The position numbers were made by a program, and so were the translations under genes. A stretch of 64,000 nt of DNA, taken from assembly GCF_001761485.1 (NCBI RefSeq), contig NC_090775.1:1-64000 (forward strand), in the 5' to 3' direction. Positions 1 to 64,000 of the stretch are shown here, one piece after another. This DNA is from Yarrowia lipolytica. Taxonomy: Eukaryota; Ascomycota; Dipodascomycetes; Dipodascales. Below the pieces are notes generated by a model. That model ran no database searches. It saw only the letters and a list, made by a program, of their open reading frames with translations, and was not told the DNA's origin. Position 1 is the stretch's first letter. Each line of letters begins with the position of its first letter.

Positions 1-3000
1 GAAGCAGTATGTGAGTTACCATCCGAGCGGATGTCTATATCAGAGCACAATTGATAGGAGATAACCCCGTAAATTCAAGCACGTGTGTATCAGAGAACAC
101 TTGATAGGGAATAATGAAAACGCATACTCACCCGACTGGCATGTGAATGGAAAGATCATAGACATCCCCATCTCTCTTGTAGGCATTCGAATCTCCACAG
201 ACTATTTCAATGTCAGTGTATAATCACAACTCCTGGTGTTTCCTCATCGATCAAGTTCATCATCTCTTCCCTCTCATCTTACTCCATCTCCATTAACTTC
301 AAGCCATGCATGTACCCCTTACCGTCTGTCGAGCTCAAGAACGCATAAACGATCCATTTGCTATTAATAGAACAGGGTTAGGGTATCCCTGAGACCAGAA
401 TCATTCCATTAAACCCCAATACTATCCATCTGTCATTCTACTGCTCTATTCTGTTGCTATACTCACTCTTCTACCATGGATTAGACTTTCATATCTCTCC
501 TTATACGATCGTATAGCAAGACAATGGAGTAAAGCGATTTGAACCAGATTGGCAACTTTTCGCGGTCATTGGACGTAAAGGGGGACCAATCAAAGGCCTT
601 ATATTGTTTCTCACATGATTTTCCAAGTCTTGTCTTGATATGGACTTCATTGCCGTGTCAAAGTTAATGCGCCATTACTTCTGCTATAAGGAACCTCCCC
701 CTCTAAAAGATCAACTATCAACCCATATATATTGTTGAAGACAGTGAGCCTTATTCCTTCCCTACAGACAAATAACAACTGCCGTTAGATATTCTTACTT
801 AGGAACTGAAATGCTGACTAAACACACTACTTTGACATTTTTACCACATCCTACTCTAGACACTTTGACAATTTTAGCACTGCAGCCACAACTTTAACCC
901 GCATTATCCATGCACGCCACGTTTTTCACCTCCAACTTCTCTCCATTTATCTCTCTTTTTCCCTCTTTTATCCCATTTATCTCTCTTATCCCTCTCTCTC
1001 ACCCAGCCCCCGCAACCTCGCCGGGGAAAACTTGGCGAAAAAACAACAAAAACATTACTAAGCTCTTCTCTTCTCGAGACCACCCATCAAGGGTGCCAAT
1101 GGCCAGCACTCCAACCCTGGTAGGCCTTGGCCCACCTGAGCTGGGTCTCTGACCCTCCCCCATGGACTCCCTACCACCTTGTGTCGTCAAGACAAGATGG
1201 TCCCACCACTCGGCAGGATCCCCACTCAGACTAATCTTAGTGAGATAGAGATGATCATACTGCGGTACAACCACCCCCATTCTTACTACCATTAGTCCGT
1301 CCCCTCGAGGTCGCGCGAGACAATCCCTTGTCAGAGAATCGTCAGGGCAGCGTTCTCCCCATTCGGAAGTTGGGGAAGAGTCCTTCCGGTCCAATTCAGG
1401 ATTCACCAAGGCTCTCCCCATTCGGAAGTTCGAGACGAGTTACAGTCCTCCGCTCATGACACTCCCCATTCATTTATACGTCGGGCACCGATCTCCATCG
1501 CGGCTCCCTCAAAGTCTCGGTCCGAGGCATGGTCTTCCATCAGCTGGTTCTCAGGAAAATCACCTGGCTATCTACAGTCGGCTACCTGTAGACCGTCGCT
1601 ATGCTTATTCAGGCAGTCAACGAGTTACCCACGTGGTAGCCCCTGTGAATAGCACTTGTATCACCTGACAACCCAGAACACCTCTGTCTATACGCTGTCC
1701 TCGTCGAGTGTCTGTTAGACTTTGAAGCTTTTTCACCACTGCCGCTGTTCTGCTTTACCATTTTCTAGTACCATCTGTACAGTGATATTCGAGGTGACAA
1801 CCTTTGGGATGATGGAACTTCTCCATATAATGTTTTAGGCACCTGCTTTATGGGATCGTGGCAGGATAGAACACATACGTGTACAAGTCATGGCCGTGTG
1901 CCATGGATCTGGTTGCCGTTCTTCGACCATGGTAGTGCCCTGGATTCTCCCGTCCTTCTGCAGGTAGGCGCCATTACATTAGTGGGCTGTTACTTGGGAT
2001 TTTGTGAGACTAACATGAATGAATGATTATATAAAATGCACCAGCTAAATTCTTTACATATATCGAGTGCAATCATGTGATATTTCTATAGTGTAAACAG
2101 GGCAAATGGACATCTGATAATGGAATGGAAGCAATCCCTTGTTTGATATAGCAGTATAAATCATCAGACACATCAGTAAAGCGGTAGAGTGGTTATATTT
2201 GGAGGTATTTCAGAGAGAACGGTTTCATATCCATCCCGGGGTCAGTCCATTATCTTCTCGCACCTTCCCCAATACTTCTCAGAATGTGTGAAGTGGTACG
2301 AAAATGAATCAAGTGATATCACAATTAAATCAGCTTAGACGTCAAACGCCAGTTCAAAAGTCACACGAGCCTTCTGTGCTCATTCTCCAGTGGTCTATTC
2401 CCTAGCAACGCCTTCACCATTACTCTTCTCTCTTCTCAACTCCCTCATCAATATTGACTGAGGAAACACGATAGGGACAAGATATTAATCGTGGTATTCA
2501 ATAATACAACAGCCAAGGCCTTTTGATCTTGAATTGGCACTGGAAGTAAGACTTTCGAATTGGTTCAAGATCCATATCTCAAGTCACACCTCCATTACTT
2601 CAACATGTAGAAACGGTAAAGTGATCTTATCGTATGAATTTAGCTCAGCCCTGAAACTGTAAAGTGAATAAAACACCTTCCAAGACCTCAGAGCAAGGCT
2701 ATGACTACAATTAAAATGGTCTAGACACCATGGTAGGCATGGTATAACACTGTCAACAAGTTTCACACCCCACGACCAGGTCTATGCTCTATACACACCT
2801 TCTTTCAAGCCGTCACATTTCAACTTTTTATCGAGAACAGTTATTTACGACAGATCACAGCATGAAGAGATACATTCAGTCATGAAAACATAATAGACGC
2901 TTTGGGTTACCATTCAGACTTGTCCCGAGCTCCTGGAACTGTCCTTTGACCCCCCTCGCTCATTTTTCTTGACTCTGGTTGGTCAGGAAGCAGTATATCT

Positions 3001-4712
3001 GGCTTGAAGGGCTGCCCAGCTTGGAAGAACTCTTCCTGCTCATGACACAACAGAAAAGGGGACTTCAGCTTTATTTCAGCAACTGTCTTGTCAAAGCATT
3101 CAAATGACTGGCAATGAACTTCAGGACTCAGTTTAGACACCTTGGTATGTTGGACATTGACACTTTTACGAAAGTAAGCGAAAGGCTTGAGTTTCTACTA
3201 TATAGCGAATGCATATGTCGGCTTTTGCTATTCTCTGACGGCTCATGTACATTTTGCAATAGAAATTGGCTTCCTACTCATCTCTATGGAACTTATCCCC
3301 CTTGATCTTGTGGACAGCGTCAGATGCTCTCACATCCTTCTTGACTTTATACACTATTATGGGACGGATGTGACGGCTTGCTCTTAGGCAATGCACACGA
3401 AGGTAGAATATCTATCCTCCTCCGCAGTGACCCAGCAACTACTGTAGCTCAACTGCTTCTTGTTCTCGCCCAGCACCAACCACTTCGTTCGGCCGTTTCT
3501 CTCGGTGACAGTGCTGAGCGGAACTCCGACGGGTCGCCGACACCATAGACGCCACCTCGTCCGATAAGACCTGCTGATCTTCATTGCTCTTTAGTCACCG
3601 AAAATAACATTTGTCATAGCTCGTCGAGTCTTCTACAGCGAGGTTAGACAGTACAATCCAGAGGCTTTATGCCGCCATGATTGATGATAGGGTCTTCTGG
3701 AAGGATATGCCTCGGTAAAATCTGGCAGGAGGTTGCCTGAGCCCATATATGTTAGAATTCTCATGTGTTGAGGCAATAAGCAAGGATGTTTGGCGAGGAT
3801 ATCTGGCATACACGATCCACTGGGGCGAGAGCAAGCCAGACGCAAACAAATTACCGTCAGGTGCTAAAACTTACAATGACGTTTGACATGTTTCAGCTCC
3901 ACCAGACATCTGTCAACCTGACGTATGGGGATCGACTACTGACGCGCGATGAATAATGGTTTAAAGTTGGGCCTTCCCATCGCGCCCGTCGACGCTTTTC
4001 ATGACTCATTCTGCCCTGTGTATACGAGGCGGCCCACAGTATCACTTGATTCTCGGGAATCTGGCGGTAGGTGTCTTAGGCCATTGGATGATTGCAATGA
4101 ATCGAGCTTCGTTTACTGTGGCATGATGGTCAATGCTACTTATTTAGACACCGTGGAACAGATCGGGAAGGTGCAGCAGTAATCGAGGCAGCAATGACAA
4201 GAGTGAACCTGCCTTGTATGAGTACATTATCTAGAGTCAAGTCTGGACGACCTGGTGATCCGGAAATGTCAGATTCTTGATAAACAAGGACTTGGACAGG
4301 CGCAATATCACCGCAATAGCCTCCACCAGAGATTGCCGAGGATGGCGGACTCACCAATGAACATCGAGAATGTATTGATCTCACAGCGAGAATATGAAGT
4401 AATGGGAGTACAAAGGCCTTTCTAAAGGCTCTGTGCGAATTTTAAGGGGTTATTAATCGATAACATCCTTTTCCTGTTGACATCCTGGTGTAATGGGTCA
4501 CAGTCAGAATGTTGAACGGTTCCTGGTTGGTGACTGTGGGGTTGGTACTTCATGATGAACAGATTGTAGTGAACCCATCCGATTGTTAAAATAAAGCACT
4601 TCTACTTGTATACTAACCGAATAGATCGAGGGCTGCGACTCGTGTACATTAATTCCTCCACCGGTCCCCCACCTCCATTCAACCAAGCTGTTAGGAGGTG
4701 CAGATAATAAAG

Positions 4713-4935
4713 GGGATGCTTTCAACGACCTTGCTTCAATACAAGATTATAACAGATATCAAGACATTCTCAGGCGTGCTCTAGTGGTTCTCAAGACAGT
4801 CGTAAGAGCGTATTCCATATGGCATGAAGAGCTCAACAGACTCTACTTCGTGGTTTACGGGGGCTTCATCAATGTATAAGTGGGATAATTGGTGTTGAAG
4901 CACAGAGTAGTCAACCCATGTACCTTCTGGATTGC
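4713..4935 (+). repeat. 223-bp direct repeat, copy 1
   Basis: This segment recurs at 6164-6386 with the same length, no indels and about eight mismatches (near 96 percent identity by eye). It starts at GGGATGCTTTCAACG and ends at CTTCTGGATTGC. The flanks differ immediately outside both ends, and no target-site duplication was seen. It carries no convincing ORF and no terminal inverted repeat. It may be a short dispersed repeat or a local segmental duplication. Confidence 0.9.
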
Positions 4936-6163
4936 GACTTCATCTACAAGATCATCGGTAGTTTTTAGAAGTCACGTATAACTTCGATGATTACTACTTA
5001 TTTGCCCTGAATTTGGAACGCGGGTACAGCTTCATCAAAGGAACGCCATGAAACAGATAACGACCTAAGACGAGATTTTCGGGCAAATGACAGCAACCCA
5101 GATTTACCTGCGGAAAAAGAGAGGTTCTGATGGCAAGCCTACGAAGTCCGTTCAGGCTAGAAACTACTCTTCAACAGTCCATGTCCGGAGCCAGGAGAAA
5201 CAGGAGGTCAGTCGATTCGGAAGGACTCGGATTCTACCGTGAAATTTAGAGGGACCGACAAAACCTGTGGGAGTCGGAGCTGACTGCTTGAGACTGCAAC
5301 TGACCGTGATCGCAAGGACACCAAGACTATCACGAAGTGGGCGTCATTCTTCAACGAAATTGTATATCTTTGGTTCTAATCACCATCATTTTCCATCTGT
5401 TTCGTGACGTCAGAATGTTTCATGAAACCTTCTTTCAATAAGTATCTTCCTACCACCCCGGCACCAATATGATTAGCGATATTGTGCCGTCTTGATTGAC
5501 ACGTTGGGAGCGTCCACAGGGGTCTTCTAAGGGGGATATATTAAACGTGAGGCCAAATGGTGGTCCGTGCTCGAAGCCCATAAGAGCACATTCCCATAGC
5601 ACAGGAAGTCTTTCCGTGGGGATCAGTTCTGCTCACCTTGTTCTCTGCCAAAGGGAGTCACGGATATTTGTGTCGAGGCTAAGTTTCCTCAAACGTTACT
5701 AAATACTTGGGCCTCTCCGCTGTGTACCGTGCCAACTGTGTACTGGCTATTAACACCATTCTTCCAACCTCCAACAAGGTGGAAATAATCACGAGATCAA
5801 AGGCGGTTTCAGCAATGGTTCCTCTACAAAAGATATCGCTTCTTACAACTACAAATACTGTTCAACCTCTCTACAACTCAAATATTCGGGGGGACTCTTT
5901 GGTCCATGATTTATTTAACCCAAGAGGTTTCGGATTTTTCACCTACTTCCTCTTAAAAAACTAGAATAAACAGGTTCGGTCAGTTACAAATCCTCTGGCT
6001 AAAGAGGTTTCACTGCCTTACTCCTTGAATGAGTGGTGGAACTTCGGCTCGTTGCTCAGGCTCTCATTGCTCTTTGGGACTTATTGGCAACTGGCTGGCC
6101 TCGGCTCTATGGCCCTTGGCTCCTTCGGGCTCTGTTCTGTGCTCTGGCGGTTTGGCGGCTTAT

Positions 6164-6386
6164 GGGATGCTTTCAACGACCTTGCTTCAATATAAGATTA
6201 TAACGGATATCAAGACATTCTCAGGCGTGCTCTAGTGGTTCTCAAGATGGTCGTAAGAGCGTATTCCATATGGCATGAAGAGTTCAACTGACTCTACTTC
6301 GTGGTTTACGGGGGCTTCATCAATGTATAAGTGGAAGAATTGGTGTTGAAGCACAGAGTAGTCAACCCATGTACCTTCTGGATTGC
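6164..6386 (+). repeat. 223-bp direct repeat, copy 2
   Basis: Second copy of the segment at 4713-4935, in the same orientation. It sits inside the CTCTGGCTC-rich, low-complexity stretch, which continues with the same composition on both sides. This suggests the copy was placed into that sequence rather than that both grew together. No target-site duplication is visible. Confidence 0.9.
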
Positions 6387-8093
6387 AAATTCAGGCATCT
6401 GTGGCCTCTGGCTATCGCTCTGGACTCGTTGTGGTATCTGGCGTATCAGCTCTGGCTCATGTCGCACTGGCTGCTCTGGCCTTATAAAGCTCTGGCTCTG
6501 GGCTTGCTTCTTTTGACCATGTATAGGCGTCTCTGTCAAAGCCAGATCTTTGCTCTACAACTGGCAGCTCCTGCGGCGTATCAAGCTTGGCTCTTCAGAT
6601 TCTATAGGCGGCTTCTCTCATACAGGAATTTCCACCCTATGAAGACTTCACACAAAAGGAGTTTCACCCTGTGAGTAAAACAGGGAATTTCACCTGTTGG
6701 GAAAAGAAGTCTCGAAAGGAGTTTCACCCCCCTTGAGACTCTCTTGTCGGTGGGCTCTGCAGATGTTTCACTATTGTCTGGCTCCTTTGCTCTGGCGGCT
6801 GCCACATGTGGGTCCTCAAGAACTCAAAAAGACACGGAGTAGGCCTCAAGGCATTTCCAGCAGGCCAAACCCCGCTCTTGGCTTAATGGCATTTTTCAGC
6901 TCATGGCGGTCCAACCGGACACGCACAGTCACCGGACTTACTGACCACTTGGCGCAGGCGGTCTCGTACTCGCCCTCTGTGTTGAACTCCGCCTGAGAAA
7001 CCAAATCTCAGCTCAAACCGCCCAATCTCAGAAGCTGTCTCGCACATTCTCAGGGCTCATACATTTCTTTTTCAATGGGCGTCATAGCGAAGAGTCTCTT
7101 GAACCGAAAAGGGCTCATGCGGTAAACGCGTCCTCATTGCCCAAACAAACTCAACGGACCATGGCTAGCGAAGCGGTTCCTCCGTTGTATATGAAGACAG
7201 GGTCTGCTTATCAGCCTCTGCATCTCAAGCAGGCTATAAAAGGGCACCTTCCATCTCCAGAATTGAACTCAGAGTGGAACTGGTCTGATTTCTGATTGAA
7301 AAAAAAGGGGACGTAGAAGGGGGGTTTATATATATCCTTCCCGAGGGCTGTTTAGGTTCGGAGAGAGTTTGGTCAGGGTGGGAAAAAAAATGTGCATCGT
7401 TGATGCATGCATTATGCCGACGAATTTTTAGGGTGCAGGAGGAAGAAGTCGTCAGAATCAGATGGAAAGCTCCAGAATGTGATGGTAGAGATATTTGGAA
7501 ATAAGTGCGGGAGGGATAACATATTTTGGTAGTAAAATTATGATTTCATTCTTCTAAACAGTCCCATGTCATTTTCCCTGCTACTTCGTAGACCCCAAAC
7601 CTGCCATCTCTCCCTACATATCATAAAACCTTTAATTATGCACCAGCCCTCCTACGCAAGAAAAATTGTCAGAGAAGAATAGCGGAGAATATTCTACGAT
7701 ACCGAAGCCACCTGAATCTTGATTTCGGAAGATACATGTTCCGACTGGAAGGATGTGGCAACATCTGTGCAACAAACTGTCTTCTAAGCTCCAGATAGCC
7801 GTCTTTTTCCCTTGGGGTATTCAGAATGCATGCATGATGAGGAGGCTGGAACGGATGACCTATATGTGAACTTGTGCAACAGGATAATGGCAAAACGCCG
7901 ATTGATTCAACTGTGAGATCCCCGTCATCAAACCGTCATGTACCCTTAGCTTCTCCTTGATCTAAAAATAGCCTCGTAGAAAGCCATCACGCCGACACGA
8001 CGACTAATACGGAGAACATGGGTTGGAAACGGAACATGAAGGTGGCAAAAATAAGTACCATCCCATTTGAAAATGAGCAAAAGAGCAAAAAAG

Positions 8094-8213
8094 TAATTGC
8101 AGCACCCAGGATTCTCGTATGGTCTCCCACTACAATACTAACTGGGCTCTCTGGTGCTTGACTATGGCTGATCGGACGGGAAGCCGTATTTTCACCAGGA
8201 TATGGCCGCAACT
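8094..8213 (-). rRNA. 5S ribosomal RNA gene
   Basis: The minus strand matches yeast 5S rRNA along its whole length: GTTGCGGCCATAT at the 5' end, CCCGTCCGATCA in the middle, GTAGTGGGAGACCATAC in the internal control region and GGTGCTGCAAT at the 3' end. It folds as 5S should. The terminal stem pairs GTTGCGGC with GCTGCAAT (two G-U pairs), helix II pairs CTGGTG with CACCAG, and another stem pairs CCCAG with CTGGG. A run of six T follows at once on the transcribed strand (8087-8092), a good RNA polymerase III terminator. Isolated 5S genes outside the rDNA are known for Yarrowia. No tRNA was found just upstream, so this does not look like a tRNA-5S fusion. The exact ends may be off by one or two bases. 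Short ORFs across it are artefacts. Confidence 0.93.
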
Positions 8214-9951
8214 GACATAAAAAGTGTAAGATTCCATTTAACTGGCCAAACAGGTCATGTGGCCGCAAAAAATCAATGAATCTGGGATGCCTTTTGCGTA
8301 ATATCAGGCAGAAGAACTTCTCTTGCATCAAAGTAACATGGGTGTGAATCAGTTCGAGTTTTTGGATGAAGCGCCAAGGTTAAGAAACTGTGTCTGTAAC
8401 GGTAAAACACCTAATACATACAATCTGATGAGTTTCATGAACTGTCTCGTTTCACTATTGGCACTCGTTTAGGTTCCGATCGTGTAGCAGACATCTCTTC
8501 GGTGAAGTCGTCCATAACGTAGAATCTGCTTAGAATGACGAAGAGACAAACACTTCATGAAGAAGACGAAGAACTGCCGGGTTATAGCAACCAACGTCAG
8601 TTATACAGGTTTTCTGGAGAGGAGAAGCCCAATTGCGCATCAATATTGTTAGCACGTCGTTGTGATTGCAATTCCCATCATCGCGCTTACTTTCCACCCC
8701 ATTTGTGCTAATGGTACAAGTACGAAAGTACTGTATTTTACTGTAGCTTACTGTTGGAGTTAGGTATCTCTGAGTAAAGGCGGGGATTATAAATCTGCTC
8801 GCACAAGTGACCATTGAAGACTGACAATTTTGGAGACAGCGATAAGGCAAATCGTAATAGGGTGTGGCGGTCATCTGCTAGTAGAAGCCCCCCGAGTTCG
8901 AAAAAAGAGGATTACCGACATCATACATTGGACAGTGTGGATTTAGATACAGTGTGTGGGATATATGCTCAAAACATCATCTCTGAGTTGGTGACATGGA
9001 CAGAGATGCTAGTGATTGAGTCGAGATGGGCAAAGCTATCTGAACCAAAAACCGCTGCGGTATTTGTATGACTAATGGAACATCTGGTTAGAACATCTGG
9101 CTTAAGGATGTCTGGGTGTGGCATTTCGTCGATATTGAAGTTGTCTATTTAACATTCCTAGTGTTTGGTCTTGTAAACGAAGTAATGTCTGCGCAACTTA
9201 GTCCTCCATATACTGTAATGCTGTACTCTTCTCCTCCTATAGTCCTTCTAGTGGGACCCACTCAAGCAGAACTCGGGCTTCGGGATTCTTCTGGGACGAG
9301 AGAGGACTTGGGTATATGTCTTGGCTAAGAGGACTTGGCGGTGCCACTAGCGCGAGAGGACAAAGAGGGCGAAACGAGAAATTGGGTATCGCCTTGATGT
9401 CCCAGGATGTGGAGTTTGAAAAGATCTGTCGCAAGCTGCAGCACTACAAGTGGCGCCCCGGAAACAAACGAGCGCAAGCTCGGGGATGGTGTTGAACTCC
9501 TTTCATGTGGATCAGATCCGAGGGTTAGGGGCTCTACAACGAACGAGCCGAGGAAGAGATCCAAAAGGTACGAGAAAGAGGTGGCAACAAGCGTGATTTA
9601 TCAACCAGTAGTAACATGAGATGTATAGTAAGATAATGGATCGGAAATCAACAACGCGCGCAAACGAAAAGCGGGGTGCTGTGCAGAGTTATACAAACCT
9701 TGATTGTGGTGCTTTTATGTACGTACTGTACTGCTGTACCACAATAGACACACTACAAGTACAGTACTGTACAGTACTGTATGTACTGTGGTTCCGCCAT
9801 AGTGGACACCTTCAGTGTATCACGAGGTGAACTGTAACACATTACTTTCAAGAAACAATCAAGAAACTTCTCAAGTCATTAGGTTTCCCTCACCTTCCAG
9901 AATATTGAAGGACTTACCCCATTCAAATTTCCGTGTGGCAAATTAGGTTCA
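8214..9951. other. Non-coding or decayed region between 5S and the 416-aa gene
   Basis: No supported gene. A plus-strand frame at about 9237-9492 stays open for some 80 codons with an Arg/Gly-rich then Lys/Arg-rich composition, and ends in a basic, Trp-containing stretch; it has no good start and no recognised family. A long run of GTAC-based words (ACAGTACTGTACAGTACTG and relatives) lies at about 9720-9790. Confidence 0.5.
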
Positions 9952-11202
9952 ATGATCCGATTATTCGTAAAATGGAGAACCTCCAACAATTCGCAGAAAT
10001 CCAGGATCTTTCTGAAGAAAACCACCAGATCATTTCGGGCCATTGCGATGTCTTCCAATTCATCACAATCTGCCATACGCTCAGATTACACTCAGAATGA
10101 TGTCACATCATCGGAAATGACTGTGATGAGCTACTACCTACTTGGACCGGAAGTAGGGAGCAAGCTCAACGAAGTCATGCCGCATCGTAGTATCGATGAA
10201 TGGAATTTTTGGACTGAATATTTCTCTTCTGGAGGTATTTACAGCAAGCTAATCCAGTATGCAGGAGACCCCCTTTTCTACGAACGACTCGTCAAGCCAA
10301 ATTTGGAACAGCTCTCGCGTGAATATCCTCAATGGTACGGTAGGCCTGTGGGTATGGATCCATTTCCGTCATACGTCGAGTCGTTTCCATTTCCTGAGTG
10401 GCGCCACCCAGACATGATCTACTTCATGTCTCGATTTGCAAGGAAAACGAGGCACTACCTCAGATATGAAAACTTCCTCGAAACCCGCGAAATCGTTCTG
10501 GAGAAGCTGGAAGAACAGTACCCTCATTTCGACATGCATTATGTGGAAAATTGGAGCTGGAAGTTTGAGCAGAATGCCTTCAAGCTGTCTAGGGCTGCGG
10601 CTAAGCTGATGGCAAAAGAAGGCAGCCTGAGGGAGTATAGGAAGTGGCTAGAGAGGACTTTTCCTGAGTATTACGGCGGACCGCAAAGAGTGGCAGAGAT
10701 TAGAAAAGTAGACTGGTATAATGTGGAAAACATTATGAAGTCTACAGGTAGTGGGAAAAGTGTGATTGCTGCTTTGAGCAAACTTCTACCCATTCAGCTG
10801 ATAAAGGACGCTTTCTACAAGACCTCCGGTTTACCAGGGCCCGCTTTGAAATACATGAAGCATCCAGAGGAGCCACTGCCGGGAATTTGGACTGCTTCTG
10901 ATGACTTGGATTTGCTGGAGGACGACGAATATCAAGTGGCTAGATTGAGGACATTCCACGGAGATCACAATGTGAAGTTTAGACAAGAGTTTTTGGTCAA
11001 GAGGGTGGTGAAGGCTAATAATGATGCCAAATCTGCTTTTGAGAGGCCCAAAATGAGTTCGCCTCGAACTCATGTGTCTCCACTTGGTGAACCAGATGTT
11101 GCATGTCCCACTTTAGATCAGATGAGATTGATAGAGTGCTTCGGTGGCTATGGAGGAGAGGAGTTGAGAAGATTGAGGATGAAGGCGTTATCTCAACTGT
11201 GA
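9952..11202 (+). CDS. Unassigned protein, 416 aa, internal helical repeats
   Basis: The family is not recognised with confidence. The first ATG gives 416 aa; a second in-frame ATG at 10048 (MSSNSSQS) gives 384 aa. The first 32 residues are rich in Arg, Lys, Ser and Thr with no acidic residue, like a mitochondrial presequence, so the start matters for localisation. The body repeats a unit ending in a Tyr/Phe-Pro-x-Tyr pattern: EYPQWYGRP near residue 124, QYPHFD near 185, FPEYYGGP near 238. Near residues 305-345 the segment PGIWTASDDLDLLEDD, followed by a His-Gly and an Arg-x-Glu-Phe-Leu, resembles the GxWTxxDDxxL signature I associate with C-terminal regions of fungal Rap1-like proteins; that link is weak and from memory. 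Codon use is that of a normal gene. No intron was needed. Confidence 0.75.
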   Translation: MIRLFVKWRTSNNSQKSRIFLKKTTRSFRAIAMSSNSSQSAIRSDYTQNDVTSSEMTVMSYYLLGPEVGSKLNEVMPHRSIDEWNFWTEYFSSGGIYSKLIQYAGDPLFYERLVKPNLEQLSREYPQWYGRPVGMDPFPSYVESFPFPEWRHPDMIYFMSRFARKTRHYLRYENFLETREIVLEKLEEQYPHFDMHYVENWSWKFEQNAFKLSRAAAKLMAKEGSLREYRKWLERTFPEYYGGPQRVAEIRKVDWYNVENIMKSTGSGKSVIAALSKLLPIQLIKDAFYKTSGLPGPALKYMKHPEEPLPGIWTASDDLDLLEDDEYQVARLRTFHGDHNVKFRQEFLVKRVVKANNDAKSAFERPKMSSPRTHVSPLGEPDVACPTLDQMRLIECFGGYGGEELRRLRMKALSQL

Positions 11203-13406
11203 GTTTCGACATTTAACATTACATGTAATTGTATATTTTTTTTCCACAGTATCTTGATTCAGTTACTTGTACGTTCCAGTTGTATCGTACTACCGAACAA
11301 TACGTACAGTATGTACAGTATGTTCTTGTACATTCTCAAACACAACACGCGTGCGTATTTGTGAGTTCGCAGATACGAGTCCTCGGGGGACCATTCACTG
11401 CCACGCAAATATTTGAATGAGAATTGAAGTAATGAGCGATATTCGGTCATTACATGTCACACTTCCATACTGGTCGCGTCTTGGGAAGATCGGTCTGCCT
11501 AAGGGTGCTTGGATCACTCTCGGAAATGCCAGCGAATTAGTATGCAGCCCATGCAGCAACTCCAGCAGCCAATTGGGCTTGTTTTGGATGAATTTGGCTG
11601 TTAATCAGTGTAAACACCAATAGGACACCCGATCTGTATCTTGTGGTATAATATATTCAATCCTTTTCGAGCCTTCATGAACATATCAGTGATTTTCACC
11701 ACACGTTTTTCGTGGTCTGCGAAACGCGTGGTTACGTATCTTGCATGTCATCTGCACGACTGGAAACTCGATATCAGGGCAGAGAACCTGCAATAATTCC
11801 CGTCACACTCAAACACAACCGAACCGACCGTCTACAGAATGGAGTAACCTACGCCTACTATTAGACGTCAGCCTTTTCCTAAGGGACAAAAGTCTGCTAC
11901 CCAACTGACCATGTCTGTTACCAAACCGTCCATTCCTCCTGCAAATCTGCCCATCCCCCAGCCGCAAGGTGAAGTCTATGGATGTCTCGACACGGTCAAG
12001 TGGGATCTGCAGCTCGCCGAGAGGAACAATCTACTCATCGACATGTATGACGAGCACAAAGGGAGGACTGTCTGCATAGTGTCACACACTAGAACACTTG
12101 AGGCGAGCCCGTACATACTGTATTGTGTACATACTTGTATCTTCAGCATTCTCAGTTCCCAATGCGGCAAGACGTTTATCGACTCAAGTCTTTCGGGACA
12201 GTATGGTGTGGGCTGTCACTCTCCATAGCACGTTTCAGGATGTCCATACTGTAACGATACACCGTGTTTTAATGGGCGGAAACGATGCCCTAACATCTGG
12301 CTCTAATGGGCAATCATTTGCGTGACTGACATGCTTTGCCAGAGCCAGCGCAAAATTGCGGAGAGGTTGCGCATAATTAATTCAAAATTATGCAACCTTA
12401 ATAACACTAGACTTTGAAGTGGATTTAATGACCAGAAGTAGACAGTATTTGCAGGCGACGTCGGCTAAATATACGAGTAAGAGGGTTGAGGAGTGGCCCG
12501 TTAGCGAGCAACCTGGATCTGAATCGTCATTGAGCTTTTTTTGTCTGGATATGGTCTTGTTTTGGCCTTGTCATACAACTGTACATATCTCTTAACTGGG
12601 CATTTTACGCACATCGAATCATAAGGACATATGATAATGAACCTGACATCTCACAAAAACAGGAACACAACTGACTTCAAGCCGGCGGAACACACCAGAT
12701 CTGCTGAAATGTACTTCGGCTTCCACTACCATTGACTCTCATACAATACGGAACCCATATGATCGATGGTTAAGTCCTTTTTCCTTTCGTAGTGGCGGTC
12801 TCCAACATCCATCTCCATGGCAACCAACTCTAAAAAACCCGGACAGTCTAATTGTGCAGCATCCGAGATCAATCTAAGGGCGGACTTGCACTTGCAGCGA
12901 ATCACTTCAAATGGTGAGCCAGCCAGACTCAGCTTTCACAACTTGCATCGCCAGTCAAAACGTTCACCCCCGATAATGCCCGTATATATCCGGTTTCCAA
13001 AATTAAAGTTACGAACGGCTTCCGCATTTTTGCGACTGAAAAAATACCCAAATTCCGAACTCTACCGAGGTCTAACTTTGGGAATGTTTGAGAATTCGGA
13101 CTGTGAGTCTGCTGTATCGCACACCACAAGTACAAGTACAAGGGCAGTATTGTACTGTTTAGACACATTTCTGATGCAATTGAGCGGCAGGTACATGTAA
13201 AGCACTGCTTGTGTCAAGAGGGGAAGCCCATGTGACATCCATGGGGCTGATGATTCCATGGAGACCTGACGCTACCGAGTTACGATACACATAAAGCATT
13301 GTATTAGCGATAAGTAGACGAGGAGCGACCACGGTCTCGAACTTAAGGGGAGCTCAACGCACGTCGCATCTCTCTCATTACAGTGGCTCTGGAGCCCTCA
13401 GTGAAG
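11203..13406. other. Intergenic region with weak ORFs
   Basis: About 2.2 kb with no confident gene apart from the weak ORF at 11911. GTAC-rich words lie at 11290-11335 and 13126-13165. A 127-aa plus-strand ORF from 12817 has ordinary composition but no recognisable domain and ends inside a GTAC-rich repeat, so it is not called. Confidence 0.5.
11911..12228 (+). CDS. Weak ORF, possible 5' fragment of a gene
   Basis: A 105-aa frame whose first 55 residues look like real protein: a Pro-rich start, then a charged, helix-like stretch around LAERNNLLIDMYDEHKGR. The remainder reads through GTAC-like words and becomes Cys/Ser-rich and unprotein-like. No GTGAGT donor was found where the quality drops, so splicing to a later exon is not supported. 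The best reading is a fragment or a chance ORF. No family recognised. Confidence 0.25.
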   Translation: MSVTKPSIPPANLPIPQPQGEVYGCLDTVKWDLQLAERNNLLIDMYDEHKGRTVCIVSHTRTLEASPYILYCVHTCIFSILSSQCGKTFIDSSLSGQYGVGCHSP

Positions 13407-14039
13407 CTAAGCCGGGATGTTTTCGTTCTTTCGGAGAGAGTAAGAAACAGCTTCGATAATCTCAGGAGTCTGCTGGAACTGAATACCGCTACAGTCACTC
13501 AGTCTATTGTCACGGGAAGCAGAAGCAGCAAAGAATGGGTGGCGTAATGGTACTTCGATGGAGTCACAGCCCTGGCCACCACTTTTCCGGATTCGCTTCT
13601 TGTTTATCAGGATCGAATCTGGCCGTTCGGACTGCAGCTGTTCTCGCAACTGCAGATCAGAGTCACTGAGTGGAATACATGACCTACTCTTAGGCCGTGT
13701 GTCGACTGGGCTATGCGAAGGCTGGACACAATCCTCCTGAGGGAATTGACTTAAGGAATTGCCATTCACTCCACCCTTCTTGTCCTCAGTGATCTTGTCG
13801 GGGTCTGACAATGTAGTCGGTATGGAAGCGTCTCCCTCCAATAAAGTGCCACCTGGGCCACTAATTAGGATCTCGGGGACAGACTGCTGTTCAGGTACAC
13901 TGGTACAAGTAGCCCGCGTCCAGAAGAGTCGAGAAAGTCTGCTAAACACTCCTGGCTTTTTGAACTTCCATGTTTTGGCACTTCGAGCGCCGGACAGTCG
14001 CCATCGTTTGCGCTGATAATTGAAAAAGAGGTTCGTCAT
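13407..14039 (-). CDS. Hypothetical protein, 210 aa
   Basis: A single open frame with an ATG start and no recognised domain. The N-terminus is strongly basic and aromatic (residues 1-45, with RKRWRL and WKFKKPG). The middle is Ser/Pro/Asp-rich and probably disordered. The C-terminal third again contains basic patches (INKKRIRKSGG). It lies 200 bp downstream of the RING-finger gene on the same strand. A basic, low-complexity protein of this kind could be nuclear, but nothing in the sequence fixes a role. It could also be a lineage-specific or spurious gene; the length and the ordinary codon use favour a real one. Confidence 0.5.
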   Translation of the reverse strand: MTNLFFNYQRKRWRLSGARSAKTWKFKKPGVFSRLSRLFWTRATCTSVPEQQSVPEILISGPGGTLLEGDASIPTTLSDPDKITEDKKGGVNGNSLSQFPQEDCVQPSHSPVDTRPKSRSCIPLSDSDLQLREQLQSERPDSILINKKRIRKSGGQGCDSIEVPLRHPFFAASASRDNRLSDCSGIQFQQTPEIIEAVSYSLRKNENIPA

Positions 14040-14241
14040 GATGGTTGGTACTTGTAGTTGTTTGATTAGAGTGTCTTCGGTATTTTGAGTCTGATATTGA
14101 TCGTGGAATTAGCCTGTAGCCAAATAGGATCACAACACCAGGTGTGGTACAAACACGCTACGATCGGTCTCTATCTTTGCGATTATAATTTATAAATGCT
14201 GAATTATAATATATACTATACACCAGTGGTACCCGGAATCT

Positions 14242-15540
14242 CTAATATTCCTCAGAGTACTCGGCCTCATCATCAGATCCATCGTCCTCGGCCTCATCCA
14301 CTACAAATCCCCCCAAATCGTTGTCTTCAGAGTCGTCGTCAGAGTCGTCTTCAGAGTTCTCGTCACCGTCACCACCACGTCTTCGACGAGAAGGAAGACC
14401 TGTATACACGCCGTTAGTGATGCCCTCGTTGTCCGTGTCTGAAACATCCTCAGAATCCTCTTCTGAACTCTCCTCCTCCTCTTCTTCATCAGACAGGACC
14501 ACAACTGCATCTCTCTTCTTCTTAAGTCGCGATACCCTTGGCTTCTCGTCGTCGTCCTCTGAGTCTGTGAAAATTGTCGTTGCCTTGCTCTTGGACGAGC
14601 TTGGCTGCTGGTTGTCGTCATCTTCAGAGTCAGAAAATATCTTACGCGACTTTTTGGACCGTGAAACCGCCGGATGGTCATCTTCTGAATCAGACATGAT
14701 CTTATGCTTCCTTCGGGGCTGTAGCTGTTCGTCGTCATCGCTGTCGTCGATTGTAACTTCTGTTGATCGTTTCGCCTTCGGCAGGAACTGCTCATCCTCC
14801 GAGTCGAGATCGGAGTCGTTAATCTGAACAGTAGTAGAAGTTGGGGCAGGAGAAGACGCCTGACTGTCGCTGAGAATAGTCACGTCTCCTGTCACGTCAC
14901 CTCCGTCGTCCACCTCATCATCGTCCACCACGAACCCGTCGTCTTCGTAATCACTGATATCCTCACCAGGTTGTCGACTGTCAGACTCCTCATCCTCGTC
15001 ATCAACATTGATCGACTCTGCTGCCTCCCGGCCAGATCCGTCATTCACCCACACTCCACAGTTGGTGCACTGGTCCTCCCCCTCCTCTAGCTCCCAATGG
15101 CACTGCGAGCATCGCTGCACTCCGTCTTCCTCGTCCAGATGATATGAGCTCTCGGCCACAAATGCAGGAAACACCCGCTTCTTCTTGATGTCCTTGGCGT
15201 ACGGCTTGACCTGCTCCTTCTTGCGCTGCGCAAACGGCTTCTCCAAGCTTGGATCCACCCCGATCATCTTGTTGGTGATGCTCTCAGCCAGCGACTTGAG
15301 AGTCAGCGAATGCGTGGGTGCCTTGCGGATCTTGGTGCGGCATTCGGGGCACGAGTTGTTGTTGACGAACCACTGTTTCAGACATGGGTAGCAGTAGTTG
15401 TGGCCACAGTCCAGCACGAATGGCACAAACATGATGGACTGGCAAATCGCACATTCCAGGTCAGAGCCGACGTCACACAGAAGCCCCGCATACCGATCTG
15501 ATCCATGCGCCTCCCTGAATTCACGAATATCTGTGCTCAT
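14242..15540 (-). CDS. RING-finger protein with acidic SIM-rich tail
   Basis: Probable E3 ubiquitin ligase, 432 aa from the ATG at 15540. The frame stays open for 26 more codons upstream, but only from a TTG. A C3HC4 RING occupies residues 30-67 (CAIC, CGHNYC, CLKQWF, CPEC). A small C-x2-C-x10-C-x2-C zinc ribbon lies near 144-161. The rest is an acidic, Ser/Asp-rich, probably disordered tail. In it, at about 217-351, six short hydrophobic runs each lead into acidic residues (TILSDS, VTIDDSDD, KIMSDSEDD, KIFSDSEDDD, TIFTDSEDDD, VVVLSDEEEE), the pattern of SUMO-interacting motifs flanked by CK2-type sites. Together with the RING this suggests a SUMO-targeted or chromatin-linked ligase, though known yeast STUbLs carry the RING at the C-terminus. 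An ACGCGT (MluI cell-cycle box) lies 91-96 bp upstream of the start. The RING call is firm; the substrate is unknown. Confidence 0.88.
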   Translation of the reverse strand: MSTDIREFREAHGSDRYAGLLCDVGSDLECAICQSIMFVPFVLDCGHNYCYPCLKQWFVNNNSCPECRTKIRKAPTHSLTLKSLAESITNKMIGVDPSLEKPFAQRKKEQVKPYAKDIKKKRVFPAFVAESSYHLDEEDGVQRCSQCHWELEEGEDQCTNCGVWVNDGSGREAAESINVDDEDEESDSRQPGEDISDYEDDGFVVDDDEVDDGGDVTGDVTILSDSQASSPAPTSTTVQINDSDLDSEDEQFLPKAKRSTEVTIDDSDDDEQLQPRRKHKIMSDSEDDHPAVSRSKKSRKIFSDSEDDDNQQPSSSKSKATTIFTDSEDDDEKPRVSRLKKKRDAVVVLSDEEEEEESSEEDSEDVSDTDNEGITNGVYTGLPSRRRRGGDGDENSEDDSDDDSEDNDLGGFVVDEAEDDGSDDEAEYSEEY

Positions 15541-15630
15541 TTGTTGTGGATAGGGGTTACCGCACTGTCGGGCGATGGAGTTGAATGGCTCTCTGTCAGC
15601 CTCAAAACAAAAACGCAAGCTGCATGAGAA

Positions 15631-15636
15631 ACGCGT
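15631..15636. promoter_or_regulatory. Candidate MCB (ACGCGT) upstream of the RING gene
   Basis: ACGCGT is the MluI cell-cycle box bound by MBF in yeasts. It sits about 90 bp upstream of the RING-gene start. The same hexamer occurs about ten times in the window, so position and not presence is the argument; the call is tentative. Confidence 0.3.
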
Positions 15637-15807
15637 CCCACCTTAATCGATAATTATCAACCCTAACCTGAGTGGAGATGTACCGAGCCTGATATGGAGG
15701 AAACCGAACACAACATGACACATAACAACATAACATCCATGCCGTTCTACGAGCCGGTGTAGGACATCTTAACTGCTTACTTGTATCAAATCAAAATGTC
15801 ATTAATG

Positions 15808-18471
15808 CTATAAACTGGCAAGTGCATCATTGATGAACACATTCTGCTCCATCTGTGTCTTATACTTATCGACCACAGTCTTGAGCAGCTGAGAGGCCCC
15901 ATCCACCTCGTCACCCTTGATCTGCGACTTCCACTCGGTCAAAATCTCCTTAAGAAGCTTATTTCCGGCAACCAGATCCTCAGAAGCGTATTTTTTGCCC
16001 TGGGTGCCTGAATTGACGTCATCCAGCTCCTGAGCCTTTCTCTTTGCCATGTTGACCACCTTGGTAGGGAACTTGACCACCTCAGCTACGTGAGTACCAT
16101 AGGACTTGGAGGATACGCCAGGAACGACCTTATAGAGCAGAGTGATGTCATCAGATGACTCTCCAACGTGAGCAGCAACATGCAGGTTGTCCACACGATC
16201 AGGGTGCTCCTTCGCCAGCTCAGTAAGCTCGTGGAAGTGTGTGGCGAACATGCTGAAGCAGTTCATCTTGACAATGTGTTCGGAAATGGCCCAGGCGAGT
16301 CCAAATCCGTCATACGTAGACGTACCTCGGCCCAACTCGTCAATGATGATCAGAGACTTGTCTGTGGCACTCTTGAGAATAGCAGAGGTCTCCAGCATCT
16401 CACTCATGAAGGTAGACAGACCCTTGAGCTGCGAGTCTCCTGCACCCACACGTGCCAGAATGCAGTCAAAGATAGAAATCTCGGCCCTGTCACAGGGCAC
16501 GAAGCAACCAATCTGGTTCATGAGCACAATTACACCCACTTGACGGATAAAAGTACTCTTACCGCCCATATTGGGGCCAGTGATAACCAGGAACTTCTTG
16601 CTGTCCTGGCCGAGATGCACGTCGTTAGGAATGAATGTATCTTGAGCCTCGAGACAGGGATGTCGGGAGGCTGTGAGAATGCACTTTCTGTCGTCAGAGT
16701 CAACGACAGTAGGCCGGATGTAGTTTCGCTCAATGGCCACAGAAGCAAAAGACGTGAGCACGTCCAGCTGGCCCAGAACAGCCGAGCATCGCTCCAACAG
16801 AGGACAGTACGAGCAGGCAATCTCGATGATCTCCTTGGCCAGTCGAGCCTGGATCTTCTTGTACTCCTGAGATAGATCTGTGAACTCGTTGGAGAGGCTT
16901 CGCAGCTCGTTGGTGGTAAAAATGATACCGGCCTTGAGAGTGGCAAGCTCCTTGAACTTGGACAGGCCTCGCAGACATGAGGCGTCGGTTCGCGTGAGTC
17001 GGAAACTCCAGCCGTGGACGTGATGGTTCTCAAACTTGAGCTTCTTGTCCATCTCCATACCGAGCTCGTCGGAAACAGAGGCAAAAATGTCCTTCATTCG
17101 GTCTTGGCAGGCCTCCAGACGGGCCTTTGTGTCATTCAGACCTTCCTCCATGTCAGGATTGATCATGAACTCGTGTGAGTCAATCGAGTTGAGATCAATG
17201 GTGGACTCAACAAGCTCCTCAAACTTTTGCAGTCCAGTAATGATAGAGTCCAGTTGTGTCAGGAAAGTTTCTTCGAGCAGTTCAGACTGAGCAGCTCGCA
17301 GGCCAGAAGCAATGTGAGGAAGAGTGGCCACCATCTGATAGACTCGAACCACATCCTCCAGAGAAGCAGCCTGTCGCATGAACTTTCGGGTCAGTCTGTT
17401 GAGGTCAGGAATCGTAGAGAGATTCTGTCTGATAGACTCGAGCAGGTCGCTGCTCGTAAAAATCTCCACAATCTCGTGCCGCTTCTCAATCTCCTGTTTG
17501 TCCATAAGAGGCTGCTTGACCCACTGGGCGAGAGTTCTAGAGCCAGTAGCAGTCTTACAGACGTTGAGAAGACCGTAGAGAGAAGAAGACTTGGTAGAAT
17601 CCTTCACGGAAGGCATGAGATGCAGAGCCTTGAGTGCAGACGCGTCGAGCTTCATGTACTGCGACAGAGTGTGTGTTTTGATAGTGAAGGCACCATGGTT
17701 GCTAGCGTCGGAGGTCAAAGACAGGTACTTGATGAGACAGGCTAGAGAACCCAGAGCGTTCTTGAGGCTGAGTTCGGGAGATGTAGGTTGCAGTTTCTCG
17801 GCGAGCAGGTTGTCTAGGTTGCTCTCCACCTCGTTGGCATTGAACCAGGAAGACTTTGCATCAGTACGGGACACCCCCGCCCGTTCAATGACAGCCTTGA
17901 CCTTGTCGTCGGATGTGATGCACTCCTTTACGTCCAATTGAATCAGAAGTGACTCTAGGTTGCTCATGCACTCGTTATCTTCAAACTCAGACACGCCAAG
18001 CACGTGGTTGTTGAGATCCACAAACGCCAGACCAACAGTGTCGCCCTGAGTCTTGACAGCAATTGCCACGGGGTTGGTGTTGAGCTGGCCGGACATAAGA
18101 TCCTCGACCTGAGACAGGTTTCCCGGACTTCCCCAGGATGTCATACGCCACTTGCCGTCGACTTTGCCGTAGATCTCGACCTTGAGTCCATAGTTGAGCA
18201 GGGCGTCTCGCAGAAAGTTCTGGAAGCCAGAAGTGGCAATAGTGACGTACTCCTGCTTCAGATCGGTGGTTTTGAGGGCTGTGAGCGTTCGGTAGACTCG
18301 CTCTGCCACGTATCGAGCGTCCACTCCAAACAAAACGTATCCGTCAGGTCGCTCAAACACTCGAATGGTGCCTCCATTATCGCAGGGCTCCTCTCGCTCC
18401 TCGAGCCCCTTGTAGAAGGCCGTCAAGGACCGCTCCTCGGTCTTGTCGATGTTGAATTCCGGTCGCGACAT
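15808..18471 (-). CDS. DNA mismatch repair protein Msh2
   Basis: MutS-family ATPase that pairs with Msh6 or Msh3 to recognise base mismatches and small loops in the nucleus. The start is taken at the ATG at 18471 (MSRPEFNIDKTE), giving 887 aa; the frame runs further only from a GTG. The N-terminal mismatch-binding and connector domains are followed by the long lever and clamp helices. The ATPase domain has Walker A GPNMGGKSTFIRQ near residue 632, Walker B LIIIDELGRGTSTYDG near 704, and the conserved FATHFHELTEL near 741. A C-terminal dimerisation helix region ends the protein. Length is slightly below that of S. cerevisiae Msh2. No intron. All catalytic motifs are intact, so the gene looks functional. 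An ACGCGT lies 50 bp upstream of the start, in keeping with G1/S expression of repair genes in yeasts. Confidence 0.97.
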   Translation of the reverse strand: MSRPEFNIDKTEERSLTAFYKGLEEREEPCDNGGTIRVFERPDGYVLFGVDARYVAERVYRTLTALKTTDLKQEYVTIATSGFQNFLRDALLNYGLKVEIYGKVDGKWRMTSWGSPGNLSQVEDLMSGQLNTNPVAIAVKTQGDTVGLAFVDLNNHVLGVSEFEDNECMSNLESLLIQLDVKECITSDDKVKAVIERAGVSRTDAKSSWFNANEVESNLDNLLAEKLQPTSPELSLKNALGSLACLIKYLSLTSDASNHGAFTIKTHTLSQYMKLDASALKALHLMPSVKDSTKSSSLYGLLNVCKTATGSRTLAQWVKQPLMDKQEIEKRHEIVEIFTSSDLLESIRQNLSTIPDLNRLTRKFMRQAASLEDVVRVYQMVATLPHIASGLRAAQSELLEETFLTQLDSIITGLQKFEELVESTIDLNSIDSHEFMINPDMEEGLNDTKARLEACQDRMKDIFASVSDELGMEMDKKLKFENHHVHGWSFRLTRTDASCLRGLSKFKELATLKAGIIFTTNELRSLSNEFTDLSQEYKKIQARLAKEIIEIACSYCPLLERCSAVLGQLDVLTSFASVAIERNYIRPTVVDSDDRKCILTASRHPCLEAQDTFIPNDVHLGQDSKKFLVITGPNMGGKSTFIRQVGVIVLMNQIGCFVPCDRAEISIFDCILARVGAGDSQLKGLSTFMSEMLETSAILKSATDKSLIIIDELGRGTSTYDGFGLAWAISEHIVKMNCFSMFATHFHELTELAKEHPDRVDNLHVAAHVGESSDDITLLYKVVPGVSSKSYGTHVAEVVKFPTKVVNMAKRKAQELDDVNSGTQGKKYASEDLVAGNKLLKEILTEWKSQIKGDEVDGASQLLKTVVDKYKTQMEQNVFINDALASL

Positions 18472-18520
18472 GATGTTGAGTTGTGAAACGCGAACTCTGA
18501 AACTTGGCTTAATTAATTCC

Positions 18521-18526
18521 ACGCGT
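18521..18526. promoter_or_regulatory. Candidate MCB (ACGCGT) upstream of MSH2
   Basis: A palindromic ACGCGT located 50-55 bp upstream of the MSH2 ATG. MBF-type control through this box is established for several yeast DNA replication and repair genes. The match is short, and the motif occurs elsewhere in the window. Confidence 0.4.
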
Positions 18527-19672
18527 TTGAGTTCGGGTTTGGGTTGACGTGAACTGGGAGCGACGGTGGGAGGGAGGAGGGAGGAGAGAATTTGATATAT
18601 ACCACACAGCAGAAAAAATGGCCATAAATTGGATGAAAATCAATGGCGAGAAGCGACAACCGAAAAGATCAATCGCAGACTTACCAAAAGCCATTATCCC
18701 TTCATACGTCGACTTTTTCCCGGGTCTCTGACCTCCACTCCAGTAGCATGCTGTGTGCAAGGCAGCACTCTAAGGAGCAGCTCGTGGAACCCATCTAGCG
18801 ATCACTACAAGTACGAGGACTCCCCAGACCGGCCACGTGACACCCATGCCCACCCCCGCTCAAAGGCCGCAGAAGCCGATTGCGTTTGCAAAAAACTGGG
18901 CCCGAAAGGGAGCTGCAGTTTTGCGATGCAGATGCAGGGACCACATGAAAAGAGGACCTTGGAGGTTTGGCGAACGGCTGAAACAGCAAAAAAATGCAAA
19001 AAATCAACAGACAAAAGAAGCTTATACGGTATCTGTCAGAAGCTACAAGGTACGAGGTGCCGAGCAGCCGTATGCTCTGTACGAACCCCGGTCTGATCGT
19101 TATCTGTCCAGTCGGTGGGTTTGGATTTCCTCGCTTCGCATTGGTCCATACCGTACAGTCAACATTGCACAAACCAGTAGAGCAGCCATAACTTTTCTTA
19201 GGCAATGGCGATGACCCGTTATGATAATAAATCTTGTCACGAACTGGTCAAAATAATATGACACATGGATGTAGAAGGTACTGCCGTATGTGTACAAGTG
19301 TCTCATCTTCTTCATCCACACTATTCCTCTATCGACGCACGAAGGCGGCAAACACAGACCGGTGCAAGCTTGCGCAGAGACACAGGCTCACACACACGAG
19401 AAGAACACCCTAGAAACGAGGGTTTTCTGGACCAGCCTAGAAGGCTTGAAACGTAACAGTATTCTCAGCGATTGCGTAAGCGTCTGTTGACAGGCATCAT
19501 ACACGTAACTACAAGTAGCTGCTGCTGATAGTCAAGATCTACAGCAATAAGAAGGCTAATGAGATGAACTACAAGTACAAGTAGTTACCAAAGACTGTAA
19601 ACTTATAGCATCAATCTACAGTAGCTACAGCGAGCACACATTCTATTTGTCATGGTGGTATTACTAAATATC
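18527..19672. other. Intergenic region between MSH2 and the zinc transporter
   Basis: About 1.1 kb. Overlapping ORFs of 125-155 aa occur on both strands around 18.6-19.2 kb, but none has a domain, and they overlap each other across the presumed MSH2 promoter, so no gene is called. CTACAAGTA-type words cluster at 19500-19590, just beyond the 3' end of the transporter gene. Confidence 0.5.
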
Positions 19673-20904
19673 TTACTGGGGAGCGAGACAGCCGTTGGAG
19701 TTGGCGGATCTCAGGCCTCCGACGGAAACGTGATACTGGTGCTTGTCGGGAGTGGTGCTACCAGTGGCAACATTGAACTCAGGCTGGATGGTGACTGAGT
19801 TGATGCCGTGTTCGTGGAAAATCTTCTTGATGTCATTAGACAGAGTCATGAACTCAGAAGGGTCGGAGGCCACGCCGACATGCAGAGTGGCGACGAAGGT
19901 GTCTTCCTTGAGGATCCAGATGTGCAGGTCGTGCAGCTCCTCGACACCGTCGAGAGCCACAATTTCGTTCTTGACGTCCTCCGCGTTGATGTTCTGGGGA
20001 ACGGCTTGAAGCAGAATGGAAGAGGTGGATCGACAGAGAGGCAGAGCCGAGGAGAAGATGATGACAGTGATAACGAGAGAGATGACGGGATCAGCGTAGT
20101 ACTTCCATGAGTAGTCGGTCTTCCAGATGAAGAAGGCGGTGGCAATGACACCAATGTTTCCAAGAGCATCGCCCATAACGTGCAGGAAGACGCCCTGCAT
20201 GTTGAGAGAGACCTTCTTCTTCTGCTCATTCTTCTTCTTGGCGTGGAAGTGTGTAGCATGTTCGGACGAGTCAATGTTGGAGATGGATCGTCGGTGGGAA
20301 GTGGGGTGCTGGAGCAGAGAGGTCTGCTCGGTGGGCGCGGTGAACTGAGAGGCAAGCACAGTGTCGACAGCCTCCTCCTCGTCGTGGGCGTGGTCGTGAT
20401 CGTGATCGTGGTCATGTCCGTGGCTGTGTCCGGCGTGGCCGTGCTCGTGGAACAGCAGTAGTCCGACAATGTTGGAACACAGACCGGCGGTACCGACAAC
20501 GGCGATGAGCTTGGGGTTGGTGATGATTTGGGGCTCGAAAAGACGTTGGATGGCCTCCAGCAGAATGGTCAGACACAGAGCCAGCAGGAAGACGGCGTTG
20601 GCCAGAGCTCCGAGAATCTCGGCTCGCTGCCAGCCGTAGGTGTACTTGGAGTCGGCTCCTCGAGACTTGGCTACTCGAACGGCCCAGAGGGCGATGATCA
20701 GCGAGAAGACGTCGTTAAGCATGTGGAACGAGTCGGCCACAAGGGCGAGTGAATGAACGGCATAACCTGTGTTAGAGCTGGGGATGGTAGATCTGGTTTT
20801 GTATCGTTTCGTCAGTACTCACCAACAATGGCTTCAAGCAGGAAGAAGCAAGTGTCGATAATCAGCAACGCAATCATGCGGATTTCCCGCGACGTGAGCG
20901 ACAT
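19673..20904 (-). CDS. Vacuolar-type zinc transporter, CDF family (Zrc1/Cot1-like)
   Basis: Cation diffusion facilitator that exchanges Zn2+ (and Co2+) for protons, normally moving zinc into the vacuole. Two exons: exon 1 is 20823-20904 (MSLTSREIR onward), the intron is 20767-20822 (56 nt, GTGAGT donor, CTAACACAG acceptor), and exon 2 is 19673-20766. The spliced protein is 391 aa. The metal site shows HMLND in TM2 (His42, Asp46) and HVMGD in TM5 (His223, Asp227), the His/Asp arrangement of zinc-selective members. A His-rich cytosolic loop (HGHDHDHDHDH, about residues 134-155) lies between TM4 and TM5. The C-terminal cytoplasmic domain carries the usual VHEL-like segment (EELHDLHIW). The gene symbol is by similarity and could equally be COT1. 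Confidence 0.95.
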
Positions 20905-22908
20905 GTTGTTGAATAGTGTGTGATATGAGAACGGACTGGTCGGGGAGAAAATTCAGTTGGTCGAGGCCTTCTTATTATGAGTGTTTCTCTCTTTCTCTTT
21001 TTTTAATTTTTTTTTAGGTGTGTGCGTGTGTCCGTGTCCTGGGTGTTGACTGTATCAAAATAGCCAAAAGCATATAGCCGTACAATTAGCTCGGGGTCTT
21101 TGTATCAAGGTCGTGTCTGAAGCGCAAATTTATGCACATAAAAGTCTATGGAACTTGAGCGTTGGAGAATATTGACAGATGAAGGGAACCATCTCTGGGA
21201 GACCTCACGCACGTGTATACACATCACACAATAACTACAGACTGGCCCGGTAGCTCCAACTACATTCCGTGGACTACCCCGCTGACTTGGCAAGCCCACC
21301 TACACACAGAGTTCTGTGCTAGATCCCCGGAGGTGCGTCAGCATGAAAAGGCGGATAAGGGGAACCATGTTCGTTATTAAGGGGCGGCTCTTGTTAGGCT
21401 TGTTTCTGGACATGCGTGCGTTCATCGCAATGGTGTCGCAAGGGTGTCCAAAGGGTGTCGTAAGGGAGTCTCAGGTCTGGTGTTGAACCACGGAGTAAGG
21501 TGGTGTTGATGCTGAGTCATTTGACACCACACAACTATTTCACAATCGTCACAAGTCGCGGTGTCTGGGGTCAAGCTTTGGGCTCTTGCAAGGTCTGTCC
21601 TTTCTTTCTCGTACTGCGATCCACGCTGCAAGGTCGCATGGACATTTAGGTTGACAATGGGAGCTGGGGCTGCCAAAACCACGCTAAACGATCGGTTCTG
21701 GTAAACATGCTCTTTCGGGCTCGATAGCAGCGCTCTTCTGGGGTGCTATTGATACAGGTCACCGGTCCTGGCAGTCGCATATGGCCGCCCAATCAACACG
21801 GCGCTCACAAAAGTTTCGACTCTATTTCCTATGTGCGTCTCGGGAAAGCATAAAGGCAAGGCAAGAAATGTGTGTCACGTTTAGCTGGAGAACGGCGGCA
21901 GTGACGACAAGACACATCATTGGAGAGCAGTAGCTCCAGAGTGCATTGCGGCGAAGAAAGGAAGTAGAGAAATAAACTACAAACCAAAAGATAATCGCAT
22001 CTGATAACTCCAATCTGGTGTGACGTGATGAGTTCTTTCTTGGCTTTGGAGCAACAAGTGGACATGGTCTTGTTGTCAAGTAGGGAACACATGCCGATAA
22101 CTCTTGTTCAACAGACATTCTACTATAGACACAAGCTCGGGAAAAAGTCGGAACAAAGTCGGGACAAGCTCGAGTCAAATTTTAGCATCTGATAAATTAA
22201 ACCGTGGACGATAATCAGTGAAAATCTTGCACTTGTGTGATCACACGAGCAGAACGACGAAGAAGCCAAGGTTAAACTGCTCCTAGCTGCACCTCTAGTC
22301 CTAATCAATTCGCTGGTCTTCGGAAGCCGTTGCTGGTCCATCCGCACGGCCTACTGTTGCTCCAAGCTTGTTGCTTTATCCGAATGGGGTGCCTTGTTCC
22401 TTTCAGTCATGCATCATCTGCTCCAGGAGATGGATGAAACTGTAATAAAGACGTCAACGGGAACCGTTTTGGATGATGGGGCCCATCAACGACAGCTACA
22501 GAGGACTTGTAGCAACTCCAACAGCCCTCAGTCATGTCCCGGTCACTCGAGAAAAAGAAAAGCCTCCTGAATGCCATAAGCTTAGCCTCGGACTAAAAAA
22601 ACTAACCCGGAGTTAGTTTTAACATGTTTCTACAGCTCTTGGCGAGGCTCTAGAGAGGCAATTGTGGCCCTGACATGCCTCTGGCAAATTTCGGAGTCTG
22701 TCGGAGTCCGAATCCCGCATATCTCGCTCGGACGAATTAAATTTCTCGATAACACGCTAAGCGTCTGCATGTGGTTGAGCACCACAACCCGAACTCTAAA
22801 TGCCCACCATCCATCCATCATTCATCACAGACACCGACGATCACGTGACACCCGGGGGATGACAAGTAAGCTTCGACAGTAGACGCACACCACACAAACG
22901 AAACAACC
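20905..22908. other. Divergent intergenic region, zinc transporter / APL5
   Basis: About 2 kb between two divergently transcribed genes; it must hold both promoters. A T-rich run lies near 20985-21015, upstream of the transporter. No ORF above about 120 codons and no RNA gene was seen. Short minus-strand frames at 21.4-22.3 kb overlap in several frames and are not supported. Confidence 0.5.
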
Positions 22909-25511
22909 ATGTCGTTGACGACCAGAGATGATGTACGAAATCGGCTGCGGCCTTTTGGAGTCATGTGAGTATGCAGAATGCAGCAGTCGTGTGATTGAAG
23001 AGGTCATGGGGTTCCCTCTTCACCATAACACCAGTGAGCCATTAACCAACCACAACACCACAGCCACACTAACACAGATTCGAATCAACATTAACTGATC
23101 TCATTAAGGGTATTCGAGCCGCCAAAGATCTGCCCGCCAAAGAGCGGTTCCTCAAACAGGCAGTGTCCGACTGCCACCAGGAGGCCCGAAACCAGGATCT
23201 GACCGTCAAGACACTCGCCATCCTCAAACTGGCATATCTGGAGATGCTGGGTTACGACATGTCGTGGGCCTCCTTCCACGTCCTGGAGGTCATGAGCTCG
23301 CCAAAGTTCCAACAAAAACGAGTGGGCTACCTCGCTGCCATCCAGTCCTACCGTGACGACGACGATGTGTTGATGCTTGCGACCAACCTCCTTAAACGTG
23401 ATCTGACGTCAAGCTCGCCGGTCGAGGTGTCCGTGTCTCTATCCGCAATCGCCACCATTGTCACCCCTTCACTCGCTCAGGACGTGCACCCCGAAATTGT
23501 CAAAATGCTGTCCCATTCGAAACCCTACATCCGAAAGAAGGCAGTGCTGGCAATGTATAAGATCTTCCTCCAGTACCCAGAGGCACTGCGGACGTCGTTC
23601 TCTCGTCTCAGAGATCGACTCGATGATTCAGACCCCTCAGTTGTTTCTGCCACAGTCAACGTGATCTGTGAGCTCGCCAAGAAGCACTCAAAGAACTACG
23701 TGCCCCTGGCCCCACAACTCTACCAGCTGCTGACCACGTCCTCCAATAACTGGATGATGATTAAGATCCTCAAGCTGTTCTCGTCGTTGGCACCCATTGA
23801 GCCTCGGCTTAAACCTAAGCTGTTGCCTCAGATCATGACCCTGATCCAGTCCACCTCGGCACTCTCCCTCCAGTACGAGTGCATCAACTGCATTGTGAGC
23901 GGAGGCATGCTAGGAGAAGACGACCACGATGTGGCTGGTGTCTGTGTCGAGAAGCTGTCGTCTTTTGTGAACCAAGGCGACCAGAATCTCAAGTACGTGG
24001 GTCTTTTAGCGCTTGGGAAGATCGTCAAGGTCCATCCCATTCTTGTTGGAAAGCTGCAGGGTGTCATTCTGGAATGCCTCAAGGAAAACGCCGATTCCAC
24101 GATCCGAGAACGAGCACTGGAGCTTGCCAACGATCTTGCATCGGAACACAATGTTGAAACCATTGTGAACCTGCTGCTTTCCCAGCAACTTACCCACGCG
24201 TCCATTTCATACATTCTGGACATGTGCTGCAGAGACACATACTCACTCATTTCCGACTTTGAGTGGTTCTTGAATGTGCTCAAGAAGCTCGCACTGGTCG
24301 ATTTCCCTCTCGAAGACCCTGCTCGGATCGGAGAAACGCTCCGAGATCTGTGCATGCGAGTCCCCGATATGCGAGAGGAGATTACCGGAGTTTGCTACGA
24401 AATATTCACAGACGGAGGTGTGTATCTCCGGAACCCCGGCGTCCTGCCTCCCGTTCTCTTCTGTCTCAGCGAGTACCCCATGCATCGACAAAAGGACATT
24501 TTGGACTTTTGCCTCAACTCATACTCGCACGTCAGAGAGAACAGTGGCAGCAGCAACAATGCTGTCGATCTGGCCGTTTGTGTATGCATCGTGAAGGTGT
24601 TTGGCAAGTTCTGCGAGGGCATCATCTGGTCATCTCCCAACGAGCTTTATGTTAAAAAGACTGTGACCAATGTGATCAAGTTTTTGTCGTCATATCTTGC
24701 GTCGCCGGACTACGAGCTGCAGGACTTTGCCACCCAGTTTTCCGAGCTCTTCAAGGTCATTTCCGAGTCTCTGGAGGAGGAGGGTGTGCCTGTGCTTCTT
24801 ACCGAGGTGCTGCCGTCTTTCTTTGCATATGAACTGAATCCTGTGGCACCAGACACTCAGAAGAGAATTCCATTCTTAGATCTGGAGCTCCCTCCCGAGC
24901 TTGAGCAGACCCTGGAAGTGGAATTCTCTGACATTGAGGACGAGGAGGTTTATGTTGAGGAGGAGTTTACCCCCCAATTTGCTTCTACGGTCAGTGGAGT
25001 GCAGAAGGAGAGTCTACTGGATGCTCGTAAGGAGCGACTAGAGAAGCAGAAGGATGATCCGTTCTACATTTCTCGAGACACTACGCCCAATCCTCTCAAG
25101 GACGAGCAGGTGGACGTCGATTCCATCCCCGTGGTGGACCTGCAGATCAACGAGACATCGATAAAGACTCCGCCCATTCAGACCAAGCCGAAGCGCAAGA
25201 TTAAGATCATCAAGGACGAGCAGATTGATGGCGAGATTGTGCCCAAGTTGGAGGTGACCAAGAACGTCAAGAAGAACGTTTTGATTCGGCCCAACCAGCT
25301 CGACCAGTTTGAGCTGGAGGACGACAAGGACTCGCCCGAGGTTGCGCAGATGAAGCAGGAGCTCAAGGACAAGAAAGATAAGAAGGACAAGAAGGACAAG
25401 AGGGACAAAAAGGACAAGGAAAAGAAGCCCAAGAGCAAGGCCAAGAAGGAGGGGGCTGATGGCGAGGTCAAGGAGAAGAAGCGCAAGAAGCGGGTTGCCG
25501 TCATCGAGTAG
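22909..25511 (+). CDS. AP-3 adaptor complex delta subunit
   Basis: Large subunit of the AP-3 coat, which carries cargo from Golgi or endosomes directly to the vacuole. Two exons: 22909-22964 (18 codons plus 2 nt, MSLTTRDDVRNRLRPFGV), intron 22965-23077 (113 nt, GTGAGT donor, CTAACACAG acceptor), and 23078-25511. The spliced protein is 829 aa. Residues from about 19 (FESTLTDLIKGIR) match the N-terminal signature of AP-3 delta. The adaptin-type alpha-solenoid follows (YLEMLGYDMSWASFHVLEVM, PYIRKKAVLAMYKIF) and runs to about residue 600. The tail is acidic, then extremely Lys-rich (repeated KDKKDKKDK), as in other delta subunits. Partners would be beta3, mu3 and sigma3, encoded elsewhere. Confidence 0.95.
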
Positions 25512-26151
25512 ATCATAGATGTATTGTAATTAACCATACACTTGTACTGTAGCTCAAGCATGGCGGTACAGTCTCGTATCGTATCGTAGCAAGCTGGTTG
25601 TGCTCGTTCTAAAACTCTAATGCATGTATCACGTGTACTAATTTAGATAGGGTTCCTATCAAGTTTTCTGTGGCGTTGAACAAGCATGCTGTCAGTAAGA
25701 TTAGGACAATCAGTAAAGGGAAGGTGCAAGTGCGAGAACCTTGGGAGGAAGGAGAAGAGCACCGGCCCAAAATAATTGGGACGTAACGTAAACCAGCGGG
25801 GAAAAAAAAGAGAGACCCTGGTGTTTGGAGTGCGTGTTTGTGTCACTTGAGACGCTCGCGTGTAGCATTTTGCCGCGGCAGACCCGCGCATCTGACTGGT
25901 CATTTCCACTCAACAATGGGCAGCCCCACACATACGTTGCAGGTGATACTATAGCCTGTACTGTATCATCTGTCCCGTAACCACAGCAGCAGCGCTCAAT
26001 ACTCCGCACTCTATACATTTAAGCTTCTGGGGTTCCTGATAAAGCCTTCGCCACCTAGACTTCAGTGTGTCTTCTCTCTCACCTCTCAGACAACAACAAA
26101 CACACACCACACCGACACCGACACGCTCTACATATTTTAAGTCTCCTTACA
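25512..26151. other. Intergenic region between APL5 and the FHA gene
   Basis: Tandem genes on the plus strand. No ORF supported. The segment just before 26152 is CA-rich and pyrimidine-rich (ACACACCACACCGACACCG), typical of a yeast 5' leader. A frame open from 26065 merely extends the FHA ORF upstream. Confidence 0.5.
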
Positions 26152-27846
26152 ATGTCTCCCACCACGGGCGAAGCTGACAAGACCACACCTTCTACCGTTC
26201 CCGCCAGCTCTGCGATTTCGCAGACCAAGGGACGATGTTCCTTCACGCTCTTTTCCAGACGAAACGACTGGACTCGCAGCGGCGAAGTGGACTGTGTCTC
26301 TTTCGAGCCTGATTCTATGAAACCATTCGACGTGGAGCTCACCGACGCGCAGAAGCAGACCCTGGGGTCACCCAGAGGCCACAAAAAAAACATCCATGTC
26401 CCCAAGGCCTTCAACCTCGTGTCTCGCAACCACGCCAGCTTTGTAGCCACGGATAAACAGCTGTTTCTGTTTGAGAGCAAGGCAAAGTACGGCACCAAGC
26501 TGGACGGCCAGAAGTTGCAGCTCAACACCTTTTATCCCCTGAAGGAAGGCTCGCAAGTGACCCTGTCCCCTGACTGCAGGGCACACGGCACCGCCTTTGA
26601 TTTTGAGGTTGAGAGCATCTCCTTTGGAAAAGCTCCTGCCACTCCTTCTGTGACCTTTTCTTCCTCGAGCATTGTTTACAAATACGACAGCGAGGTTTCC
26701 CAGGGCACCAGCATGGACTCTTCCCCCAACGATGCCATCGTTATTGACATTGATTCCGACGATGAAGATACTGGCGAACAATCCGACATTGAAGTCGTTG
26801 GTTGTGCCGTTTCGTCGGGTGACAACGGGGAAGGGCAAGTTGGAGATGCTCAGCGATGCCACTGGTCCGAAGAAGACGAAGAGGATCGCAACGAGGACGA
26901 TGACGAAGAAGACGAAGAAGATGATGAAGACGAAGAAGACGAAGAAGACGAAGAAGACGATGAAGACGATGAAGAGGAAGAAGAGGACGAGGACGACTCT
27001 CAAAACAGAAACCAACGTTGGCTCGCGGCTTCTCATGATTCCGATGATGACAAGGATCATGATGTTGAGCCGGCCACTCTTGTTGAGCTTCTCAGATCGG
27101 CTCCCACTGCTCGTGCGCCTGATGAAAATCCCCATCAGATTTTTTTCAAACCTAGAAGAAGCAACCAGGACACCCTTTTTGGCTACGACACCTTGCCAGC
27201 TCACGAGCCAGGATCGTTCCAGACACCTGAGAATCAGTTCGATAACTCAGAGGAAGCCTTCCTATTTGAGGAGGATGAGAGAGCTGAATCTTTGCTAAAG
27301 GTACATGAAGCTCCTGCTGAAAGCTCCATTGTGAAACCTGCAGATACCTCCGAGGTCTCCGTTGGTCAGGAGTCAACCAAGATACCTGTTACAAAGTCCA
27401 ACGAGGTTGCCATGGATATGGAGTCCACCAAGGTCTCTGTCAAGCCGGTATCTACCACCGTCTCAGTCGAGGCTACAACCCAAACTCCCCTTATCGAGAA
27501 GTCCTCCATCATCGATATGTCAACCGTCCAAGAGCCCGCCGAGAGCCCAGCCTTCCAGGACGCTTCTACCAACCTTCCCACCGCCAAGGAGACAATCATT
27601 CACGAGCCTGCTGCCACAGCCCCGGAGCCTCTTCCCACAGCGGCTTTCCAGGAGCTGGCATCCATTCCTCGAGTTCGTAAGCGAACCCGGGAGGAGATGG
27701 TGAAGGAAGAGGAGGATCTGGATGTACCTCTGCCTAAGAAGTCCACCGAAGGCCGACGAATTGGGCAGATCTTCACCGCCGTTGCAGCTGGTATGCTTGT
27801 GGGAAGTATCGGCACCGTGACTGCTCTGGCTAGCATGTCCACTTAG
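26152..27846 (+). CDS. FHA-domain protein with acidic region and C-terminal membrane anchor
   Basis: 564 aa from the ATG at 26152; an upstream in-frame start at 26065 would add 29 His/Thr-rich residues that look like untranslated leader. A forkhead-associated domain, which binds phosphothreonine, spans about residues 28-155, with the key SRNH at 91-94 and YGT at 113-115. A long acidic tract rich in Asp/Glu follows (about 215-285), then a Ser/Thr/Val/Pro-rich repetitive linker with recurring TKVSV-like words. A basic patch (RKRTREE) and a final segment near 540-560 (IFTAVAAGMLVGSIG) look like one membrane helix with glycine zipper spacing, ending four residues from the stop. The architecture recalls tail-anchored FHA proteins such as yeast Far9/Far10 and animal SLMAP, but the coiled coils of those are not evident. 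Role unknown. Confidence 0.88.
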   Translation: MSPTTGEADKTTPSTVPASSAISQTKGRCSFTLFSRRNDWTRSGEVDCVSFEPDSMKPFDVELTDAQKQTLGSPRGHKKNIHVPKAFNLVSRNHASFVATDKQLFLFESKAKYGTKLDGQKLQLNTFYPLKEGSQVTLSPDCRAHGTAFDFEVESISFGKAPATPSVTFSSSSIVYKYDSEVSQGTSMDSSPNDAIVIDIDSDDEDTGEQSDIEVVGCAVSSGDNGEGQVGDAQRCHWSEEDEEDRNEDDDEEDEEDDEDEEDEEDEEDDEDDEEEEEDEDDSQNRNQRWLAASHDSDDDKDHDVEPATLVELLRSAPTARAPDENPHQIFFKPRRSNQDTLFGYDTLPAHEPGSFQTPENQFDNSEEAFLFEEDERAESLLKVHEAPAESSIVKPADTSEVSVGQESTKIPVTKSNEVAMDMESTKVSVKPVSTTVSVEATTQTPLIEKSSIIDMSTVQEPAESPAFQDASTNLPTAKETIIHEPAATAPEPLPTAAFQELASIPRVRKRTREEMVKEEEDLDVPLPKKSTEGRRIGQIFTAVAAGMLVGSIGTVTALASMST

Positions 27847-27974
27847 TGTCACCGTTTTATTTGCTAACTGAGTAATTACGCGTAAAGAATTATTTATATG
27901 TATGACGTATGCTATGTGTATCTATGTGTATGCTATAATATATGCTAATAGGTGGGTTATGAAAGACATTCTCT

Positions 27975-28607
27975 CTAATCCAGCAGTCCCTGCTCGTTGA
28001 GATGGTTAATGAATGCAAGTAGAGTTTCGTTCTCCTTCATAATGTCGGTCCGGAAGAGCTTCTTGTACAGCGGCATCTTTTTGGGTGGCTGGTACCGTCT
28101 GTAGACCTTTGAAGCGTGGTCTGCCGGAGGTGCAGGTGCTCCACCTGAGCTTGCAGAGCCCGTTGCAGTGGCCCCTGATTTGTCGTGTGAGAATCTGCAC
28201 TTGTCTCCGAATCTGCATTTTCCTGTTTTCATGAAGAAAGAACATTTTTTGGGGCCAGATTCTTTGTTGCTGTTGTTTGCGGTTGGCAGTTTGTCCATAT
28301 CGCCTGGGTTTGTCTTCTGTTTCTTAGTTTGTTGTTCCCGTTCCTTTTCCTGCTTCTCCTGCACCCGTTTGCGCGTGGGCCAGTTTTGGCGTCGTTCTGC
28401 TCTCCATTTCTCAATGTCCTCTGGTGTGATAAGCAGCACTGATGTTCCCTGGATAGGGACAGGGCCATTAGCCGCCAGCTTTTTAGCTAGCAGCGACTCC
28501 TCGTCTTCTTCGTCTTCCTCGCGGTGTTTAGACGTGAATGTGGGTGTGGGGGCTGTGCCGCTGTTGCTTGGTGGCGGAGGCGGAGGCGGTGCGTAGAAAT
28601 AGGACAT
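27975..28607 (-). CDS. NUFIP-motif and CCCH zinc-finger protein (Rsa1-like)
   Basis: 210 aa, converging with the FHA gene. The N-terminus has a run of ten prolines in thirteen residues and an acidic patch. Residues about 59-81 (LITPEDIEKWRAERRQNWPT) match the NUFIP/PEP element by which Rsa1 and NUFIP1 bind Snu13/15.5K during box C/D snoRNP assembly. A single CCCH zinc finger lies at 122-141 (C-x8-C-x5-C-x3-H). The C-terminus ends in a short conserved helix pair (LYKKLFRTDI, LAFINHLNEQGLLD). The likely role is snoRNP or ribosome assembly in the nucleus or nucleolus, inferred from the NUFIP motif. Budding-yeast Rsa1 lacks a CCCH finger of this type, so a strict orthology claim is withheld. Confidence 0.85.
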   Translation of the reverse strand: MSYFYAPPPPPPPSNSGTAPTPTFTSKHREEDEEDEESLLAKKLAANGPVPIQGTSVLLITPEDIEKWRAERRQNWPTRKRVQEKQEKEREQQTKKQKTNPGDMDKLPTANNSNKESGPKKCSFFMKTGKCRFGDKCRFSHDKSGATATGSASSGGAPAPPADHASKVYRRYQPPKKMPLYKKLFRTDIMKENETLLAFINHLNEQGLLD

Positions 28608-28857
28608 GACTCGATGTTGTGTGGTCTTGTTTTCCTATTGTCAAAATAAATTTTGAAAGTCGATGTGGATTATTTGAGGGTGCATGTGAGCTGCAACATT
28701 TCTGAACTATGCTCTGACTCAGCGTTTTTCCACTCTAGGTTTTGGCGACCCCCAACCGCTAGCCCCTCACACTAATTATTGACTCTTAGGTTTCCGCGCG
28801 AATACTTCCCTCTCCTCAACACCAAAAACAGACACAGACACACAATCATACACAGCC

Positions 28858-29557
28858 ATGTCCAACGGTAGCATCATCAGCAGAACGACCAACTACATCT
28901 TCTCCAAGGACTTTGTGAAATGTGAGTATTCCGGTAGCATTGTGTTGATTGGCGGAGCGGTGGACATTTTTCGGACACACACAGACAGGAGTGAACTGTT
29001 GAGCCATGTTGGTCTAACGATCGATTCGTTGCAGATTGTCTGTTGCGACAATAAGATGCCAGGTGTCGGTATTGCTCCACAAACACGAAAGACCAACAAT
29101 ACACAAGCGACAAGAAACCAATGTACCCCATGTTGTCAATCTTGTCAATCACCCCGGACGTTGATTTGTTCACATCAAGGACTTACAACGGAGATAGCGT
29201 ATCTATTTGCTCCAAGTCGATCTCTTTTTGTTCAACACTAACACAGACATTTGCTCCACCCACTTTTGGGGACCCGTTTCCAACTTTGGAATCCCCGTGG
29301 CTGCGGTGATGGATCTTAAGAAGGACCCCACCAAAATCTCCGGCCCCATGACCGGCTCTCTGATTGTCTACTCTCTGGTTTTCATGAAGTACGCCACCGC
29401 CGTGACCCCCTGGAACCCTCTGCTGTTCGGCTGCCACTTTGTCAATGAGTGTGCTCAGCTCGGCCAGGGCGCTCGATACGTCAACTACTGGTACTTGGGC
29501 GGACGAGATAAGGCTCTCAAGGACGGAACCGCTGCTCCTCTCCCCGAGAAACAGTAG
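28858..29557 (+). CDS. Mitochondrial pyruvate carrier subunit Mpc1
   Basis: Half of the inner-membrane heterodimer that imports pyruvate into mitochondria. Exon 1 is 28858-28921 (21 codons plus 1 nt), the intron is 28922-29246 (325 nt, GTGAGT donor, CTAACACAG acceptor), and exon 2 is 29247-29557. The spliced protein is 124 aa, close to yeast Mpc1. The join reads [18 protein letters not shown], matching the [13 protein letters not shown] signature. [14 protein letters not shown] and [17 protein letters not shown] follow as in the family, with two to three membrane helices. The exon junction falls at the conserved Tyr codon, which supports the splice. Its partner (Mpc2/Mpc3) is not in the window. 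The intron is long for this position, and a TTGCAG inside it near 29030 could be an alternative acceptor. Confidence 0.97.
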
Positions 29558-30731
29558 ATAGATACACGTACGTAGAAGGAAGATTAAAAGTGATTGATTG
29601 ATTGATAAGTCTGTTTGGCCATTGGCGAGAAGCGTAGTCGTGTTTAGGACAGAGACAACGGTTAGAGTGAGACATATTGAGCTTAGCGTATTTTGAATGT
29701 TCCATACAAGAATGGCCCAGATATCGTATCGGCGTTAAAGATAAATCAGACTGGCGGAGTTCAGTATGGAAAGCGATTGAAGAGAGGGGGCGCGGCGGGT
29801 TCTATGTACTCGTATTCTACTGGAAATGCTTGTCCAATGCTATGGGGCGCATATTTCATTGAGGCACTTCCCAATAGCCGAGATAGGTGTGGGGGTCAGG
29901 TACGCACGCGGGCGGAGTTGATGGGGTTGTTTAGGGCTTCATGAATGTGAGAGCAGTGACGTAATGGACGTTGAATTCCCCATTGCCGTATTTGCATGAT
30001 TGAAGAACCTCTGAGCTACTGCCTTTTTTTTTTTTTTTTACTCTCTGGTCGGCAACTGTTAACTAAAGTCGGTCAAAACTGACAGTACTAGTGGAGCCTA
30101 TAGTTGAGTAAACGAACACAGAATTGACAACGACATAACTAGCCTGTTTGAAGATTGGTTTCTATTAAAAGTATTTGGGACACATAATCGCAACGTTAGA
30201 AGCACCGCTTGTCTATGTATTACCCACAAGAGCCATTAGAAACCTCTCTCAAGTGGGTCTCCTTTTGCTTACATAACAAGCCGATAGCTTCCTCTCCGCT
30301 TGATGCGCCTACAAGTACAGTACTAGTATGACGGTACATACTGTTCCAATCTGAGCCATATATCAGACAAACTGGTCTATTCTACATCAGGCCGTCCACA
30401 GATCAAGTGGTTAACCAGATGTGGTCATCATTTCAGGTCTCCTCCCCTACTCCACTGTGCCGTTATCAGTACGCTGAATTATTAATGGCCTGCGCAGAGA
30501 ATGTTACACACACTACTCGACCAGACACGAGTAAAGAAAAGTGATCTGGACCACATATATTTCATTTCATCAATCAGCGACTCTCCTGTGTGAGCTGCTA
30601 CTTGTAACATCTCTGCCTCACAGCTTCTCAGTAGAGAGTTGTACTGTACCCAAACCCTGATACGCCTCCGAACCTAAGTGTGAGTGCAACTGTGAATTGC
30701 ACTTGACAACCAGCAACCGCAACGAAACAAA
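29558..30731. other. Intergenic region between MPC1 and SKI3
   Basis: About 1.2 kb. A T-run of 15 lies at 30026-30040. Small ORFs at 29.68-29.94 kb overlap in two frames and have no domain. ACAAGTACAGTACTAG occurs near 30311. No gene supported. Confidence 0.5.
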
Positions 30732-33700
30732 ATGTCTGCTCAGGCATTGAAGGAGTTGCTAAAGCGATGCAAAGAGGCAATCTCTAGCGGGCGGTTCCCC
30801 GACGCTATTGAGGCTGCCAACGATGCTCTCGAGGTCGATGAGGAAAACTACCAGGCGTGAGTACAACCTGTGACACGGATCATTGGTGATGTGACATGGT
30901 GAATGGTATAACCAAACTAACACAGAACACTGCTGCTAGGAAAGGCTCAATATCTCAACAAGGACAACACCGCCGCTTGCGCCGCCTACGACAAGGCTAT
31001 CAAGCTGGAGCCCACCCAGCCCCTGGCGTACATTGGCCTGTTGCAGGCATGCAACGTTCGATCCAATGGCAAAAAGTACCTGGCCACCCTGATCGAGGTA
31101 CTCAAGATTCTGTGCGGACAGGACCACCAGACCAAGGCCAACGACACCTACTGCAAAAGTGAACGGGCGATCTACTCACACGCCACCCCCGAGACACAGC
31201 TGGAGTTCACCAAACTGCAGATCCCCGGCTCGCCGCTCTTTTCGCTCATGGAGTCTGTCATGCCTAAACCGGCCTTTACCTACGAGAAGCTCGTTAAAAT
31301 GGAGGAGGAGCAGGAAAAGAAGGCGCTCAACAAGGCACTGGCTGATGCTAACTTCACCATCACAGGCAAGAAGAAACGAACGCCCCAGCAAGTGCGGTAC
31401 GACTTCCACAGCAAATCCAACCTGCCATTCTTGTACCAGGAGCTCATCAACTGGACCAACAATGACGAGCTGCGAATCGAGACAGAGAAGAAACTGCTCA
31501 AGTGCCGAGCAGATCTCTTGGCCAGTGCGCCTCCGGGCAAGGAGAAGGAACAGCTACATATGGAGGTCTCGGATATGGTCGATGGTGCCGTGGTCATCAA
31601 GGCACGCGACTCACTGGCCTGGGACCTGTATCTCGAGTGGCTTGATCCCCGGGATCTTGGCGACCTCCCCAGCGAGACAGTCAATGAGTACCTGGACTTT
31701 TTCTCTGAGACTGGTCTCCACAAGATTCTCAGTGGATACATTTATTCCGACATCTCCAGCATGGTAAGAACCAAGAAGGAGGACAAAAAGGACAATGAAG
31801 AAGGCGAGGATGGAGCGAAGGATGGAGAGGCTGCCGAAGATGGTGATATTGAGAAGACTGCAAAGGTCGACAAAAAGGAACCTAAGAAAGAGCCCAAGGA
31901 GCCCAAAAAGGAGCCTAAGGATTCCAAGGAAAAGGACGCTGCCGAAGGCGATGATGACCTCACTGGACTGGAGGAGAAGGACGGCGGCAATGACGAGGTT
32001 CTGTCGGAGGACATCACAACATACCTTTCCGAGGGTCTCAAGCAGGACCCCAAGTCGATCCTGGGTCACCGAATATCTGCTCAGTATTACTTCCACCACA
32101 AGGAGTATGCTGAGGCGATTCGAATGTGTCTTTCCGGTATTGAGACTGCCAACAAGTACCACGACACCTGGCTAAGTCATGTGAAGAACGCTCTCAGACA
32201 TTTCAGCATCATTCTAGGAACCTGTTACATCTTCTACCAGGCCCCTAAGAACTTTGACAACGCTCTGGAGATCTTCAACGCAGTTCTCGAGGAGGAGCCC
32301 AAGAACGTGGCTGGTCTCGTTGGTAAGGGCCTGATTCTGGTAGAGAAAAAGCAGTGGTCAGAGGCCCGAACCCTGCTCCAGGAGGTTGTGGACAAGAACC
32401 CCGACAACAGCCAGGCTCTTTTCGAGCTGTCGTGGTGCTGTGTCTTGATGGGTGACTATGAACAGGGCCGAAAGGGTCTTGAGCATGTAATTGGCCTTGT
32501 CACCGGTTCCGACTCTGTTTCCCGGGACCTCCGAGCTCAATGCTATTGGCGAATTGGCCAGTCTTACGAGAAGGAGGGTCATGATGATACACAAGTCATT
32601 TTCCAGGCATACCTCAAATCGCTCACGGAGAACCCCAACTTTGCTCCCTCATACACTGCTCTTGGTTTGCTGTACGCTGACTCTGTTGGCGATCAGGCCC
32701 GAGCCTCTAAGTGTTTCTACAAGGCTCTGGAGCTCAGTGCACAGGAAATCAAGGCTGCCGAGAGACTGGCCATTGAGTTTTCTGACAAGGGAGACTGGGA
32801 TGCTGTTGAGGTGATTGCGAACCGAGTCATTGGTGTGATGAAGGACAAGGTTGCGTGGCCCTACAGAGCCCTCGGTATATCATATCTCAACAAGAACGAC
32901 TTTGGCAAGGCCATCGTCAACTTCCAGTGGGTTCTTCGAGTCGATTCCACTGACGTGAATGCTTGGACTGGCCTCGGAGAGGCATATAAGAAGGCAGGAC
33001 GTCTGACGAGTGCTCTGAAGGCCCTTGAGCGTGCCAACCAACTCATTTCCAAGCAGGAGGGCGATGATTCTACTGATAACCAGCTCGACAAGTGGATTCC
33101 TGGCTATCTTGCTGCTGTTTCTCATTCCGAGCTTGCAGAGTACTCCGCTGCTCTGGAGATTCTTGAGAACATTCTCCAGCACCATCCCCACGAGAACATT
33201 GTTCTGCGAGCTCTGCAAACCACACTCAACAGCGCTGCTACTGCATCTATCACCGATGGACTCTACGTTGAGGGCGCCAATTACGCCATCAAGTCTCTGG
33301 AGTCGTGTGTCGTGAGTGTTGGCCTTGGCCACCAATCTCAAGATTTGTGGAAGTCTATTGGTGACGCTTGTGCGGTCTTCCTACGAGTGGAGAGTCAGAT
33401 CCAGCGGTTCCCCATCGAGCTGGCGAAGAAGATCTTTTCCGGCATGTCTGCAGACAAGGTACGGGAGTTCAACAACTTTGCCGAGCGAAACTTTTCGTTC
33501 GACTCCAACCACGCTCTTCTCGTTCAGATTGGAGAGCATGACGGCCAGCCTCTGGACGGCGCTGATTTGGAGTACCCTACTCCCGTGACTCAGGAGTCCA
33601 TCAACGTGCTCTACCTGACTGCCTTCAAATACTCTCTTCTGTGTGCTCGTCCCGACCCCTCCACCCAGGCTGCAGGATGGTATAATCTCGGTTTGGCCGA

Positions 33701-35129
33701 GCTAGGTCTGGCCCTCAAGGCTCAGGACAAGAGCGACGACAACCTCAACCTGGCTGCTTCTCAGTGTCTCAAGCGAGCCCTGCACATCGAGCACAAGAAC
33801 GCCGACATTTGGAACGCATTTGGTGTGGCTTCTGTTCGGCTCAACGTTCGAGTCGCTCAGCATTGTTTCATCCGAGCTCTGACTCTCAACAACCGGGCTC
33901 CTCAGATCTGGGCCAATCTTGGTGCTCTGTACCTCGGTCAAGGCGACCTGGAGCTAGCCAAGGAATCCTTCAGTCTAACCCAGACCATGGATCCTGAGTT
34001 CGTTGAGGCCTGGCAGGGTCTTGGTATCATTGCCAGCGTTACTGGAGATGAGAAGAAGGCCCGGGCAAACTTCGAGCAATCCTTTGTGGTTTCCAAGGGT
34101 GTTCAGGACCTCGCCAAGCTTCTTTACGGACTCTCAGTGTTCGAGAAGGTCAGCTGCACTGGTTCTCGAGAAGTTGCAGTTGAGAACGCTACTCTCGCCT
34201 TGGACAAGCTGCTCAAGGCTAAACCCAACTCCAAGCTCGGTCTGCTGCTACGAGGATCTCTTTTGGAGTTCCAGGGTGACTACGAGGAGGCTGAGATTCA
34301 AATCACCAACCTCTGTAACGCTCTTGAGGTGCTCTACGAGGAACTGGAGTCTGATCATGACCTGGAGGATTTTGCCAAGGCCAAGTCTCAGCTCGCTCGA
34401 ATTGCTCTTGGTATGCACGACTTCGAGGCTGCTATTCAGCACGCGGAGTTTGCTCTGGATGTTGCCCAGGAGCGACCCAACCTCACCAAGACGCGGCTCT
34501 CTGCACAAATCACGTGCGGCCTGGCCCACTTTTTTATCTCGCAGTTTGACGAGTCCATCTCGTGTTTCCAGCAGGCTCTTGAGGAGTCTGATGAGGATCA
34601 GGAGATTGTGGTTCTGCTTGTGCAGGTTCTGTGGGCCAAGGGCGGTGAGGCCCGTGATGTGGCTCGAGACCAGCTCTACGACTCTGTGGAGCACAAGGGA
34701 TCCAATCTGCAGATTGCTCTTGTTCTTGGAGCTATTGGTCTGGTGGAGGACAATTCCGACCTGCAGGATGCTGCACTTGATGAGCTTAACGGCCTGTCTC
34801 TGGATCTGAAGCTCAAGGACACTGGCAACAAGCTCGAGTGGGTGACATCACTACTTGCTAAGAGTCTCACGGGATCCGATTTTGAGGCTGCCCTGCCCTG
34901 GAGACGGTCTGCGTTTGTCAACCACTCCGAGTACAAGGTGTGGAGCCATGTGGACAAGAAGATTGCTCTGCAGGTGGCCAACCAGAACGCTCTCAACCGA
35001 GCAAGCTTTGACTACACACAGCTTTCTGATGCTCTGGTGGATATTGGTACCCTGGAATGTGCCCAGCGAGCTCTCTTCCTGCGGCCCTCTTCTGTTGACG
35101 CGTGGAAGACTCTTGCTGGGTGTGTTTAA
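30732..35129 (+). CDS. Superkiller protein Ski3, TPR scaffold of the Ski complex
   Basis: Scaffold that joins the Ski2 helicase and Ski8 and feeds mRNA to the cytoplasmic exosome. Exon 1 is 30732-30856 (41 codons plus 2 nt), the intron is 30857-30925 (69 nt, GTGAGT donor, CTAACACAG acceptor), and exon 2 is 30926-35129. The spliced protein is 1442 aa, near the 1432 aa of S. cerevisiae Ski3. Tetratricopeptide repeats run almost throughout: LKRCKEAISSGRFPDAIEAA at the N-terminus; AEAIRMCLSGIETA; DNALEIFNAVLEEEPKNV; GKAIVNFQWVLRVDSTDV; LELAKESFSLTQTMDPEFV. A Lys/Glu/Asp-rich, probably disordered insert sits at about residues 322-396. No intron beyond the first and no break. Confidence 0.95.
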
Positions 35130-35288
35130 ATTAGATTGAGATAGATAATGGATATATGTTGGACTGCTGTAAGAGTAAAATAGAACGTTTTACTTATTTA
35201 TTTCAATCTCGTAGTTAACATGAAAAAAAGTAGAGAGTATTTCTAGATGTCAGTATATATCTGATCACCAGTGTTCCCGTCCGACCAA

Positions 35289-36632
35289 CTAGTTTCCTCT
35301 GAGGTCGTTCTCGCCACATTCGAAATTGCATCCTAGGCCACTTCGGTACTCTCTGATTCCTTGGCTCCAAAGGGTCAACTTCTCCATATGACTGTGGAGC
35401 ACCTTCTTATCGTTCCACACGTCATTGATGTAGCTCTTATTGAGACGCCGGACATCTTTTCCTGTGAAGTCATGTAACACTTTGATCAGTTGAACAAAAG
35501 TGGTTCTGTTAGTAACTAGTACGTTGACATATTGTTCATTGTCGCAATTGTTACCAGTTTGCACAACACAACTGATTACGTATGTTTGCCTTCCATTGTT
35601 GGAAGGACACTTAATGTCAGGCTCAGGGATAACATGGCTGCCCACATCGAAAACCTCCTTTCCTTTGTATGTGTCCTTTCGGCATCCGCTCACATCGTCC
35701 TCTTCCTCGATCTCTTCCACGGCGTCTTCCTCGATCTCTTCCTCGACATCCTCTTCCTCGATCTCTTCCTCGGCCTCTTCCTCTCCGACGTCACTAGGTA
35801 CCTCGTTTCCAGAAGCAACCAAAAATTCCTCAGGAACTCTCTGGTTGTCATTATCGGTCAAGTCTCCATCAGGGCCAACCACCCCGTCAGTGCTTTCCTC
35901 TGCACCAGAGTCACCCTCTTTAGCAGAGTTTTCCTCATCGCCAGAGCTTTCGGCCACATCGGAGACTGTCTCTTGCTCATTATCCGGGGAGGAAACTTCA
36001 GCAGCAGTGCGAACAGCAGTCTCTGCCGCGGCGACAAGAGCATCAAACTCATCAGATACATCAGTGGCATCATAATATTCCTCCTCGGAATTATTGGCGG
36101 AAGGATCCTCGTCAGCGACAGGCCTGTCGATGCTAGGCTCTCCCGGGCCATCATCGTCGCTCTTGTCGGAAGGAGAAGGCTCGTCTCTTTTTTGACGCTT
36201 TCTACCTGTGCTGATTGAGTCCGGTAGCTTGCGCTTGTTGGAATGTTCAACGGCGGGGGAAGGCTCTCGTGAAGAAGGGGCGGAAAGAGAGGCTGCTCGC
36301 GCCGCTTCAATGGTACGACTAACACTGGCTGCGATAGCAGAAATTGCTGCATCGGGGAGCGGTCGGTTATCAGAAGCGGTGCTTCGGGCTCGGGAAGAAG
36401 ACGCAACAGGGGGGTCTTCAAGAGACGTGTGTGGTACTTCTGGCGGCGCTGTGGCTTGAGGTCGGAGTGCACGGACTCCAGGACGGGAACGTCGACGAGG
36501 GTTGCGTCGGGTAAGGGGGCGGATCTCCGTTTGAAGTTCTTCTGCTTCTTGTCGATTTTCGGGAGCGGGTGAGATACGGCTGGCGTTATTGATGGTGGCC
36601 CACATAAGCATTGGGGGTGGCTTGCGAGTCAT
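35289..36632 (-). CDS. Acidic protein with C-terminal ubiquitin/SUMO-like domain (paralogue A)
   Basis: 447 aa, ATG at 36632. The N-terminal 340 residues look disordered: Arg-rich near 40-60 (TRRNPRRRSRP), nuclear-localisation-like near 135-155 (SNKRKLPDS, GRKRQKRDEP), then acidic, with an almost pure Glu tract before the C-terminal domain. Residues 351-432 are folded-looking: a strand, an insert, VNVLVTNRTTFVQLIKVL (strand, then helix) and two further strands. They align with the C-terminus of the neighbouring gene at 38166-39950 (Y-x-I-S, V-L-V/I, T-T-F/Y, L-I, G-I-x-x-Y-R). The order of elements and the TT before the helix match the beta-grasp of SUMO. Disordered acidic proteins ending in SUMO-like domains are known (Rad60, Esc2, NIP45); that parallel is inference. 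Its promoter is homologous to that of the neighbour. Confidence 0.8.
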   Translation of the reverse strand: MTRKPPPMLMWATINNASRISPAPENRQEAEELQTEIRPLTRRNPRRRSRPGVRALRPQATAPPEVPHTSLEDPPVASSSRARSTASDNRPLPDAAISAIAASVSRTIEAARAASLSAPSSREPSPAVEHSNKRKLPDSISTGRKRQKRDEPSPSDKSDDDGPGEPSIDRPVADEDPSANNSEEEYYDATDVSDEFDALVAAAETAVRTAAEVSSPDNEQETVSDVAESSGDEENSAKEGDSGAEESTDGVVGPDGDLTDNDNQRVPEEFLVASGNEVPSDVGEEEAEEEIEEEDVEEEIEEDAVEEIEEEDDVSGCRKDTYKGKEVFDVGSHVIPEPDIKCPSNNGRQTYVISCVVQTGNNCDNEQYVNVLVTNRTTFVQLIKVLHDFTGKDVRRLNKSYINDVWNDKKVLHSHMEKLTLWSQGIREYRSGLGCNFECGENDLRGN

Positions 36633-38165
36633 TGGTGAGCGAATGGCGATTGATCTGGGGGTTGGTGCTTGTTGATGTTGGTTTGTGGAGTTTTTATAGG
36701 ACCACCCGCTCTGCTTTTATAATCATTTTTTCCGTGTGGTTCACATTGATTCGTTTGGTGAAGATGGTGTGGCAGAGACGATTGCATGAAAAAACACAAG
36801 GACAACCGAGGCGGCCCCAAAGTCCGAAGTGGGGGCTGTGATGGTTTACAACCATTCTGTATATGAATATAGTGCTTCATGTATGACAATGTCGTGGGTG
36901 TCAGCTAAAGGATCAGACTGTACCATATAGCGCTTCACTCGTATGTACTGTACTGTACCATTACGATACTGTGTTATCTAGATAATCTTTTTCAACTGTA
37001 ACAGTAAGGTTCGTTATCGGAGAAACTAAAAAAACAGAAAGGGGGAATATACATACACACAAGCACTTGAACCATGCTCCATTATTTTCAGCCGCTAGAA
37101 AGGATGAAACAACCCCAATAACATCTTGCGTATGTTTTTCTGGAACTGTTTTACCCACTTGACGGCCTCAATCAGCCCCACCCAACGGAGTTTCAGCGCA
37201 GTGTGTCGCACTTGCATGAGATGAGGTTGTGACAGCAGGAGGTACGAATCTGTGGACCGGGTTGAATAGCGGTTACTTGAGAAGAGGGAATCTTGAGGTG
37301 CAGTACTGTACATTAGTAACACAGTACATACTATAGTAACATCTGTCAGTCTCCTTGGGAACTTACGTCTACTCAGGTGCCTCATCGCAACAGCCAAGTA
37401 TCTAATTGAGCGCACCCAGACCAAGGTGAAGCTTACTTCCAAGACAGGCAGGCCAAACGTGCAACTGAAACAAGCCCCAGAAAAGCCACACGGCGACACC
37501 AAGAGAGTGAGTATCGTATGGTAGCTACTTGTATTGGGGCATTTCAAAAAGAGAAACCAAAGAACTGAAACAGCCCCTCCGCTCTTGATACAGAACTACC
37601 CTCCCATCGATTTGAGCACAATCATTTCGGGAATCTTCCTCAAGAACGACAAGGCTCATTGAGGTTGGGGAGTCTCACAGTACGGCATCGTGTTGTAATC
37701 TCCACGGTTGGTTTTTAGTGAGATGCTTCTTTAGCGTCGTTGAAGGCGTACTTTGATATCTACAGTATCTCTATCGAAGAGGACGCAACTGTACTGTATG
37801 TACTCCAGAACAACCCCGCCAGAACAACCCCTCCAGAACAGCCCCTCCAGAACAAGCCTCGGTGGTAGAGTAGAGTCGCGGCAACTCTTGGTGTTGTGAT
37901 GTTGTCATTTGATCAAGCTGTCGCGGTGCTGACATCACACACTCCAAGGCCTTCTCTCTGGGCCAGAGCCACAGTTCTACTTGTACACATGATACTCCAC
38001 AGAACAGGATACTGCAGTACAGAAAAGTGTAGCTACTGTAAATACAGTATATATATACACGTACTGCACATCTACAATATAGCTACTTCTGCCATTATAC
38101 AGTAAGATCATTATTATACACAAAATCATCTCCAAGAACCAGTACAGTGGCTGATTTCTGGCCAA
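36633..38165. other. Region between the two SUMO-like paralogues
   Basis: About 1.5 kb holding the promoter of paralogue A (listed separately) and the 3' side of paralogue B. An array of about 15-bp units built on CCAGAACAACCCCTC lies at 37803-37860. GTAC-rich words lie at 36945-36962 and 38030-38065. A 150-aa minus-strand ORF at 37095-37547 has no domain and is not called. Confidence 0.5.
36714..36776 (-). promoter_or_regulatory. Core promoter of paralogue A, shared module
   Basis: On the forward strand: CTTTTATAATCATTTTT (a TATAAAAG box on the coding strand, at 36714-36721), then GTGTGGTTCA at 36734-36743, then GGTGTGGCAGA at 36766-36776. The same three elements in the same order occur upstream of the neighbouring paralogue at 40062-40130. 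The TATA box is about 85 bp upstream of the start codon. Confidence 0.7.
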
Positions 38166-39950
38166 TTAACCGCCATTCGTCTGAGAATGAAGCCAAACGT
38201 TGGTACAAGAGTTGGTGCCAACAGGGGCTCGGTAAGCGTGAATCCCCGAAGAATGCAAGGTCGCGTTTCTCTGATAGGCACCGGCTCTTTCGTGTGTGTC
38301 CTCTAGATCATTGTAGAAAAAAATGTGCATACTTCTCAGTTCTACACCAGGAAACCTCTCACCCAACCTCTCGATCAATTTCATGTAAGTGGTTCCCTTT
38401 GAGATCAGGACATCCAAGAACTCTTGCCCTTCCACGTGCAAACTGATAGGGTAGTAAGAATCACTTCTGTCTAAGGGATGAACACAAGAAAAGGCAATAT
38501 CTAGTTCACCGTGATCCTCCTCTTCCTCCCTTCCGTTCTCTTCGTCTTCGTTCTCTTTCTCTTTCTCCTTTTCTCCCTCCTCCTCCTCCTCCTCTTCGTC
38601 AGTGTCTTGGTGGAGAGCTCGGGCTCCCTCCCTAGAATAAACAATGTCTGAATCATCATCGGACAGCGGAGTGTGACGTTCAATGGATTCTGTAGTATTC
38701 ATCTCCTCATCACTGATTTGCCCCTCTTCCTCATCAGGAGGTTGGGAAGAAACTTCAAGCAGCGAATCAACAGTGGACTGAGTAGAAATATTTGCAGCCG
38801 TTCCGGTGGTAGTTCCTCCTAGACTTCGAGAAGCATGGTCCTCGTCCAGGACAGAACCGAGAGAGTCGGGAGCCTGGTTGTCCACTCTCTCCTCTTCGGG
38901 GTCTTTGCCAGAGGCACAAACTTTTGGACGCTTAGGAGATGGCTCAGGGGCGTCATCATCGGATTGATGTCGTTTGCTGGCGGTTGGGGCTTCAGACACT
39001 GGAAGGGTGTGTGGACTCTCGCTGAGAGACTGCTCGGGCGCAGGAGAAGCGGAAGTGAGACGGCGAGCATCTGCTGTCAACATATCCATCCGCTTCTGCT
39101 TCACTTCATCAGCGTGCCCAGAGGCAAGTAGTCGAGGAAAAGACGAAGAAAGCACAATCTGTCTTGGGGTGGCACGCTTTTTCACAGGAGTAGCTGGGTC
39201 CTTGGAGGAAGAAGCGACAGGATCAGGTTCTTGAGAAGCCGACTTGGGTGAAGCAATGGCACCTTTGTTTTTAACAGATATCTCGTCCATCCGCTTCTGT
39301 AGACTTTCATCGACGAACCCAGTGGGAAGAGATGAAGGGAGGGCAATCATTCTTGGGGTGGCACGCTTTTTCATAGGAGGAGCTGGGATCTTGGAGGGAG
39401 AAGCGACAGGCACACGTTCTTGAGAAAACAACTCAGTCGAAGCAGAGACACCTTTGTTTTTAACAGATATCTCGTCCATCCGCTTCTGTAGACTTTCATC
39501 GACGAACCCAGTGGGAAGAGATGAAGGGAGGGCAATCTTTCTTGGGGTGGCACGCTTTTTGATAGGAGGAGCTGGGATCTTGGAGGGAGAAGCGACAGGC
39601 ACACGTTCTTGAGAAAACAACTCAGTCGAAGCAGAGACACCTTTGTTTTTAACAGATATCTCGTCCATCCGCTTCTGTAGACTTTCATCGACGAACCCAG
39701 TGGGAAGAGATGAAGGGAGGGCAATCTTTCTTGGGGAGGCACGCTTTTTCACAGGAGTAGCTGGGTCCTTGGAGGAAGAAGCGACAGGATCAGGTTCTTG
39801 AGAAGCCGACTTGGGTGAAGCCGACTTTGTCTTAGACGAGGGTTGGGTAACGTATGGTCCAGACCTGTGTCTGGAACTGAAAGTCTTGCCGGATCTTAGA
39901 GCACCGGTGACTTTTCTCATCATTGCAGACTGTTTCCTTCGCGGGGGCAT
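38166..39950 (-). CDS. Repeat-containing acidic protein with C-terminal SUMO-like domain (paralogue B)
   Basis: 594 aa, ATG at 39950. After a basic start (MPPRRKQ) come about 3.5 near-identical 63-residue repeats (residues about 40-260). Each has a basic KKRATPR motif, then LPSSLPTGFVDESLQKRMDE and VKNKG. A nuclear-localisation-like PKRPKV follows, then an acidic region and a Glu/Lys tract. The C-terminal domain (about 500-578) runs ISLHVEGQEFLDVLISKGTT, then a helix (YMKLIERL), then SMHIFFYND and IHAYRAPVG. Element for element this parallels yeast Smt3 (INLKV, FFKIKKTT, RRLMEAF, LRFLYDG, IEAHREQIGG). The protein ends NGG, a C-terminal di-glycine. It is a paralogue of 35289-36632. Role unknown; a nuclear SUMO-like adaptor is a reasonable inference, not a demonstration. 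Confidence 0.82.
   Translation of the reverse strand: MPPRRKQSAMMRKVTGALRSGKTFSSRHRSGPYVTQPSSKTKSASPKSASQEPDPVASSSKDPATPVKKRASPRKIALPSSLPTGFVDESLQKRMDEISVKNKGVSASTELFSQERVPVASPSKIPAPPIKKRATPRKIALPSSLPTGFVDESLQKRMDEISVKNKGVSASTELFSQERVPVASPSKIPAPPMKKRATPRMIALPSSLPTGFVDESLQKRMDEISVKNKGAIASPKSASQEPDPVASSSKDPATPVKKRATPRQIVLSSSFPRLLASGHADEVKQKRMDMLTADARRLTSASPAPEQSLSESPHTLPVSEAPTASKRHQSDDDAPEPSPKRPKVCASGKDPEEERVDNQAPDSLGSVLDEDHASRSLGGTTTGTAANISTQSTVDSLLEVSSQPPDEEEGQISDEEMNTTESIERHTPLSDDDSDIVYSREGARALHQDTDEEEEEEEGEKEKEKENEDEENGREEEEDHGELDIAFSCVHPLDRSDSYYPISLHVEGQEFLDVLISKGTTYMKLIERLGERFPGVELRSMHIFFYNDLEDTHERAGAYQRNATLHSSGIHAYRAPVGTNSCTNVWLHSQTNGG
39171..39835 (-). repeat. 189-bp coding minisatellite, about 3.5 units
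   Basis: The same sequence recurs with a period of exactly 189 bp: the word CCTTTGTTTTTAACAG starts at 39262, 39451 and 39640, and GGCACGC starts at 39171 and 39738 (three periods apart). Units two and three are almost identical, while the outer half-units share a different variant (EPDPVASSSKD). It encodes 63-residue protein repeats, stays in frame, and contains no stop. Confidence 0.95.
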
Positions 39951-41129
39951 GGTTGCGGAGGTGGTGTTTGTTGCGGAGGTGGTTGTGGTTGTGGTTGTGG
40001 TTGTGGGTGTAGTGGTAGCTGTTGCTGGGTAAAGTCCAAACCAAGGTAGTGGCCTCAGCCTCTTTTATAACCATTTTCTCGTGTGGTTCATGTTGGTCTT
40101 GTTTGACGATGTTGCTTCTGGTGTGGCAGAACGGACAGCATGCATTGAGGTGACGTTTGGAGTCCAAGAGGCTTCAAAGGAGGGGCTGGCCAAGGGAGTA
40201 CAGCCAGGCAGTCACTCATAATAAATGGATTGTCGGATCCACATATCACAAAAAGATCCTCTCTCACCGTACCTGTGCTGATTTCGAGTACAAGTACAAG
40301 TACAAGTACAGTACTGTACAGTACTTCAAGTGTTCAAGTGTACCGGTGCTGGCCACAATCCGTGGATCAAAGCTCGTGATCGGTGATGGTCTACTGAACA
40401 ATACTCTGCAACTTGGGATGCTGAAACGGCCCTATTCGCGGGGCTTTCTCAACTAGGCTGCATTTTTGAGGTTCTCTTTTTGTCTTACTACAAGAACAAG
40501 ACAATAATTCAGACATCCTCAAGGGGTGGCACTGCGACCGAATTTGGATAAAGTTGTGGCAAAAAAAGGGAAATAAAAAAGATAAAATTCAAAGATAAAA
40601 TCGCGTGTGTGTTTATGTATGCGAACAAACCAGATGAAAGAACACGTTGAGACGATCAATACAATGTTTTTGCGGCTACTTGTACCTTCGAGAAAATGAA
40701 CTGGTACTTTCAGCTTAGGTAATCACTAATTCGTTTGAATACAGTACTGTACTGTACCTGGAATCTCGTCTTGTTCTACTACACTCCAAAATCACACATC
40801 ACTGTTTGCCTCATTCCCCTCAACACCACATTGGACCAAACAGCCCCAATTTGGACCCAGGCGACTCAATGGCTTTGGTTCAGTTCCAGGGTGTGGTACT
40901 GTACTGCCCCAAGATTTGTTGCAACCTCGAGATCTGGCCAACCAACAGACATTGTCGCCAACCTCGAACCGTGCCGGATGGGTTTTGCTTATTCGGGATA
41001 CCGAGACAAGCAATGCCAGTGTCAAGACGGGGTGAAGTATGCAGTTTCAATACAAAAACCCATTCAACTACAATACTTTCTCATATCATCTACTGTAGAG
41101 TACTTGCCGTATATACTGTACATACTATT
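39951..41129. other. Region between paralogue B and the integrase-like gene
   Basis: Holds the paralogue B promoter module. A (GTTGTG)n-like purine/pyrimidine run at 39975-40010 forms its leader. A strong GTAC array lies at 40286-40330 and another at 40741-40758. Plus-strand ORFs of 121 and 194 aa near 40.7-41.3 kb run into the antisense of the next gene and into GTAC words, so they are not called. Confidence 0.5.
40062..40130 (-). promoter_or_regulatory. Core promoter of paralogue B, shared module
   Basis: CTTTTATAACCATTTTC (TATAAAAG box on the coding strand, 40062-40069), GTGTGGTTCATG at 40081-40092, and GGTGTGGCAGA at 40120-40130. It is collinear with the module upstream of paralogue A. 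Its TTCATG and CTTGTTTG words are also found upstream of the integrase-like gene. Confidence 0.7.
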
Positions 41130-42965
41130 TCACCAACTGAACCCATCAAACCAACTCTTGAAAGAAGCTGACATTGCCGCCCACCTTCCTTCCGGATCTA
41201 GGGTGGTCTTGGAGGGAGATGGGGGAGACTCATCCGTATCAGAGTCGTCCACAAATCGGACTCTTTTTATTCCTCGTCTTTTAGTCTTCTTTTGTATAGG
41301 TGCTGGAGACTTCCCTTGACCAGGGTCATTCTTGTACCTCACTCGGCCCGACTCTGAGCCTTTGATCGTATCTTCAGTCTTACCAGAATCACCCCCAATC
41401 TTCACTCTCTTGACACAAGTGCCGGGAGTCTCGGTTGAAACACGCTTGGTACCTCGAGGAGGAGCCGGCTCAACATTTTCGGGCAGAGACTTTCCATCTT
41501 GGAGCACTTTCGCATAGCGATTGACAACTTTCATATGCTTCTGTGCTAGGTAGTCGATAATGCGTTGACTGATGGCATCCAATTTCAGATCACCACTGTA
41601 ATCAGGGAGCTGATGTGATGCCAGACTGAAGGTCAGCGACTCTTCAACCAGCTGAGAGATGACAGCCAGATCCACGGCACCCATGTCAACAAGTGGAGGA
41701 TGTGCCTGGACATAAGAATCGGATCGAGGGTCAGGAAAGGACAGGCTTGAAAGATGGTCGTGGAGGTTGTCAGGTGGGATCTTGACTGTTTGTCCGGGGA
41801 ATTTCATTCGGAACAATGTAACGTTGCTGGATGAGCACGTTGTGAATGTCGTATCCAAAGGAGGATGTTGGACACAGAACCGAGCGGTATGTCTGGCTGG
41901 AAGCATCATATTATGAGGCAAGAAGGACTTGATAGTCTCGCTATGGTGAGCGTCTTTGGGAAGATCCACTTTCAAAAGAGGAGTTTGGTATGGTCGTCGT
42001 TTCTGTGCCACATGTCGTCTGGTCCGGTATTCTGAAAACAAATGACAAGAAATGTTGCGGAAGGCTTCCGCGATTTTGACAGGCACTTCATCCTCTTTTT
42101 CTGTCTTGTAAATGGAAACAATCGGATCAAAAGGATGAAGATTGGCAATTGCCATCTGGAGCTCTGTGGCAAGCCACTTGGTTTCTCCCCAACAGGGGTT
42201 CATGAACAGAAAGGCTTTGGGTTGACCATAAGTCTTCATGAAAGCCTTAAGAGCTCTCTGTAGCTTGTCTCTAACGTCGTTTGGGCGCATGGGTTGGAAG
42301 GCAGAAAGAGAAACGGTAGCTTGAGTGGTGTGGTCGATAAAGTAGATGAGGTAAGAGTTTCCCTGTTCTTCTCTGTAGAGACCAAAGAAGACCAATCCAG
42401 CTTTGTTGGCACTCGGATTTAGCGACTTGTGGGACACGTGGTGCTTGTGGATCTTCTTCCAAAGACTCATCATTTCGTCGTAGTGGAGCTGTTTTCTCGG
42501 TTTGCAGAGCTCGGCCCATTTTGTTTCCGAGCCATCCATGCTGCGAATACACCAAGGGAGAATCTGTTTAACCATTTCGACGGTGATGTCGGGTACTTTG
42601 AGACGAATCAGGTGCTCCGAAATGATACTGACAGAAGTGGTATAGTCCAGCAGAACGTGGACGGCAAACACGATCCACGGAACATGTTCCTTGGCAATCT
42701 TAAGGGTTCTTTCATTTGTAGACACGTTTCGTTGAACAATGAGATGTCCATCTTTCAGTTGATCGTTGTACTGCTTGCTTGTGACTAGAGGATAAGACGT
42801 CGAGATGGAATGGTACCAGATTGAAAAGCGACTCAAGTAGGAAACTTGTCCATAGGGAGTAGGCAAATCGAGACATTTCTCAGCTCTCTGAGATATGATG
42901 GTGGCGATTGATGGCGTGGAAGTTATCGTAATTGGAGGCATGGAGTTGGTGGCAGTAGGGGGCAT
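41130..42965 (-). CDS. Integrase-core-like protein, whole ORF, LTR-element affinity
   Basis: 611 aa from the ATG at 42965 (MPPTATNS). An ATG at 43058 in the same frame lies inside the promoter module and is not preferred. Residues about 215-310 resemble the RNase-H-fold core of LTR-retrotransposon integrases, copia/Ty1 type: SYLIYFIDHTTQA, then LQRALKAFMKTYGQP, then MNPCWGETKWLATELQMA. A helical segment before it and a region after it (AEAFRNISCH) fit the same order. The last 120 residues are basic and probably disordered, with nuclear-localisation-like KKTKRRGIKRVRF. No gag, protease, reverse transcriptase or LTR was seen around it. It therefore looks like a stand-alone, possibly host-adopted, integrase relative. 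Whether it has any enzymatic activity cannot be judged from here. The domain call is from pattern resemblance only. Confidence 0.6.
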   Translation of the reverse strand: MPPTATNSMPPITITSTPSIATIISQRAEKCLDLPTPYGQVSYLSRFSIWYHSISTSYPLVTSKQYNDQLKDGHLIVQRNVSTNERTLKIAKEHVPWIVFAVHVLLDYTTSVSIISEHLIRLKVPDITVEMVKQILPWCIRSMDGSETKWAELCKPRKQLHYDEMMSLWKKIHKHHVSHKSLNPSANKAGLVFFGLYREEQGNSYLIYFIDHTTQATVSLSAFQPMRPNDVRDKLQRALKAFMKTYGQPKAFLFMNPCWGETKWLATELQMAIANLHPFDPIVSIYKTEKEDEVPVKIAEAFRNISCHLFSEYRTRRHVAQKRRPYQTPLLKVDLPKDAHHSETIKSFLPHNMMLPARHTARFCVQHPPLDTTFTTCSSSNVTLFRMKFPGQTVKIPPDNLHDHLSSLSFPDPRSDSYVQAHPPLVDMGAVDLAVISQLVEESLTFSLASHQLPDYSGDLKLDAISQRIIDYLAQKHMKVVNRYAKVLQDGKSLPENVEPAPPRGTKRVSTETPGTCVKRVKIGGDSGKTEDTIKGSESGRVRYKNDPGQGKSPAPIQKKTKRRGIKRVRFVDDSDTDESPPSPSKTTLDPEGRWAAMSASFKSWFDGFSW

Positions 42966-43034
42966 GATTATTATGGTGATTTGATGCTGTGGATCATATG
43001 GCGACTGTTGTACAACATTATACTGTACATTGGT

Positions 43035-43179
43035 CCTATAATGACCTAATGAGGCCATGTTTCATGCTACTTCTTGTTTGTGTGGCAGACGCCCGTAGAT
43101 CGAGAGTTGGTTTGATCATACAAAGAAAACATACTCTTGTTCATCACATTTGCGGTTGTGAGGCGTTGGTGTGGCAGAA
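43035..43179. promoter_or_regulatory. Shared module in the divergent promoter of the integrase-like gene and the H4 variant
   Basis: Contains CCTATAATG (43035-43043), a CATTATAGG box for the minus-strand gene about 70 bp from its ATG at 42965. It also contains TTCATG and CTTGTTTG words and two copies of GTGTGGCAGA (43080-43089 and 43170-43179). The first copy is in the same position and order relative to TATA as in the two SUMO-like genes. The module lies between divergent genes and could act on both. Confidence 0.6.
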
Positions 43180-43573
43180 GTCTAGGGGCACCTGGGTGCA
43201 GCGTTGTTTCATATCCTAGAGATGTCCTCTAGGTCCATTGACGTCACTATCGCAGACGGGTTTTTTTGAGTCACTCGTGGCACGTCCACCCAATATGGCA
43301 TTACTCACTGTTTAATGGACCTATCGGGGCACGATCATGTCTGTGATATCCATCTCGTTAGTCTCAGGGGTGCGTGGATTATGCAGCCCCGCATTATCTC
43401 CTGCAGTCTCGGCTATTGTTTCCCGTTTGGTGACACCAGTCGGCCTCACGAGTTTTGAGTTTGGGGCTGAAACAGACAATCAATGTTGAGATGTACCCGT
43501 ACGAGTACTCGAATGGGGTCTTTCAATGTAGTGCAAAGGGTCTCTAAGACTATCCTCAAGCCAGCCGGGGAAG

Positions 43574-43581
43574 TATAAATA
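43574..43581 (+). promoter_or_regulatory. TATA box of the H4 variant gene
   Basis: TATAAATA at 43574-43581, 96 bp upstream of the ATG at 43670. It is followed by a pyrimidine-rich stretch and a leader of ACAACTACAACTAC and (CTA)n trinucleotides ending in ACAATGG. The layout is that of a strong, regulated yeast promoter. Confidence 0.6.
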
Positions 43582-43669
43582 CCACCTTCTTCCCTGTCCA
43601 ATTTCCTCATTAGTCTTCTGGTTCTACACCACAACTACAACTACAACTACTACTACTACTACTACTACA

Positions 43670-43924
43670 ATGGCTGGCGGAAGAGGTCTCAGAAAGGGCA
43701 TCAACAAGCCCACAATCCGTCGTCTTGCCCGACGAGGAGGCGTCAAGAGAATCTCCTCAAACATCGATCCGGACAGCCGAGACATTGTGAAGGATGTCAT
43801 CAAGCAAGTGCTTGGAGACGCCCTTTTCTACACTCATCACGCCCGTCGAAATACCGTCACTGGTGTTGATGTGGTGCATGCCCTCAAGCGACAGGGCAGA
43901 CCCCTCTATGGCTTTGATGCTTAG
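43670..43924 (+). CDS. Divergent histone H4 variant with shortened N-terminal tail
   Basis: 84 aa, against about 103 for canonical H4. The histone fold is clear: [17 protein letters not shown] (helix 1 entry), a diverged helix 1 to helix 2, then [21 protein letters not shown] and LYGF. Conserved H4 positions are kept around the DNA-contacting RRGGVKRIS and the C-terminal helix 3. The stretch between them ([26 protein letters not shown]) differs strongly from the canonical segment, which is among the most conserved in eukaryotes. The N-tail is reduced to AGGRGLRK before GINKP, so the region holding Lys5, 8, 12, 16 and 20 is essentially gone. No upstream exon was found, and the ATG has a good context (ACAATGG). 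It is transcribed divergently from the integrase-like gene. A bona fide variant rather than a pseudogene is favoured, since the frame is clean. Confidence 0.92.
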
Positions 43925-45282
43925 TCAAAGACCACTTTTGGCAACTCTTTACTGAATTAACATGCGAAATTGTAATGAGAGTAGTAGGCCTTGGGCGAGA
44001 CGTCGTATTTCACATTGTATCGTAGCACCTCGAATTCGCCGACTGGAGAATCAAATACCAACTTTCGAGGTGATATATTAATACAATGAGATAGAGGAGG
44101 AGTTTTTGATCATTTTGGTACCACAAAGTGGTTCATTATTGCTTCGGATTATTGAATGATGACTGTCTGTTTTTCTCTATGGGTTCATGTTGGCGGAGTA
44201 TAGTGGAGCACACACAATCAACAATAACAACAACAACAACACACACAGTGGATTGAAAGTGGACGTAATAAACAAGTACAACTACTTGTGGACGGCGTCA
44301 GGTACTTTCTTGAGAACATTTCTCTCATTCAGAGGACTTTGTACTAGCTATAGTCCACTTTGTATGCTCTGGAGAACAATGAAGATTCGAACAATAATAT
44401 CTAATATTGGAAGAAAGAGGAGCTCTTCACGAGCGATTGGAAATCTGAAGACCAGTCGGGCAGAAAAATCGTGAAATCGGTGATCTAGGAATGAACATTG
44501 TCCGGAGTTCATATATTGCTCATTAGGGACACATTTCAGACTATTTTATATGATAATAATTGTTTATTTGTCCCCCCTTGTTCAATTGATAAAGCTTTGG
44601 TTTTGATCAACCAGATATTCGTCATTCTAGAGTCATCCCAGAGTTCTTTTTTTTTTTAATAACATAATACATTTTTTTTTTTTTCTGCATATACATTCAT
44701 TTAATTATAACTTTGCTGTGAAAGAATAACCTTTGAAATGAATGTACGCTTACACGAATATTACTAATTAATGTCTTCTAACTGCACCCATGTCTTCTAA
44801 CTGCACCCAGTATCCATTGAACATTATAAGTATTAATGCTGATTAGATAAGTTAACGGAACGACTTACAGGGACACCACGTTCCCATTGTGGCACACACC
44901 CTTCTGGTGGGCTTGCTCATTCTCTTCTGGTGTGTGCTTGTTCATTCACCAGGAAAAGATTCTAGATCAGTGAAACTCTTAACAGGATGGATATCTCGTC
45001 TACGACCAAGCTGGTTCCTCTCATCATAATTGCCAGGAATCGCCAGGTATCCTACTACTGACAGACACCTTCCTCACCCCAATATAGTCCCTAAAAATTT
45101 CTGTGGCCGAGTCCACCTCGCGATTGTAGAGGTCCAGAACGTCATTATCGCGACTGCCAGAAAACTCAAAAGCACCTTACGGTATGTACTGTACTGTACT
45201 GCACTGTACCGATCTCACACACCTCCTACACAACATGATCGACTATATACATCATATCATTAACTGCTTTCATCACAACCAC
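43925..45282. other. Intergenic, AT-rich, no gene seen
   Basis: Convergent space between the H4 variant and LAP2. Contains T-runs at 44648-44660 and 44671-44685, a twofold tandem ATGTCTTCTAACTGCACCC at 44770-44808, and a GTAC array at 45181-45212. A 95-aa frame at 44187 is Asn-repeat-led and domain-free; not called. Confidence 0.5.
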
Positions 45283-47226
45283 CTACTGGAGATCCTTGGA
45301 AACCATGTCCCGGCAAATGGGATGGTAGAAGTCCTTGTTCTTCTCGAAGGTCTCCTTGGCGAGCTTGGGGTCAACCGAGTTGAGAGCTCGGTAGCCGGGT
45401 CGAACAAACTTCATTCGACCCACGGTGGCCAGCCAGTCGGCCAGCTTGGGGTACTCGGACTCCACCTTGGCCAGGATGGCAATGGAGTACCACTTGGCAA
45501 TCACCTCGGGGTTGGAGGAGTTGGCCAGCGAGTAAATGTCGCCCATATTGGAAATGAGTTCCTTCTTGTTGGCCCAGGAGAATCCGTCCTTGCCCTCGTA
45601 CTCGCTCAGAGTGATGAGGAAGACCACCATCTGAGAGGAGTTGAAAGAGGCAATGTCCTTGGCAGAGAAGGCAGAGGCATCGGAGGCGTCCTTCCATCGG
45701 GAAGCAAGGCTGTAACACTCATCAGCCAGAGTAGTATCGAACTTGGGCTTGTTGGGGAGTCCGGGGGCAAACAGAGTCTTCTCCCAGTCAATGGCGTTCA
45801 ACTTGTCGGTCACCTCCTTGTCGTTGGCATAGAAATCAAACAGGCAATCAATGAACTGGTAGGTATCCAGGGACTTGTATCGGAAGTGCTTAAAGTAGTG
45901 CTTGACAAAGGGATCGAACTTGGCCTGGCCAATCTCGGTCTCCAAAAAGAAGAGGAATGTGGATCCCTTCTCGTAGGGCACAGAGGAGAAGGCATCATCA
46001 GGGTCAGCACCCCCGTTGGGTTTGAGATCAACGACCAGTTGGGTGTACGACTCCTGGACGGGGTCTCGGGACATGAGTTTGACACTCTCCTCCAGAGCGT
46101 TCCATCCGATGATGGCAGAGAAGTGTCGCTGCTGCTCACCCTCTAGAGCACCAACGATTCGTCGCTCAAGATACACGGTCCAGCCCTCGTTGAGCCAGAA
46201 ATGTTCCCAGGAGCAGTTGGTGACCAGGTTACCACTCCACGAGTGGGCCAGTTCGTGTGCAATCACATCAACATTCTGTCGGTCTCCAGAAACCAGGGTA
46301 GGAGTGGCAAAGGTGATGTTAGGGTTTTCCATTCCTCCGTATGGGAACGAGGGAGGCAGCACCAGCACATCGTACTTCTCCCACTCGTAGGGGAAGACAA
46401 TGTTCTCTGCTGCGTTGATGAACTTTTCGGTGTCGGCCTCAAACTCATACTGGCACTTGTGGAGGTCACAGGGCTCGGAGTAGACGTCGGATCTGGGGCC
46501 AATGGGGGCAGAATCGAGGTCTCCTCCGGCCAGAGCAAACAGGTAGGCCGGGATAGGCACCTTTTGCCGGAACACAAACTTGCCGGTGTCGTTACTGGAC
46601 TTGATGGGCAGACCAGAGGCGACAACGGGGTGGTCGGACTCAATCTCGATATCGAAGGTGGACTTGACGGAGGGTGTATCGAAGGCGGGCATGACGGATC
46701 GGGCGTGGATGGCCTGGCACTGGGAGAAGAAGTAAGGCGCCTTCTTTCCGGCAGTCTGTTCGGGAGTCAGCCATTGGAGAGCAGTGCAGGAGGGGGTGGT
46801 GGAGTAAGCGATCTTGACCTGGAGCTTGTCGCCAGAGTTGGGGGGCAAAGTGATGGTCAAGGGTGATCCAAAAATGTTGTGTCGCTCACCGATGGAGAAG
46901 TCGGCTTTGTGTCCGTTGACTTGGACCTCCTGGATGTCGAGGTAGGAGGTGTCCAGAACGAGGTTTTTGGGGCTGTTTTCCACCGTCAGGTCGTAGGTGA
47001 CCGATCCTGCGAGCTTCTGGTCCGTCCAGTCGACCTTGAGGCAGACGGTGGTGTTTGTCGGCTTGAAGTGTTCGTAGTTGGACAGAGTGGAAGGGTCTCT
47101 CTCGGGGCCCTTTTTCTGGGGGACTCGGTGGGGCAAGAGTCTGGCTGCGTGGGACATGGTTCGTCGATGTGGTGCGCGTACAAGGGACCGGGTTACAACG
47201 CCGCTAAGTGCTCGTAGACTGAACAT
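45283..47226 (-). CDS. Leukotriene A4 hydrolase-type leucine aminopeptidase (Lap2)
   Basis: M1-family zinc metallopeptidase with aminopeptidase and usually epoxide hydrolase activity. 647 aa from the ATG at 47226. An internal ATG (MSHAARLLPH, residue 24) would give the usual cytosolic form; the extra 23 residues are basic and Ser/Leu/Val-rich like a mitochondrial presequence, so two forms are possible. The beta-rich N-terminal domain is followed by the exopeptidase motif PYGGMENPN near 292-300 and the zinc site HELAHSWSGN (His324, Glu325, His328), with Glu347 in FWLNEGW. A C-terminal alpha-solenoid domain as in LTA4H ends the protein. Intact, no intron. Confidence 0.96.
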   Translation of the reverse strand: MFSLRALSGVVTRSLVRAPHRRTMSHAARLLPHRVPQKKGPERDPSTLSNYEHFKPTNTTVCLKVDWTDQKLAGSVTYDLTVENSPKNLVLDTSYLDIQEVQVNGHKADFSIGERHNIFGSPLTITLPPNSGDKLQVKIAYSTTPSCTALQWLTPEQTAGKKAPYFFSQCQAIHARSVMPAFDTPSVKSTFDIEIESDHPVVASGLPIKSSNDTGKFVFRQKVPIPAYLFALAGGDLDSAPIGPRSDVYSEPCDLHKCQYEFEADTEKFINAAENIVFPYEWEKYDVLVLPPSFPYGGMENPNITFATPTLVSGDRQNVDVIAHELAHSWSGNLVTNCSWEHFWLNEGWTVYLERRIVGALEGEQQRHFSAIIGWNALEESVKLMSRDPVQESYTQLVVDLKPNGGADPDDAFSSVPYEKGSTFLFFLETEIGQAKFDPFVKHYFKHFRYKSLDTYQFIDCLFDFYANDKEVTDKLNAIDWEKTLFAPGLPNKPKFDTTLADECYSLASRWKDASDASAFSAKDIASFNSSQMVVFLITLSEYEGKDGFSWANKKELISNMGDIYSLANSSNPEVIAKWYSIAILAKVESEYPKLADWLATVGRMKFVRPGYRALNSVDPKLAKETFEKNKDFYHPICRDMVSKDLQ

Positions 47227-49800
47227 GTAAAAATCGGCAGAAGGGGGGTCTTTTTATGGGTACGAGGCACTGGACCTGCGAAACTTTATTTGGGACCTGC
47301 GAAACCTAACTTCTGGCCATGCATTTGCAGGTAGGGATCCGATGCATAGGCGAAGTTAAAAAGTGCCGTGTGGGATGGGGCAGGGTGTGGGTGCGGTGTT
47401 GGGGGCTGTTGGAGAGGTCCCATCAAGTAGCTGAGTGTTGGGAAGTGTTTTTCCGCCGATTTGGCGCTGGTTTATGGCTTGAATTTTCCAATTCCGCCAA
47501 CCACGCGTCCAGAAAATACCCGTCTATTCTTGTCCCCACCTTCCCACTAGACTAAAACTCGTATGAAACTGTATCATACTGTATACTACCAGCGAGAACA
47601 AGTACGAGTATGTACGGTAGCCCGATATACGACTGAAAGTAGTTGCTACGGGAGCTTGTTGAAATAGAGCCATATTTCAGCTCTGTCTTATTGCAAAGAG
47701 AGCGACAAAAGGAGTATTTGCACCAGAGATGGCACGTGTTCCGCCTTCTGACTTGTCTCAGCCAGGCTCTGTAGCTAGTGTAGGATTGTTTTGTACAACG
47801 GGATGAGGTGACCACAAACAGAAGACAATGATCAATATATATTATATATATATATAATATATAATAACATGATTCGACCCCCGTCCCTCCTGAATTTTCT
47901 TCTTTTCTCTTCTTTTTGGCTCAATGCCATTGCTGCCGTGGGTGACCTCCTCGTCTGTCTTGTCTCTTCGCGCTTGCTAATACGCGGACTCCGACGAGCT
48001 ACCTATCTGAGAGCTAGATCCCATCTAGCTTCAACATCGCTGGGGCTAGTGATGTCATCCACATGACCGTGTGGACGGGGTTAATGGAGCTAAGTGTGTC
48101 TCACCGACGAGTGAGGGCGGTTGCGGGGACTGGAGGAGTCTCGGAGAGATTGTCCTTCTTTTGAGCTCTGCAGCTACCCAATCAAGTTCACTCATCCCGA
48201 GCCGTGACGTAACGGTGAGTATGTCGGTCAATTGGGGGTAGTGAACGTTTCGGAGCGGTCGGTTGTAGGCGGGTGGGTATCACAGGTGGTCTTGATTGTA
48301 GGAGTAAGAATGTCTGGTTTGTTTTTGATTGGGCCAATGTTGGTCAAGATAGTGGTGATGTGGATGGTGGAGGTATTGGACATGTCGATACTGAGGTATT
48401 GAAGATGTCGATCTTGGAGGTATTGGACATGTCGATATTTCTCTGGGAGCCACACAATACGCGATCCAACACGCAAAATACAGGCTAGTCTGTTGATGGG
48501 GCTGATAAGAACCCTCAAACTAGCGTCATGGTAGTGCAATGAAGCCGGCACTAGACACTGGGTCGGGTAATTGCCTAAGGCTTGAGTCGAATAGAGTCGA
48601 ATGGAGTTGGTTGTTGGTTAGTCTAGAGTCGACTCGCTCGACTGATTCGACTTGCTCGACTTGCTCGACTGACTCGACTGACTCGACCGAAGCTTGAGAG
48701 ATCTAAATGTCACATGATATCATATGATAATCATCTATAGCAACTTCCTCGACCAATCCCCTTGCATTCCATTCTCCTCATCTTTCAATACAGCATATAT
48801 CATCTCATCACTCTCAAACTCAACACTCTATATACAACTCCGATAAATTTTGCGACATAACTCAACTTAAAACGCCCACCCCAGATAAGATAAATGTGGG
48901 AATGCTACCGGTACGATATCGGACTACCATTCATGGAGTCTCAGAACAGCATAAAACTGAGTGATAATTTTTGGTATTATTTTCAACAAATAAATGAAGC
49001 CATTTAATTGGTATTTATGTATTGTCTTATTTTTTTCACAATTTACTTGAGTTTTGAAAACCCATTGCCCTCCCCAACACAACATCCAGCCAATAGAGAG
49101 ACTGGAAGACGCTAATAAAACAGCCGTGCAACGTTGTAAGAGCTGAGATTAACCCAAGGAGCAGACATGATTGGTGGACTGGAGACGACCAAAACAGCAG
49201 CTATCTCCGATCGTCAATCATCGGTTACTTTTGTTTTGCTCAAACTGCGCCAGACTCCGTCACGTGACGTACAGTACACGGGTGAGCGGACATGTGCTCA
49301 ACCCAACACAACACAACACACCATGCTATACTACAAGTAGCAATCACGGAGTATAACGGTATCGTAGCTACTCAAAACACCATTCACTAACTGCCAGTGG
49401 TAGAGGGAAAAGACAGATCAAGAGTAGTGAATATGACTGGCCAATGATAATACTACTAGTATGAGAGAATGGCCGCCAGATCCAGCTCCTCCACGTGCTC
49501 AACTCAACTCCACACTCCCAAACCAAACCCACCCTCCACCTGCAGATCAACCAAACTCTACATCTACACGACGATACACGAATTGGTCTTCGCTACACGT
49601 TCTAAGACGGTTTCTGAGCTACGACAGGACTTTTTACATCGACCAATCACACTTGTTCTTTTCATTGATTGGATTCTTCATCGACCGGCTTTTTTCCCCC
49701 TGACTGGCTTTTCATCGACTGGCTTTTCATCGACTGGCTTTTCATCGACTGGCTTTTTGCATTTCCTAGACATTCGTTTTTGTGACACAATCCCGAGAAG
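47227..49800. other. Intergenic region with simple repeats
   Basis: About 2.6 kb. A (TA)n block lies at 47837-47865. Three imperfect copies of a 25-30-bp unit around GAGGTATTGGACATGTCGAT lie at 48368-48440. A 9-bp array of CTCGACTGA type lies at 48627-48690. The 15-bp array before the carrier gene is listed separately. ORFs of 65-133 aa read through these repeats and are not called. Confidence 0.5.
49682..49761 (+). repeat. 15-bp tandem repeat in the carrier gene leader
   Basis: GACTGGCTTTTCATC recurs with an exact 15-bp period from 49702, 49717, 49732 and 49747, with a diverged unit at 49682. It lies 40-120 bp upstream of the carrier ATG, so it is in the 5' leader or core promoter. Confidence 0.9.
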
Positions 49801-51444
49801 ATGGATCTCGGCACAATCATGGCTTCCGTGTGAGTATTGGTGTGTGGCTTTGGTGGTGGGATCGGAGTGATCAGATCATGATCTGGCGGTTCGAGTGTGT
49901 GCTGGTGTGAACGCTGCTGGTGCGAGTACTGTGCAGGCGCGAGTACGGTGCTGGTGCGAGTACGGTGCTGGTGTGAGTACGGTGCTGATGTGAGTACGGT
50001 GCCGGTCAGAGTACGGTGCTGGTGCGAGTACAGTGCTGGTGCGAGTACTATGAGCCGGTATTTATTTCTTCTTTTTGTTAAGAGCTCGTGTCATAACAAG
50101 AGTCGTGTGAATTGTGTGGGAAATCATCAACCGACAAGACGATGGTAGAGATGTGAGCGGTGTGAGGGTTTGAGACCATGAGACCGATTCCAAGGCGATC
50201 ATAAGACTGATTCCAGATTCAGATTAGTTCTCGGCACAATACCGGACGTCTTTTGCAACGTCCCTAAGCCACTCACTGATTCACCGGTCCAGTCTGACAT
50301 CCGGAAGCTCTACAGAACGAAGCAGACGTTGTCTGTTCTGCTGCTTGGCCTGGGTCTGGATCTCCTACTGAATCATGCATGATCTTATATGAGATTCGGG
50401 CCCCAGCCAGTCATCTGATGTACCACTTTCTGCGTCTGCTTTAGATTCTATGCTTCTATGTCAGATTCTGTGCTTCTGACTGTGTGCTTACGGGCCTCCT
50501 TTTTGTCTGTGTCTGGTGATCCCGTCCAACATAATCGCATGTCACTCTCTACCGCAAAATCTAGTGAAACCCCCTCTGTCACTCTCATTCTCCAATAGTC
50601 ATACTAACTCAGGGCCGGAGCAGTAGGCTCGAAAATCGTGTTCCACCCCCTGGACACAATTCGAACCCTCCAACAAACATCCACCAACTTCAACTACATT
50701 CTCCCGTTACACCGCTACTGGCGTGGCCTGGGCGCATCGGTGGCCCTTACAACCCCGGCGTTCACCACATACATGGTGTCTTACCGCCAATGTAAACGGT
50801 TTCTCACGCCGTATATAGGCGACGACTCCATGGCCAACTACGTCATCAGTGGCGCGGTCGCGGAACTGGCGTCGTCCTTCATCTGGACGCCCATGGAGGT
50901 GATCAAGGGCCGAATGCAGATTTCGTCGAAAAACATCAGCACGTTGCAAATCATCAAGCGTATCTACGCGACCGAGGGTCTGCGAGGCTTTTTCCGAGGC
51001 TACGTGATGGGCATTGTGGTGTTTCTGCCGCACTCGGTGGTCTGGTGGGTCACATATGAAAAGACCAAGGCGTGGATGGAGAAGCGAGGCGAGCTGGGGC
51101 TCAAGGAGTACGCTGTGAGCTCGGCGGCCGCCACATGTACTGCATCGGTGGCGTCCAACTTTCTGGACGTGGTCAAGACCCGGCAACAGCTGGCGGTGTC
51201 GGACGAGATTCGAGGCATGCGTCCGGACGACCAGAAAAGCGTGTTTCAGGTGGGCAAGAATCTGATCAAGGAGGTGGGCCTGGGCCGGGCGTTGTTCAAG
51301 GGCCTGCATATCCGGTTGCTTCACTCGCTGCCGTCCTCGGTGCTCAGCATGATCATTGTGGAGACGCTGAATCCTGACACCAAAAAGTCGAGGGAAAAGC
51401 ACCATGGTGAGCAGAGACAATCTTTCGAAGCTGCTGATGTGTAG
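49801..51444 (+). CDS. Mitochondrial carrier family (SLC25) protein
   Basis: Solute carrier of the mitochondrial inner membrane; substrate unknown. Exon 1 is only 49801-49829 (MDLGTIMAS plus two bases), the intron is 49830-50612 (783 nt, GTGAGT donor, CTAACTCAG acceptor), and exon 2 is 50613-51444. The spliced protein is 286 aa, the usual carrier length, and the join restores the start of helix 1 (ASVAGAVGSKIVFHPLDTIR). The three carrier repeats show HPLDTIR, TPMEVIKGRMQ and FLDVVKTRQQ. Each is followed by an even-numbered helix, with GFFRGY and ALFKGLHIRLLHSLP closing repeats two and three. The first repeat is a little atypical in its Gln-Gln and short loop. It is not assigned to a subfamily. 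The splice model rests on reading frame and consensus only. Confidence 0.9.
49908..50050 (+). repeat. 17-bp intronic minisatellite containing splice-donor-like sequences
   Basis: GAGTAC starts at 49924, 49941, 49958, 49975, 49992, 50009, 50026 and 50043, a strict 17-bp period over eight units of the form GAGTACGGTGCTGGTGC. It lies wholly inside the carrier intron. Units at 49973 and 49990 create GTGAGT, identical to the real donor. Confidence 0.93.
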
Positions 51445-53449
51445 CTGGCTGGTGTCGGCCGGCAATACCATGAGCCAATGTATACTATAATTGCATTATT
51501 AGATTAGAAGGTGAGTTGCTGGTTCTGTGGAGGCAGCACGTAAAAGCAGACAAAATGAGGTGAGTCTTTGGTGGGCTAGATGATATGATAGTTTGTGAGT
51601 AGTTGGGTAGTAGCTGGGGAGGACTTGACAGTGTTGCGGTTGACCACTCCGATTCGGATTCGGATTGCCGATTGCCATTTTCGACCACCAACACACCGGA
51701 AGATTGTCCCACAAGGTCGCACACTCGATCAATGGTTGCTTCTTCTCACTAGACCCTGGATCCACACTACAGAGTTAGACGACTCTCGAAGTTGCTGCCG
51801 AGAGATTAGCCGGGACAATTACAACTAGCCCAACAGAGGGGTCCAATAGCAAGTTGCTTTTTCGACTGTTTCTGGCTACATTGGTAGCTCCGGGTAGCCA
51901 CAGTAGTACTAGTACATACGTCCGATCTCGGCGATAGGGTACGAGAGCTGTACATTCAGGCAGGTGGGTGGTTAATTTTGGACGTGGTTATTTGGTTCCC
52001 GTAGCTGCTGTGGTGGCCGCTGGAGTGGCCGTTAGTTTTACTAGTCTGATTCATGTCCCCTGGCTCCTCCTTGAAGTTGTCTGAATCGTGTCTCACCGAA
52101 ACGTCTCAGCCGTTGGTAAGTGAGACCATTGCAAGACAGTCTGGGGTTTTACGACCGTGGGGCTCGTATGATTGTCTATTCTATTGGGAACCGTACGAAC
52201 GTCCCCCCGTATTCGCTAGTTCTCGTATTCGCTACTGTGCCCATTCAGTACTGTAAAGCCTGGAAATGGAGAGCCGATATCTATCCATGAGGAGAGAAAA
52301 CCGCTCACCACCATCTCACGCCAGTGGCCAGCCAATGCATGAGCCGAGATCTACAGTGCTACCAAAACTCTGTCGACTAGTTGTGCTAGTGGAGGTGCTA
52401 GTGGAGATGCTAGTGGAGATGCTGGTACTACTGGTAATGGGGGCGATTGGTGGTGACGGAATCTCAGCTGGTTGGTTGTGATTGACAGACAAGGAGGTTT
52501 GTTATTGGTTAGTACCAGACAGTAGCCACAGTGTTATGATATCGCTCCAAACCAGCCATTCAAGCTCAGACTTTGCACTAGTGATCTCGAGTGTACAGTA
52601 GACTCGTACAAGACGGGTGATACACTGCAGGAACGACTCGGAGAGGCGATAATCATTGTGTGGATGGTGATTGGACGGGCTGGTTTCGAAGTTATCTCCC
52701 ATTTTTCTCCTAGATTCATCGTTTTTCACGCCTGACAACATTCGAGGTTTAGTTATTTTTTTTAGGAGTTATTTTTTTTTTTTTTTTTGAAATTTCACTC
52801 TTCCTTAGCCCAGTCTTAATCCACCCTACCTGCATACGATAACGCCCACCTGGCAGACGTTCCAGACGATAAAGTTGACCGAGAGCTCCACAGGGACGGA
52901 TTTGCACTGGACATTGGCGATCCTCACGAGCTGTGACCGATACCGAAGAGGCTAACCAGCCGTTGAAAGACAGGTGAAGCTGTTGAATGTCGGCAATTAC
53001 GTCTCGCCATTGGAAACAATCTATACAGACTCCAGTCTCCACAGACTCCAGTATCCACCGACTCAAGTCCCCAGAGCCAAATAAACACCACCGCGTGCCA
53101 CAATTCCGTCTATTGCAAGCCACCAAGACGCACACGTTGTAACCCTACACTGTGTACCTTACATGGAGGTAAGATTGGTGGAGGAGATGCTAAGAGTGCG
53201 TCGTCCGTCGGTGGGGTGATTGTGACAGGAGCCACGATAGATTGTGTGCATGGTGGAGTAATTGGCTGGCTAGTATACGTTGTTAGCAGCGTATTCTATA
53301 CGGGGATGCAACAGCTGCAATGAGAGAGCCCAAATCATTCTCAATCACATAAATACCACCGTTGATACCCACTTAGATCCCCAGACAAGTAACATCTTCT
53401 CTTCCAACTCACTACCACCACCACCACCTCCACCTCCACCTCTACTACA
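51445..53449. other. Intergenic region, one weak ORF
   Basis: A 12-bp GTGCTAGTGGAG array lies at 52382-52430. A T-rich run lies at 52750-52790. Apart from the weak ORF at 52749-53135 nothing gene-like was seen. Just before 53450 the leader is (CCA)n/(CCT)n-rich. Confidence 0.5.
52749..53135 (-). CDS. Weak ORF, possible gene fragment
   Basis: 128 codons with no ATG at the start (the frame opens at a GTG four codons after a stop). The composition looks protein-like: several Cys, Trp and aromatic residues, and a stretch HLSFNGWLASS followed by Cys-containing residues and an LYRLERL segment. The last 20 residues are Lys/Asn-rich, read from a poly-T run. No family recognised. It may be part of a decayed gene or an internal exon of an unrecognised one. 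Confidence 0.25.
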   Translation of the reverse strand: MCVLVACNRRNCGTRWCLFGSGDLSRWILESVETGVCIDCFQWRDVIADIQQLHLSFNGWLASSVSVTAREDRQCPVQIRPCGALGQLYRLERLPGGRYRMQVGWIKTGLRKSEISKKKKKITPKKNN

Positions 53450-53989
53450 ATGGTCTCCGCCAAGTACCTCGCTCTCACCACCCTCGCCGCCTCCGCCGCC
53501 GCAGCTCCCGCCCCCGAGATTGTCGCCCGACAACTCTCTCTGTCCGGACCTCTTGGAGATGTGACCTCGATCGTCAACACCGTTCTCGGCCTGGTTGTCG
53601 GCACTCTGGACGCCGTTCTCAAGCCCACCGGAACCACTCCTGACGAACAGCAGGTTCTCGCCTCTTCCTTCACCTCTCTTAACGGCGAGCTGACCACCCT
53701 GATCAAGGACCTCGAGACCGTCCCCATTGTTGGAACCGTCGCCACCATTCTCTATGGAGTGGTTGTGTCCCCCCTGGTCACTTCTCTGCTGACCCTGCTT
53801 GAGCACGTGCTTACTCTGGTGGTTGGCCTGCTGGTTGATGGACTGGTCCACCCTCTGGTGTCCGCCCTGACCCTGCTGCTCGGCACCATCTCCACCCTGA
53901 CCTCGGTGCTTGCTCCCCAGCTTCCCAACCTCGCCGGCGACCTTACCTCGCTGCTCAGCGTCGTCACCGCCCTTCTCGGCAAGATCTAA
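53450..53989 (+). CDS. Small secreted hydrophobic protein
   Basis: 179 aa. A clear signal peptide (MVSAKYLALTTLAASAAAAP, cleavage near residues 18-22) is followed by a mature chain without Cys, Trp or His-rich motifs, made almost entirely of Leu, Val, Thr, Ser, Gly and Pro. It is arranged as several amphipathic or hydrophobic helices (IVNTVLGLVVGTLDAVL, LLTLLEHVLTLVVGLLVDG, LTSLLSVVTALLGKI). Codons are strongly biased to the C-ending set seen in highly expressed genes. It resembles fungal hydrophobic surface-active proteins in character, but it lacks hydrophobin cysteines and no family is claimed. A role at the cell surface or on hydrophobic substrates would suit an oil-degrading yeast; this is inference. 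Confidence 0.85.
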   Translation: MVSAKYLALTTLAASAAAAPAPEIVARQLSLSGPLGDVTSIVNTVLGLVVGTLDAVLKPTGTTPDEQQVLASSFTSLNGELTTLIKDLETVPIVGTVATILYGVVVSPLVTSLLTLLEHVLTLVVGLLVDGLVHPLVSALTLLLGTISTLTSVLAPQLPNLAGDLTSLLSVVTALLGKI

Positions 53990-56900
53990 GCGACTTTTCC
54001 TGCTGTGCCTGGCGCACCTTTCTCTTCTTCTCCCTAGCGGATCGATTTAACTCTTTTCAATTTAAACTGTGCGAATACTTTAACTAATAATAGTGACGAG
54101 AGCGTGGCTAAAGTAGTTACCAACTACATTGGTCGAGTGTTCAACAAAAGACAGAGCCTGTACTTAACTAGTACAGTACTGAACATCAGTTTGAAATTTT
54201 GTAGTCAGTCGCAATCGGGAGCTACATGGCCAGACCATTTCGGAGGCATAGTGACCAACGGAAATGGAAGATGGACATGATGAACTTGTCTTGTGTCTTT
54301 TGATACTCATTCAGTGTACTGTAGTCCAGAGCGATAGGTGACTGTGTCAGACGGCCTTGGTGAGGACCACAAGTTGGCGAGGTGGGCTCTGTAGGTCTAT
54401 GGGTGACCGGTGGAGTTGAACACTGGTGAGCCAATAACTGATTGATGCCTCTTACTCCGTCCCTGGTGACCGTCCAGCCAGGTCGATGACTGTCGGACTT
54501 GAGGTAAAGATGGCTGATCTGTGGGATTAGGATCGATCCTGTAGGAAAAGAGTCATTAGACACGTTTTTTTTGTGCAAAATCCTTTACATTCAAAGAGCC
54601 CGGTCGTCTGAGATTCTGGTTCCTTCTTCAGATATCATATTCCCTGTTTGTGAAGCCACAAGGTGGTCGGTCGGTCGTCGAGCTTCACTCCGTCTTCTCA
54701 GACATTCCATTCTCTTCTCAGTCTATTATCTTCTCAGTCCATTCTCTTATCAGTCCGTTTTCTTCTCGTCATCAATCTCTCCTATGTTTCAAAACTCCTT
54801 TTTTTCAACCGGTGAACTGAAAGAGCGTGAAAACCAGCGAAAGGACTCGTGAGATATCCATTCGTCAGTGCTTGTTAAGCATCAGTGACTCGACATCTGT
54901 GCACGTCCCCTGATCGGGAAGGAAGTCTTCAGTCGAGACTCGGTAGACTTTGGTACTCGAAGTAAAGGAGGTGTTGCGATAGTAAATGCCGGAACAGAAT
55001 AAGTTGATTCGATGGTGCAACAATATCACAAGTACAGCCCACTAGTGTCTAATTGGACAAGTTTGCGAATAACAACTCCGTCGGAAGAAGTCCAGACCCA
55101 AACGAATCCCATGTGGAAGAGTTGAAGTGAATCGAATCTGACGCAAAGTGGTACGCGGAGATCCATCTGATCCAGCTGATCATTACAATGATTGTCATTG
55201 ACTTGGAATTATCTTGGACTTTTCAATTCACTGGCTTATCGTGTCCCGCTGACTTCACCTGGGATCAGATTCCCAGGACGCAAGTGTTACATGGTGGCTC
55301 AGCAAAGACTGCTATAGGGGTGATTGTCTCTTGATGGGTCCGTCTTTTACGCCATCTTCTGGATCACCTGTCTGAATCTCCTGCCTCATCTTCCACAATC
55401 TAGCGATGGTCAAGAGGAAAATATCACTTGTGGGATCTATTGCCCTCGTGGTCAGGTCTGGAGCAAGCTACTGACCGGTTGCGCAGCATAGGTTCGGGAA
55501 AACGCAGAATCTCCACAGCAACGCCACGGGTGTCGATGGAGAGATAAAAATAAGATGATTGTACTCCACCGGTCGAGGGTTATGGTGTGTATTTCTTGGT
55601 ATATCCGAGTTGTTTCCATAGACTCAGTATTGTTTACCCTGCGGTATGTGAAGATCCGTTGGTGTTATCAAAAAGAAGCATTGTGTGCTCTTACCTTTTC
55701 TGGAGTGGACGTTCTTGTAACTTTTCCCCATCCAGTACCTCTCACGACTACCCAAGGGAGTTTCATCGTCTGTTCACCTTTGGCACTGTCTTCTCCAAGA
55801 ACTGTTCCTGTAGATACAGGTGGCACAGCCAGACTTCTACTGTGATGGAGGATCTATCTCTTTTATGAAGATGGGGTAACCGTTTTCAGGTATGAGTTCA
55901 GACTACAATAGTTTCCGTTGCTGGCATGGTCTCCAGGATGATCTCTGACGCCAGCAGACAATAAGTACCAGGAGTCGTCGGACTTTCCAGAGGCTATTGA
56001 TCCCCTCAAACCCTCAAACCCTCAAACCCTCAAGCACCTCATGCTGTCGTCGATCTCGTTGTCTCTGGTCCTGCTCCAGTCCAGATCCCTCTGAAGTACG
56101 TCCTGGAGGAGTGTCAGACACGGATAGTGATGGTTTTTCCCACCGGGAGCTCCGGATAACCTCGTCTTTCGGTCTTCCACGAGATCACAGCAGTTTTAGT
56201 CGCAATGTGGAGACCTCCTCGACAAATCTCCAACAGTTTGACGCATAAGAGATCAATCGAATCTCTTGTTTGTTCCACTCTCCAAATGGATTGTCCAGAG
56301 CTATATCACCTTTGCCCCTGTACCATTGAACTGGAGACTTTCTGTATTTTTTTTCTTTTATTTCTTTTATATTTTTTTTCTTCTATTTTTTTTCTTTTAT
56401 TGCCACTACTTGTAGCCATTTCTGAGGAGGCCGACTTCAGTTTATGCCTTTTAATTCTTGATGGATTTGATAATTTGGAAAAAAAAATTCTGGACTTTTA
56501 GGACCGGGATAATCCGGCCAGACTACTACAGTATTAATACATTACGCGTACCAAATGGAAGAAGAAAACACGGGTCTCCCAGAATGGTTTCTCCTACAGT
56601 ATTCTCACCATACCGAACCGATCAGCTCTGCTAGATTCTGAAGAGGAAAAAAAAAGAAAAGAACAGAACAGAAAACCCCATCCCCTCCACCCATCCCCGT
56701 GAATCCCTTCTGATTCCCCACCTGCTCTCCTGACGCGCTCCTCCTCGTACGACCAACCAAAATTTCTGCTAAGTACAAGTAGTTGGTTTCTTTTTTCTGC
56801 CAAAAATCCGTAACGCCGATCACCACGCGACCGGACAATCTAAAATGCAGTTGACTATGTCAGCAGAGGAGGTCTAAGTCTGACTGTGAGACATGAGGTG

Positions 56901-59900
56901 AGCAACGGCGACTAGCGGGGCTTGTCAAGGGTAAAATATGGGTCAATTAGGGCCGTAGATGGACTCCGACCAACCCTACACGTAGGGCAGTACTCGTACG
57001 TTATAATACGTTAATATAATACGTTATAAGACATGGTGGAACATGTCTAAGACAGTCAGTTGATCCGTAGCTAACCCTGGCCCCAGATTCAGATTCAGAG
57101 TCGGATCTCTCCCTCTCCCTCGTACTCGGCTCTCGTATTCGCTTGGTGACATGCATAAAAAATGTACAGCTCAGCACATTGACCACAACTCCTTTCCGAC
57201 CTGCGGGTCCCACAGGCCGCGGGCCAGAACAGTCTCAGAGTCTCAGAATATGTCCGGGTTAAAACTAGACCGCGTTAATGTTAGTCTTCTACCTCAACCT
57301 TTGTGGGGAAAAGACCATCCCAAGTGGGGTCGGTTGTACTACACTGTACACCATGTGCCTCCCAGCAGCACCACCAAATGATGACTGAGGCTGTAGTCAT
57401 GACAAACGAAAAGTTGAGGAGCAGTGTTGCGCCGGGGAGCCGCAAATGCGGCATTTTTTTCCAGGTTTTACCCCATAATGAGTCTCACAGATGCATAGAG
57501 GGGGCTCCTCAACACATTGAGAGTATCAACGGATACAAAGCGGCACTAAGGAGGGGAATAGGAGGGTCCTGGAAGATGTGTTGACTGTTTGACAGTCTTT
57601 AGACGTCCATTAATGCTCCCGAAAGTAGCTGCTAGCCACACCGGAAAATCATTATTCCGAAAGATGCATAGACATAAAAGGAGACTAAAACAAGGTCCCT
57701 TTCTGTCAACAGACCACGGCGAGGTTCTGACATGTTTGCAACTACAAGTAGCTTGTACCTTGTACTTGTAACTTTTCTCGACTCTTTATTTCAACAATTT
57801 TATTTCAATTTTTTAAAATTTTAATTTTTTTTAAATATCAAAAAATCCAATTCCCAACCCCAAATCGAACTGAGCAAAGTTCCATGAATAAATCCGTGTC
57901 TCACTTAATAAAAAAACCACCAGCTGATCCACTATTTACACTTTCCTAGATGCAGATAGACCCTAATCCTAAACCTAGCCGCTAATACAAATTGAGATCC
58001 AACCCTAACCCATTTACTCAAATTTGAGAAATAACCTAACCACTAATCCAATTTGGATATGCAACCACAACCCACGGGTCCAAATTGGAAACAACCCTAA
58101 CCTGTGACTGCAGCGATATGGTGGCATTTTTGGCCGCATTTTTGGTCTGCATTGCACTACTTGGGCTACTTCCACTAGAGTGCAGCTTGTGGAATCAAAA
58201 AATAGCTGCGTAAAAATAGCTGCGTTTTCAACCTTAACCCTGGCGAGACTCCACAACCCCAGCCCACCAGCCTAGCCCGGGGACGGTCTTCCGCTGGTAG
58301 TCTTCTTCCCCGCTGCGATCCTAAACCTAAGGTTTAGCTTTTGCTAGTTTTCCCCCGCCCTGTAATCTTATTCTTAATATGGATTGCCCTAGCCCTGTCC
58401 TTTACATACCTTTAGAAGGTTGTATTTTGGAGGGAGGAAAAAAAGAAATTCCGGCTCGAGGTGAAAGTTCGAAAAATTGAGAAACATTAAAAAAAATTAA
58501 ACATAAAATATTAAATATTAAATATTAAATATTAAATAAAATACAAATGATTGATTACAGACGTTGAAACGGCGTAAACCGTGCTAAAACTATACTTTGG
58601 CACAAGTCAACGTCATGTCACGTAGAAACATGGTCGTTTGGCAGCTGTCTAACCGGCGGAGGTGGACAAGGGCAGTTTGTTTTTTGTTTTTTTTTTATAA
58701 TGGAGTAGTGGATTAGTGGTAAGTAATTAGACGTGTTTATGTCACTTGGAGCTGTTGATTGTTTGTCTTTTGTTTGTCTAAATTGGTTTGGTTTCGGTTT
58801 GTTCGGTTGGTCTATGGTGGGGTTGATATCCTTTTGATGACGTCATTATCGGATTAATTATGTCCTAATGATCCGTCGGGCCGTTTGTATAGAAGGAGGG
58901 CGCTGGATTTGGCGTCTATTAGGGTCGGACTAGCGGATTTTGGAGCCAGGTTGAGACGGTAGGTGTGGTGAGAAGGTGGTGATCGAAGTGGGGGAGAAAT
59001 GTGGGGATGAAAAGAGGGTTTTTTTAGTGTCCAAGGGGCGAAAAGAAGTCGAGCGGATTAATAGAAGGTAATTGGAAGGAAGGGTGTAGTGTCTGAGTTG
59101 GTTTCGTTTTGTTTTGAGTCGTTTTGAGTCGTTGAGTCGCTTGAGTTGCTTGAGTCGCTTGAGTCGCTTGAGTCGTTTTGAATCATAATTGCCGTCTTGT
59201 CTCCAATTTATGAACATGTAGTTCAATTTCATGACGGGGTTATCTGACGCTTTTGTTCTCTCTACAAGTAGCGCCCCTTTTTCCTTGTTCCGTTCCTTCT
59301 TTCTACCGCCTCTTGTTTCTCTCCCTTCTACCGCCTCTTGTCTCAGTCTCATAGTAGAGTCAATGTGGGGAAAATATACCCATAGAGTTCGAAAATGACC
59401 TGATTTCAGCTTGCAAAAGGTAGTATTCCGTGGATTAACTGGTTTTTTTTGCGGTCTAATGTTCCGAAACTTGTCCTTGTGGAGTCAGTACTCCAATCTG
59501 AGTCATCTGTGTTGAAGGGCGAGTAGCTGAGACGTCTGAGACGTTGCTGAGGACACGTGAGACGTTGCTAAAGACTTATTGATGTTTCTGGGGACTACTG
59601 ACGTCTCATATCAGACGCTTATTGATCATTCATCGGATTCATCACCAGAACAAAAACTGTCATCACTTTATCGAAACTACTTTCACGGCTCCCTGCAGTG
59701 AACCAAAAGATAGAAACACTTCCCCTCTTTGGTCCTTTTATCCTGCTACATTCTTCAGCCGCTTGAATCATCTGTCAGGGGGTTTGCGGTAGTACCATGC
59801 CATCACACGTCTCGCAGTATTGCCGTCTCGTGGTATTGCCGTCTCGTAGTATTGCTCCCTGCGCTCCCAGGGAGTATCTGGGGGGGGGGGGGGCGGGGGT

Positions 59901-60728
59901 TCAGAAGTTGATTAAAATGACTCAAAGACGGATAATAACTGTCATTGAAAATTTGGACTTGTTCTGGGAACTATTTCAGCTTCAGAGTGGTCCACAGAGG
60001 TATACCCTAACTAGTATTTAACTATTCTCTAACTAAATACCAACTAAATTGAAACTAAATTAAAACCATGTAAAAGGCATATCTCGACATCTCTCAAAAT
60101 TTAGTGCAGTAGTATTAAAGGTGTTAGATATTTCAACAGAATTGCCAAAAACATGCCATTCTAATATCCATTTTTGAACTCCTCCTAATCCCACATTCCC
60201 CTGGAGTCCGAAAAAAATAACAATGTTTTTCTCAACTAAATCTAACTACAACACACCACTCAAAAACATGTCTCCAAATCAACCCTTTTCAATTTGAGAA
60301 TCAACAAAATATCTCAAGCCGTTCCTACTCCTTCTGACGCTTTGATTCATCCAATTTCTCCATTGAACAGTTGACCAGACAGCAACTTGGCCAACTTGAC
60401 TAACTTGACCAGCTTGACCAGCTTGACCAGCTTGACCAGCTTAACCAGCTTAACCAGACTTGACCAGACTTGACCAAGCAGTAACTAAAGGTTCATTTCT
60501 GATATTCTGACGGGTTTCTAACCAATTTGGACAACTCTCCGATCCTCTGAAACAGACCAAGTGGTCTACGAAAGTGGTCTATACTCATGATCTACGCTCG
60601 CTACTCCTCAAGGTCAAATAACTCTCATTAAAGATCAGATCATACGCTCATGGCATTACTCTCAAAAATCAAATAACACTCGCGTAGACCACTCGCTTCG
60701 CTCATGGTCTACCACATGCAATAAATAA
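53990..60728. other. 6.7-kb gene desert with simple repeats and AT-rich blocks
   Basis: No supported gene in either strand; ORFs are short, overlapping and domain-free. Contents seen: 9-bp arrays at 56003-56035 (CCCTCAAAC), 59111-59180 (CTTGAGTCG) and 60382-60475 (CTTGACCAG); T-rich blocks at 56345-56405 and 57780-57840; the dyad array at 57988-58088 (listed separately); twofold AAAAATAGCTGCGT at 58196-58223; an ATTAAAT array at 58508-58542; and a G-run of 12 at 59881-59892. It is the longest non-coding stretch between recognised genes in the window. Confidence 0.6.
57988..58088. repeat. About 31-bp dyad array with CCCTAACC words
   Basis: Four small palindromes occur at near-regular spacing: CAAATTGAG (57988), CTCAAATTTGAG (58017), CCAATTTGG (58048) and CCAAATTGG (58080). 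Each is followed 8-15 bp later by an AACCCTAACC-like word (AACCCTAACC, AACCTAACC, AACCACAACC, AACCCTAACC). A half unit of CCCTAATCCTAAACC precedes them at 57961. Unit length is 30-32 bp. Confidence 0.8.
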
Positions 60729-61697
60729 CTAACTAGAAACATTAGGGGAATTGGAAAAATGGGCAATTTCCTCCTTACTGGGAGCCTCCTCAACCATACC
60801 CATATCATGTTCGATTCTGGGAGCCTCCTTCTTTCCAAGCAGGTAGAAAATTCGGTCGAATCCCATGTAGGGCCAGTTGAGGGGCGACTCGTCGCCGGTG
60901 TAGAGGAACAGGTCGTAGAAAAAGCCGCCGAGGGCAGCGCCGATGAAGGGCGCGATGATGGGCACCCAGAAGTAGTAGTTGCCCGTGGTCCAGACCTTGG
61001 AGCCGTAGCCGATCATTGCGGTGACCAATCGGGGGCCGAAATCACGGGCCAGGTTAATGGCATATCCGGTTTCCCATCCGAGGCATGCGCCGATGGCGAA
61101 AATGAGGAAAAAGAGGATCAGGGGTGCCAGGGGGCCGGCGGCGAGGTTCTTTTGGTCGTTGATGGCGAAAATGGCAAACTGGAGCACGGCTGAGGCAATG
61201 ACCTCGGAGAAAAACTGGCCGGTGGTGCTCATAAACTCGGCGGGGTAGGTGCAGAAGATTCCGGCGGTAGAAGTGGGCAATCCGACGGTTCGAATGCCCT
61301 TGCCGCCCTCAAAAACGTCAATGGCAGACCGGTGATTTCCATAGACCAGAGCAGCTCCGGTCATACATCCCAGCAACTGGGCCACCAGATAGATGGGAAA
61401 CTTGCGCCAGGGGAAACCTCGGTAGATACAGGAGCAGAGAGTCACGGCGGGGTTCAGATGGCCGCCGGAAATTCCACCAGCGGCGTAGACGCCAAACATG
61501 ACTCCGAGACCCCAGCCCCAGGAAATGGACTGGTAGTCTCCGTTTTTGCCGCCGGAGAGGGTCACCTGGGCCACCACTCCGTCTCCCAGCAGAATGAGAA
61601 TCAGACATCCCCAGAACTCGGCAAACGGTTCTCGGAGCTGGTGTCGGATTCGCGGCCACAGGGGGGTTTCGGGCGAGTGTACAATTGCGTCTGTCAT
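60729..61697 (-). CDS. Aquaglyceroporin (major intrinsic protein)
   Basis: 322 aa channel for glycerol and water in the plasma membrane or an internal membrane. Six membrane helices and two half-helices are visible. The first signature is HLNPAVT (NPA at 82-84). The second is NLARDFGPR (NLA at 215-217, a variant of NPA), with Asp219 after Arg218, the mark of glycerol-conducting members. The N-terminal and C-terminal extensions are short (about 20 and 40 residues), unlike the long regulatory tails of Fps1, so gating of that type is not expected. The C-terminus is acidic. An 8-9-bp GATTTGGTG array lies immediately upstream of the start. Intact, no intron. Confidence 0.95.
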   Translation of the reverse strand: MTDAIVHSPETPLWPRIRHQLREPFAEFWGCLILILLGDGVVAQVTLSGGKNGDYQSISWGWGLGVMFGVYAAGGISGGHLNPAVTLCSCIYRGFPWRKFPIYLVAQLLGCMTGAALVYGNHRSAIDVFEGGKGIRTVGLPTSTAGIFCTYPAEFMSTTGQFFSEVIASAVLQFAIFAINDQKNLAAGPLAPLILFFLIFAIGACLGWETGYAINLARDFGPRLVTAMIGYGSKVWTTGNYYFWVPIIAPFIGAALGGFFYDLFLYTGDESPLNWPYMGFDRIFYLLGKKEAPRIEHDMGMVEEAPSKEEIAHFSNSPNVSS

Positions 61698-64000
61698 GGA
61701 GAAGATTTGGTGATTTGGTGATTAAGTGATTTGGTGATTTGGGTGATTTGGGTGATTTGCTTGAAGACGACTTGTGAAGTTTGATGGATGTCGAATCTGG
61801 AGTCAGTGGGGTCTGGGTCTAGTCGTCGAGCTCTAGTCGTCGAATCAATCAACCACTGTGTGAGGAGTAGATGTTAGTGCTGATAATGACACCAATGACA
61901 CCCGAAACCACCATTATATATATACGTCCAAAAACCGGTCCACGACCTTTTTTTCCCTTTTCCCTTTTCTCTTTTTCCTTTTTGTCCTTTTGTCCTTTTG
62001 TCCTTTTTTTTATTTTTTTCCCTGTTTGGTGCTTCTTTGGAGGAGGGGGACACCTAACTGACTGGGGTTAGACGTGGTTTAGATTTTTTTAGTCCTTGTT
62101 TTTTAATATTTTTTAGTTTTTTTATTTTAGATTTTTGTCTTTTGTCGTTTTGTGGTTTTTAGTCCGCATATACATGTTGCTGGCGTGGCAGGTTTGACAG
62201 CGTGGTTGCTGGCTGAATTTGGAGAGCGTTTTCGGCGGTTTTGGAGGTTTTTCCACGGTATTTTTCTGTCCTTTTTTTGCCTCCAGTTTTCTTCCTTTTT
62301 TCGTCTCTTTCTTTGCCTCTTTTTTTCCCTCTTTTTTCCCTCTCTCTCATCACCATCGACCGGGGCGGAGAGAAGGGCGTGCAGTTTCTATGTGAGTGTT
62401 CAAAGTCAATTTGGGTGTTGATTTGGGCAGCATTTGGGAGAATTTACAAAGAATTAAATTGAATTAATAGAATTAATAAATAACTAAATATGTTTTTTTG
62501 CTAAACAAATGATCCGAGGTTTATTCGGTTTAATCCGCGGCGGAGACAATAGAGTTTTCCGGAACAATTCGGGAAACAAGAATGGTGGTACGAGCGCGGT
62601 TCGTGCGAGGGCGATTCGCCTTCGGGTCACGTGAATCACATGATTTACGGGAGTTGATTTTCCGATTTTCCGATTTTCCCAGGCGTTTCTTGCTTGTTTT
62701 TTCCACCTCGTTTTTCCATTCTTTTCCCATTCAATTTTTCCGACAAAAAAAGACAGTCAGACGACTTGTACAAGTCTCAAATGGCGGGGGCATGCACCGT
62801 CTGCTGATACTGCTCCTGGGGAAGGTGCTGGAGCGTTCAGCCATGCATTGTGGAGCCCGCAGAACGTTTGTCTGGAGTCGAGTCTGAGTCTGAGTCTGAG
62901 TCTGAGTCTGAATTGTCTGAATCGGAGTCGAAGCGGAGTCTGAATCTGACTGAAACTGCTTGTTGTTGCTGCAGAGTGCGCCAGTGTGCGTTCAGTCCGC
63001 GCCAGTCGCCGTTCAGCCCGCATTCAGAGCCCGAAACAGACTGTGTCAACGCGACTGGCTGTGTGACGCCTACAGGGGCATTCCCCCGCACGCAAACTGG
63101 CCCATTTTTTGCTCGTCTTTGTCTGCATCGTGATCCCGTTCAATCATACCTCCAGAGCCGTTCAATGCGGTTCAATGCCGTTTGAGATACAAAGAGTGAC
63201 AGAAGAGTGACAGAAGAATGACAGAAGAGTGACAGAAGAGTCAGAGAAAGGGATACTGAGAAGAGAGGAAGGGATGAGAGCAGAAAGAGATGTTCAGAGC
63301 TAGTCTTACACGGTTAGGAACACAAAATTGGAGTCTACAAGATTCTATCGATAGGAGTTCTCGTACATATTGTGCAAGTAGTACTCATAGTTACAAGTAT
63401 TGTACTGTATACTGTATACCATACCGTAGAATATACTATAGACTACTTTTCGGCTGTGGCTTGCAAGTGGGGTAAAACATGAGTTGAATGCCAATCAAGT
63501 GAATGTTCGTTCTACAGACTGTACAATCCTGAAAGTCACCTGTAGCCCTGGAAACGTCATGTCGCCATTGCCTCCTCATTCGCCGATATCGCCATTCACC
63601 CCACCCCTCTCTACTCTCAACCGCTTCACCTCCTTGTCCACCATTGTCTCGTGTCGTGTCTCCCCACAGACCGTTGAACTTTGAGCCGAATGGGCAGATT
63701 TGCCTGTCGACAAATGTCCACCAGTCTCGGACGCTATTTTTTCCACTTTGCGGTGCCAAAACATAAATCTTGTCGAGACTTGCCTTGCATTGCACCGCTT
63801 GGCCACGTCCCAGAGCCGTTTTAACCCCCTTCTTTGTTTCAAACCTTATTTAAACACCTCATTCGCGAGCCCCGTTTCTTTGTCTGGCAAACGCCGCTGC
63901 TCCAGGGCTGCAGAGTCGGCCAGTGACGCGAGGAAAATGGAAGAAAGAAAAAAAAGAAAAAAAAAACATAAGAAGTCGGAGGGCAAAAAAGGGCACAAAG
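61698..64000. other. Terminal non-coding region
   Basis: No gene supported up to the window edge. Seen: a GTGATTTGG array at 61708-61760 in the aquaglyceroporin leader; pyrimidine-rich tracts at 61945-62030 and 62265-62350; a GAGTCT hexanucleotide array at 62877-62911; a 13-bp GTGACAGAAGAAT-like array at 63190-63245; and a GTAC/TACTGTA cluster at 63400-63425. The Ser/Glu-repeat ORFs here are translations of these repeats. TTATTTAAACACC at 63847 may belong to a gene beyond the edge. Confidence 0.5.

What the first reader, a model, noticed from the sequence alone, without database searches (positions are those of the whole stretch)
43670..43924. Histone H4 variant with a nearly absent N-terminal tail
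H4 is one of the least variable eukaryotic proteins, and sequence-divergent H4 variants are rare in fungi. This 84-aa protein keeps [22 protein letters not shown] and LYGF. It has lost the tail region that carries Lys5 to Lys20, and it is rewritten between helix 1 and helix 2, where H3 and H2B contacts lie. A nucleosome containing it could not receive the usual H4 acetylation or H4K20 methylation, and might be used at special loci or life stages.
Basis: partly seen in the sequence, partly recalled or inferred. Interest (0 to 1): 0.82.

Follow-up and report, generated by a model that had tools for sequence, protein, structure and literature searches.

The report
Short-tailed divergent histone H4 gene
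A yeast genome carries an intact, divergent histone H4 gene whose protein keeps the first and last parts of the histone core but has lost most of the regulatory tail and has a rewritten central helix; whether it is used in chromatin is not yet known.

Summary
Window 43670-43924 (+) is an intact single-exon ORF of 84 aa; residues 9-84 align ungapped to H4 27-102 with 46 of 76 identities. No hidden upstream exon was found: TATAAATA 96 nt upstream, in-frame stop at 43529, no tail-like peptide in the upstream frames, and none of the window's verified Yarrowia-type intron signals there.

Two corrections. The tail looks shrunken by an internal deletion (about H4 13-27): GRGLRK resembles GKGLGK, so a Lys12-like lysine may remain (weak, P 0.03). 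The rewritten part is H4 48-71, mainly the first two-thirds of helix 2 (18 of 24 changed; scan P 0.00075), not the loop between helices.

Patchy constraint argues against neutral decay, but hydrophobic retention is not significant (P 0.52), and no orthologue, transcript or other H4 of this genome could be examined. It fails two defining features of the known fungal variant H4E. Best reading: a minor, lineage-specific H4 variant, probably able to pair with H3 and form nucleosomes lacking most H4-tail contacts.

The parts
43670..43924 (+). Coding sequence of the short-tailed H4 variant, 84 aa plus stop, single exon
43670..43696 (+). Residual N-terminal tail MAGGRGLRK, resembling H4 4-12 (GKGGKGLGK); H4 13-27 missing in that alignment
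   Evidence: shuffle P 0.031: suggestive only
43715..43756 (+). Block identical to canonical H4 34-47 (most of helix 1, and loop 1), 14 residues
43757..43828 (+). Divergent block, H4 48-71 (last residue of loop 1 and most of helix 2), 18 of 24 residues changed against human H4
43829..43921 (+). End of helix 2, loop 2, helix 3 and C-terminus; keeps TVT, DVV, ALKRQGR, LYGF; changes E74H, K77R, K79N, A83G, M84V, Y88H, T96P, G101D, G102A
43574..43581 (+). TATA box (TATAAATA), 96 nt before the ATG
43582..43669 (+). Presumed transcription start region and 5' UTR with CAACTA/CTA repeat; A at -3 of the ATG
   Evidence: sequence; inference
43059..43669 (.). 611-bp intergenic region between the variant (+) and the divergently oriented ORF of 642 aa (-); no H4-tail peptide in the forward frames and no standard Yarrowia-type intron signals

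Best explanation
This is a protein-coding, lineage-specific paralogue of histone H4 in a Yarrowia-type yeast. Shown: the ORF is intact, has codon usage like the window's other genes and its own TATA box, and encodes the H4 histone fold without indels but with the tail shortened so that the protein is about 19 residues shorter than H4. Inferred: it pairs with H3 (or an H3 variant) and is handed to chromatin by the usual H3-H4 chaperones, because the helix-1 surface and the C-terminal strand that such chaperones hold are largely kept. A nucleosome with it would lack most of the H4 tail: no 16-20 basic patch to reach the acidic patch of a neighbouring nucleosome, and no Lys5/8/16 acetylation or Lys20 methylation. 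It would therefore form looser chromatin, largely blind to the enzymes and remodellers that read that tail. The altered helix 2 (and Y88H) would change pairing strength or partner choice. It is most likely a minor or conditional histone, not the main H4.
For: H4 identity: ungapped alignment over 76 residues, 46 identical. AlphaFold2 with a two-sequence alignment (mean pLDDT 71.8; five models 52.7-71.8) predicts helices at 13-21, 34-57 and 65-74, where H4 has helices 1, 2 and 3. Uneven constraint: 18 of 30 changes fall in one 24-residue block (scan P 0.00075; 0.0003 against neutral mutation of an H4 gene with this window's codon usage); 14 identical residues in a row (P 0.013); changes milder than neutral (BLOSUM P 0.005, or 0.014 among stop-free trials). 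Kept, by my recollection of the structures: 12 of 14 DNA-proximal, 8 of 8 helix-1 chaperone-facing, 6 of 7 C-terminal Asf1/H2A-docking positions. Codon adaptation 0.71; other forward frames 0.50 and 0.44; reverse frames 0.50-0.61; 3.2% of 3000 random windows score as high; the scale is set by ten genes of this window, which themselves score 0.52-0.84. Yeast H4 without its N-terminus supports growth: Kayne 1988, of which I saw only the title in reference lists.
Against: No transcript, protein or orthologue was seen. Retention of hydrophobic character is no better than neutral (26 of 32 positions, P 0.52; large ones 22 of 26, P 0.22), and a neutral H4 core this diverged stays free of stops in 26% or 21% of trials. 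The clustering argument compares with human/L001 H4, not with the canonical H4 of this genome, which may itself differ. Codon bias is moderate, not what I would expect of a main histone gene. The best-studied fungal H4 variant, H4E, has no detectable phenotype when deleted in A. nidulans (PMC10878826, abstract and discussion read). The AlphaFold model matches solved H4 only loosely (rmsd about 10-13 A, TM about 0.5).
Confidence: 0.55

Rival explanations
1. A duplicate H4 gene in decay: it lost part of its tail by deletion, is under weak or no selection, and is still open only because it is short.
For: An H4 core of this divergence would have no stop by chance in 21-26% of neutral trials; hydrophobic retention is not above neutral; moderate codon bias; no orthologue was seen (none could be looked for in yeasts).
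Against: The changes are strongly clustered and mild; TATA box, start context and codon usage look intact; no indel against H4 in 76 codons.
Confidence: 0.27
2. A histone-fold protein that has left the nucleosome: helix 2 was rebuilt to pair with another histone-fold partner (a TAF-, CENP- or NF-Y-like protein) or to act on chaperones alone.
For: The divergent block is the H3-pairing helix; loss of tail; K79N and Y88H touch DNA and H2B surfaces (recalled); Pfam TAF scores 21.5 against a cut-off of 21, while Pfam Histone (18.2, cut-off 26.4) is not reached.
Against: Canonical H4 gives the same Pfam labels, more strongly (CENP-T_C 33.1, TAF 24.8), and also misses the Histone cut-off (23.0), so these are no sign of another family; the segment 28-60 alone still finds H4 first in PDB, though weakly (best E 0.047; 60 of 88 hits shown, all H4); recalled DNA-proximal residues are kept 12 of 14.
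Confidence: 0.13
3. A misread gene: a missed upstream exon restores a normal tail, or the gene is the genome's ordinary H4.
For: One H4 gene of Y. lipolytica, named H4_3, has an intron (PMC3029354, text read in two of three parts); some Trichomonascaceae are said to have divergent H4 (PMC10878826).
Against: On the + strand no GTGAGT/GTAAGT/GTATGT and no CTAAC or CTGAC at 42901-43930, no H4-tail peptide in three frames of 43059-43720, TATA box 96 nt from the ATG; only weak donors such as GTGCGT at 43370 and two poor branch/acceptor-like strings. The name H4_3 implies at least three H4 genes in Y. lipolytica, so an ordinary one elsewhere is likely, but this genome could not be searched.
Confidence: 0.05

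Closest known systems
   Same: Ungapped histone fold, 46/76 (human and L001) and 45/76 (S. cerevisiae) identities; 14-residue block H4 34-47 identical; same C-terminal LYGF
   Different: 84 instead of 102-103 aa; tail 13-27 missing; 18 of 24 residues changed at 48-71; K77R, K79N, Y88H, T96P
H4E / hH4v of Pezizomycotina, early Taphrinomycotina and Glomeromycota (PMC10878826)
   Same: A divergent H4 in a fungus, fewer tail lysines
   Different: H4E is described as having longer N- and C-terminal tails, a fairly conserved fold, a visible basic patch and a typical model of seven introns (one in Glomeromycota), and as not found in Saccharomycotina; here the tail is shorter, helix 2 diverges, the patch is gone and there is no intron
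Divergent H4 proteins of some Trichomonascaceae (one sentence and unseen figure S4 in PMC10878826)
   Same: Possibly related yeasts with H4 proteins that depart from the canonical sequence
   Different: Sequences not seen; could include relatives of this gene
Engineered S. cerevisiae H4 lacking its N-terminus (Kayne 1988; title only seen, details recalled)
   Same: Natural counterpart of a tail-deleted H4 that still allows growth
   Different: Here the core is changed as well and this is presumably an additional gene
Human H4G (as described in the discussion of PMC10878826)
   Same: Shortened divergent H4 variant
   Different: H4G lacks the C-terminal tail region; here the N-terminal tail is shortened

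Membership tests
Histone H4 family | H4-type histone fold with H4 sequence signature, no indels in the fold | tested here: met
   76 ungapped positions, 46 identical; 93 distinct PDB sequences matched, the 60 shown all H4
Histone H4 family | Conserved N-terminal tail with Lys5/8/12/16 and 16-20 basic patch | tested here: not met
   H4 13-27 absent; at best GRGLRK resembles GKGLGK. So it is an H4-derived variant, not a canonical H4
Histone H4 family | Forms H3-H4 dimers and nucleosomes | not testable with these tools
   No complex prediction or experiment available
Fungal H4E variant | N- and C-terminal tails longer than in canonical H4 | tested here: not met
   84 aa, shorter N-terminus, C-terminus of canonical length; definition read
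Fungal H4E variant | Characteristic intron-containing gene structure | tested here: not met
   Single uninterrupted ORF; no standard intron signals found at 42901-43930
Fungal H4E variant | Common descent with H4E in a tree | not tested
CENP-T / TAF histone-fold families | Scores above those of ordinary H4 against the family profile | tested here: not met
   Variant 23.6 and 21.5 bits; canonical H4 33.1 and 24.8 bits, L001 H4 33.0 and 24.7

The most novel reading that the evidence does not exclude
A dedicated, naturally near-tailless H4 whose remodelled helix 2 pairs it preferentially with a special H3 (for example the centromeric H3 or a meiotic/mating-stage H3), so that one yeast lineage marks particular nucleosomes by H4 rather than by H3 or H2A, in a form invisible to most H4-tail acetylation and silencing enzymes.
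Probability: 0.1. Interest if true: 0.85.

Novelty: new variant of a known kind. Interest (0 to 1): 0.55.

Why it matters
[quoted passage not shown] A natural H4 that keeps most DNA-proximal and chaperone-facing parts but lacks most of the tail would be a ready-made test, in a genetically tractable type of yeast, of what the H4 tail does and of whether H4 can carry nucleosome identity. If it proves to be a decaying copy, it is only a curiosity.

Tried and rejected
Upstream exon with a normal tail: rejected. Other H4 genes in the window: none. CENP-T/TAF identity: rejected by the canonical H4 control. NCBIfam: only an archaeal-histone model below its cut-off (29.6 of 50 bits; L001 H4 39.4) and two chance-level matches. 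H4E membership: two defining features not met. Relatives in public DNA: viral contigs with the protein gave 39 pattern matches and no relative, with alignment A1 67 and none; genome contigs gave 202 pattern matches and 2 relatives, L001 (full canonical H4) and L002 (43 residues matched, not studied further), which I take for eukaryotic contamination of bacterial bins. Own genome: not held. Retention of hydrophobic positions as proof of selection: tried and failed (P 0.52), so I do not use it. Single-sequence AlphaFold: poor (pLDDT 51.7); with L001 added 71.8; the 50 Foldseek rows shown, of 1054 matches, are chains of nucleosome or H3-H4 chaperone entries, but with rmsd about 10-13 A, so I put little weight on it. 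Literature: all ten searches used; one search listed 20 of 69 papers; no listing showed this variant, but the supplementary H4 alignments of PMC10878826 and PMC3029354 could not be opened, so it may be in them, and the genome's public annotation may list it simply as histone H4. PMC13309789 (Yarrowia introns) does not contain the word histone. PMC9144253 and PMC6703697 were seen in passages only and do not describe such a variant there.

Full report
What is there. The window is nuclear DNA of a yeast: it holds proteins with MutS domains (read as MSH2), an adaptin, a TPR protein (read as SKI3), a cation-efflux transporter, an aquaporin-family protein, a mitochondrial carrier and an LTA4 hydrolase homologue (the names MSH2 and SKI3 are my reading). 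Three of its genes contain introns of the form GTGAGT...CTAACACAG that give continuous reading frames when removed (adaptin 22965-23077, TPR protein 30857-30925, transporter 20822-20767). A GTGAGT donor and a CTAAC branch point on average one base from the acceptor are reported as features of Yarrowia lipolytica, unusual among hemiascomycetes (PMC2911113, passages read). CGA is the preferred arginine codon in ten genes of the window (0.44), which I recall as a Yarrowia habit. I therefore take the source to be Yarrowia lipolytica or a close relative; the species is not established.

The gene. ORF 43670-43924 (+) encodes 84 aa. Human H4 against the window finds this place alone (E 2e-26, next 4.1). 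Residues 9-84 correspond without a gap to H4 27-102: 46 of 76 identical to human and to the L001 H4, 45 of 76 to S. cerevisiae. Against the PDB sequences 93 distinct chains match at E 0.001 or better; the 60 shown are H4, the best at 2.7e-25.

No hidden exon found. The in-frame stop upstream is at 43529, TATAAATA is at 43574, and the ATG at 43670 has A at -3. Between 42901 and 43930 on the + strand there is no GTGAGT, GTAAGT, GTATGT, CTAAC or CTGAC. Within 43059-43760 weaker donors exist (for example GTGCGT at 43370), but the only two branch/acceptor-like strings under relaxed patterns do not make a standard Yarrowia intron. The three forward frames of 43059-43720 contain no H4-tail-like peptide (read by eye). 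This matters because one Y. lipolytica H4 gene, called H4_3, does have an intron (PMC3029354, text read in two of three parts).

The tail. The best ungapped match of the N-terminus to the H4 tail, which is this one, has shuffle P 0.031, so this is suggestive only. If right, the tail shrank by an internal deletion of about 15 residues plus loss of the first few, and Lys9 stands where Lys12 was, with Arg5 at Lys8. In either alignment Lys16, Lys20 and the basic patch are gone. The net charge falls from +18 to +11.

The core. Changes are uneven. H4 34-47 (most of helix 1, and loop 1) is identical; H4 48-71 has 18 of 24 residues changed; the rest is mostly kept. The clustering is beyond chance (scan P 0.00075; 0.0003 in neutral simulations), the changes are milder than neutral (P 0.005; 0.014 among stop-free trials), and a run of 14 identical residues has P 0.013. 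Against this, hydrophobic positions are kept no better than in neutral simulations (26 of 32, P 0.52; large ones 22 of 26, P 0.22), and a neutral core would remain free of stops in 26% or 21% of trials. From recalled nucleosome and chaperone structures, 12 of 14 DNA-proximal positions (not K77R, K79N), 10 of 13 H2B/H2A-facing (not T71F, M84V, Y88H), 8 of 8 helix-1 chaperone-facing and 6 of 7 C-terminal docking positions (not T96P) are kept. The role of the H4 C-terminus for Asf1 and H2A is described in PMC3439350 (start of abstract in the listing; passages).

Expression. Codon adaptation is 0.71 in frame, against 0.50 and 0.44 in the other forward frames and 0.50-0.61 in the reverse ones; 3.2% of 3000 random 255-base windows score as high; the 14 other ORFs examined range from 0.52 to 0.84, ten of them being the reference set itself. 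That fits a real gene, but not the strong bias I would expect of a main histone gene. It is not direct evidence of expression.

Fold. AlphaFold2 with one sequence is poor (51.7); with the L001 H4 added it reaches 71.8 (other models 52.7-67.6) and gives helices at 13-21, 34-57 and 65-74, as in a histone, besides short ones at 4-8 and 24-30. The 50 Foldseek rows shown, of 1054 matches, are chains of nucleosome or H3-H4 chaperone entries, but with TM about 0.5 and rmsd about 10-13 A, so the model says little about details.

What it most likely does. I favour a minor H4 variant that still pairs with H3 and is deposited by the usual chaperones, giving nucleosomes without most H4-tail functions (probability 0.55). 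A decaying copy is the main rival (0.27), a non-nucleosomal histone-fold protein the next (0.13), a misread gene the last (0.05).

What is known. Flipphi et al. 2024 (PMC10878826; abstract, passages, section 2.1 part 1 of 2, section 2.2 and discussion read) describe H4E: longer tails, a typical model of seven introns, no sequences found in Saccharomycotina, no phenotype on deletion in A. nidulans. The present gene fails the tail-length and intron features. They mention in one sentence that H4 of some species of 'Trichomonasceae' (Saccharomycetales) diverges from the canonical form; that figure could not be seen, so relatives of this gene may be there. My searches of open papers for H4 variants in Yarrowia or other fungi and for tail-less H4 variants listed no description of it (one search listed 20 of 69).

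Verdict. A real and unusual gene; its status as a functional histone is somewhat more likely than not, and unproven. The comparison with sister species, which I could not make, would settle most of it.

Noticed in passing
9952-11202 (+): 416-aa ORF with a Rap1 C-terminal domain (Pfam PF11626, E 1.1e-9): a candidate telomere-related Rap1 homologue in the same window.
   Followed up: no
35289-36632 (-) and 38166-39950 (-): Two neighbouring acidic, low-complexity proteins without Pfam matches at E 0.1 share a C-terminal stretch of about 75 aa (27.6% identity, E 2e-10); the second has repeats spaced 189 bp apart inside its gene (39136-39821).
   Followed up: partly
41130-43058 (-): 642-aa ORF divergent from the H4 variant, no Pfam family above cut-off (only DUF6919 at E 0.02), low codon adaptation (0.57).
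   Followed up: no
8094-8213 (-): A lone 5S rRNA gene (Rfam, 94.9 bits, the only gathering-level match) with no tRNA found by ARAGORN in the window (bacterial settings); dispersed 5S genes are, as I recall, typical of Yarrowia.
   Followed up: no
4713-4942 and 6164-6393: A 230-bp direct repeat, 95.7% identical, 1.45 kb apart; could be ends of a mobile element.
   Followed up: no
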